IMG/VR virus record: IMGVR_UViG_3300032246_000596
Coordinates: 1-33,850 of that record
From: a virus
Direction: 5' to 3' (one strand)
Length of the DNA stretch: 33,850 nt
Positions 1 to 33,850 of the stretch are shown piece by piece. A model generated the notes under the pieces. The model was not told the DNA's origin, did not search any database, and worked only from the letters and a program-made list of their open reading frames with translations. Each line of letters starts with the position of its first letter. Position 1 is the first letter of the stretch. A program made the translations under genes and the position numbers.

Positions 1-123
1 TCGACAATATCAGGCCCGAATCCGCCGTCGATTTCAACCGATGAAGGAACGTTACCTGGAACGCTAATTTCGATGATTGTCAGTGACATTTAAGCAGCGG
101 AAGTTGGAGGCTTTTGCATGAAA
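1..123. repeat. Terminal direct repeat, copy 1 (circular closure)
   Basis: Bases 1-123 are identical to 33728-33850. The tail-fibre gene that starts at 33816 has its first codons present again here (its start codon equivalent is at 87-89), and the gene ending at 90 continues directly into it across the junction. An exact repeat of this length at both ends of a contig is usually a k-mer overlap from assembling a circular or circularly permuted genome. A true short terminal repeat cannot be excluded from sequence alone. Confidence 0.9.
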
Positions 124-425
124 TTGATTGGCTTCTCAATGATGCAGATTGTGTTTCCTGCCGAGTTTTTCAGCTTTATTCCGTAAATGTATCGACCTGG
201 ATTGATCGTCATTTGGGCATCGGTCTTCAGAACTGAAATAATGCCGTTTGCAGGAGTAGGAATCGTTGGAATAAGGTCGACAACGTAGGTAGTCGAATTG
301 CTATTGAGTTTGATCCATCCAGTGACAGTGCATCCAGTAAGGTCAAACGCTGTTCCTGCTGCATTTTTCGCGGTAAATGACAGCGAGAATGCGGCGTTGC
401 AGTAGGCTCTTGCTATGTTTGCCAT
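90..425 (-). CDS. Small tail/fibre-adjacent structural protein, unknown fold
   Basis: The 111-residue product has no signal peptide or membrane segment. It is rich in Thr, Asn and beta-branched residues, with phrases such as DLTGCTVTGWIKL near residue 28 that resemble the beta-sandwich N-termini of baseplate-upper-type proteins. Its stop codon directly abuts the start codon of the long tail fibre (33816, equivalent to 89), so the two are co-translated across the circle junction. A role at the tail tip or in fibre attachment is inferred from position only. The upstream 83-bp gap carries a pair of dyad elements at 449-481. I do not recognise a specific family. Confidence 0.6.
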   Translation of the reverse strand: MANIARAYCNAAFSLSFTAKNAAGTAFDLTGCTVTGWIKLNSNSTTYVVDLIPTIPTPANGIISVLKTDAQMTINPGRYIYGIKLKNSAGNTICIIEKPINFMQKPPTSAA

Positions 426-448
426 TTGCGGGAAAGCTAGGGTGAAAC

Positions 449-481
449 TTAGGTTTTGGCAAGATTTTTAGCTTTTGCTAA
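449..481 (-). promoter_or_regulatory. Pair of TTAGG-N4-GCTAA-type dyads, 19 bp apart
   Basis: Two 14-bp elements read TTAGGTTTTGGCAA (449-462) and TTAGCTTTTGCTAA (468-481) on the plus strand. The second is a perfect inverted repeat. Their start-to-start distance is 19 bp, the same as in the pair at 9791-9823. They fill the gap between the tail gene ending at 509 and the start at 425. Regulatory function is inferred; paired protein-binding sites on a late promoter is one option. Confidence 0.45.
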
Positions 482-508
482 GTTTTTTGAGGTGATTGTT
501 GAGCTATT

Positions 509-1489
509 TCATTTCCAGAGGATCGGTCCTTGTTGGATCGAAATGCAGGTCGTGCCGTCCGAGTAAGCAACCGGGATGCTTTTAGCTGTCGCGGTATTTG
601 CTGGCATTGAGCTTGCAAAAAATGGACCTGTCAGCCCGGTGACGACTCCTGCCGAAAGTGTGACCGTAACGTAGAGGTAGCCAGCAATCGGCGCTGGAAT
701 TGGAACAAGTGAGCAAGACATCGTGAAGTCTTGTCCGGAATTGTAAGTGGTTTTCCCGTAGGTGGTCGCATTGTAAGCGCCGGTTGGATCATTAATTGTA
801 AAACTGCTTGGAAGAGGGCTTGAATTGATTGCTATAATATTTGTCCCATCATCAATTACTGGGCAATACGTCAGAGGTTCAAAAGTATCAATCCGCCATG
901 ATCCGTTTTGATATATACCCCATTGGTTTGATGTGTAAATTCCAGCTAGTGCGGTTCCAGCGGTAACTTCTACTAGTAAAGACGGGAAAACATATCGTCC
1001 CTCGTAAGCCAGCGCCAACGTGAACGGAGTTCCTCCATTGTAAGTTGTCTCACCGTAAGTGGTAGAGGTAAACGTTCCAAATGGAGCCTCTGATGACGTT
1101 GCTCCTGTCATCGTTGCAATCGTCCCAGTATCATCATAAAGTATCGCTGTATCAAGCGAAACATTATGCGTTATGCTTTGACCGTATCTATTTGTCCATC
1201 CGTGCAGAGATTCTTGGTAAAAATAGCCAATCGGTGAGTTGCTTCCACTAAGTGTTCCACTCAAGATTAAATTGCGTCCTGATCCACCTAGAAAAACAGG
1301 TGGATCATTTTGAGTGACCTCCCGTGCTGCAATCCGTGAAACAAACGTTTTTTCGTTTGTGAGTGCCTTATTGTATCCATCTGGGATCAGTGTGAACCTA
1401 GCCGTTGGTGAAACACTAATGTCGATTAGAGATCCTCCGGTCATGTAGATATTCCCCTCTACGTCTAGCCATGTTTGGAACTGGTTCAT
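509..1489 (-). CDS. Tail tip structural protein with internal duplication
   Basis: The 326-residue protein is Thr/Ser/Tyr/Gly-rich, as phage tail-tip beta-proteins often are. It contains two related segments: TTYGETTYNGGTPFTLA near residue 143 and TTYGKTTYNSGQDFTMS near residue 242. This indicates a duplicated domain roughly 100 residues long. The start codon at 1489 overlaps the stop of the preceding hub-like gene by ATGA. It lies between the hub-like protein and the dyads at 449-481, so it probably closes the main tail operon. No family was recognised; host contact or tail-tip decoration is an inference. Confidence 0.65.
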   Translation of the reverse strand: MNQFQTWLDVEGNIYMTGGSLIDISVSPTARFTLIPDGYNKALTNEKTFVSRIAAREVTQNDPPVFLGGSGRNLILSGTLSGSNSPIGYFYQESLHGWTNRYGQSITHNVSLDTAILYDDTGTIATMTGATSSEAPFGTFTSTTYGETTYNGGTPFTLALAYEGRYVFPSLLVEVTAGTALAGIYTSNQWGIYQNGSWRIDTFEPLTYCPVIDDGTNIIAINSSPLPSSFTINDPTGAYNATTYGKTTYNSGQDFTMSCSLVPIPAPIAGYLYVTVTLSAGVVTGLTGPFFASSMPANTATAKSIPVAYSDGTTCISIQQGPILWK

Positions 1490-3381
1490 AAATATTCAAA
1501 GTTGTCTTGAGGAGTGCGGCGGATGCGGTCTGTAAAGGATCGGAAGTCTAGGCGCGGAGGAGTCCCTAGCTCGATTGAGGTTCCCCCGCTTTTAATATCG
1601 AGCGACTCGGAAGAAACAAGAGCTTTCATCGTGGAGTATGCCGTAAAGCTGTTGGAGATATTGACCACCTTTCCACGATAGCGAGTCCCCCCGACGTCTT
1701 GCTCTTTGAGGTCAATTGATCCAGCGTAGGGAACAAAGTCCTGCGCTCCTTTGAGGTTTGCAGCAAGACCGGCAGGTGGTGCAATAAATGAGAAGTCGGC
1801 AGGTTTGTAAATCGGACATCCATCAATTAGATAGAACGTAAATCCATTCATTGCGACTGGAAACGTTCCCGAAATGGTAGCTCTGCGAGTGCTTCCGACG
1901 TAAGTTGTGATCGTGTAAGTATTGGTCGGATTTTCTCCAACTTGAACTCTTGCTCCTAGGTAGTAATTGTCTGAAACCTCAAACCCAGCTGGCATTGTAA
2001 ATTGGGTTGTCGTGTTTCCAGTGCCGGTTCCTGCTGTAACAGGTTTTGCTCCGTTTACAAGGTATCCACTGATTGAAAATGGCTTGGAGAAGAAATCGTA
2101 AGTATATGTGTCAATACCAAAAGTTTGAGAAGATACAGCTACAAGTTTTTTTACCCATGGGATTTCATACCACCAAGCTGGCAATGAATAAGTGGTAAGT
2201 GTTCCTGATCCTCTTGTGCTTTTTGAAGCGGCAAACAAGTAATAGATATCCCCTGTAATTGTGACTTTCTCAAAAGTGTATCCAGTATCCCACGACGGTG
2301 GATTCTCGCCAGTGATTAAATATTTACCAGTAAGATTTGCATACGTTCCATCTTCAAGCAAATAGGATGTCGATTTTGCTGTTGCAACACCAGAAGTTCC
2401 AATCGAATACGGCCCAACTGCAACAGGTAATGATCCGTACTTTTTGATTGCTGCCGCACAGTCTGAATCTTTTTGGATAATAAAATAATCCGCTAACGAT
2501 ATTGGTGTTGTCTTTAAATTGTATTTATCATAAACGCTATTCGGAATAAACGTATCAAGTTCTTGACCAGAAACTGTCAGCTTGTGGATTCGTGCCGGTG
2601 CCGCAGTTCCACTGGTCTGCGCGACGTATTGGGTCAGTCCTCGAACGTCGTGCTTGTTGTAATCAAGAACCACCTGATCAACCTTCATTTCCCATAGCGG
2701 CTTAATCGAAATGCTTTCAATTGGCGAAGTTCCGACCGTTAGCGTTTCAATCGTAGCCGTTGACCTTCGCGTGACGATCATTGTTGGTGGCGTCGTGGAA
2801 TAGTCGAAATAGGTCATTGTGTCAGGCACAAGCCGGATCAGTTCTGACAACGCCTGGGCGCATGAGCATTGATTGAGAGTGATTCTGGGAACGTCAAAAA
2901 ACGTTGCCACACTTCCACGCTGAAACGGTGCGCCCAATACGATAGCTCGGTCCATTAGGTTCTCAATTGCCGTCTTGAGATTGACGCCACCCGATGTGGT
3001 GCCGAAAATGTAGGACATTCGATCCGCCGTTGCTCCGGTCGCGTCTGTTTTCGAACTTGTGAGGTTGATTCGATCTAACCACCACCAGGGGCCGGCAATG
3101 ACAATTGAAATGGTTTGCCCACTGCTTGTGATCTGGACCGGGTTGTCAATTACATGACCGTGGAAAAAGCGCGTTCCATTACGTAAAAGTGTCACAGTTT
3201 GTCCAAGCTCCGCGACCATTGTTGTAGTCACATCTTGTGGAGAAATCGTGATCGTTAGCTCATCTGCGTCCAATGAACGAAAGTTCAACGATGCAGTATC
3301 AATGGCAAGTGATTCTAGCGTCCGAACGGTTGCGTCCAGAGTCTTTCCTGCTTCACCTTGAATGGTCCATGCAATTGGCAT
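1486..3381 (-). CDS. Tail hub / tail-associated protein
   Basis: The 631-residue protein directly follows the tape measure, the usual place for distal tail or hub proteins. The N-terminal 110 residues read like a baseplate-hub first domain: alternating beta strands, a phrase LGQTVTLLRNGTRFFHGHVIDNP around residues 59-82, and then an aromatic patch (GPWWWLDRI). Hub proteins of the gp27/late-control-D type show the same 'instrument setting, perturbation, response' strand order. The remainder is beta-rich and Tyr/Thr-rich, compatible with a receptor-facing region. It overlaps the tape-measure stop by one base at 3381 and the downstream start by ATGA. The hub role is probable from position and partial pattern; no catalytic motif was seen. 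Confidence 0.65.
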   Translation of the reverse strand: MPIAWTIQGEAGKTLDATVRTLESLAIDTASLNFRSLDADELTITISPQDVTTTMVAELGQTVTLLRNGTRFFHGHVIDNPVQITSSGQTISIVIAGPWWWLDRINLTSSKTDATGATADRMSYIFGTTSGGVNLKTAIENLMDRAIVLGAPFQRGSVATFFDVPRITLNQCSCAQALSELIRLVPDTMTYFDYSTTPPTMIVTRRSTATIETLTVGTSPIESISIKPLWEMKVDQVVLDYNKHDVRGLTQYVAQTSGTAAPARIHKLTVSGQELDTFIPNSVYDKYNLKTTPISLADYFIIQKDSDCAAAIKKYGSLPVAVGPYSIGTSGVATAKSTSYLLEDGTYANLTGKYLITGENPPSWDTGYTFEKVTITGDIYYLFAASKSTRGSGTLTTYSLPAWWYEIPWVKKLVAVSSQTFGIDTYTYDFFSKPFSISGYLVNGAKPVTAGTGTGNTTTQFTMPAGFEVSDNYYLGARVQVGENPTNTYTITTYVGSTRRATISGTFPVAMNGFTFYLIDGCPIYKPADFSFIAPPAGLAANLKGAQDFVPYAGSIDLKEQDVGGTRYRGKVVNISNSFTAYSTMKALVSSESLDIKSGGTSIELGTPPRLDFRSFTDRIRRTPQDNFEYL

Positions 3382-4799
3382 TATCGAATATTTCCAGAGC
3401 TTTTGATTTGACCTTGAAGAGCCTTAATTTGTGCATCATGCACATTTTGATTTGCGATGACAGAGCGTTGCAAATCAATCAACGATTGAATAGTTCCTAC
3501 GCTTGTTTCTTGACCAGTCTTAAGTGTTGCCATCAGTAGCTGCAATGCCGCGCCAACTTTTAGCATTTCATCAGATGTCAGTTTTCCATCTGCAAGCGCA
3601 TTTTCTGCAATGGTTTTAGCTTCTGCTTGCGCTGCATTAATCGGAACAAGCCCATCAACCGTTTCTTTTAATTTTGTTGCAAAATCGGCTGTTGCGGTAA
3701 TCCCTAAATCAAGGATCGTATTTTGTGTTGCCGCTGCTACCGCCAACTTTTGCTGGTCTGCAATTTCTTGAGCTGCACGAAGGTTTAGAAGAGCCTCTTC
3801 CGTTGCGCGGCCAGCGACTTCAGCCTGTTTTGAAATATCGTCTTTATTTTTTGAATTGATTGCAACGGCATATCCAAGTTTTTCAATCACGGCTTGCTCG
3901 CGTTCTTGGGCTGATTGGAACGCTTGTTGAGCCTCTGCAAGTTTTTGATCAATCGCTGTATTCTGTGAGCCTTGCTCACGCAGCGCTGCGTTTGCTGCCA
4001 CCTTATTAGGATCGGCTCCGTTGCGAATATCCATCGCGTCTTGGAGCTTCGCTGCGGCTTCGACTGCTGCCGCTTTTGAATTTTGAACCGCAATTTGCCG
4101 ATTTAATGCCGAAGTTTCAGCTTCAATTGCAGCAAGCTCTCGACCGAAAACTCCTTCCATTGAATTGGAATTAGCAGCATCAACCGCAGCTTTTCTTTCA
4201 GCTTGCATCTTAGCTAATGCCACGCTTGTCGCAGCAAGTCGCTTATTTGCAGTATCTAAATCATCTATCGCTTCAGATGCATGATCAGTAAGAGCGGCCC
4301 ATAGTGAGTCGAGCGGATGGGCAAGCATCCCGAGTGTCTCAATTTCAACTGAGTAGCGACGCGCCCATTCTGGATCAACCTCGGCCATCTTATTTGCCAA
4401 GGTTGAAACTTCATCGACTGCAAATTTTGCTGCTGTCGCAACTGCCGCGACACCACTTGCAACTGCTGCTGTATTTTGCGCGGTCTTTATAACCGCAGCG
4501 CTTTCTGCTTCGGCAGATTTTACTGCATTTTTTCGGATATTACCCTTGGCAGTTTCAACATCTAAGGCTCGTTGTGCTGCCTTTGTTGTATCTTCTACCG
4601 TTGTTTTGATTTCATCTTGAACCTCAACTTGCTCTTTGGCTTTGCGATTCGCTTCATCAAGCATTCCTCCAAATCCACGACTTTCACTTTGATTAGCTGC
4701 GTCGTTTACTTTTTTGAGCGAAGTCGCTGCCTTTTCAGCACCAGACGTATCAGCCTTGGTGTTGATGTTAATATTAACGTTCTTGGATGCGTCGGCCAT
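3381..4799 (-). CDS. Tail tape measure protein (short)
   Basis: The 472-residue product is strongly Ala/Lys/Glu/Gln-rich and largely helical with long coiled-coil stretches, from NININTKADTSGAEKAATSLKK at the N-terminus through Ala-rich heptads in residues 70-360. That N-terminal pattern is common in phage tape-measure proteins. Its place between tail-tube genes and the hub agrees. Taking about 0.15 nm per residue, a rule known for tape measures, the tail would be roughly 70 nm, a short siphovirus tail. No lytic or peptidase domain is visible. The start at 4799 overlaps the preceding gene's stop codon. Confidence 0.75.
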   Translation of the reverse strand: MADASKNVNININTKADTSGAEKAATSLKKVNDAANQSESRGFGGMLDEANRKAKEQVEVQDEIKTTVEDTTKAAQRALDVETAKGNIRKNAVKSAEAESAAVIKTAQNTAAVASGVAAVATAAKFAVDEVSTLANKMAEVDPEWARRYSVEIETLGMLAHPLDSLWAALTDHASEAIDDLDTANKRLAATSVALAKMQAERKAAVDAANSNSMEGVFGRELAAIEAETSALNRQIAVQNSKAAAVEAAAKLQDAMDIRNGADPNKVAANAALREQGSQNTAIDQKLAEAQQAFQSAQEREQAVIEKLGYAVAINSKNKDDISKQAEVAGRATEEALLNLRAAQEIADQQKLAVAAATQNTILDLGITATADFATKLKETVDGLVPINAAQAEAKTIAENALADGKLTSDEMLKVGAALQLLMATLKTGQETSVGTIQSLIDLQRSVIANQNVHDAQIKALQGQIKSSGNIR

Positions 4800-5563
4800 T
4801 ACGGTGCGGTGGTCCTCCCGGTAAGTTGAACACTGAGAGCTACGGTTGCGCCCTTGTGAGCGGTTCCGACGTTGGCTTGCACGTCATACAAGGAAAGCGT
4901 TGGAGTGATCGTGTCAGCTACTCCTACAGTCGTGTCCGCGCTGGATGGTGCCGCAGTGATTCCAGGTGATGGCGAGCCATTGGCAAGTGCAAGGTTTAGC
5001 GTCACATCATTTGCTGCCGCTCGTTTGGCCGTCAATACAATCGAAGTGCCGGTTCCTCCAATGGTGAATCGTTTTGATATTTCAGTGACACTTGCAAGTG
5101 CTGTTCTGACTTTTGCAGCCCATAGTGTTGGCGTATCGCCGGAAGCAATCGCAACTGTTGTTGCAATCGGTGATCCGATGACATTTGCCGCTGTCAGAGT
5201 GGCAATTACATTGTTACTTGAGGATGCTGTTCCGACCGCTGTTGCGGTTTCTACCTGGGCTGTTCCGCTAACTGTCCTTGCACCTAGAATTGCTGTTGCG
5301 TCGGTCTGATTGCGTAAATCGGAAGGTAGGGAAAGCAGGTAGAATTCCGCCAATTCCCGAGAGTCAAAAGTCAGCATCGAATCAAACGACACTGTTACCA
5401 TTGAGCCTGGACGGAAGAATTGACGTCCTTCGGTAGCGCCGATGTAAGAAACCTGCTGGAAATTCGTGCGCGGCTCAATGCGGAGATTGCTCGTCTCCGA
5501 TGATCGTCCAGAACCTCCAGCGAGGTCTAGTTTGACAGCCCCGACAGTGAAAGTGCAGACCAT
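4799..5563 (-). CDS. Tail protein between tube and tape measure
   Basis: The 254-residue protein sits where tail assembly chaperones or minor tail proteins are normally encoded. The N-terminal 100 residues are beta-rich. The middle (about residues 95-215) carries a Thr/Ala-rich module with phrases IGSPIATTVAIASGDTP and LWAAKVRTALA, a pattern seen in repeat modules of phage structural proteins that alternate strands with one helix. No frameshift signal of the lambda G/GT type was noticed. It begins 4 bp after the tail-tube stop. A structural role is likely; the exact one is not clear. Confidence 0.55.
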   Translation of the reverse strand: MVCTFTVGAVKLDLAGGSGRSSETSNLRIEPRTNFQQVSYIGATEGRQFFRPGSMVTVSFDSMLTFDSRELAEFYLLSLPSDLRNQTDATAILGARTVSGTAQVETATAVGTASSSNNVIATLTAANVIGSPIATTVAIASGDTPTLWAAKVRTALASVTEISKRFTIGGTGTSIVLTAKRAAANDVTLNLALANGSPSPGITAAPSSADTTVGVADTITPTLSLYDVQANVGTAHKGATVALSVQLTGRTTAP

Positions 5564-5566
5564 GAT

Positions 5567-6478
5567 TTAAGCGACCGCAGTGATAGTGTAGAGAGCGACC
5601 TGCGCACCGGTTGAGAAAGTGCGCTTTGCTTTAAGCGTGAGCGTTCCCAGTCGGTTTGACTTTGGATCAAAGTTGCGCTCAAGGCTGAGAACCTGCACCG
5701 CAGCACAATCAAAGTTCAGACCGCCGCTTGTTGCAGTGGAAATATCCAAGACTGCGCTTGCAAGCTCTTCACCGGCATCGAGTCCATCGAAGTAGGTATC
5801 AAAGACCGTATCAGTGACGCCAACTGGAATACAGGTGATCGTGCAATCAATTCCGCCAAATGTCTTATCGACTAGTCCAATCCCGTCTACCATTACGTCG
5901 TTGCTCGTCATGTCGAAGGCGATTTCAAATCCTCCCTCAGAGTAAAATGGGGTGCCTCCTGCCAGCGTAGCGGCATAGGGCGCTGTGATGATCTTGGAAG
6001 GTTCAAATGCGGTCCCAATTGATCCTCCTGCTCCAACGGTGAAATAGTCCACTTTGTTCATTGGATCGCCATTCTTTTTCAAGACGGCCGTGAACGTTAC
6101 GCTGCCAAATGCGGTCTTCGCCGCGCTCGCTGAGATGCTTGGAATTTTCGTGATGAAGGCTGAAAGAAAAGTGTAAGTCGCATCAGGAGAAACAATCACC
6201 AGTGGCGTATCAGTGCCGGTTGCGAGCGATGCCCCGAACGTGGCATTGCCTTGTGCGAAAAGAACCGTGAGCGCTTCAATCTCACCGACTGGCGTGAATT
6301 CGATTGTCTGCGTGAAGTCGGTCTTTCCTCGTCCGACAACGCCGTAAGAATCCGTCTCTTTGTCAAACGTAGCATTGGCCTGGGTGATCTTGACGCCTCC
6401 TTTAGCATAAAAGGTAGCGCCTCCATACGTGATCTTGCATGGTCCTCTGACAATTGTGGTGCGGTCGAAAGTTGGCAT
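5567..6478 (-). CDS. Major tail tube protein candidate
   Basis: The 303-residue, beta-strand-rich protein opens MPTFDRTTIVRGPCKITYGGATFYAKGG, a typical tail-tube N-terminus, and has two roughly symmetric halves. Residues around 165-300 echo the first half with FYSEGGFEIAFD and a final strand set. It lies upstream of the tape measure and downstream of the completion-type protein, the standard order for siphovirus tail genes. Duplicated-domain tube proteins are known in several siphoviruses. Assignment rests on position and composition; no diagnostic motif exists. Confidence 0.65.
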   Translation of the reverse strand: MPTFDRTTIVRGPCKITYGGATFYAKGGVKITQANATFDKETDSYGVVGRGKTDFTQTIEFTPVGEIEALTVLFAQGNATFGASLATGTDTPLVIVSPDATYTFLSAFITKIPSISASAAKTAFGSVTFTAVLKKNGDPMNKVDYFTVGAGGSIGTAFEPSKIITAPYAATLAGGTPFYSEGGFEIAFDMTSNDVMVDGIGLVDKTFGGIDCTITCIPVGVTDTVFDTYFDGLDAGEELASAVLDISTATSGGLNFDCAAVQVLSLERNFDPKSNRLGTLTLKAKRTFSTGAQVALYTITAVA

Positions 6479-6484
6479 GAGCGT

Positions 6485-6967
6485 TTAGCGTGAAGGTTCA
6501 GTTTGTTGGATGTAAAGTCCGATGGAAAAAGTGACAGCGTATTGAATGGTTGATTCGTCCGTCTGTGATTTGATTGACTTGAAAATTAGACCGCCGCCTG
6601 TGACTGCTGCTCCGTTCTCATCAAGCGGACGATGGTTTTGCAGAATGTTAGCAACTGCTTCTGAAATTTGAGAGGCTGGATTCGTCAATCCCGGTTTCTG
6701 TCGCCAGATTGCAGGGATCTCAACGCAAGTCACAACAAACTGGCAATCTCCAAGATCCGGACCAGGTGTATCAGCATCGGAGTCGCCAGTTCCCTCAAAG
6801 CTAATCATTACAAAAGCTCCAGTCCTGCTTCCTGCGATTTCGATTTGCTTAAAGACTTCCTTTTCGTCATCCTGTAAGACTGGAATAATGGGCGAAGTGC
6901 GGAAGTAATCGCTCTCTCGCAATGCTTTCCCCATGCTTTCCGTTACCTGTTGGAGAATTGATGGCAT
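6485..6967 (-). CDS. Tail completion / terminator-like protein
   Basis: The 160-residue protein has the outline of minor tail-completion proteins: an N-terminal helix (SILQQVTESMGKALRES), a strand-helix core, a conserved-looking LxDCQFVVTCVEIP strand near residue 75, a helix with ISEAVANILQNHRP, and final strands. It lies between a head-tail connector candidate and the tail tube, the position of tail-terminator proteins in many siphoviruses. The start at 6967 overlaps the preceding stop codon. Moderate confidence; family not recognised with certainty. Confidence 0.55.
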   Translation of the reverse strand: MPSILQQVTESMGKALRESDYFRTSPIIPVLQDDEKEVFKQIEIAGSRTGAFVMISFEGTGDSDADTPGPDLGDCQFVVTCVEIPAIWRQKPGLTNPASQISEAVANILQNHRPLDENGAAVTGGGLIFKSIKSQTDESTIQYAVTFSIGLYIQQTEPSR

Positions 6968-7419
6968 CAGCGAACGGTGATAAAATCGAGAAGGTCACGA
7001 CCGCCATAGCGGACTGGATAAACTGTCGATGAAGCGTAAACAGCGGCACCTGCATCGTCAGAATCCGCATTGTTGTTTCCGAGGTCTTCCAGATACTTTT
7101 CAGCAGCATCAGAAGCGGCGGATCTGTTGTCTCCGTTGTAAGTTGCCAGACCGGGAAAGCTATTTGTAAGCGTTCGCAGGACAAGAGTGTAAGCGTGTCT
7201 GACAGCGCCTGGAGGGACAAACAAGCCAGTCGCCAAGGCGGGAGCCAAGCCCCGTTTCCTGCGACCTGCGTTGACGCGCGAGACGATCTCAAGTGCTACT
7301 TCGGAAAGTGCCGTTGAGATCTTTGTATCAGGCGTTGGAGATTCTGCTAAAAGCCCATCATATTCATCACCGTTTACACGGTCACGAAATGCGTCAGCCG
7401 ATAGAGCAACCCAAGCCAT
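6967..7419 (-). CDS. Head-tail connector, gp36/DUF1320-like candidate
   Basis: I place the start at the ATG at 7419 (MAWVALSADAF...), giving about 150 residues, because the in-frame extension to 7455 would enter a hairpin and adjoining palindrome. The product is mostly helical, with a phrase FRDRVNGDEYDGLL and a later helix LVLRTLTNSFPGLATYNGD. This fits the helical adaptor proteins next to the coat gene (gp6/gp36 group), which plug the portal and connect head to tail. Position directly downstream of the coat supports that. The DUF1320 link is suggestive, not firm. Confidence 0.5.
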   Translation of the reverse strand: MAWVALSADAFRDRVNGDEYDGLLAESPTPDTKISTALSEVALEIVSRVNAGRRKRGLAPALATGLFVPPGAVRHAYTLVLRTLTNSFPGLATYNGDNRSAASDAAEKYLEDLGNNNADSDDAGAAVYASSTVYPVRYGGRDLLDFITVR

Positions 7420-7424
7420 TCGAT

Positions 7425-7478
7425 TCAAATTTGAATGAATGCCCGCGCCATCCACTCGGACAGCGCGGGACTATTCAT
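7425..7478 (-). CDS. 17-codon mini-ORF after the coat gene
   Basis: A short frame (MNSPALSEWMARAFIQI) begins 14 bp after the coat stop and ends 5 bp before the next start at 7419. The strong hairpin 7442-7469 lies wholly inside it. It may be a coupling mini-cistron that lets ribosomes travel from coat to connector through the hairpin. It could also be chance, since no conservation can be tested here. Confidence 0.25.
   Translation of the reverse strand: MNSPALSEWMARAFIQI
7442..7469 (-). terminator. Hairpin after coat gene, plus adjacent palindrome
   Basis: Minus-strand RNA can form a 12-bp stem (outer CCCGCGC / GCGCGGG, perfect; inner part with G-U pairs) closed by a four-base loop. No U-run follows, so it is not a standard intrinsic terminator. 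An mRNA 3' stabiliser or partial terminator after the highly expressed coat gene is more likely. A perfect 14-bp palindrome, ATTCAAATTTGAAT, follows at 7423-7436, just before the next start codon. Confidence 0.5.
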
Positions 7479-7491
7479 GATGAGCAACCAA

Positions 7492-8664
7492 TTAACCCAG
7501 AAGAGTAGCAACAAACTCTGGCTTCCACACTTTCCAAGCGTAGAAGCAAGTGATGTCAAACATGACCTTGCCATAACCGCGATAGAGTGCGATTTCAAAG
7601 GACATACCGGACTTTTCGTCATACATGGTCATGCGATCCACAGCAGCATCACCACCGTATGGCTGAGCAGGCGGACGCATGACAAGCTCGACGGCGGACT
7701 TGTGGAAGCCAAGGTTGCCGGTGTAGTTTGCAGCGAGCGAGAGAGCGCGAGCGGTAGCTCCGGTGGCTTTCTGGAGGCCTGGAGCGTTAAGAACGAGCGT
7801 TGCAGCGGTCGAGGCATCGGCCACTCCAGTCTTGACGACATAGACGTTTCCGGTGTCGTTGGCGATGCTGAGAGCATCACCTGCAACGATGGTTCCAGTT
7901 CCAACCGATGCGGTAAGCGTGATGCTCGTTGCACCGAGGGCGAAGCCAGCGGCAGCGGAAGTTGGCGAGCTGGCAAGCGTTCCCTTGGTGTGAGCGGCGA
8001 CACCGGCAGATTCCTTGATGGAGAATCCAAAGATGTTACCGAGTTCACCATTGCGGAGCAAGTTAGGTCCACCAGCTTCGTTGACCTTGTAGAGGTTTGT
8101 GAGCTTGCGGAATCCAGCACCGGCGGTCGTGTCAATGACGCAGGAGACATCGCTGTCAAGCGGTGCGCCGTTGTCAGTGAGGATCTTGCGAAGATCAGCG
8201 AGCGGATTGATGTTGGTGGCAAACGGACTAGTTCCAGCGGTGCCAGTGGCGCGGCTCGATCCGTTTTTGATGGCAATACCACCATCAGCTTCGATTGCGT
8301 TGCGGATCTTCCGAAATGCTTGAGCGAACATCTGCAACCGGGCGTATTCGCCACCGGCCGTGTTGTCGAGTTGGCGCTGCTGTTCGCCGGTCAACGGGAT
8401 CTGAACGTTTGCCACCTTGTCGATGGTCATCGTTTCGTTGTTGAGCGTCTGAGCGTCACCGTCAGGGATGGTCATCGCTGGGGTGTAACTGGTGTTCAGC
8501 GTAGGCTGGCCAGTGCGGAGCGAGTTGACAGTGCCGCCGATGGAGACGCCTTCGCTGCCTCCGTTGACGATTACGGACTGCATAAAGCCAGTCGGTTCAG
8601 CGGCGATAAGATCGCGGGCCTGATAGATTTGCTCGGTGAGCGAGGAGATGGTGAGATTAGCCAT
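7492..8664 (-). CDS. Major capsid protein, P22 coat-like
   Basis: The 390-residue protein lies directly after the protease/scaffold gene, the standard coat position. It resembles the P22 gp5 coat group: an early strand pair around TVNSLRTGQP, then TMTIDKVANVQIPLTGEQQRQLD near residue 80, a long helix with YARLQMFAQAFRKIRNAIEAD, and a C-terminal FHKSAVELVMRP ... GMSFEIALYRGYGKV ... FYAWKVW block. A Thr/Ala-rich beta insertion at about residues 220-310 could be an I-domain-like accessory module. Its leader is A/C-rich and lacks a Shine-Dalgarno sequence despite the expected high expression. The coat call is strong; the P22 link is moderate. Confidence 0.75.
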   Translation of the reverse strand: MANLTISSLTEQIYQARDLIAAEPTGFMQSVIVNGGSEGVSIGGTVNSLRTGQPTLNTSYTPAMTIPDGDAQTLNNETMTIDKVANVQIPLTGEQQRQLDNTAGGEYARLQMFAQAFRKIRNAIEADGGIAIKNGSSRATGTAGTSPFATNINPLADLRKILTDNGAPLDSDVSCVIDTTAGAGFRKLTNLYKVNEAGGPNLLRNGELGNIFGFSIKESAGVAAHTKGTLASSPTSAAAGFALGATSITLTASVGTGTIVAGDALSIANDTGNVYVVKTGVADASTAATLVLNAPGLQKATGATARALSLAANYTGNLGFHKSAVELVMRPPAQPYGGDAAVDRMTMYDEKSGMSFEIALYRGYGKVMFDITCFYAWKVWKPEFVATLLG

Positions 8665-8706
8665 GATGTTTTAGATGTGAGTGTTTTTAGTGTTGGTGAA
8701 AATGTT

Positions 8707-9744
8707 TCAATCCTTGATGATTTTTCCACCGGCGCGCATGTAGTTGTTGCGGTCGGTAGGGTCCATTGCGTCAAATTCAGCGCGGGAAATTGGATCAGGG
8801 ATTCCGCTTCCTTTCATGCTAGGTTGAACGCTTTTGCTAGTTGCGACTTCCTTGCCTGGCAATGCTGCAAGCGCGGCCTTGGTCGATTCTGGATCAATCG
8901 CAAGCGACTTGAGCCAGAAGCTCTTTGTAGCTTCATCCTGCGAAGGAATTGCGCCTCGATTGATAGCGGCTTGAATGAGTTCAGCGTTTGCGGCCTTGAC
9001 CACTTCAGCTTCCTTGGCTTCAAGTGCGACCTTGGCAGCGGTAACTGTTTCAAGTTCGCCAGTCAAACGAGTGACTTCGGCGTTTGCGGCGTTGATAGCT
9101 TCCGTGGCGGATGCGGCGGATGCGGTAACGCTTTCGGCGGTGCTTGCAGATTCGCGGAGAGAAGCAAGAGCAACCTTTGCGGCAGCAACCGCTTCCTCGG
9201 CGGTTTGATTGGATTCGGCCAAGCCAAGCTCGGCGAGAGTTTCGGTGATTTCCATGTTGGTTTCAGTGTGAGATGCGGCGATGCGCTCGATTGATCGAAA
9301 AGCAGGATCGTTGACGAATGATCCGATTTCCCCGTTGGCGGCGAGACCAATCGGAATTCCGTCGCGCATCAGATAGGATGGCGACCAGTAAGAGTAATTG
9401 CGGCCCTCAATAGCGGCTTGACCGGCTTGAGTAAGTTCGCCCTCAAGAATAAGTCCGACGCCTTGTTCGTAACGGTAGCCTGTTGGGATCATGCTTGCTG
9501 GACCTGCTTTGTGGTCGAAGCCAGCAAATGGGCGGACATTCTCAGAAAGCCGCTTAGTGAGGTCAGCTTGAAAGGACGATAAGACACGCTCGTCGACTGT
9601 GACAGTGCGCTTTTGAGCCTTACCGTTAACAGTAGCCTCAATCTGGTGCGTTCCTTCGGGTAAATAGACAATCGCAAAGCCATTCGATCCGGTAGCGGTA
9701 AGCTCCGATCCGAAAGCAGCTTGGACTGTCTCAGTTCCCGTCAT
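8707..9744 (-). CDS. Prohead protease with C-terminal scaffold (Mu gpI-like)
   Basis: Residues from about 70 to 140 match the Mu protease I pattern: FDHKAGPAS, then GLILEGELTQAGQAAIEGRNYSYWSP, corresponding to the family's 'WTp.G.eai..geYrylSPvf' block. After residue 165 the chain becomes an Ala/Glu-rich coiled coil (to about 265), the expected scaffold. An internal Met (MEITETLAELG) marks where a scaffold-only product could start, as known for Mu gpZ; no clear ribosome site precedes it. I choose the ATG at 9744 over the in-frame TTG at 9750. The gene matures the prohead formed by the downstream coat protein. Confidence 0.8.
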   Translation of the reverse strand: MTGTETVQAAFGSELTATGSNGFAIVYLPEGTHQIEATVNGKAQKRTVTVDERVLSSFQADLTKRLSENVRPFAGFDHKAGPASMIPTGYRYEQGVGLILEGELTQAGQAAIEGRNYSYWSPSYLMRDGIPIGLAANGEIGSFVNDPAFRSIERIAASHTETNMEITETLAELGLAESNQTAEEAVAAAKVALASLRESASTAESVTASAASATEAINAANAEVTRLTGELETVTAAKVALEAKEAEVVKAANAELIQAAINRGAIPSQDEATKSFWLKSLAIDPESTKAALAALPGKEVATSKSVQPSMKGSGIPDPISRAEFDAMDPTDRNNYMRAGGKIIKD

Positions 9745-9760
9745 TTGCAAAAGGATTACG

Positions 9761-9775
9761 CTTTGCCTTACAAAG
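9761..9775 (-). promoter_or_regulatory. CTTTG-N5-CAAAG dyad before protease
   Basis: This is a perfect 5-bp inverted repeat with a 5-bp spacer, CTTTGCCTTACAAAG on the plus strand, ending 16 bp before the protease ATG. The same architecture occurs before the portal (12302-12316) and the small terminase (14157-14171). It could be a DNA-binding site or an RNA hairpin near the ribosome site. Function is inferred. Confidence 0.5.
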
Positions 9776-9790
9776 TATCAAGCGAAAAGT

Positions 9791-9823
9791 TTAGGCTGGG
9801 CTAAGTTTTTTAGGTTCAGCTAA
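9791..9823 (-). promoter_or_regulatory. Pair of TTAGG-N4-GCTAA dyads, 19 bp apart
   Basis: TTAGGCTGGGCTAA (9791-9804) and TTAGGTTCAGCTAA (9810-9823) lie exactly 19 bp apart start to start, like the pair at 449-481. The second overlaps the stop codon of the gene ending at 9820. Together with the dyad at 9761-9775 they form a compact block in front of the protease. A late-promoter control region is the inference. Confidence 0.45.
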
Positions 9824-10428
9824 GAAAGCTCGTTTCCGATTGCATCCAAGGCGGCGCTTCCAAATGCATCTGAGATTGTCGCATCGGGTGGCAATGCGCC
9901 TTTCCACGGTGCATGAGTAACCGACTTTTTGAGCGCGTAAGCTGGCGTAATGGTCCCGTCTGGTTTTTTCCAAATCAGGCATTCTTTGGCTGCAAAGAGC
10001 GGACCGATATTGACGGAAAAGTCCCTAGCTCTTCGGCCGTGAGCTTGTGGAATAAGCGGGATGGTAAGAAACTTGGTCCTTTTAGCTGTGATCGTGCCGC
10101 CAGTGACCTTATGAGCAAGCCCAATGGCTTTGTTCTGGATTGTCGCGCCACTACCACTAACGCTGGCGACGGCCCATCCTGTCGTTACATTTTCGGCAAA
10201 TCGCGTTTTCTGCCTACCTGCTCCATGAGTTGCAAGCGCTGGATTGATCCAAAGGTTTCTTCCGCTTTTTGCGTAGTAGCTTTGAACGGCATCTTGCGCG
10301 GCATCCGCTCCGATAACGTTATACGCCTTTCGCTTTTCCGCCGAAAATGTCTTAGCCAGCGTTACATAAATCTTGGTTGCGTCGGTCGCGTCAATATCGA
10401 CCGAGATGAATGATTTTCCCCCGGTCAT
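9820..10428 (-). CDS. Head-tail morphogenesis protein (Mu gpG-like position)
   Basis: The 202-residue protein is encoded between portal and protease, where Mu-type phages place the virion morphogenesis protein (gpG). The sequence is basic and mixed alpha/beta, with a C-terminal phrase IGPLFAAKECLIWKKPDGT and a final helix. I cannot match it to a family with certainty. It starts at 10428, overlapping the preceding stop by ATGA. A role in joining head and tail is inferred from the neighbourhood. Confidence 0.5.
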   Translation of the reverse strand: MTGGKSFISVDIDATDATKIYVTLAKTFSAEKRKAYNVIGADAAQDAVQSYYAKSGRNLWINPALATHGAGRQKTRFAENVTTGWAVASVSGSGATIQNKAIGLAHKVTGGTITAKRTKFLTIPLIPQAHGRRARDFSVNIGPLFAAKECLIWKKPDGTITPAYALKKSVTHAPWKGALPPDATISDAFGSAALDAIGNELS

Positions 10429-10682
10429 GGTGTTAGCCCTCCGATGATCGCCTCTCCTATAACGGTTTCTAGCTCGTCTTGGATCGGTCTTTGATCCATT
10501 AGCGGGAAAAGAGAAGCGGCACGTTCAATGGCGGCTTCTACCTCCCTTGCAAAAGCTCCAATCGGCATCTTGCCGGCCAGGTCAATTAGTCTCGCGAGTT
10601 CGGCGTCAATCGCGGCATAAGAGCGCTTTGCCAGTTCCGGCAAACGCTTCTCGGTCCTTGCCATGATCTCGTCTTCCGTCAT
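10425..10682 (-). CDS. Small helical protein after portal
   Basis: With the start at 10682, whose ATG overlaps the portal stop as ATGA, the product is 85 residues. An upstream in-frame start at 10706 would overlap the portal more deeply and is less likely. The protein is entirely helical with charged repeats (ELAKRSYAAIDAELARLIDLAGK, FAREVEAAIERAA). It resembles the small adaptor-like helical proteins found next to Mu-type portals. Function unknown. Confidence 0.6.
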   Translation of the reverse strand: MTEDEIMARTEKRLPELAKRSYAAIDAELARLIDLAGKMPIGAFAREVEAAIERAASLFPLMDQRPIQDELETVIGEAIIGGLTP

Positions 10683-12289
10683 TGGCTGAGTTGCGATTGC
10701 ACCCACTCATAACCGGAATCTCCACCATAAGCGAGCCAGCGTCTTCCGATCTTGCTGTCATACGTCCATGATGCTGAAACCCGCTCGGATTCGTGCTTGG
10801 AGAAGAACTCGGCCATTCGTTTGACCTGCGCCGGATCAATCGCGGTCCGGTTTGAGATGTCCCGCGCCCGTGATGACTCAGCAGCACCCAAGCCGGAAAT
10901 GACGCGGTTCCAGACTGGAAGCGATCGGTTGGAATCCAGAGCGGATTGCGCTGCCATTGCCATTTCTTCCGATGGAACAGCTTCGTCAACTATCTCTTCT
11001 TGGGTATTTGGAGCTTGTTGCAGCTCGGGTTGAGTTGATCCAAAAAGGATCTCGTTCGGCAAAGGCTCTGGCACTCCCAAAGCATCGTAAACCCATTTGC
11101 GCGACATTGGAATACCGATGTCGCTCAACAGCTTGATTCGTTCGGCATTGGCCTTTTCATCCTCAATCTCTGGGATTTCAACACAAGCATACGGCATTTC
11201 CTCGGGCGGAATCTCCCCAAAGTTCATTCGAACGATCGCCGGAATAAGTTGATCGGTGAGGAAGTTGGAAAGCCAATAGGCGCGGCTCTTTTCGTTTTCA
11301 GTCAGAGTGTCGGCATGGATGGTGCCAAGCGCCTGTGATCCAACACCGCTTGTGTCGGTTGTCAGTGACTGGCCAAGGAAAAGCAGGTCGCAGGTCTTGT
11401 TGGCAAGCTCGATGATCGTCGCTTGTGGTAGCGTGTCACCTGATCCTGACACTCCATCGTGCACGGTTAGCTCAAAGTCTTGATTCGTGACTGCGTAACC
11501 GGACGCGCCAATATCGGCAAGGAACGATTCGCCCTTGTCCATGGCTTCTTGAGTGCCATCAGTTTTGACTGTGCGCCACGGTATGCCGTAAAGCTGAGTG
11601 TATTGCATATACCACCCGATGCCAAATACAGCGGCCATCCAATACTTAACGAGAGGACGCATCGCTCCAGAATAGAGCGGATGAATGCCGCCTTGTGATC
11701 GCACGCCAACAAGGACGCCGTTAGGAGCGAAGTCTTGAAGCTGTCCACTTGCTGCCACCGGCGACCACATCAGGCGATCCTCTTCGAGTCCATCATACGG
11801 ATATCCAAGGCATCGACCTGGAAATGGAATGTAACACCGAGGCGACCAAATGTTGTTTGATAGCTGCCACACAATCTCAAGCGCGACTGGGCCTTTAGCC
11901 TCGCACTCAAGAATTGCGTCCATGGCTTCGGTAGTTCCAAGCTCAAAATAACCGGGGCGAGGAGATGTTGATTCAATCGCTCGTTCAACTATTTCGTGAA
12001 TAGCTAAAGCCTGTTCGGATGGCGCTTCTTGCCCTTCGACTTGACCTGGCTTGATTTCTATTTCGAGCTTTGATACTGCCCGAGTCATCTTGTTAACGTT
12101 CTGGCGATAGCGCGGCCAAGTGTCTAGCATTAGATCATGCAGGTCATAGGCAAACGCCATCCTTCCCCATTGCGCTTGTCGCAGGATAGAATTGACGTAT
12201 TCGGGTGTAATTTCGGCCAGATTGTAACGCCGTATGCGGTGTGATGCCGTCAATGGTGAAATCATGCTTGCCGTTTTCGCTTTCGCCAT
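10679..12289 (-). CDS. Portal protein, DUF935 (Mu gp29-like)
   Basis: About 536 residues with the hallmarks of the DUF935 portal group: an early helix block ending ITPEYVNSILRQAQWGRMAFAYDLHDLMLDTWPRY near residue 30-60, a central PLYSGAMRPLVKYWMAAVFGIGWYMQ segment, and a final helical and Gln/Glu-rich tail. The portal forms the dodecameric ring at one vertex through which DNA enters and leaves. I choose the ATG at 12289 rather than the GTG two codons earlier because AAAGGG lies a suitable distance upstream. It follows the terminases and is preceded by the two dyads at 12302-12330. Confidence 0.85.
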   Translation of the reverse strand: MAKAKTASMISPLTASHRIRRYNLAEITPEYVNSILRQAQWGRMAFAYDLHDLMLDTWPRYRQNVNKMTRAVSKLEIEIKPGQVEGQEAPSEQALAIHEIVERAIESTSPRPGYFELGTTEAMDAILECEAKGPVALEIVWQLSNNIWSPRCYIPFPGRCLGYPYDGLEEDRLMWSPVAASGQLQDFAPNGVLVGVRSQGGIHPLYSGAMRPLVKYWMAAVFGIGWYMQYTQLYGIPWRTVKTDGTQEAMDKGESFLADIGASGYAVTNQDFELTVHDGVSGSGDTLPQATIIELANKTCDLLFLGQSLTTDTSGVGSQALGTIHADTLTENEKSRAYWLSNFLTDQLIPAIVRMNFGEIPPEEMPYACVEIPEIEDEKANAERIKLLSDIGIPMSRKWVYDALGVPEPLPNEILFGSTQPELQQAPNTQEEIVDEAVPSEEMAMAAQSALDSNRSLPVWNRVISGLGAAESSRARDISNRTAIDPAQVKRMAEFFSKHESERVSASWTYDSKIGRRWLAYGGDSGYEWVQSQLSQ

Positions 12290-12301
12290 ACCCACCCTTT
12301 A

Positions 12302-12330
12302 CTTTGTAACGCAAAGTTAGGCAAGACTAA
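12302..12330 (-). promoter_or_regulatory. Abutting CTTTG-N5-CAAAG and TTAGG-N4-ACTAA elements before portal
   Basis: CTTTGTAACGCAAAG occupies 12302-12316, and TTAGGCAAGACTAA follows with no gap at 12317-12330 (plus-strand reading). Both element families seen elsewhere before late genes meet here in the 44-bp gap between large terminase and portal. The first ends 12 bp before the portal ATG, exactly as at the small terminase. Confidence 0.5.
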
Positions 12331-12333
12331 GTT

Positions 12334-13722
12334 TCAAAGCCGGGAGAAACCTCGGATAGTTGGCTGGCGGAACGCTGATGGCGTGGTTCGGATCTCGACG
12401 GCCCCGGTAATTGCCTTGGAAAGCCTAGCACCGCATCCGATACATCCCATGATGGCATCTCCTCGGTCTGGACTATTCAGCCCCTTCGACCGCATCTTGT
12501 CCTTGGATTCAAGCCTAAGCTTACCAGTCTCATTCCATTCGCTTTTCCGGCTAGTCATCTGGTCAAACGTCGCCGGGTCCAACTCGCCAAGGTTGATTCG
12601 TCCTCGCTCGATTTCCCTGGCGCCAACGTGCCAGACTTCCGAAATCAGGTTGGCATACTCGGCTTTCTCAGTCGCCGGTTGTCCTCCATGGAAGCGATTG
12701 ATTCTCCAGCCGCTTTCCGTAAGCGCGTCAATAAATACGGTCCCCATACCGTCTGCATCGCCCCATATTTGCCCCGGCTTAAGTTGTTCAGCTTGGAATT
12801 GTTTGATAAATTCCCTAACGGCTTGCATCGTATCAGTTTCTTTCCAGTGTCGGACAAGTCGGACGACGTTGCCCCGTCTGATTGCAAGCGCATTCTCGTC
12901 CCGACCGGCGGCAAAGTCGCAGAATGCAACAGTCTCTCCATTGATGTCAGGCTTAGGCTGTGCGCTGATCGCATTGGTAAGCTGCGAGGCCGAAAGAACA
13001 AGCCGCTCTGTGTCCTCGGTGAACTCGGCAAGGTGCATCGAACGGTAAATCGGATGTTCCTCGCCATAAAGCCGCTTGTCGCGCTCGATCTTGAGCGGAT
13101 CGATGTGTGGACAATCGAACGAGGTCGCCTTGACCACCCGATGCAATGCGGCTTCGCTCGTCTGTGAGCGGTAGAAATTGCCATTGGGTGCGCCAGGTGA
13201 GGATGCCTTAAGCTGGAACTTGAGTGTGCAGCGTCCAATGGCCTCAAAAATGCCGTCTGGAACTGTCTTAGCCTCGTCGGTCACGTAATAGACCGGGTCG
13301 ATCTCATGGCCCATCCGAGGGTGGTATCCTTCCGCTCGTCCTGGGTTATCGGTAGAGAATCCAAACGCCACGCCTCCAACGTCCGTTTTAATCTCCGTTT
13401 GATTGAAGGTCCATTTGCGGAAAAGCGGATTGCCGCGAAATGATTGGAGTGCCGGGAATAGTTGTTTCTCGATCTGAGTCCACGATCCTGAGGTGATTGG
13501 GCAGGTGCCGCGTGGATAGCGCCATAGAAACCAGAGGACGCTGGCAGCAATGACTCGCTGGGTCTTCCCAGATCCGTTTGACGCCACAAGCGAGGTCGGC
13601 GGCTTGCCTCCCATCACGCCGCGCCCTACGTCTTCCAGTGCTTTGACCTGCCATTGGTAGAGGTCAAGCCCCAGGTGCCGGAAGGCGAACCATGCTGGGC
13701 TATCTGCCGGATCGTCGCTCAT
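12334..13722 (-). CDS. terL: Terminase large subunit
   Basis: The 462-residue packaging motor has an ATPase domain with Walker A ASNGSGKT at 47-54 and Walker B VYYVTDE at about 144-150. A C-terminal RNase-H-like nuclease follows, with acidic residues in CDFAAGRDEN (about 267), GDADGMG and the final DRGDA. Length is normal for the family. It cuts concatemeric DNA and drives it through the DUF935 portal encoded next. It overlaps the small subunit stop by ATGA. Confidence 0.92.
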   Translation of the reverse strand: MSDDPADSPAWFAFRHLGLDLYQWQVKALEDVGRGVMGGKPPTSLVASNGSGKTQRVIAASVLWFLWRYPRGTCPITSGSWTQIEKQLFPALQSFRGNPLFRKWTFNQTEIKTDVGGVAFGFSTDNPGRAEGYHPRMGHEIDPVYYVTDEAKTVPDGIFEAIGRCTLKFQLKASSPGAPNGNFYRSQTSEAALHRVVKATSFDCPHIDPLKIERDKRLYGEEHPIYRSMHLAEFTEDTERLVLSASQLTNAISAQPKPDINGETVAFCDFAAGRDENALAIRRGNVVRLVRHWKETDTMQAVREFIKQFQAEQLKPGQIWGDADGMGTVFIDALTESGWRINRFHGGQPATEKAEYANLISEVWHVGAREIERGRINLGELDPATFDQMTSRKSEWNETGKLRLESKDKMRSKGLNSPDRGDAIMGCIGCGARLSKAITGAVEIRTTPSAFRQPTIRGFSRL

Positions 13723-14144
13723 TCTGCTCGGGCTTTTGCAAGCATGGCGGCGAACTCCAGCTTCTCAACCTCGGTGCGGCTTGATTCCATTTGCACTGGC
13801 CCGCCGTCAGCGCCGGTGATCTCTTGAGCGATACGGTCGCCGTATTTTTTAGGAGCTTTCTTGGATGCAATCCACATGCGAGTCCAGATTTGCAGTTTCT
13901 TGACATTGTGGTCTTCAGGGGTTGCTGAGTCCGCAATCTCCCGAATGTATTCAACTTCCGCCTCTTGAGCGACTTCTCTCGCCCTCGCGATAGTTCTTTC
14001 AAACTCCGGTTCGTTCATCATCTTTCGATAGAACGTAGGCTCCGAAGGCATCCCCTTCCCCTTGCAAATTTGACGCACAGAATTGCCAGAAATAATCTGG
14101 TCACAAATGGTTTCAATAAGGTCTGGCGTCCAATCAATTGCCAT
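13719..14144 (-). CDS. terS: Terminase small subunit
   Basis: About 141 residues. The N-terminal helix-turn-helix-like region (TPDLIETICDQIISGNSVRQICKGKGMPSEPTFYRKM) is followed by helical oligomerisation segments, then a Lys-rich WIASKKAPKKYGDR phrase common in phage small terminases. It recognises phage DNA and passes it to the large subunit. I select ATG 14144 over the TTG two codons earlier: an AAGGA sequence sits 7 bp upstream, one of the few clear Shine-Dalgarno sites in the window. Confidence 0.85.
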   Translation of the reverse strand: MAIDWTPDLIETICDQIISGNSVRQICKGKGMPSEPTFYRKMMNEPEFERTIARAREVAQEAEVEYIREIADSATPEDHNVKKLQIWTRMWIASKKAPKKYGDRIAQEITGADGGPVQMESSRTEVEKLEFAAMLAKARAE

Positions 14145-14156
14145 GCTCAATCCTTA

Positions 14157-14171
14157 CTTTGTCTTGCAAAG
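14157..14171 (-). promoter_or_regulatory. CTTTG-N5-CAAAG dyad before small terminase
   Basis: CTTTGTCTTGCAAAG lies 12 bp before the small terminase ATG, the same spacing as at the portal. The gap upstream of it (14172-14319) has no convincing gene: only frames of about 31-33 codons running into the terminase, and no strong terminator. A promoter for the packaging block may lie here, but no clear -35/-10 pair was seen. Confidence 0.5.
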
Positions 14172-14319
14172 CGTTGCAAGCGCGGATTTTGAGACTGATC
14201 GGCAAGCAAATTTGCAATCTGTATTCCATTGAGTATCAATCCTCTTCAATTCCATTCTTGACTCGGCCTTTTGACTTTGTTTCCTCACTGTTTGTCGTTT
14301 GCTTCGCCCGTTTCCACTT

Positions 14320-15210
14320 TCACACTCCAGCCTTGCGTCGAAGCTCATTGAACGCCTTGAGTGAAATCTTGCCGTTGTCATTGATAAAATCAGAGCCAAA
14401 TTGAGCTTTGAGTTCGGCTTGTCCCTGTGCGCTGATCTCAAGCGGAATGGCTTTGATGTTGGCTTTTGTGCCTTTTTTGAGCTTGTCCGCTGGCGCTCCC
14501 CAGCGTGAGCCATCTATCGGTTTGACGATCTCGCCGGGTTTAACGAGTCCTAGTCGTTCGGCTTCTTTCCGTTTTACCGGCTCTTGAAGCATGTATGAAT
14601 TAAATCCCCACGGTCCCCAAGGAACCTCGAATCCTCCAATGTCGGCGGCGTTTTGGAAAAGCCAAAACTCGAAATCATCCCAGCGTCTGACCTCGTTTTC
14701 AGCTGCGATGTGCCTCGGTCGTGGACTAGTCACGCCTGGCGTCCTGATAAATCGAGCGGCTGGAAATTGATTGATGTAATCGGGATTGCTTACCTTTCGT
14801 TGCCAAGTCGCAAGCTGCTGAGCCTGTTGGATATTCGTATTGAAAACTAACTTTAATCGCTCGGAACTTCCGATGTTTGAAAGCCTCTCATCCTTGAAAT
14901 CCTCCGGTGACGCAAGCCCCTCCTTCATGAGCAACTCCCTAGATTGCAGAACGAAATCCGCTTGGCTTCCGACTTTGTATGCGGTCGCTTGTCCGTATGG
15001 CCCTTGAACCTCTTCCGTTGCTCCTTCAATCCAGTCGGTAAGCATCCGCTTGTATGCGGCGAGAACTCTCATTTTGTCCACTGTTGCAGAAAAAAACGAG
15101 ACCTGCCGAATTGCGGGAGCAACCGCTTTCCATTGCGCGGAATTGAAGGATGAGGGTGTCAATACTTTCCTTGAAAGATTGGCGAGAGACTGAAAGAAAG
15201 CGTCTAGCAT
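14320..15210 (-). CDS. Phage minor head / head morphogenesis protein (Mu gpF-like)
   Basis: The 296-residue protein carries the phage head-morphogenesis pattern: SSERLKLVFNTNIQQAQQLATWQRK near residue 110, followed by FIRTPGVTSPRPRHIAAENEVRRWDDFEFW, in which the R-x-x-H...H-like spacing is typical of the domain, and a Gly/Trp-rich WGPWGF stretch. Such proteins are minor capsid or ejected proteins that bind near the portal. Its location upstream of the terminases instead of beside the portal is unusual. The start overlaps the preceding 40-codon frame. Confidence 0.75.
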   Translation of the reverse strand: MLDAFFQSLANLSRKVLTPSSFNSAQWKAVAPAIRQVSFFSATVDKMRVLAAYKRMLTDWIEGATEEVQGPYGQATAYKVGSQADFVLQSRELLMKEGLASPEDFKDERLSNIGSSERLKLVFNTNIQQAQQLATWQRKVSNPDYINQFPAARFIRTPGVTSPRPRHIAAENEVRRWDDFEFWLFQNAADIGGFEVPWGPWGFNSYMLQEPVKRKEAERLGLVKPGEIVKPIDGSRWGAPADKLKKGTKANIKAIPLEISAQGQAELKAQFGSDFINDNGKISLKAFNELRRKAGV

Positions 15211-15326
15211 GGTTTGAGATTATCAAAAAAAGGTTTGGTTGTCCACGTTGTCTCCTTCATTTCTTCCAGCCATTGCTTGATTTCTGCTTGTTGACCTGCG
15301 GTGCGAGTCCCGACAGTGGGTGTCAC
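15204..15326 (-). CDS. Small 40-residue protein, GTG start
   Basis: A GTG codon at 15326 overlaps the preceding gene's TGA as GTGA. The frame runs 40 codons to a TAG that overlaps the start of the minor head gene at 15210. It fills the gap exactly and encodes a helix (QQAEIKQWLEEMKE) followed by an aromatic segment. Coupling at both ends and a gene-like composition support it. Function unknown. Confidence 0.45.
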   Translation of the reverse strand: MTPTVGTRTAGQQAEIKQWLEEMKETTWTTKPFFDNLKPC

Positions 15327-15583
15327 CCGTCAACCTCCTCCCTGAGCGCGTCAAAGGCAGCGTTCGCCTCGATTGCTTGAGCGACTACATCGGGGATTCC
15401 ATCACAATCAGTGAGTCCTCGGTATCTCTCCGCGACCGCCCGCCATGCTGCGGCCTCGCGCTCAAGCTGCTCACTGTGCATCGTCAGCTTGGCCGCCAGT
15501 GCGCTTGGCGTCATTCCTAGCCTAGCAAGCTGTTCGCGCACAATCTGATTGGTTCTTGGCGTCGGTCTATCGTGTAGGTTCAT
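15323..15583 (-). CDS. Small helical protein after DnaB
   Basis: The 86-residue product begins at ATG 15583, 20 bp after the DnaB stop; the longer open frame reaching to 16096 is a shadow of dnaB. An HTH-like N-terminal phrase (IVREQLARLGMTPSALAAKL) is followed by a coiled-coil-like SEQLEREAAAWRAVAERYR and an acidic C-terminus. The leader is A/C-rich (CCACCACCAACCGAACC) without a Shine-Dalgarno site. It may be a small DNA-associated or regulatory protein; this is not established. Confidence 0.6.
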   Translation of the reverse strand: MNLHDRPTPRTNQIVREQLARLGMTPSALAAKLTMHSEQLEREAAAWRAVAERYRGLTDCDGIPDVVAQAIEANAAFDALREEVDG

Positions 15584-15602
15584 TGGTTCGGTTGGTGGTG
15601 GT

Positions 15603-16967
15603 TCATTTCGAGTATTTCGGCTTGGCGTCCTCAATCGTATCTGGTGCTTTGGAATCCCAGTCAAACGGCTTAGGGATGAATCGCAGCATGAGCTTGTCAA
15701 AGACGATTGGCATTGTCTCGCCTGTTTTTCCGTTGTGTCGGTCCTTTTTGAGTCCGATGGCACGATGGTAGTTCGTGTCATCGTCCATGATAATCCTGAG
15801 CATCGTGTCCGCGTCCTCAAAAAACGTGCTGGCGTATTTGGTTTGGTTGTTCTGGTTGAGTTGGGAAAGCAGCAGAATCCCGATGTCCAGTTCCTTGGCA
15901 AGTGCCTGGAGTATGTGGCTGATTTCCGATGATTCTTCTTCCTTGCTAGCGTTCTTGGTCCGTTCGCTTTTGATGAGCTGTGCGTAATCCAGCGCAAAGA
16001 ACTTGGTGCCGTAAAGCCGATGGTGCCGCCTGATCTTGGCGACGATCTGTCCGATAAACTGCCCGCATGAGTCGTCAACTTGGAACGGGGAATCAATGAT
16101 CCGTCGAATCACGTTCTGGACCTTTTGAATGTCGAACTTAGTTGGAGAATTGGATTCGTTCGCATGGGCAAATTCAACAGGCTTTGAAATTGCCAACGCT
16201 GGACGCTGAGAAACGTAGATCGCAAGGCGCTCCATGACCTTTTCGCCGGGAAGCTCCAAAGACAAAAACGTAACGGGTATCCCCTGCTCTGCCAGATCCC
16301 AAAGAAGCTGGCTCCCGAGAATGGATTTCCCTGATGTCGGTTTGCCCGCGATGATCATAATTTGCTTGGTGTAAAGCCCGCCAAGCACCTCGTTAATGTC
16401 GGTCAACGATACTTGGTATCCGCGCCCGTTGTTCCTTCCTGTGATCCGATCCTCGTAAGCCTTGGCAAACTTGGTGAGAGCTTCTGCTTTCCCGCTTTCT
16501 TTCCGTTGCCCCGCGAATACGTCGTGGATGGCCGTAATCGGCTCTGATGCTGCCCGCAGGAACTCTTCGTCGTCGGACGTGTCAAACGCGGCTTCTATGA
16601 GGTCGTATGAGGCAAGGATGGCCAATCGGCGGGAGTAGTGCTTGGAAAGGATTTCAGTGTATTCCCGAATCTGGCCGCATTGATGGGCGATTGCGGCCCC
16701 GAAACAATCCGTGATCGTCCCCGGCCCGCCGCAATCCTCCAACGTGCCTTTTTCGTTGGCGTGGTTGACCGCTTTGATCAGGTCGATGTGATCCAGTTCC
16801 GTCCGGCACTCTTGAATGAGCTTGAAAATGAACCTGTGAGCCAAAATGTAAAAGTGGCTTTCGGTGATCTCGGGAAACTCATCCAGCAGGAATGACCTTT
16901 GGGCGAAGCAAGACAGCGTAAGCTTTTCGTAGCTCGGGCTGTGTGGGTATGGGCGAACGTCTACCAT
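15603..16967 (-). CDS. dnaB: Replicative DNA helicase, DnaB family
   Basis: The 454-residue protein has the DnaB N-terminal helical domain (residues about 15-110), a linker, and the RecA-like domain with Walker A GKPTSGKS around 205, Walker B FFALDYAQLI, and the LLSQLNQ sensor motif. It unwinds DNA at the phage fork as a hexamer. It overlaps the initiator gene by 7 bp, a typical initiator-helicase pair as in lambdoid O/P-type modules, though here the helicase itself is encoded. Confidence 0.9.
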   Translation of the reverse strand: MVDVRPYPHSPSYEKLTLSCFAQRSFLLDEFPEITESHFYILAHRFIFKLIQECRTELDHIDLIKAVNHANEKGTLEDCGGPGTITDCFGAAIAHQCGQIREYTEILSKHYSRRLAILASYDLIEAAFDTSDDEEFLRAASEPITAIHDVFAGQRKESGKAEALTKFAKAYEDRITGRNNGRGYQVSLTDINEVLGGLYTKQIMIIAGKPTSGKSILGSQLLWDLAEQGIPVTFLSLELPGEKVMERLAIYVSQRPALAISKPVEFAHANESNSPTKFDIQKVQNVIRRIIDSPFQVDDSCGQFIGQIVAKIRRHHRLYGTKFFALDYAQLIKSERTKNASKEEESSEISHILQALAKELDIGILLLSQLNQNNQTKYASTFFEDADTMLRIIMDDDTNYHRAIGLKKDRHNGKTGETMPIVFDKLMLRFIPKPFDWDSKAPDTIEDAKPKYSK

Positions 16968-17689
16968 GATCCTGGTGCTAGGGGGTTGGAGTTTTTGGCT
17001 GGCAGCGATGACACGTCACCCCCTCGGTCCTGAGCGCGTGAAAACCACGATGTTAGGAATCGGCGGTAATTGCTCTTCTTGGCCTTTCGTGGGTTGGCGA
17101 GAAGCCACTGATTCGCGGCGGCGGTCTGCCTGTGAATGTCGATGGCGGGAAAAGCATCCTGCCATCCGGTGATGTCCTTGGATTCGATTCCTGTGAAACC
17201 TACCGATGCATTCCATGAAATCTGCATGGAGTCGGAACTTGTTCCGCTCCGTGCAAAACTATCCATTCCCTTCCCTGTTCCATTCCCTTCCATTCCCTTC
17301 CCTTCCTCCTTGGATTCATCTTGGATGGATCTTGGATCATTCTTGGATGGATCTTGGAATGTTGCGCAACCCTTGATGCTGCTTGGTTTTGGCTTATCGA
17401 CTCGCTGGTGCTTAGAGAAATTGATGACAAATCCAACGTCTCTGCCCTGGTTGTCTTTCCCGAGCCGAATCCACCCCACGAAGGAAAGGTCTTTGAGGCT
17501 TCTTGGAATGATCTTGGAATCATCAAGGAACGGGAAAACTTGCCCCCGAATCAGGATTGGATTTGCCATGAAATAGCCCTCATCGTCGGACCAATTTAAA
17601 AGCGCGATGGCAAGTAGTCGGGCGAACTCAGAGCATTTTGCCAAACCCTCATGCATCCAAAATTCTGGTTTGATTGTGCGGATTCTCAT
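16961..17689 (-). CDS. Replication initiator protein (lambda O-like role)
   Basis: The 242-residue product opens MRIRTIKPEFWMHEGLAKCSEFARLLAIALLNWSDDEGYF, the typical winged-helix N-terminus of phage replication initiators. A low-complexity charged linker (about residues 100-145) joins it to a C-terminal domain ending in a helix with NYRRFLTSWFSRAQ, likely the helicase contact. The linker DNA contains 11-bp iterons (17308-17362 and 17501-17522). This mirrors lambda, where the origin lies inside gene O. It overlaps the HNH gene by ATGA and dnaB by 7 bp. Confidence 0.75.
   Translation of the reverse strand: MRIRTIKPEFWMHEGLAKCSEFARLLAIALLNWSDDEGYFMANPILIRGQVFPFLDDSKIIPRSLKDLSFVGWIRLGKDNQGRDVGFVINFSKHQRVDKPKPSSIKGCATFQDPSKNDPRSIQDESKEEGKGMEGNGTGKGMDSFARSGTSSDSMQISWNASVGFTGIESKDITGWQDAFPAIDIHRQTAAANQWLLANPRKAKKSNYRRFLTSWFSRAQDRGGDVSSLPAKNSNPLAPGSW
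17308..17522. other. Candidate replication origin: two clusters of 11-bp iterons
   Basis: Five tandem 11-bp units occupy 17308-17362: CCTTGGATTCA, TCTTGGATGGA, TCTTGGATCAT, TCTTGGATGGA and TCTTGGAATGT. Two more, TCTTGGAATGA and TCTTGGAATCA, lie at 17501-17522. A perfect palindrome, GTTGCGCAAC, sits at 17361-17370, and a pyrimidine tract built of CCATTCCCTT-like repeats adjoins at about 17264-17310. Eleven is not a multiple of three, so the repeat is not a by-product of protein repetition. Location within the initiator's linker region is as in lambda oriL. Confidence 0.6.
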
Positions 17690-18150
17690 TTGTCGTCATC
17701 CTCAAGTAGTTGTTTCAAATTCCCAAAAAAGCTGGAAAGTCCTGACTGTGTAAGTGACAAGTCTTCTGGCTGCAACTCCCCCAAAGAATCACTCTCGCCA
17801 TCGTTTGATTTATCGAAATCAAGATCAGCGAGCATCATGTTTGCCGACTGTGAAAGTTGCGTTGCCAGCACTGCGATCTTAGATGGGTGAATTGCAGCGA
17901 TCATCCGGTAAAGCTCCTCACGTTGCCACTCGGCCCGCCCATGGCACCCCTCGCAAAGAACGTGAAGGGTCTTTTGCGGGTAACTCCACGGTGTCGCGCC
18001 TTTCCGGTAGTATCCGTGATGCACCTGGAGATTGCTTTTCTTGTCGCCACACCATGAGCAAGTCCATTCGGCTTTCTCTAGGCATTTAAGGCGAAGTCGC
18101 TGCCACCTTGGGTCGCGTAGCTTTTCAATGTAGGTTCGGTATGTTCCCAT
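17686..18150 (-). CDS. HNH endonuclease
   Basis: With the ATG at 18150 the protein has 154 residues. Zinc-binding CSWC (31-34) and CEGC (66-69) flank the catalytic LQVHHGYY (His 44-45) and the closing H70, a standard phage HNH layout. The C-terminal half is acidic and unrelated. It may act in packaging or recombination, or be a mobile nuclease; position beside the origin does not decide. The in-frame extension to 18189 would translate a terminator hairpin from a TTG codon and is unlikely. The bases just before the ATG are a U-run with no Shine-Dalgarno site. Confidence 0.8.
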   Translation of the reverse strand: MGTYRTYIEKLRDPRWQRLRLKCLEKAEWTCSWCGDKKSNLQVHHGYYRKGATPWSYPQKTLHVLCEGCHGRAEWQREELYRMIAAIHPSKIAVLATQLSQSANMMLADLDFDKSNDGESDSLGELQPEDLSLTQSGLSSFFGNLKQLLEDDDK

Positions 18151-18152
18151 AA

Positions 18153-18218
18153 AAACAAAAACCCCGCCCGGTTTTCGGTTTCCGCCCAAGTTGCCTTGGA
18201 ACCGATCCCCGGACGGGG
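18153..18218 (-). terminator. Terminator/attenuator directly before the HNH start
   Basis: On the minus strand CCCCGTCCGG (18218-18209) pairs with CCGGGCGGGG (18171-18162), ten pairs with one G-U. An inner stem (CGGTTCC with GGAAACCG) lies inside. The tract TTTTTGTTTTT follows at once and the ATG comes next. The same 3' strand can instead pair perfectly with CCGCCCGGTT at 18247-18238. Strong intrinsic-terminator form; the attenuation role is inferred. Confidence 0.65.
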
Positions 18219-18263
18219 AAAATAGAAGTTGGATGTGAACCGGGCGGATTCCGATTCGTTTGA

Positions 18264-18415
18264 CGCTGCTACTTTGCCGAAATCCAGGTTTCAGCGCAAA
18301 CGGAATGTTTCCTTAAATTTGACAACAATAGTTCCCTGCCTCCGCTGCCGCCCTCCCAGCCCTCCTAAGATTAGGCGAGCGGTCAGCGGATGGCGCGACT
18401 CGTCGGCACACGCCG
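18264..18415 (-). ncRNA. Structured non-coding gap, possible 3'-UTR or small RNA
   Basis: Between the helicase/methyltransferase stop (18435) and the HNH start no ATG exists on the minus strand. Several inverted repeats are present: 18338-18351 with 18379-18394 (14 pairs with two bulges) enclosing the perfect hairpin CCTAATCTTAGG (18364-18375), the short hairpin CGGCGTGTGCCG (18404-18415), and CGCTG/CAGCG arms at 18264-18268 and 18292-18296. I recognise no known RNA family. Confidence 0.35.
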
Positions 18416-18434
18416 GGAGCCTGGGGAAAGTTAT

Positions 18435-20948
18435 TCAAAGAGCGGATGCGAGATCGAACAAGGTTGGAACGCAAACCTCATTCTCGGCCATCTCGCAATA
18501 GCCGACTGCATTTTTCCAATACTCCTCATTCAGTTCGGTCATCCACCCTTGCCGCTCCATTTTGATAGCTTGGAACGGGACGCTTCCGATGCCTCCAAAC
18601 GGATCATAAACGATCTCGCCCTTGTTGCTGTAACGCGTGATCAGTCGCTTGATAATGTCGAGTTGCAATGGGCAGACGTGGTTTTCCTGATTGCGGCGTG
18701 TTTGCTCGCTGTTAAGTGTCCGCATGCGGGCGATGTCGGTCCAGATGTCCTTGTTGCGCGAGATCGCAGGGAAGAGCATGAATGACGATGGCAACTTTCC
18801 GATGCCTTCCAGCGCCTTTGCAAGTTCCGCGTGCTGATCATGGCTATATCCGCCTTGCTTGCTGTATTCGATCCAGAGCGCCTTGATTGCCTCATGGCTC
18901 ATGTGCTTCATGATCTCAGGATCAGGCAAGCGATTGCCGTTGGAGCGCCACAAGCCCGCAGCGTCAAGTTGCCAATCGGCGCGGGTGTATTCTTCTTTGG
19001 GTTTGCACACCGGCACATCCGCGTAACCGTTGGATTGATCGCTCGGTAACTTGCGAAATACCAAGACATATTCTGGCATTCCAGCACCCATCTTAGAACT
19101 GTCCTTGGCATTCTCAGACCATCCTAGGCGGTAGGTCTGATTGTTTTCGCGCACCACGTCGGTGTCGATTGTGATGCGGGCAATGAGCCTAAAGCCTGCA
19201 CTTCTGAATGCTGCTGTGGTCATGTCAGAGAACGGGTCAACCGTTGGGAATCCGTCGCCAGTCACGTTACCGAATCGGATGCGGTCCTTTACATGGATTG
19301 CCGCGATGCGACCAGGCTTTAGGACTTTCAAAAGCTGCGGACATAAGTGGTCCATCTGCTTAAAAAACTCTTCATTGTCGGAATTGTGTCCAAAGTCGTT
19401 GAAGCTGGGCGAATACTCATATTGATTCCCGAACGGAATGGACGTGCAAATCATGTCGATCTGATTGTCTTTCCAGTCCATGAGTTCCAAAGTGCAATCG
19501 TTCCTGATTGCCTTAAACATGTTGCTTTTAATTTCTGTGCGCTCGCCACCGGTGAGCATTGTTCTGATGAGTTCCATTGAGTTGTGAGTTGATAGTTTGT
19601 ATTCTTGCATGATCGCAGTCATCTTCTTTTGCAATTCCTCATGGCGTGACCACTTCGCCTTGAGTTCTTCCACGATGGCATCTTCGGATTCCATGTGGAT
19701 GATGTGGATATTTACCTGTTCCGGCTGTTGGAAACGGTGGATTCGGTGGATGGCTTGGATAAAGTCGTTGAACTTGTAACCCACGCCAAGAAAGATTGCA
19801 TCGGAACAATGCCGTTGAAAGTTACAGCCTGACCCGGCAATGATCGGCTTGGTTGCGAGAATTCGATACTCCCCACGGGAAAACCCCATGATGAGTTCCT
19901 CGCGCTTTTCCAAGTCCTGCGACCCGTAAACCGTCTTGGCTTCCGGTAGCTGTTTTTCGATAGCGTCACGTTCCGATTCAAGGTCGTGCCAAACAAGCCA
20001 GTGCCGTTCCAGTCCATTGTCGTCAATTAGCTCTTTGGCTCGCTCGATGCGCTTTTTGATCGTTGCTCGTTTGGTTTCCGCTGAATCTTTCAGACCGATT
20101 GACTGATCGTTCAAGAGCTGCGCTTGTCCCCATGAATCGACTTTTGACCATGCTTGCGTGTGATCATCTTGGAGCCGGTGCCATTGCACGTTGATTGCTG
20201 GCAGGTCATATCCGCTGTCAGAATAACCGAGGTCTGATGGCCGTTGAATAAATGCGGCCCATGATGCCAGCCAGAGCCAGAATTGCTTTTCCATGTGGGG
20301 ATAAAGCGTGAGGTTGTTGGCTTGGCTAGAATCGCGCTGAAAGAAGCGGGTAAGAGCTTCACCGGTATCCATGATGCCAAGGAAGCCTCCGTAGTGGATC
20401 AATTCTTTGTAGCGGTTAGGCGATGGCGTGGCCGTGAATACAAAGCGATACGGGACAGCCTTAAACAGCGGAAGGAACGTCTGATAGGTCTTTGAACCAA
20501 ACGAGCGCAACACGCTAGCCTCGTCCATTCCGACGCCTTGAAATCCGTTTACGTCAATCTTGCCATCTCGGACTGATTCGTAATTCGTGACGTAAATTCC
20601 AGGTTGCTCAATCTCCTCATTTCGACGGATGAACTTGAGATTCATGCCCATTGCAGGCCCATCCGATTGAGTGAACTCTTGCCTCACTCCAAGGGGACAA
20701 ATAATCAGGAATGATCCGTTGGTCCTTTCGCAAACCCACTTTGCAAGTTGCAAGTGCATGCGCGTCTTTCCAAGTCCAAAGCTGGCAAAAATCGCGCGAC
20801 GACCGCCACGGATCGCCCATTCGCAAATATCCATTTGATGAGGGAATAGCGAGTGATGACACGGCGAAGGTGGATCGAATCCGCAGACTTCCGCTTGAGG
20901 GACTTTCCCTAGTAGGAAGTCTAAGTAGTTTTGTTTTTCGGTGCTCAT
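18435..20948 (-). CDS. Helicase - DNA methyltransferase fusion
   Basis: About 837 residues from the ATG at 20948. The N-terminal half is an SF2 helicase: Walker A ASFGLGKT (55-62), DEAS as motif II, FTATPSPN as motif III, and QAIHRIHRFQQ as motif VI. The C-terminal half is an amino-methyltransferase (N4-cytosine or N6-adenine): TSIPFGNQYEYSPSFND as motif IV and DPFGGIGS near the C-terminus as the SAM-binding motif I, so the order is beta-class. The combination is known in phages; it probably modifies phage DNA against host restriction while translocating. The open frame extends to a TTG at 21005, but that lies inside a hairpin. Confidence 0.85.
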   Translation of the reverse strand: MSTEKQNYLDFLLGKVPQAEVCGFDPPSPCHHSLFPHQMDICEWAIRGGRRAIFASFGLGKTRMHLQLAKWVCERTNGSFLIICPLGVRQEFTQSDGPAMGMNLKFIRRNEEIEQPGIYVTNYESVRDGKIDVNGFQGVGMDEASVLRSFGSKTYQTFLPLFKAVPYRFVFTATPSPNRYKELIHYGGFLGIMDTGEALTRFFQRDSSQANNLTLYPHMEKQFWLWLASWAAFIQRPSDLGYSDSGYDLPAINVQWHRLQDDHTQAWSKVDSWGQAQLLNDQSIGLKDSAETKRATIKKRIERAKELIDDNGLERHWLVWHDLESERDAIEKQLPEAKTVYGSQDLEKREELIMGFSRGEYRILATKPIIAGSGCNFQRHCSDAIFLGVGYKFNDFIQAIHRIHRFQQPEQVNIHIIHMESEDAIVEELKAKWSRHEELQKKMTAIMQEYKLSTHNSMELIRTMLTGGERTEIKSNMFKAIRNDCTLELMDWKDNQIDMICTSIPFGNQYEYSPSFNDFGHNSDNEEFFKQMDHLCPQLLKVLKPGRIAAIHVKDRIRFGNVTGDGFPTVDPFSDMTTAAFRSAGFRLIARITIDTDVVRENNQTYRLGWSENAKDSSKMGAGMPEYVLVFRKLPSDQSNGYADVPVCKPKEEYTRADWQLDAAGLWRSNGNRLPDPEIMKHMSHEAIKALWIEYSKQGGYSHDQHAELAKALEGIGKLPSSFMLFPAISRNKDIWTDIARMRTLNSEQTRRNQENHVCPLQLDIIKRLITRYSNKGEIVYDPFGGIGSVPFQAIKMERQGWMTELNEEYWKNAVGYCEMAENEVCVPTLFDLASAL

Positions 20949-21040
20949 ATTTTTATGCAAAAGAAGGCCCGCCTGAAGTCGTCCCCTGCCGAACGAATCC
21001 GGCAAGCATCAGGCGGGCAAAGTTGATTGTTGGTTGTCAT
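20945..21040 (-). CDS. 31-codon leader ORF coupled to helicase/methyltransferase
   Basis: An ATG at 21040 after an A/C-rich stretch opens a 31-codon frame (MTTNNQLCPPDACR...) that runs right through the hairpin 20967-21018. It ends in TGA, overlapping the helicase/methyltransferase ATG at 20948 as ATGA. Translating ribosomes would melt the hairpin, so this is a plausible leader peptide for attenuation or coupling. The start and function are unproven. Confidence 0.35.
   Translation of the reverse strand: MTTNNQLCPPDACRIRSAGDDFRRAFFCIKI
20967..21018 (-). terminator. Hairpin before helicase/methyltransferase
   Basis: A perfect 10-bp stem, GCCCGCCTGA with TCAGGCGGGC, encloses a second 5-bp stem (TGCCG/CGGCA). 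On the minus strand it is followed by CCTTCTTTTGC, a modest U-rich run, and the gene start comes 18 bp later. The form is that of a weak intrinsic terminator or attenuator between ssb and the fusion gene. Confidence 0.55.
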
Positions 21041-21093
21041 CGGGACGAACGATGTGGCGGCGTTAAAATTGCCGGGATTCGGGAAAGGTCAAA

Positions 21094-21414
21094 CTAAAAA
21101 GGGATGTCGCTTTGATCGTCATTCGGATCCGGCTCATATCCACTTTTCGGCGGCGTAGGCGGTGCCGTCGCGATCTTCGGCATCACGGTGCGGCCTGGTG
21201 CCGTGTTGACGTGCTTCCAGTTGCCAATGATCGGCCCTTTCTGACCGGCCTCCCGGCGCTCCTTGCCGATGTCCTGGACGATAAATCCATCGTTCCCGTA
21301 CTGATCGGTCCCGTCTCGATTCTCAAAAAGAGTCAGGCTCAGATACTTTCCCTTCTTGCCTTCGTAGAGTTCGGACTTGTCGATTAGGCTTACGTTAATG
21401 TTCAGTTTTTGCAT
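21094..21414 (-). CDS. ssb: Single-stranded DNA-binding protein
   Basis: The 106-residue protein has a short OB-fold-like N-terminal core (LNINVSLIDKSELYEGKKGKYLSLTLFENRDG) and a Pro/Gly-rich linker. It ends in the acidic tip DDQSDIPF, the hallmark by which SSB binds partner proteins. The core is shorter than in bacterial SSB. It probably protects single strands at the phage fork and works with RecT and the exonuclease. The leader is A/C-rich and includes the 29-bp repeat at 21421-21449. Confidence 0.75.
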   Translation of the reverse strand: MQKLNINVSLIDKSELYEGKKGKYLSLTLFENRDGTDQYGNDGFIVQDIGKERREAGQKGPIIGNWKHVNTAPGRTVMPKIATAPPTPPKSGYEPDPNDDQSDIPF

Positions 21415-21420
21415 TGTGTT

Positions 21421-21449
21421 GTGTTTTGGTGAGATTGTTCAGAATCGAG
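21421..21449. repeat. 29-bp leader repeat, copy before ssb
   Basis: This segment, ending 7 bp upstream of the ssb start, matches 22643-22671 at 26 of 29 positions (core GGTGAGATT and AGAATCGAG). The two copies bracket the methyltransferase gene. Confidence 0.7.
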
Positions 21450-21462
21450 TGTAATATGTGGA

Positions 21463-22602
21463 TTATCTTAAGAGATTCCATGCGAGTTGAGCCACTGCTG
21501 GAACTTGGCCGTTGCCGATGCAGCGCAGTCGGTCCACCCGAGCGGCCACCCCATGAGCCACTCGACCCACGTCGGGTTCAGTTGCCCACCAATCTGGTCG
21601 TTCAGATTGCGCGTCCGCTCCGGGTTGTCCCATCGACTCTGTTGCCCCGTGCGGAAGTCCCTGGCTTGGGGTGTGGCAAACTGAGTAGGGGTCGCTGTCC
21701 CATTCGTCGATTTCTGGACAAGGACACTCTCCAGTGTGCATTTCATGGAGGTTGCACCACCAATCATCGCAACACTCGCAGGGTGCCCACGGAGGTCGGG
21801 ATACGCCACCGCATTGGCTAGTTGATCCATGTGCTTCCGGCCCGTGCCGTTCGTCTCGCAATGCTCCCGTGAGTTCGATCCTTTGCAGTCCCTCGCCGCA
21901 GGCGTCGGCCAGATCAGAGACTTCTTCACCTCTTCGGCAAGAATCTTTCCGCCTTTCCCGTTCGGGCGGCTTCCCGGATTCCCTGCCCGTGGCGTCGGCC
22001 ATGTCGCTATTGTCGCTTTTTTGATTTGGTTTGTGACTTGTCCCGGTCGGACTTGATCGGATAGGTATATCTGGCTGCAACACCCTGTGTTTTTCCAGTC
22101 GTGTGCCGTTGGAGTGCGCCACAATCCAGATTCTGTCTCGTTTGTGAGGAGCGGCGACGTGATGCGCTCCCACAATGCCCCACTCCGCATCATACCCCAT
22201 TTCGGCAAGGTCACCGAGGACCACGGTAAGACCTCTTCCCACAAGCATTGGTGAGTTTTCCACGAAGACGAATTGCGGCAATATTTCACCGATAATTCGC
22301 GCCATGTGCTTCCACATACCGCTTCGATCGCCTTCGATTCCGGCGCCTTTTCCTGCGGCTGAGATGTCCTGACAGGGGAAGCCTCCAGACACCACATCAA
22401 CACGGCCTCGCCATGGTCGTCCGTCGAAGTTTTGTATATCATCCCAGATCGGGAAGGCTTCAAGACAGCCGTCGTTTTGTCGGGCGACCAGAACATCCCG
22501 TGCGTAGGCGTCCCATTCGACGGCACAGACGGTTCTCCATCCAAGGAGTTTTCCGCCGAGTATTCCGCCACCAGCGCCCGCGAAAAGTGCCAGCTCATTC
22601 AT
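21463..22602 (-). CDS. dcm: DNA (cytosine-5) methyltransferase
   Basis: The 379-residue protein carries the C5-methyltransferase motifs: LFAGAGGGILGG (I), GGFPCQDIS with the catalytic Cys (IV), FVFVENSP (VI), a QRDRIW-like HKRDRIWIV (VIII) and GVAARVDRLRCIGNGQVP (X). The variable target-recognition part between VIII and X contains repeated (M/L)ADA-G phrases usual in phage members. It likely protects phage DNA. A second frame covers almost the whole gene (see 21468-22598). Duplicated sequences at both borders suggest the gene was inserted between the RuvC-like gene and ssb. Confidence 0.9.
   Translation of the reverse strand: MNELALFAGAGGGILGGKLLGWRTVCAVEWDAYARDVLVARQNDGCLEAFPIWDDIQNFDGRPWRGRVDVVSGGFPCQDISAAGKGAGIEGDRSGMWKHMARIIGEILPQFVFVENSPMLVGRGLTVVLGDLAEMGYDAEWGIVGAHHVAAPHKRDRIWIVAHSNGTRLEKHRVLQPDIPIRSSPTGTSHKPNQKSDNSDMADATGRESGKPPERERRKDSCRRGEEVSDLADACGEGLQRIELTGALRDERHGPEAHGSTSQCGGVSRPPWAPCECCDDWWCNLHEMHTGECPCPEIDEWDSDPYSVCHTPSQGLPHGATESMGQPGADAQSERPDWWATEPDVGRVAHGVAARVDRLRCIGNGQVPAVAQLAWNLLR
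21468..22598 (-). CDS. Overlapping reading frame of the WPTP / LNPTWVEWLMGWP type
   Basis: A 376-codon frame without stops runs through the methyltransferase gene in another phase, starting 4 bp after its start codon. Its product has WRTPTAHDWKNTG, WPTPRAGNPGSRPNGKGG and WPTPAARDCKGSN repeats, a GGQLNPTWVEWLMGWPLGWTD block and a final KFQQWLNSHG. From memory this combination belongs to a phage protein family often annotated near C5 methyltransferases, which argues that it is selected and not a shadow. Each WPTP corresponds to an (M/L)ADA in the other frame. Whether it is translated, and from which Met, is unknown. Confidence 0.45.
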   Translation of the reverse strand: MSWHFSRALVAEYSAENSLDGEPSVPSNGTPTHGMFWSPDKTTAVLKPSRSGMIYKTSTDDHGEAVLMWCLEASPVRTSQPQEKAPESKAIEAVCGSTWRELSVKYCRNSSSWKTHQCLWEEVLPWSSVTLPKWGMMRSGALWERITSPLLTNETESGLWRTPTAHDWKNTGCCSQIYLSDQVRPGQVTNQIKKATIATWPTPRAGNPGSRPNGKGGKILAEEVKKSLIWPTPAARDCKGSNSREHCETNGTGRKHMDQLANAVAYPDLRGHPASVAMIGGATSMKCTLESVLVQKSTNGTATPTQFATPQARDFRTGQQSRWDNPERTRNLNDQIGGQLNPTWVEWLMGWPLGWTDCAASATAKFQQWLNSHGIS

Positions 22603-22625
22603 TTGATTTTGGTTTGTAGTTCATA
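22599..22625 (-). CDS. 8-codon mini-ORF coupled to dcm
   Basis: The frame MKLQTKIK starts at 22625, at the edge of the duplicated resolvase 3' end. It terminates with TGA overlapping the methyltransferase ATG at 22602 as ATGA. It could aid reinitiation, or it may be chance. Confidence 0.2.
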   Translation of the reverse strand, partial: YELQTKIK

Positions 22626-22644
22626 GGTTGCAGATTCGTGCGTG
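22624..22644. repeat. 21-bp copy of the resolvase gene end
   Basis: This copy is identical to 22711-22731, which encodes the last residues of the RuvC-like protein. It lies in the gap upstream of dcm, as a remnant or duplication of that gene's 3' end. Confidence 0.8.
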
Positions 22645-22671
22645 TGTTGGTGAGATTATTTAGAATCGAGC
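22643..22671. repeat. 29-bp leader repeat, copy before dcm
   Basis: This copy matches 21421-21449 with three mismatches. It lies about 41 bp upstream of the methyltransferase start, whereas the other copy lies 7 bp upstream of ssb. On the minus strand it contains TAAATAAT, a possible -10-like element, without a clear -35. Confidence 0.7.
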
Positions 22672-22707
22672 GATGCACGAAACGCTTAGGCGTCCGTGAT
22701 CGGAATG

Positions 22708-23202
22708 TTATAGGTTGCAGATTCGTGCGTATTCCGCGATCAAAGCCGCGTCAATCATGCCGTCGTGATGCTTGGTGCATCGGGGCGATGCCAGCCATGT
22801 TTCATCCGGCCAGAGTTGACGAGCCTTGAGCAAGGCTGCTGCCTTTGTATCTCCCTTGGCGCATCCCGGCAGCATTTTCTTTTGCCATGTCTGCGGCGCG
22901 ATTCTGTGATGGCGAATTGCTTTGCTTTCGAGCACACCTCGAATTGCGCCGTAGCTGTCCCACATTGAGCACAGAGCCTGTGCGCCTGGTGAATGCTTGC
23001 CGGGTGTTTCGAGGATCACGGTCGAGGAGCTAAGATCGAATTGCGAAAGCCAGCGCATGACTTCCCACGCATCGACCTCGTTGCCTTTAGACTTTCCGCG
23101 CGTTGGCATCGGAATGCCGGCAATCGGCGGTCCTGGGTGATCGGAGAGCGCGACTAGGCCACCTGTCAGGCCGTTGTCGATCCCGATGTAAAGTTGGCTC
23201 AT
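22708..23202 (-). CDS. RuvC-like Holliday junction resolvase
   Basis: The 164-residue protein has the RNase-H-fold resolvase signature: IGIDNGLTGG with Asp9, VILETPGKHSPGAQ with Glu65, and a C-terminal HHDGMIDAALIAEY carrying the last acidic residues. Length is that of RuvC-type phage resolvases. It should cut four-way junctions made by RecT/exonuclease recombination and clear branched DNA before packaging. The last 21 bp of the gene are duplicated in the downstream gap. Confidence 0.85.
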   Translation of the reverse strand: MSQLYIGIDNGLTGGLVALSDHPGPPIAGIPMPTRGKSKGNEVDAWEVMRWLSQFDLSSSTVILETPGKHSPGAQALCSMWDSYGAIRGVLESKAIRHHRIAPQTWQKKMLPGCAKGDTKAAALLKARQLWPDETWLASPRCTKHHDGMIDAALIAEYARICNL

Positions 23203-23234
23203 AGGTCGATGGTGCGTTCAATGGTGATTTTCAT
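23199..23234 (-). CDS. 11-codon mini-ORF bridging two genes
   Basis: The frame MKITIERTIDL starts with ATGA overlap on the stop of the 109-residue gene and ends with ATGA overlap on the resolvase start. It exactly fills the 28-bp gap. Double coupling suggests a ribosome relay; its product is probably unimportant. Confidence 0.3.
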   Translation of the reverse strand: MKITIERTIDL

Positions 23235-23560
23235 GGAAGATTGGATCGTTCGATAAGTTCGTCCATTTCGTCCAACTGAGCAAGGTTCTCAATGCCCCCA
23301 TGTTTGCGGACCCGCTTCAGCATGTCGAGAAGCTCTTTGATTCTCTCCTTGTCCCTACCTGCGCCTTCGTCCCTGCAAATAGCTTCCAGCAGCGTGTCGC
23401 CTTCTGAATCATTGTCAGGGTCGAGGTTGAAATGTTCGCAGCACATTTTGTGCATCTCAAAAGCGTATTCAAGTTGTGCTATTTCCTCGGCTATTTGTCG
23501 GTCATGGCAAACGTAGCAGGAAGGATCATCGCCATTACAGCGCGAGCAATTGTTTTTCAT
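23231..23560 (-). CDS. Small zinc-ribbon-like protein
   Basis: The 109-residue product has CSRC...CYVC near the N-terminus (residues 5-18), a plausible zinc knuckle, followed by charged helices (ERIKELLDMLKRVRK). Its start overlaps the upstream stop as ATGA. No family was recognised. Early-region position beside recombination genes suggests a DNA-associated accessory role, which is speculative. Confidence 0.6.
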   Translation of the reverse strand: MKNNCSRCNGDDPSCYVCHDRQIAEEIAQLEYAFEMHKMCCEHFNLDPDNDSEGDTLLEAICRDEGAGRDKERIKELLDMLKRVRKHGGIENLAQLDEMDELIERSNLP

Positions 23561-23769
23561 AGAGTCGGTTGGTTGTGTGGAGAATCCATGAATTCGATCA
23601 CTGGTTTTTCGGCGCGTGATTGGCGGTATTGCAGTTCCACCCGCAGTGAGCCGATGACGACCGCCCCGGCGCGACAGATTGCCATGGCTTCCTCCGCGCT
23701 GATTTCCTTCTTCTCCAGTGCCGTTACGGTGCTGGCCATCTTCTTTCTCAGTTTCTCGATTGTGTTCAT
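23557..23769 (-). CDS. Small helical protein, unknown
   Basis: 70 residues, two amphipathic helices (IEKLRKKMASTVTALEKKEISAEEAMAICRAG), with no membrane segment or metal motif. It is coupled by ATGA on both sides. The gene's last codons (CAACCAACCGACTCT) form the A/C-rich leader of the next gene. Confidence 0.55.
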   Translation of the reverse strand: MNTIEKLRKKMASTVTALEKKEISAEEAMAICRAGAVVIGSLRVELQYRQSRAEKPVIEFMDSPHNQPTL

Positions 23770-24206
23770 ATTGATTTCATTTTAGTTCTAAGTGCTTTGC
23801 TTAGGCAGATGTGCGCTCGTTTCATTTCGATCAGTTCTTTAGGGCAGTCTGCCAGTTTTAGACCGAGGATGCTTGCCACGGTGCTGTCAGGCAGTCCGCG
23901 CTGGCGTTCCATATCTTTTGCGTTCATTCGACTGCGATAGTCTGGATTTGATCGGCGGTTGCGTTGTTTTTGAATGCGGTCTTGCCATAGATGCGGGTTG
24001 CTACGCTCTTTCTCTTTTTGTCTTTTCGCTCCATTGCGGTTTTTCTCTAGGTGCGCTCGATATTTTTCAGGATTCAGCTTGAGCTTTTCTAGGTATCTTT
24101 GATTCCGCGTTTTCCCAGGCAATGAAGACACACAACAATAGATCGCTGCCAATGACTCCTGCGAGGAAGTCGGTGACATAGCGGAGCGGGAGGGCGCGGG
24201 ATTCAT
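23766..24206 (-). CDS. Basic phage protein with KRAH C-terminal motif
   Basis: The 146-residue protein has a strongly basic middle made of aromatic-spaced repeats (NPEKYRAHLEKNRNGAKRQKEKERSNPHLW, NPDYRSRMNAKDMERQR). This spacing resembles the segments that accompany phage HNH proteins, but no HNH core is present. The C-terminal ILGLKLADCPKELIEMKRAHICLSKALR resembles a short motif seen in several phage early proteins. It may bind nucleic acid. The start at 24206 is coupled by ATGA. Confidence 0.5.
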   Translation of the reverse strand: MNPAPSRSAMSPTSSQESLAAIYCCVSSLPGKTRNQRYLEKLKLNPEKYRAHLEKNRNGAKRQKEKERSNPHLWQDRIQKQRNRRSNPDYRSRMNAKDMERQRGLPDSTVASILGLKLADCPKELIEMKRAHICLSKALRTKMKSI

Positions 24207-24511
24207 GGCAGGATACTGGCGTTGGTTTTTGTGATTGCAGATTTGAGCTTATTCACCATCTTGCGAAACTCAGGATTGCTTCGGTAAAGTTCGCGGCAGC
24301 GGATGAGTGCGTGTCGTGCGCTTCCGTGGTCCGTCATTCCAAGCTCGTTGGCGATCCGGATCAAGCTCCATGTCGGTCGAATGCTCTTGATTCCCCAGGC
24401 TGCAATGTTTCGCGCTTTGCAGATCGGAAACTCCCGGCATCTGCTAGTGATTTCCTCGCGCGGAATGCCGGTGATTTCTGCGGTCAGGTCGATGATTTGT
24501 TGAGGGGTCAT
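24203..24511 (-). CDS. Stand-alone DnaA domain IV-like DNA-binding protein
   Basis: The 102-residue protein resembles only the DnaA C-terminal DNA-binding domain. ARNIAAWGIKSIRPTWSLIRIANELGMTDHGSARHALIRCREL corresponds to the DnaA stretch with the basic loop, helix-turn-helix and signature 'GxxDHxTVxxA'. The match here is GMTDHGSARHA. No AAA+ domain is attached. It may bind origin DNA, compete with host DnaA, or regulate transcription. The fold call is good, the role is inference. Confidence 0.7.
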   Translation of the reverse strand: MTPQQIIDLTAEITGIPREEITSRCREFPICKARNIAAWGIKSIRPTWSLIRIANELGMTDHGSARHALIRCRELYRSNPEFRKMVNKLKSAITKTNASILP

Positions 24512-24816
24512 TTAGGCAATTTCGGAAGCGGCATCCAGCGTTTCAAGGATGCCAATTTTTCGGTGTCTGTCTCAATATATGAGTTGATCCGACCACTAGC
24601 CATTGGACATGCTTGCAGGGTCGAAATGCACCAATGCTCGTCGTATTCGTCCCAGACTGCAAAGTTAGCCCACGGCCACCCAAAGTCTCCAAGGATGAGC
24701 GTCCCGTTGAGCGGTGCGGTTTCTGGCGGAAACCATCTCGCCTCCTTCGCGCACTGATTGAGCTTTGCCCATTCGCTAGCACGAACTGGGATCAGCGGAT
24801 CATTTTCTGTGTTCAT
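24508..24816 (-). CDS. DUF551-like protein
   Basis: About 102 residues from ATG 24816, chosen because it overlaps the exonuclease stop as ATGA; the open frame extends to 24852. The sequence has the DUF551 outline: a Trp near the N-terminal third followed by PPETAPLNGTLILGDF, a WDEYDEHWC middle and the ending WMPLPKLPK. DUF551 proteins are frequent in phage early regions and their function is unknown. Confidence 0.6.
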   Translation of the reverse strand: MNTENDPLIPVRASEWAKLNQCAKEARWFPPETAPLNGTLILGDFGWPWANFAVWDEYDEHWCISTLQACPMASGRINSYIETDTEKLASLKRWMPLPKLPK

Positions 24817-25496
24817 TGCGCGTTTTGGAGTTCGGATTCTGACTTCGACCATTCCAGCAAAGCCGACTGCGATTCAGCCAACGCTGTCATCCGCTCGCTT
24901 GTTTCGTATAGGTAGGCTGAAAATGCTTTCAATCCGGTCAGCATCGACTCGGTGTAATCATCGCGCTGGACCTCGATGTGGAACGCCGGGAGTCCTCGAT
25001 GATAGGCGAGAAAATGCCAGGTCCATGCGCCGGTTACGGCCATGCTGCCGTGAACCTGATCCTTGTATTCTGACGGCAATTCGCCAGCTTGATGATATTG
25101 GATCAGCTTTGAGGCTCTCGGGCATTTAATTTCCACGCCTGATGAGTTTTCCAGAATCAATCCATCGGGTGAGCAGCCGAACAATCCGTGCTGGGACTTG
25201 GCAAACCCGATTGAATCAACCGTCAGCCCGGTCATGCGCTGGAAATACTGAAGAGCTTCCGGCTCCTGCTCAATGCCCCGTTTGATGTCGGCGTTCTCAA
25301 AAACAGGCGGATCAGGAAATCCGGCAGCCTGAGCAAGCACGGCAGCGGTCGCAGTGATCTTAGCCTTCCGGCTTGTCGCATCGTTTTTTGTCAGCCAGGT
25401 GCCGAATGCGGAAGCGGTCAAATGGCCCTTGCGAGCTTCAAACCATTCCGGTGTTCGCTGGTCGCAGTCGATTAAGATGCAGTCTGGGTATTTCAT
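24813..25496 (-). CDS. YqaJ-type recombination exonuclease
   Basis: The 227-residue protein has the YqaJ/lambda-exonuclease motifs: RTPEWFEARKGHLTAS near the N-terminus, a central Glu-rich helix (RGIEQEPEALQYF), the catalytic SPDGLILENSSGVEIKCP (Asp, and Glu-x-Lys) and the Tyr/Gln-rich helix YKDQVHGSMAVTG. It resects double-strand ends 5' to 3'. It is coupled by ATGA to recT, forming the usual exonuclease-annealase pair. Confidence 0.88.
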   Translation of the reverse strand: MKYPDCILIDCDQRTPEWFEARKGHLTASAFGTWLTKNDATSRKAKITATAAVLAQAAGFPDPPVFENADIKRGIEQEPEALQYFQRMTGLTVDSIGFAKSQHGLFGCSPDGLILENSSGVEIKCPRASKLIQYHQAGELPSEYKDQVHGSMAVTGAWTWHFLAYHRGLPAFHIEVQRDDYTESMLTGLKAFSAYLYETSERMTALAESQSALLEWSKSESELQNAQ

Positions 25497-26227
25497 GGCT
25501 GTGGCTCTTCATTGTTAAGGGTTTCGATCTCAGGCTGCGCCTCAATCGCTTTCGGCAGTGCAAACGACGGCACCGATGGAGTCACGTTCCGCATCGTGAA
25601 CTGGTCGTCATCACGCTCGACGTGGCGCATGATCTCGGAGGAAATTGGAAGCATCTTTGATAGGCGGCGGACGGCGGTCTTTTTGGCCATTTCCGCCCAA
25701 TCGGTTTTCCAAGGTCCATTGTTGCCGGATCGTGACCGGCTGCGAATGGCCTCGACCTCTTTCGTTGTCATCACTGCTGTCTGCTTTTCTCCGCTCTTCA
25801 TCACTGCGACGGCATAGACGGCTTGGATCTCACCTCGATCCTCGCGCCAGTTAACAGCGTGAGTCACTTCGCCATTGGACCACGAAAAGTCGTCCCGTTC
25901 GCAGACCGTTTCGGCTCGGATCGAAACCACGTCACCTGACCGGCGGATTAGCTCGATCAAGCCTTTATAGTCGATGATCAGAGTTGCCTCGGTTCCGTAG
26001 GGGATCAAATGCGCTCGCCGTCCATCCGGCTCAAGCCCCATCGCGGACAGGTCAAGCAAGCATTTCATCAGGCTAGCTGGTGTGCAGTCCTGGAGCTTCG
26101 GAGTGCGCGTCAGAGCAGTAATTGCCACTCTGGAAAAGCGTTCGGCCGTGAGGTGCTTAGGCAAGGCGCGAGCGAATTGATCGCGCATCGCGTCGGAATT
26201 AATCAGTGTTTTTAGGTCGTTGCTCAT
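25493..26227 (-). CDS. recT: RecT single-strand annealing protein
   Basis: The 244-residue protein carries the RecT core: the CLLDLSAMGLEPDGRRAHLIPYGTEATLIIDYKGLIELIRRSG segment (residues about 60-105), the QAVYAVAVMKSGE strand and the WAEMAKKTAVRRLSKMLPI helix that closes the domain. It anneals the single strands that the exonuclease exposes. The C-terminus is short and acidic/Pro-rich. Confidence 0.9.
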   Translation of the reverse strand: MSNDLKTLINSDAMRDQFARALPKHLTAERFSRVAITALTRTPKLQDCTPASLMKCLLDLSAMGLEPDGRRAHLIPYGTEATLIIDYKGLIELIRRSGDVVSIRAETVCERDDFSWSNGEVTHAVNWREDRGEIQAVYAVAVMKSGEKQTAVMTTKEVEAIRSRSRSGNNGPWKTDWAEMAKKTAVRRLSKMLPISSEIMRHVERDDDQFTMRNVTPSVPSFALPKAIEAQPEIETLNNEEPQP

Positions 26228-26400
26228 GGTCGTTTCTGGTATGCTTTTTTGGTTTCGTTGGTATGTGGAAAAACTTTGGAGGCGTGGTCGAGCGCAGTCG
26301 ATTTTTCAACTTCTCGTCTGTAATATTCGCGGAGGACTTGGAGGTTGAATAATGCAAATCCTGCGAGCGCGAACACTGGCGTGATATAGGATGAGATCAC
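26224..26400 (-). CDS. Small membrane protein, GTG start
   Basis: 58 residues if started at the GTG at 26400, which overlaps the upstream stop as GTGA. One membrane helix (ISSYITPVFALAGFALFNLQVL) is followed by a basic, hydrophilic tail (REYYRREVEK...). Early membrane proteins in phages may exclude superinfecting phages, but nothing here proves that. Confidence 0.5.
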   Translation of the reverse strand: MISSYITPVFALAGFALFNLQVLREYYRREVEKSTALDHASKVFPHTNETKKAYQKRP

Positions 26401-26630
26401 TCGTTCCAGAGTTTGAGGTTCAATCCGCATTGCAGTTTTTCCAAGAGTTCGTCAAAAGCGTCTTCCTCAGTGTCTCCAGTGCCGATGACTGTCTTTGTGG
26501 CGATAAACTTCGGAAGACTTGGAGAGTCCGCTTGAGGAGCCATAGGAATAATTGAAATGAGGTTGTCGCGCATCCACTGAAGTCTAGGAGATGGCGACTC
26601 TGGAATGTCGAATAGGTTGTCAGTTGTCAT
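26397..26630 (-). CDS. Small protein, unknown
   Basis: 77 residues with no recognised domain: a Pro-rich N-terminal half (PESPSPRLQWMRDN, APQADSPSLPKF) and a C-terminal strand-helix (KTVIGTGDTEEDAFDELLEKLQCG) that resembles the 'G-T-G-D-T-xx-A' pattern in small phage proteins related to HicB-like folds. Coupled by GTGA and TAATG overlaps. Confidence 0.5.
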   Translation of the reverse strand: MTTDNLFDIPESPSPRLQWMRDNLISIIPMAPQADSPSLPKFIATKTVIGTGDTEEDAFDELLEKLQCGLNLKLWNE

Positions 26631-26968
26631 TAGTTTGGTTTGGTTAGGTATTGCAAAGCGTTGTCCATTGTAATGAGAAACTCACAGTCTCCGCAATCAC
26701 AAGTTGGATCGGGAATTTGACCTCTGTATTCAAATCGTATTCCCTGCAAGATTGTCGCCAGCCTGTCCCGCTGCTCGGTGACAGTGGAAAGTGCGTCATC
26801 TTGCTTATTTAGTAGCTCAACTAATTGATTCGCCTCCTTTCCGTTTTGGAGGTGGAATCCATCATCAAATCCTCGCTCGTTTTTGCGTCTCACTCTCCAC
26901 ATGTGATAATAGCATTCGTCGCAGTAAGTCTCCCATACCACACACAATGTTTGTTCTTCCGGCGTCAT
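26630..26968 (-). CDS. Small Cys-pair protein, unknown
   Basis: 112 residues with CDEC near residue 16 and CDCGDC near residue 90, perhaps one zinc site, and a coiled-coil middle (LVELLNKQDDALSTVTEQRDRLATIL). Early cargo. The gene ends in an A/C-rich stretch (ACCAAACCAAAC) that serves as the next gene's leader, with TAATG overlap. Confidence 0.5.
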   Translation of the reverse strand: MTPEEQTLCVVWETYCDECYYHMWRVRRKNERGFDDGFHLQNGKEANQLVELLNKQDDALSTVTEQRDRLATILQGIRFEYRGQIPDPTCDCGDCEFLITMDNALQYLTKPN

Positions 26969-27153
26969 GGCGTTTCAATGGTTGGTCCGGTAAGTTTGAC
27001 TTCTCCAGCTTTGAGACTGTCGAGAGCGTGGTCGAGCAGGAGCGTTGCGACCGCGTAAACCGGCAGCTGCCGCTTGAGTGCTTCTCTGCGCACCCGTTCG
27101 TGCGTTTTTTCGGCGACCTGGATCATGGCGCGTGTAGGTAGTTTGGCGGACAT
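26965..27153 (-). CDS. Ribbon-helix-helix-like small protein
   Basis: 62 residues from ATG 27153; the longer open frame is a shadow. The core MIQVAEKTHERVRREALKRQLPVYAVATLLLDHALD is like the short strand plus two helices of MetJ/Arc (RHH) DNA-binding proteins. It could be an early transcription regulator. Overlaps the upstream TAA by one base (TAATG) and the downstream start by ATGA. Confidence 0.5.
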   Translation of the reverse strand: MSAKLPTRAMIQVAEKTHERVRREALKRQLPVYAVATLLLDHALDSLKAGEVKLTGPTIETP

Positions 27154-27296
27154 TATCGTGTGGCGATGGCTAGCAAAATCAAGATGGCACCGGTAAAGCA
27201 TCCGATTGCAGCGGCGGCGTAATGCCAGCGAGTTGATGGACGACGACGATTGAGACCTAGAGATTGCCCTGTGCGAGCGCGTGTGATGATTTTCAT
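27153..27296 (-). CDS. 47-residue membrane protein
   Basis: ATG 27296 overlaps the preceding stop as ATGA, and the TAA overlaps the next ATG. The product has a basic N-terminus (TRARTGQSLGLNRRRPSTRW) and one membrane helix (HYAAAAIGCFTGAILILLAIA). Short but well coupled on both sides. Confidence 0.5.
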   Translation of the reverse strand: MKIITRARTGQSLGLNRRRPSTRWHYAAAAIGCFTGAILILLAIATR

Positions 27297-27448
27297 TGGT
27301 GGTCGAGTTTGGGTGAGCGGCGGACCCTGATGCCCTCAGTGCGGGCATATCGGCGAGCGGATGCGGTCGAGGAAAATCCGGTGCGAACGTCGCTAAATGC
27401 GAGCATCAGGTTCCAGCCAAAGGGTGAGCGATAGAGAAGTGCAGTCAT
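27293..27448 (-). CDS. 51-residue protein, unknown
   Basis: ATG 27448 opens a 51-codon frame (MTALLYRSPFGWNLMLAFSDVRTG...) ending in basic residues and coupled by ATGA to the next gene. The larger open frame to 27742 is a shadow of the neighbouring gene. A hairpin with a perfect 7-bp stem, GAACCTC with GAGGTTC, lies at 27482-27502, just upstream; no U-run follows it. Confidence 0.45.
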   Translation of the reverse strand: MTALLYRSPFGWNLMLAFSDVRTGFSSTASARRYARTEGIRVRRSPKLDHQ

Positions 27449-27500
27449 GGTCGTTTTGATTTGAGGATTGGCGAAGGGGTCGAACCTCGCCGGGTGAGGT

Positions 27501-27794
27501 TCAGGCGATTCCGGCTCCGTCACCACGGGTGATGCTGCCATACTCCTCAGCGGTTGGCAGATCGAGCGCAGCGCCGAAGCGGTCTTCCTCAGCGTCAAAT
27601 CGGGACTCCAGCGCCCTGACGCATGCGGAGCGTAGCTGAGTGCGAATCTCGGTATTCCCTCCATCGTGGAGCAGTTCACTCCCGGTTGCAATGGCGCTGC
27701 CATTGGGCGATTCAACCTCATATCCGATTGTGGTTGTCTCATCGGAATTGATCGTGGCTGTGATGTAGAGTGCGTTTTTCATGGTCATGGTCAT
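27501..27794 (-). CDS. Small acidic protein, unknown
   Basis: The frame is open to an ATG at 27869 that abuts the upstream stop (TAAATG), but the leader CGCCAACCGAC before the ATG at 27794 is shared with the next upstream gene, so I favour 27794 (97 residues; ATGs at 27788 and 27782 are also possible). Beta strands (YITATINSDETTTIGYEVESPNG) precede an acidic helix (SACVRALESRFDAEEDRFG). No family was recognised. Confidence 0.45.
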   Translation of the reverse strand: MTMTMKNALYITATINSDETTTIGYEVESPNGSAIATGSELLHDGGNTEIRTQLRSACVRALESRFDAEEDRFGAALDLPTAEEYGSITRGDGAGIA

Positions 27795-27869
27795 GGTGGT
27801 TGTCGGTTGGCGGTTCATGCGCTTAGTGGGTATATTGTATTTAGTTCGATTGGAGTTAGCGGTGGCCAT

Positions 27870-28094
27870 TTACATGGAATACATGAACCGGAGATACTCG
27901 ATTTCCTCTGTGTCACCGCTAGCGATTGCAGCGTCCAGCTTTGCGCGACGGAATGCTTGGCGGTCGGCTTTTGCTTTTTCTTGCTCTGCGATGCGCTTGA
28001 TTTGGTTGGCTTCCATTTTCTCCCGGCTGATTTTCCATCCGCCTTTGCACACGATGATTTCTTGACCCTTTGCATTGATGTAGTTGGTTGTCAT
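27870..28094 (-). CDS. First gene after the early promoter, unknown
   Basis: 74 residues: strands (INAKGQEIIVCKGGWKIS) followed by a long charged helix (REKMEANQIKRIAEQEKAKADRQAFRRAKLDAAIAS). It is the first gene downstream of the operator-promoter at 28146-28175 and is preceded by the A/C-rich leader CCAACCGACCAAGACC. First early genes are often host-takeover proteins; no function is assigned. Confidence 0.55.
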   Translation of the reverse strand: MTTNYINAKGQEIIVCKGGWKISREKMEANQIKRIAEQEKAKADRQAFRRAKLDAAIASGDTEEIEYLRFMYSM

Positions 28095-28145
28095 GGTCTT
28101 GGTCGGTTGGCGTCGCGTCTTGCAACTGAGAAGACCCTAGCCGAC

Positions 28146-28175
28146 GTTTACAGGTTGTAAACGGAAAATTTACAA
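28146..28175 (-). promoter_or_regulatory. Early promoter with palindromic operator
   Basis: The perfect 7-3-7 palindrome GTTTACAGGTTGTAAAC occupies 28146-28162. On the minus strand TTGTAA (28175-28170) and TGTAAA (28152-28147) are separated by 17 bp, a sigma70-like spacing, so the palindrome would cover the -10 region. A repressor site on the early promoter is the straightforward reading. The binding protein is not identified. Confidence 0.55.
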
Positions 28176-28183
28176 GGATGGCG

Positions 28184-28207
28184 AAAAAAGCCCGCAATCC
28201 CTTGCGG
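28184..28207 (-). terminator. Intrinsic terminator 2
   Basis: Minus strand: CCGCAA, loop GGGA, TTGCGG, then GC and six T. A compact 6-bp stem with U-run just before the early promoter. Confidence 0.7.
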
Positions 28208-28249
28208 CAGTAGGGAAAGTTTTTTTTGGCGAAGGTGAATTTTGCCCCG

Positions 28250-28281
28250 AAAAAAGCCGCCCCGGTTTCCCGAGACGGCTT
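28250..28281 (-). terminator. Intrinsic terminator 1
   Basis: Minus strand: a 12-bp stem with two G-U pairs and a GAAA tetraloop, outer arm AAGCCG with CGGCTT, then a U-run. It lies about 28 bp after the metallophosphoesterase stop and is the strongest terminator in the window. Confidence 0.85.
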
Positions 28282-28308
28282 AGCGAACGCGGAAATGTGC
28301 CGCTGAAA

Positions 28309-29310
28309 TCAACCCTTGATCCGACCGTGAAGCGATCCGACTAGGGATTTTCCTTCCCAGATCGGAATATTCAAGTGCAGGAATTGCTCGGATTTGGCCA
28401 CGAATTGCACGGCATAGCCGTGGCTCCAGTTCGTGGGGTTTGAATGCCTCCAGAGGGGTGCGCGTTGGCAAAGGCAACCGGGATTCCACGCCTTAATCAG
28501 GCCGACGCCCGGCAAGACCATCGTGGCCGAATCTTCTTGGTGAGTGTGCGCGAACACTACGTTGCCAGCCGTTTTACCGGCAGCGGAAGCGGCAGCGTTT
28601 TTGCCTCCGCCTAGTTCGTGGACAAAGAAGATTTTCCCCAGCTTGATCCAGCCTGGAGGAAGACCCTGGATGTGATGCTCACCGCGCCCGTAGTAGCTAA
28701 TTCCGCGCTCTTCAAGGCGCAGCAAGACCTTCGGTGAGATCAGTTCCCGCAGGAAAGTTGAATCTCGTGTGTGGCGCATCGTTTGATCAACAATCCAACG
28801 CTCCACTCGGTCTTCGTGGTTTCCTTCGATGTAATGGATTACCGCTCTCGGTGCGGCCTTTTGCACCTCGTCGAGAAACCAGTTCCCGGCGGCGATGTCC
28901 TCCTGCCAGCTATATTCCGTTTGCGAAACGTAACCGAGGACATGGTGAGCTGCGAGGAAGCCGCCACACTCAATGATGTCTCCGTTGAGGACGATCTCGT
29001 CTGGATTCCAGTCGCGCAGGTCGCCAAGGAACGCCTCGACGGCCTGGCGGTCCATCATTTGGCCGTGAACATCGTTGGCGATGATGCGGACAAAATCATC
29101 CTTTGCGGGTTTCGGTTTCGTCCTCGATGCGTTGCCAGCGTATCGCGCTTTCTGAAGGTCGCCGTATTCGACCAGTAACTCGTCGCGATCCTTTGTGACT
29201 GCGACAAGCTCCTGCTTGAGCTTCGAGAGCGCAGCGCGAGCCTTGGTCACTTCCGAGATGGCGTCGTTGTCCGAGACGCGCATGGCAGATAAATCGATTC
29301 CTTCAGACAT
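28309..29310 (-). CDS. Metallophosphoesterase (calcineurin-like)
   Basis: The 333-residue protein has an N-terminal coiled coil (ALSKLKQELVAVTKDRDELLVEYGDLQK) followed by the metallophosphoesterase motifs: NDVHGQ (D-x-H), GDIIECGG (GDxxE), EGNHEDR (GNH-E), a later VHELGGG and AHTHQED (normally G-H-x-H). It is likely a two-metal phosphodiesterase or nuclease acting on DNA or nucleotides; phage members are common and mostly uncharacterised. It is the last gene before the tandem terminators. It overlaps the previous gene by 8 bp. Confidence 0.8.
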   Translation of the reverse strand: MSEGIDLSAMRVSDNDAISEVTKARAALSKLKQELVAVTKDRDELLVEYGDLQKARYAGNASRTKPKPAKDDFVRIIANDVHGQMMDRQAVEAFLGDLRDWNPDEIVLNGDIIECGGFLAAHHVLGYVSQTEYSWQEDIAAGNWFLDEVQKAAPRAVIHYIEGNHEDRVERWIVDQTMRHTRDSTFLRELISPKVLLRLEERGISYYGRGEHHIQGLPPGWIKLGKIFFVHELGGGKNAAASAAGKTAGNVVFAHTHQEDSATMVLPGVGLIKAWNPGCLCQRAPLWRHSNPTNWSHGYAVQFVAKSEQFLHLNIPIWEGKSLVGSLHGRIKG

Positions 29311-29701
29311 ATTGCTTGGCAGTTTCGGGGTTCATCACGACCGGCACCCACTCGTCAGGTTCGACCTCGACGTATTTTAGACATGAAAGGTCTTTTGCGT
29401 GACGCCGGATTGTTTCCTCACCCATGCCCCATTCTTGTGACAGTTTTCTGACATCGAAACCGCGACCGAGCGGAAGCCGCTTGATGTATTTCGCAGCAGA
29501 TTCCGCAGGACGCCGTGGAAGCACTCTCAGCTTGCTCAGAAGCAATCCCTGATCCTGCTGTGGTGCCGTTGGGATATGTCCCATCTCAGCGCGAACCTTG
29601 GCGACCTCTCCCGCTGGGACGGCCAGATTATTGGCAATTCGGTAATTCGGCAAAGAGGGATTCCGATTGATCGAATTTTGAATGCGTTGCGTATTGTCCA
29701 T
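29303..29701 (-). CDS. Winged-helix/HTH-like protein
   Basis: 132 residues from ATG 29701, one base after the preceding stop; the frame open to 29821 is a shadow. Two HTH-like stretches are visible: NYRIANNLAVPAGEVAKVRAEMG near the N-terminus and FDVRKLSQEWGMGEETIRRHAKDL near residue 90, followed by a wing-like VEVEPDEWVPVVM. It could be a DNA-binding regulator and is a candidate for the operator at 28146, with no direct evidence. Confidence 0.55.
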   Translation of the reverse strand: MDNTQRIQNSINRNPSLPNYRIANNLAVPAGEVAKVRAEMGHIPTAPQQDQGLLLSKLRVLPRRPAESAAKYIKRLPLGRGFDVRKLSQEWGMGEETIRRHAKDLSCLKYVEVEPDEWVPVVMNPETAKQYV

Positions 29702-29702
29702 G

Positions 29703-29981
29703 TCATTCGTTGGTTTGGAGTGATTCCAGTGCTGGGAACAAGAGATTGTCGAGGCAGCGGACCACCGCTTCCTCCTCAAATCGTTTGAGGTGTGACAGGC
29801 CAGCGACGGCAAAGCAAGCATGAATCATTTCATGGCGAAGCGTTTCGAGCGGATTAATCTTGGCAGACGGCCCGAGTCGAATGATCCACTCATCAGGACT
29901 AAACGTGCCGTATTCAGCGAGGTCCAGATCCTCGATGACCTCGATGCGTTTGCCGCCGATTGTGACGTGATCAGGTATCAT
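29703..29981 (-). CDS. Small zinc metallopeptidase-like protein
   Basis: 92 residues from ATG 29981. The HEMIHACF sequence (HExxH, residues about 50-57) is preceded by a strand-rich part (IGGKRIEVIEDLDLAEYGTFSPDEWIIRLG), as in short phage metallopeptidases of the SprT/ImmA-like group. The third zinc ligand may be a Glu or His in the following helix (HLKRFEEEAVVRCL). Overlaps the previous gene by 11 bp. Confidence 0.65.
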   Translation of the reverse strand: MIPDHVTIGGKRIEVIEDLDLAEYGTFSPDEWIIRLGPSAKINPLETLRHEMIHACFAVAGLSHLKRFEEEAVVRCLDNLLFPALESLQTNE

Positions 29982-30159
29982 TTGGCGTAATTTCCGCGCA
30001 CATCGCGCCTTCCAAAAGCTCGCTGAGGTCGATGGCGAAGTCAGCCGCCGAGTGTTGTTGAGACTTGGCCAGCTTTCCGGTTTTGATGATGTCACTGAGC
30101 CATCCTCGAAGAAAGTGGAGCGTTTCCATTTCTTCGTGTGAGATCATGTAGACGTTCAT
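29971..30159 (-). CDS. Small helical protein, unknown
   Basis: 62 residues: a helix with HEEMETLHFLRGWLSDIIKTGKLAK and an acidic second helix (DFAIDLSELLEGAMC). Coupled by ATGA to the holin candidate upstream. No function seen. Confidence 0.5.
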   Translation of the reverse strand: MNVYMISHEEMETLHFLRGWLSDIIKTGKLAKSQQHSAADFAIDLSELLEGAMCAEITPNDT

Positions 30160-30347
30160 TTTGGCTTTTTCTTAAGCAGACTCCAGATGGTAAAAAATCC
30201 GACTGTGATACCGACGACCAGCGAAAAGATGCGCATTCCCCATTCGATCTGCTCCTGCATGCTGGTAAGGACTGCAAGCGCATTCACGGTCATTCCACAA
30301 ATCCCCATTACGATCTTCGACCCGACTGTCAGGTGGTCTTCATTCAT
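30156..30347 (-). CDS. Holin candidate (two membrane helices)
   Basis: 63 residues with two predicted membrane segments (IVMGICGMTVNALAVLTSM and MRIFSLVVGITVGFFTIWSLL) joined by a short loop and ending in KKKPK. This is the class II holin outline. Directly downstream of the lysin and coupled by ATGA, as expected in a lysis cassette. A second candidate is encoded at 31097-31270. Confidence 0.6.
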   Translation of the reverse strand: MNEDHLTVGSKIVMGICGMTVNALAVLTSMQEQIEWGMRIFSLVVGITVGFFTIWSLLKKKPK

Positions 30348-30823
30348 GCAGGTTGCAGCTTGTAGGTGGTTCCGTTGACGGTCGCCGGGATGCTCGGCCA
30401 GATTTCATACGTCACTTCGTGCGAGTCGGTTCCTCCGTGATTTGGATTCGGGTCTAGCCCGATAGCTTGTGCTGCGGCTGGCGATAGCTCTCCAATCTTC
30501 CGGCGCGGTCCAATGTCGGCAACTACGCAATCAACTGATCGGCCTCGATAGCTGGCTCGCGCTTTGCAGCCCATGACGACGCCTCTAGTGCGCTGGATGA
30601 TGAGCGGAGGCACTACAATAAACGGCACAACGTCTGCATCGATGGAGCGTCCATTGAAGCGCAGCGTTGTGTCCGGTTGCCAGCATGGATCGTGATGTGG
30701 ATTGCTTCCGCCATCGCAATCAATCGCGGCCTTGGCTGTCCACCAGGCGCGCTCTTGCCCGGTCGCTGATTGCTCAAGCCGGATGTCACATCCTTCGATT
30801 TTTCCGATGCTGGTCGAGTTCAT
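30344..30823 (-). CDS. Endolysin candidate, GH75 (chitosanase)-like
   Basis: The 159-residue protein contains VVADIGPRRKIGELSPAAAQAIGLDPNPNHGG (about residues 110-142), which resembles the GH75 core 'AD.GP..kiGE.S...A..LGi' where Asp and Glu are catalytic. No signal peptide is seen. Together with neighbouring membrane proteins and a lipoprotein it is best read as the cell-wall lysin. A peptidoglycan or chitosan-like substrate is inferred; GH75 assignment is from pattern memory. Confidence 0.55.
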   Translation of the reverse strand: MNSTSIGKIEGCDIRLEQSATGQERAWWTAKAAIDCDGGSNPHHDPCWQPDTTLRFNGRSIDADVVPFIVVPPLIIQRTRGVVMGCKARASYRGRSVDCVVADIGPRRKIGELSPAAAQAIGLDPNPNHGGTDSHEVTYEIWPSIPATVNGTTYKLQPA

Positions 30824-30903
30824 GGCGTGTCATCGGGTGAGGTATAAACCAATACATCCCAAAGGACGTAGATGATTGTCAGCACCCATTGGACGAGAAT
30901 CAT
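30820..30903 (-). CDS. 27-residue membrane micro-protein
   Basis: ATG at 30903 overlaps the lipoprotein stop as ATGA, and its TGA overlaps the lysin ATG as ATGA. The product MILVQWVLTIIYVLWDVLVY... is nearly all one membrane helix. The double coupling inside a lysis cassette supports a real micro-gene, perhaps part of the holin or spanin set. Confidence 0.5.
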   Translation of the reverse strand: MILVQWVLTIIYVLWDVLVYTSPDDTP

Positions 30904-31100
30904 TTCTCAGAGTTGATTGTTGCGTATGTGCGGACCGCTAGGCCAGCGAGCGGCACGGCAGATGGGTCGATTCCACCTTTGATCTCGGTCTTCCGAACGG
31001 TGCCGTCCAGCAGCGTCTCGGTGATCGTAGTCGATGGGGCGCAGGACGAGAGCGACCAGACGAGCGCGAATGCTGCCGCGAGGTAAGTAAGTGTTTTCAT
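30900..31100 (-). CDS. Small lipoprotein (spanin-like candidate)
   Basis: 66 residues with a signal peptide (MKTLTYLAAAFALVWSLSSC) ending in a lipobox LSSC, so Cys20 would be lipidated. The mature part is short and Thr-rich. In lysis cassettes such outer-membrane lipoproteins are usually o-spanins, which disrupt the outer membrane; this suggests a Gram-negative-type host. No partner inner-membrane spanin was identified with certainty. Confidence 0.6.
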   Translation of the reverse strand: MKTLTYLAAAFALVWSLSSCAPSTTITETLLDGTVRKTEIKGGIDPSAVPLAGLAVRTYATINSEK

Positions 31101-31270
31101 GGTTTTCCAGTGGCGTTGAAATCTTTCGAGACGTAACCCATGACGACAAGAGAAACTGGGACAATCCAGGTCTTCCAGTCTTCAAGTTTGGCTCCGTTTT
31201 GGAGGATGTTAGTCAGTGCCACAAGTGCGGCCGTAATGACCCCGGCGATGGTTGTTTTGAGGTTCTTCAT
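31097..31270 (-). CDS. 57-residue holin-like protein
   Basis: ATG 31270 overlaps the previous stop as ATGA, and TGA overlaps the lipoprotein start. The sequence has an N-terminal helix (TTIAGVITAALVALTNIL) and a second hydrophobic segment (WKTWIVPVSLVVMGYVSKDFNATGKP). Short phage proteins of the form 'two hydrophobic segments + GY..KDFN.TG' are found in lysis regions. Holin or holin-related role likely but unproven. Confidence 0.55.
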   Translation of the reverse strand: MKNLKTTIAGVITAALVALTNILQNGAKLEDWKTWIVPVSLVVMGYVSKDFNATGKP

Positions 31271-31692
31271 GGTGATTCTAGTTCGGTTTGCGTTTCGTCA
31301 ATCTCAGTTGCAACTTCGGGTTTAGGTTCTTCGATCAATGGCAGTTCCGGCGTAGCGATCACTTCAGCAATGGCTACAACGAACTGGCTTCCGTCGAAAG
31401 TGATATTGGAAGGAAGTTCGACAGGTGCGCGGACGGTTCCGAACTCGGCAGAATCAAGCGCGGCGTTTACCGCTTGGCCGAATGCTGTGTTGCCTGAGAA
31501 CATTTCCAGCGTGGCAGGGATGCTATGATTAAGGACAGCGGAAAGCCTATTAGTTGGCAGCGCATAGAACTGGTCATAGCACTGGCGAAGCGTCAGCGCG
31601 GAATGGTTAGCCGCTTCAAGTGCGCGAAGGATTAAATAATCTTTGAAGGCGAGATCCTTTTCGAGTTGAGTGCGTTCGGTGAATAGTGGCAT
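31267..31692 (-). CDS. Fibre-adjacent protein, unknown
   Basis: 141 residues: helical N-terminal part (LEKDLAFKDYLILRALEAANHSALTLRQCYDQFYALP), then strands, and an acidic/Pro-rich C-terminus (EEPKPEVATEIDETQTELES). It begins 9 bp after the tail-fibre stop, the usual place for fibre assembly or chaperone proteins. No family was recognised. Confidence 0.5.
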   Translation of the reverse strand: MPLFTERTQLEKDLAFKDYLILRALEAANHSALTLRQCYDQFYALPTNRLSAVLNHSIPATLEMFSGNTAFGQAVNAALDSAEFGTVRAPVELPSNITFDGSQFVVAIAEVIATPELPLIEEPKPEVATEIDETQTELESP

Positions 31693-31701
31693 AAAGGTAG
31701 A

Positions 31702-33816
31702 TTAGTTGAGGAGAGTGGCTTCGATGTAGGAACCTGCTGATCTCGTTCCAGATGCCCCAGTGCTTGACCAATAGATTGTAAGGTTTCCAGCAGCCGAGGT
31801 GTTAATAATACCATCAAACATCAACTGTTGAGTTCCGGCTCCGACTTGGTTATGCAGACCGAGTGAGGTGTATGGTGTTAAATTTGAAGATCCTGCATTG
31901 AAGTTGTAAGGAAATCCATATCTGACTGCTAAGACATTTTCAAATGTGCAATTTGGCCCAACTAAATTAGAATAAAGAGTTCCACCAGTCTGAGCTACAA
32001 TCTTTACGACTCCCCTAATTCTATACGCTTTTCCTGATGCAAGTGCAACTGTTAAAACGCTGTCATTCGCACCAACTCCAGAAGCTCGAACTAGATCAGA
32101 CGTTGCAAAAGCCCTAAGCACTCCAGTCAAAGATTGCTCAGGGTATCCAGTGCAGTTTGTAAGTGTTCCCGAAGTGGGGGTTCCTAGGATTGGTGTCGTC
32201 AGAGTTGGACTTGTTGCAAAAACAAGGGAGCCGGATCCGGTTTCATCTGTAACTGCTGCAGCTAGATTCGAGCTAGTTGGAGTGGCGAGAAATGTTGCCA
32301 CTCCAGTCCCGAGTCCAGAGACGCCAGTTGAGATCGGAAGCCCTGTTGCGTTGGTAAGAGTGCCGCTTGCTGGTGTTCCAAGTGCGCCGTTAAACACCAC
32401 AAATGATCCAGCGGTTCCGACGTTAAACGCTAACGCGTAAGATACATTTGTCCCTAGTCCGCTGACTCCTGTGGAGATTGGTAAGCCTGTGCAGTTTGTC
32501 AGCGTTCCCGAGCTTGGCGTTCCGAGTGCTGGAGTCGTTAATGTCGGACTTGTGATTGTCTTATTTGTCAGCGTCTCTGTGCCCGTCAGTGTTGCCAATG
32601 TTCCGCTCGTCGGCAGTGTGACACTAGTCGATGCAGTCGTCGTCAGAGTCAGCGCAAAGTTGCCGCTCGTCGTCAGATTATTCGCAAGCGAAAGATCGCC
32701 AGACAGAGAAACTGTCCGCGCTGTGCCGGTTCCGTCTTTGATCCCGAATCCGCCCGTGGCACCATAAATTGCAGTGCGTCCTGCTACAAGAGTTGGAGCC
32801 GTGCCTTGCAGCATGACAAAATGCCCAGCCGCACCTCCTGTTGGAATGCTGGCAAAGTGGCCGCTATTGGTAGCGTCACCCGAGACGTTGGCAGTTCCGT
32901 CGAAAGAGAGGCCGAAGATATTCCGTGAGGTAGCCAGCGCGGTTGCCGTGGCGACGTTTGAGGTAGTCAGGGCGACTGTGCCAGATGCGTTTGGAAACGA
33001 GATGGTGCGGTTGGCTGTCGGACTGTGAGAAAGCGTGGTAGTATAAGTTCCGTCGTAAAGTTTGAAGGTGGAGCTGGTCTGGATGTGAGCACTGGCTCCT
33101 TGTGTGAAGATGGAGGCGTTGGCTCCGCTTGTGAAGATGGAGGCGTTGGCTCCGCTTGTGGAGATGCTGGCGTCCGTTCCGCTTGTGTAGATGATGGCGT
33201 CCGTTCCGCTTGTGAAGATGCAGGCACCGGCTCCAATCGTAGAGATGCTGGCGTAATCTCCTTGTGTGAAGATGGCAGCAAACTCTCCGCCTGTGGAGAT
33301 GCTGGCACTGGCTCCCGCTGTAAAGATGTCGGCATCATATCCGCTTGTTGAGATGGATCCATTGATTCCAGTCGTGGTAATAGATCCGCTCGATGTAACC
33401 GCAGATGCTCCGACGGCTGCGAAGTTCGACCCGCCTGTTGCATCCCGCAGGACCAGCTTGTTTGCCGTAGCTGCGCTGGTCGCGTCGGTGATATTTGCAC
33501 TGACATGAGTGTGGACTAATGCCGCGTAAACCGTTCCGAAATAGCTTGCCAGAGTCGCCTTGATGTTCGCCCATGTGACCTTCTTTAACGCGTTGGATGC
33601 TGCCGAGTCGGTCAACGGTATCGTGTCAGCGTCAACTGGCGTCGTTTTCGCTGTCGCTGCGGTTAGGACTGCGCCGATGCTCGCGTTCGTGATAACGGCA
33701 TCGGCTCCGGCTGGGCCTTGATTGATTTCGACAATATCAGGCCCGAATCCGCCGTCGATTTCAACCGATGAAGGAACGTTACCTGGAACGCTAATTTCGA
33801 TGATTGTCAGTGACAT
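31702..33816 (-). CDS. Tail fibre protein with beta-helix and repeat modules
   Basis: 704 residues. The N-terminal 130 include a VIDNQ-like attachment region and a helical A/T-rich segment. Residues about 150-245 form a decapeptide repeat, A-x-I-x-T-x-G-x-x, about ten times, as in right-handed beta-helix fibres. Then comes the common phage fibre module (TNKTITSPTLTTPALGTPSSGTLTNCTGLPISTGVSGLG, with shorter copies), and a unique C-terminal head (residues about 595-704) that probably binds the host. Gene crosses the circular junction. Confidence 0.85.
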   Translation of the reverse strand: MSLTIIEISVPGNVPSSVEIDGGFGPDIVEINQGPAGADAVITNASIGAVLTAATAKTTPVDADTIPLTDSAASNALKKVTWANIKATLASYFGTVYAALVHTHVSANITDATSAATANKLVLRDATGGSNFAAVGASAVTSSGSITTTGINGSISTSGYDADIFTAGASASISTGGEFAAIFTQGDYASISTIGAGACIFTSGTDAIIYTSGTDASISTSGANASIFTSGANASIFTQGASAHIQTSSTFKLYDGTYTTTLSHSPTANRTISFPNASGTVALTTSNVATATALATSRNIFGLSFDGTANVSGDATNSGHFASIPTGGAAGHFVMLQGTAPTLVAGRTAIYGATGGFGIKDGTGTARTVSLSGDLSLANNLTTSGNFALTLTTTASTSVTLPTSGTLATLTGTETLTNKTITSPTLTTPALGTPSSGTLTNCTGLPISTGVSGLGTNVSYALAFNVGTAGSFVVFNGALGTPASGTLTNATGLPISTGVSGLGTGVATFLATPTSSNLAAAVTDETGSGSLVFATSPTLTTPILGTPTSGTLTNCTGYPEQSLTGVLRAFATSDLVRASGVGANDSVLTVALASGKAYRIRGVVKIVAQTGGTLYSNLVGPNCTFENVLAVRYGFPYNFNAGSSNLTPYTSLGLHNQVGAGTQQLMFDGIINTSAAGNLTIYWSSTGASGTRSAGSYIEATLLN
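33081..33350. repeat. 30-bp tandem repeats in the fibre gene
   Basis: About nine diverged units built on GTGGAGATGCTGGCGTC-like sequences, each 30 bp, encode the decapeptide beta-helix of the fibre. Adjacent units 33110-33160 are nearly identical, so copy number could vary by slippage or recombination. Confidence 0.7.
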
Positions 33817-33850
33817 TTAAGCAGCGGAAGTTGGAGGCTTTTGCATGAAA
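33728..33850. repeat. Terminal direct repeat, copy 2
   Basis: This is the second exact copy of bases 1-123. Removing one copy gives a circular unit of about 33,727 bp in which the gene at 90-425 lies immediately upstream of the tail-fibre gene, with its stop codon abutting the fibre start codon. Confidence 0.9.

Follow-up and report, generated by a model that had tools for sequence, protein, structure and literature searches.

One stretch of phage DNA carries two almost completely superimposed genes, here called M and W, which we consider likely to encode the two subunits (large and small domain) of a single cytosine-5 (C5) DNA methyltransferase in two reading frames of the same DNA. The overlap between them is not due to chance. 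The window (the whole stretch of DNA analysed, 33,850 bases of an IMG/VR record) also carries phage head, portal, helicase and RecT genes. A first-pass annotation of this DNA had reported two fully overlapping frames of 379 and 376 codons with starts 4 nt and ends 5 nt apart; both were found as described, on the minus strand (Table 1). M and W are thus co-extensive, with the W ATG lying 4 nt inside M. The proposed correspondence between WPTP in one frame and MADA or LADA in the other was also confirmed, and WRTP corresponds to VAHS.

Table 1. Coordinates in the window of the M/W gene pair and its features.
Feature	Positions	Strand	Remarks
M: cytosine-5 DNA methyltransferase, proposed large-domain subunit (motifs I–VIII and X)	21463..22602	-	379 aa
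W: proposed small-domain subunit (variable region and motif IX)	21468..22598	-	376 aa, +1 frame
ATGAATG: M and W start codons, 4 nt apart	22596..22602	-	
M motif IV GGFPCQDIS, with the catalytic cysteine	22360..22386	-	invariant columns in homolog alignments A2 and A4
M motif X helix (RVDRLRCIGNGQVPAVAQLAW...), over the last part of W	21466..21549	-	pLDDT 79–94 after a disordered stretch; conserved GNGQV
W core, residues 96–161 (CGxxW...SWKT...LPxWGMMRxG), over M motifs VI–VIII	22116..22313	-	frame also open in numerous fused and split relatives
W motif IX block GGQLNPTWVEWLMGWPLGWTDC (residues 338–359)	21522..21587	-	homology by hhalign
Segment shaped mainly by M: catalytic domain, M residues 1–165	22108..22602	-	M third positions most variable
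Segment shaped mainly by W: PTP-repeat variable region	21594..22121	-	variation at W third positions
M Gly136 codon GGG, fixing W Gly135	22195..22197	-	110/110 viral and 74/74 genome loci

Near the M/W gene, positions 18435–21005 (minus strand) encode an 856 aa protein that combines a SNF2-like helicase part with an N4/N6 DNA methyltransferase domain. Elsewhere in the window, a 619-codon ORF (7435–9294, plus strand) lies antisense to the gene of the major head protein (7492–8664, minus strand), extends beyond it and has no match in PHROGs.

Protein Families and Predicted Structures

M is identified as a C5 cytosine DNA methyltransferase by motifs I and IV (FPCQ) and by its large-domain fold. 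It matches phrog_363 (E = 4.8e-65) and PF00145 (E = 1.6e-33), the latter match covering only profile positions 5–204 of 324. The AlphaFold2 model is confident at residues 1 to ~170 and at 352–377, the motif X helix, with pLDDT values mostly of 80–95 over residues 1–165 and mostly below 55 in the middle region. Between ~180 and ~350, that is, between motifs VIII and X, M is predicted to be disordered. Comparison of the model with the M.HhaI fold matched ~170 residues (E = 1.2e-13).

W belongs to a phage protein family, as had been suspected from its repeats: it matches phrog_1008 (E = 4.7e-27), as do all 106 W proteins tested, and searches by sequence against Pfam, NCBIfam and PDB chains gave no match. 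As to the additional suggestion that the family occurs away from any overlap, no W was confirmed without an overlapping or fused methyltransferase; at four loci M was undetected. Within the W core, Gly96, Pro132 and Gly135 are invariant and Trp113, Thr115 and Trp134 nearly so. The AlphaFold2 model of W is poor (mean pLDDT 54), with strands predicted at low confidence at residues 104–107, 112–115, 135–138 and 141–144 and a better predicted helix (342–349) in the LNPTWVEWLMGWP block.

The same LNPTWVEWLMGWP block aligns with the motif IX–X region of methyltransferases whose C-terminal half is split off or fused (hhalign 96.9%, E = 2.8e-10), and that region in turn aligns with motifs IX–X of ordinary C5 methyltransferases (93.0%, E = 3.5e-7). 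Direct comparison of motif IX from type A W proteins with ordinary methyltransferases was not significant (2% probability), so the homology link runs through the split and fused relatives. Searched against PDB, the motif IX–X profile retrieved C5 methyltransferases only, with weak scores (best E = 0.11). W is thus no unrelated second product; most likely it supplies the small domain (motif IX and variable region), M and W being the halves of one methyltransferase.

Conservation of the Open Frames and Start Codons

When the codons of the window M were shuffled synonymously, a mean of 5.0 stops appeared in the W frame, and the probability of obtaining none was 0.0009. Shuffling of W introduced a mean of 10.6 stops into the M frame, and not one of 5,000 shuffles was stop-free. 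In viral homologs, which were chosen for having both M and W profile hits, a single W-frame stop was counted in the first 165 codons against 304 expected (119 genes), and no M-frame stop in the middle region against 293 expected (92 genes).

The least biased set consists of 80 bacterial-genome loci, many probably of prophage origin, retrieved with the M profile only; removal of near-duplicates left 75 for stop counting. Their catalytic domains contain no W-frame stops (179 expected), the opposite of the frequent second-frame stops that the first-pass annotation had named as evidence against its reading. In 77 of the 80 bacterial-genome loci, motif IX is read in the +1 frame and motif X in that of M, frame 0. 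Searches with W and searches with M both return loci bearing the M/W pair, and a W-frame ORF spanning most of the W profile was seen at 79 of 80 loci found by M alone.

Stops are present in other methyltransferases. Eleven single-frame chromosomal enzymes from similar genomes have 42 stops in the +1 frame (44 expected), fused relatives have 77 in the W frame (110 expected; 48 versus 49 in the first half) and split relatives 184 (238 expected). A W frame that is open throughout is therefore special to the clade of the window pair. More distant relatives have stops in the upstream part of the W frame, which makes full-length nesting a property of one clade. A chance ORF was also considered and was ruled out by the synonymous shuffles, the stop counts in homologs and the single-frame methyltransferase controls.

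The W start codon is kept at least as well as that of M. At codon 1, W has ATG in 115 of the 119 viral loci, also where the first M codon has ceased to be a start, and in 64 of the 72 genome loci. For M, 96 of the 119 viral loci have ATG, GTG or TTG at codon 1 and the other 23 have TTA, CTA, CTC or CTT; all 23 have an M-frame start 3–14 codons upstream. A Shine-Dalgarno-like core, where present, is mostly found 7–9 nt before the W ATG.

Selection along the Overlap

Nucleotide alignments of homologs were analysed with a codon-position test that presumes neither frame; in the offset used, M1 = W3, M2 = W1 and M3 = W2. At 75–85% identity, the differences at M1/M2/M3 were 0.162/0.094/0.395 in the first 165 codons (the signature of M), 0.418/0.145/0.119 in the middle region (the signature of W) and 0.257/0.124/0.217 in the last 50 codons, where both frames are constrained. 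The genome set agrees, with 0.210/0.129/0.447, 0.498/0.171/0.130 and 0.252/0.130/0.230, respectively. Both proteins thus show protein-level selection, M over the first 165 codons, W in the middle and both at the end. Sliding bins revealed weak periodicity at M codons 121–140, under the W core, and W-type periodicity across the motif IX block. Judging by the codon signature and the structural model, M appears to be a passenger in the middle region, where it is predicted to be disordered.

The first-pass annotation had envisaged more than 1.1 kb of dual coding. Both frames are indeed selected, but not equally, as M dominates early and W in the middle; strong dual constraint exists mainly towards the end and at particular sites. 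Only weak constraint is apparent in W residues 1–95. Among the particular sites, the M codons for Val114 (GTG in 96/96 viral loci), Asn116 (AAC in 107/110) and Leu4 (G-ending in 101/110) have the forms needed for W Trp113, Thr115 and Trp3, respectively, counts which ignore the relatedness of the loci and serve as support only. The GGG codon of Gly136 (Table 1) is also found in the split, fused and Firmicutes sets, and other Gly codons occur only in seven single-frame chromosomal methyltransferases. A per-column synonymous-bias index is high over the catalytic domain; it is inflated by relatedness and equally high in the Firmicutes set, and was therefore used as support only.

It could be argued that W is an untranslated shadow of the conserved M sequence and its codon bias, given that the similarity to the W profile over the catalytic domain derives for the most part from M and is seen in stop-containing relatives too, and that M third positions remain the most variable ones there. 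We regard this as extremely improbable in view of the stop counts with their single-frame controls, the conservation of the W start and the W-frame codon signature of the middle region, which was repeated in an independent set. Constraint by RNA structure could slow synonymous change, but would neither remove stops nor yield W-frame periodicity.

Related Gene Architectures

In the structure of C5 methyltransferases, the large domain is built from motifs I–VIII and X, the small one from motif IX together with the target recognition domain (TRD) (PMC3404938). This known division fits the distribution of motifs over M and W and over the related architectures. At about 40 fused loci, including that of mycobacteriophage DotProduct, motifs I–VIII and a W-type motif IX are joined in one ORF. 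At split loci, represented by mycobacteriophages Zaka and TelAviv and likewise by Gordonia phages Upyo and Float294, the N-terminal half lies in frame 0 and the C-terminal half (motifs IX and X) in the +1 frame. In type B loci (L032, L059, L126 and L127), M ends right after motif VIII and motif X is found in the W frame; the motif has moved to the W side, so M and W still hold the full set. In each of these three architectures, the two frames together carry the complete motif set.

Several relatives show further peculiarities. A short +1 ORF of DotProduct (L171:2156-2536) keeps the W-like core, though the PTP repeats and motif IX are in the methyltransferase frame, and such a core in a short +1 ORF is found at many other fused loci. 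At L146, L157 and L087, W has an extension of ~150 aa that separates motif IX from a second motif X, and M is cut short after its EPxVG remnant.

The M frame ends exactly where W continues in type B and split loci, and the functional regions change frame near M residue 165. These observations would suit programmed ribosomal frameshifting, by which motifs I–VIII in frame 0 would be joined to the remainder in the +1 frame. We find such a mechanism very unlikely: it would work without a W ATG at +4 and without an upstream W frame free of stops, both of which are strictly kept, and since motif X of type A loci lies back in frame 0, a second shift would be needed. Inspection by eye showed no conserved slippery site.

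A pair resembling that of the window is found in Paenibacillus phage Shelly (NC_041909.1), where a +1 ORF within the C5 methyltransferase gene (gp55), annotated as 'g55 internal gene' (L170:1616-2320), matches the W profile; it differs in that W begins at about M codon 61, with stops in frame upstream. Firmicutes phage methyltransferases (L401–L470, relatives of L174) are complete single-frame enzymes with motifs I–X and have a +1 ORF over codons ~50–190. We had intended them as a W-free control and dropped them because they carry this ORF of their own. Across codons 60–180 it contains no stops in 36 loci (~217 expected), and its C-terminus is conserved (SLSDILEE..EKYFLS); comparison with Pfam and NCBIfam gave no match above threshold.

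A +1 ORF overlapping complete enzymes, in which M misses no motif, would also be compatible with W being a real overlapping protein but an accessory factor, e.g., one that regulates or inhibits M or some host system, and not the small domain. The W start and residues 1–95 are conserved though they contain no methyltransferase motif, and a role as small domain leaves the far-upstream start of W unexplained. We nevertheless judge an accessory role unlikely, because the C-terminus of W is homologous to methyltransferase motif IX, which is in the methyltransferase's own frame at ~40 loci, and because M has no region matching the motif IX part of W. The assignment of M and W to two subunits of one enzyme is accordingly retained below.

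Tentatively, and with slightly more doubt than confidence, we suggest that a hidden +1 partner over the catalytic domain could be widespread across several C5 methyltransferase lineages (Proteobacterial prophages, actinophages and Firmicutes phages), complete-looking enzymes included, and have as its mark the fixed GGG codon of the LGYD motif. Full nesting, as in the window pair, would then be its extreme form.

Proposed Enzyme and Known Two-Polypeptide Methyltransferases

For the two-subunit enzyme we envisage the following scheme. A single mRNA would be read for both proteins, M initiating at its own start codon and W, in the +1 frame, at the fixed ATG that follows 4 nt later. M would fold as the large domain, with the AdoMet site, the FPCQ cysteine, motifs I–VIII and the C-terminal motif X helix. 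W would contribute the small domain, comprising the beta core, the PTP-repeat variable region and motif IX, and would orient and read the DNA. Together they would form the active methyltransferase, whose probable role is to mark phage DNA. By their position, the PTP repeats may form the recognition region. We infer that M and W are both translated, that they form a complex in which neither is dispensable, and that their purpose is self-modification.

C5 methyltransferases made of two polypeptides are already known. In M.EcoHK31I, the frame of the beta subunit (~176 aa) lies inside the gene of the 309 aa alpha subunit, in a different phase; enzymes of this type require both polypeptides for activity and have YGGCCR specificity. 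The large subunit (alpha) contains motifs I–VIII and X together with the predicted TRD, and the small subunit (beta) contains motif IX (PMC3404938). The window pair resembles M.EcoHK31I (and M.EaeI) in that M has motifs I–VIII and X without motif IX, which is placed on a second polypeptide in an overlapping frame. Compared by description, it differs in that W is 376 aa long, co-extensive with M and begins 4 nt inside it. Another difference concerns the predicted TRD, which is placed on the large subunit of M.EcoHK31I, whereas the variable region of the window pair evolves as W and M is predicted to be disordered there. No restriction enzyme was identified near the M/W gene of the window.

In M.AquI, the large and small halves are on separate polypeptides, split within the variable region (PMC3404938). 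Its small subunit carries motif X as well as motif IX, unlike in the window, where motif X is on M; an M.AquI-like arrangement, with both motifs on the W side, is found in type B loci such as L032 and in actinophage loci.

Among existing protein families, phrog_1008 (labelled DNA methyltransferase) corresponds to W and phrog_363 to M, and the PHROGs entries are silent on the two sharing DNA. A search of open-licence literature found no overlapping methyltransferase partner in phages; a description elsewhere is possible. Co-extensive nesting of two frames of ~380 codons, near-universal in a clade spanning many bacterial phyla and hiding a probable second subunit, appears to be unreported, as does the annotation error to which it leads.

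Consequences for Annotation

Depending on the frame picked, several hundred phage and prophage genes are labelled either a single 'DNA cytosine methyltransferase' or a hypothetical protein unrelated to it; each such gene probably encodes both halves of the enzyme. A synthetic M with changed codons would destroy W and seem inactive, so that specificity screens would be misled. Natural dual coding of this kind, extending beyond 1.1 kb with the selected region passing from one frame to the other, is also unusual, and the split and fused relatives allow tracing of how the nesting arose.

In Pseudomonas phage phPA-G and Vibrio phage 1.291.O, W is annotated and M is not, the reverse of most other phages. 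At L179:2001-2699 and L162:2501-3229, the annotated CDS is the W frame, and the open methyltransferase frame is unannotated.
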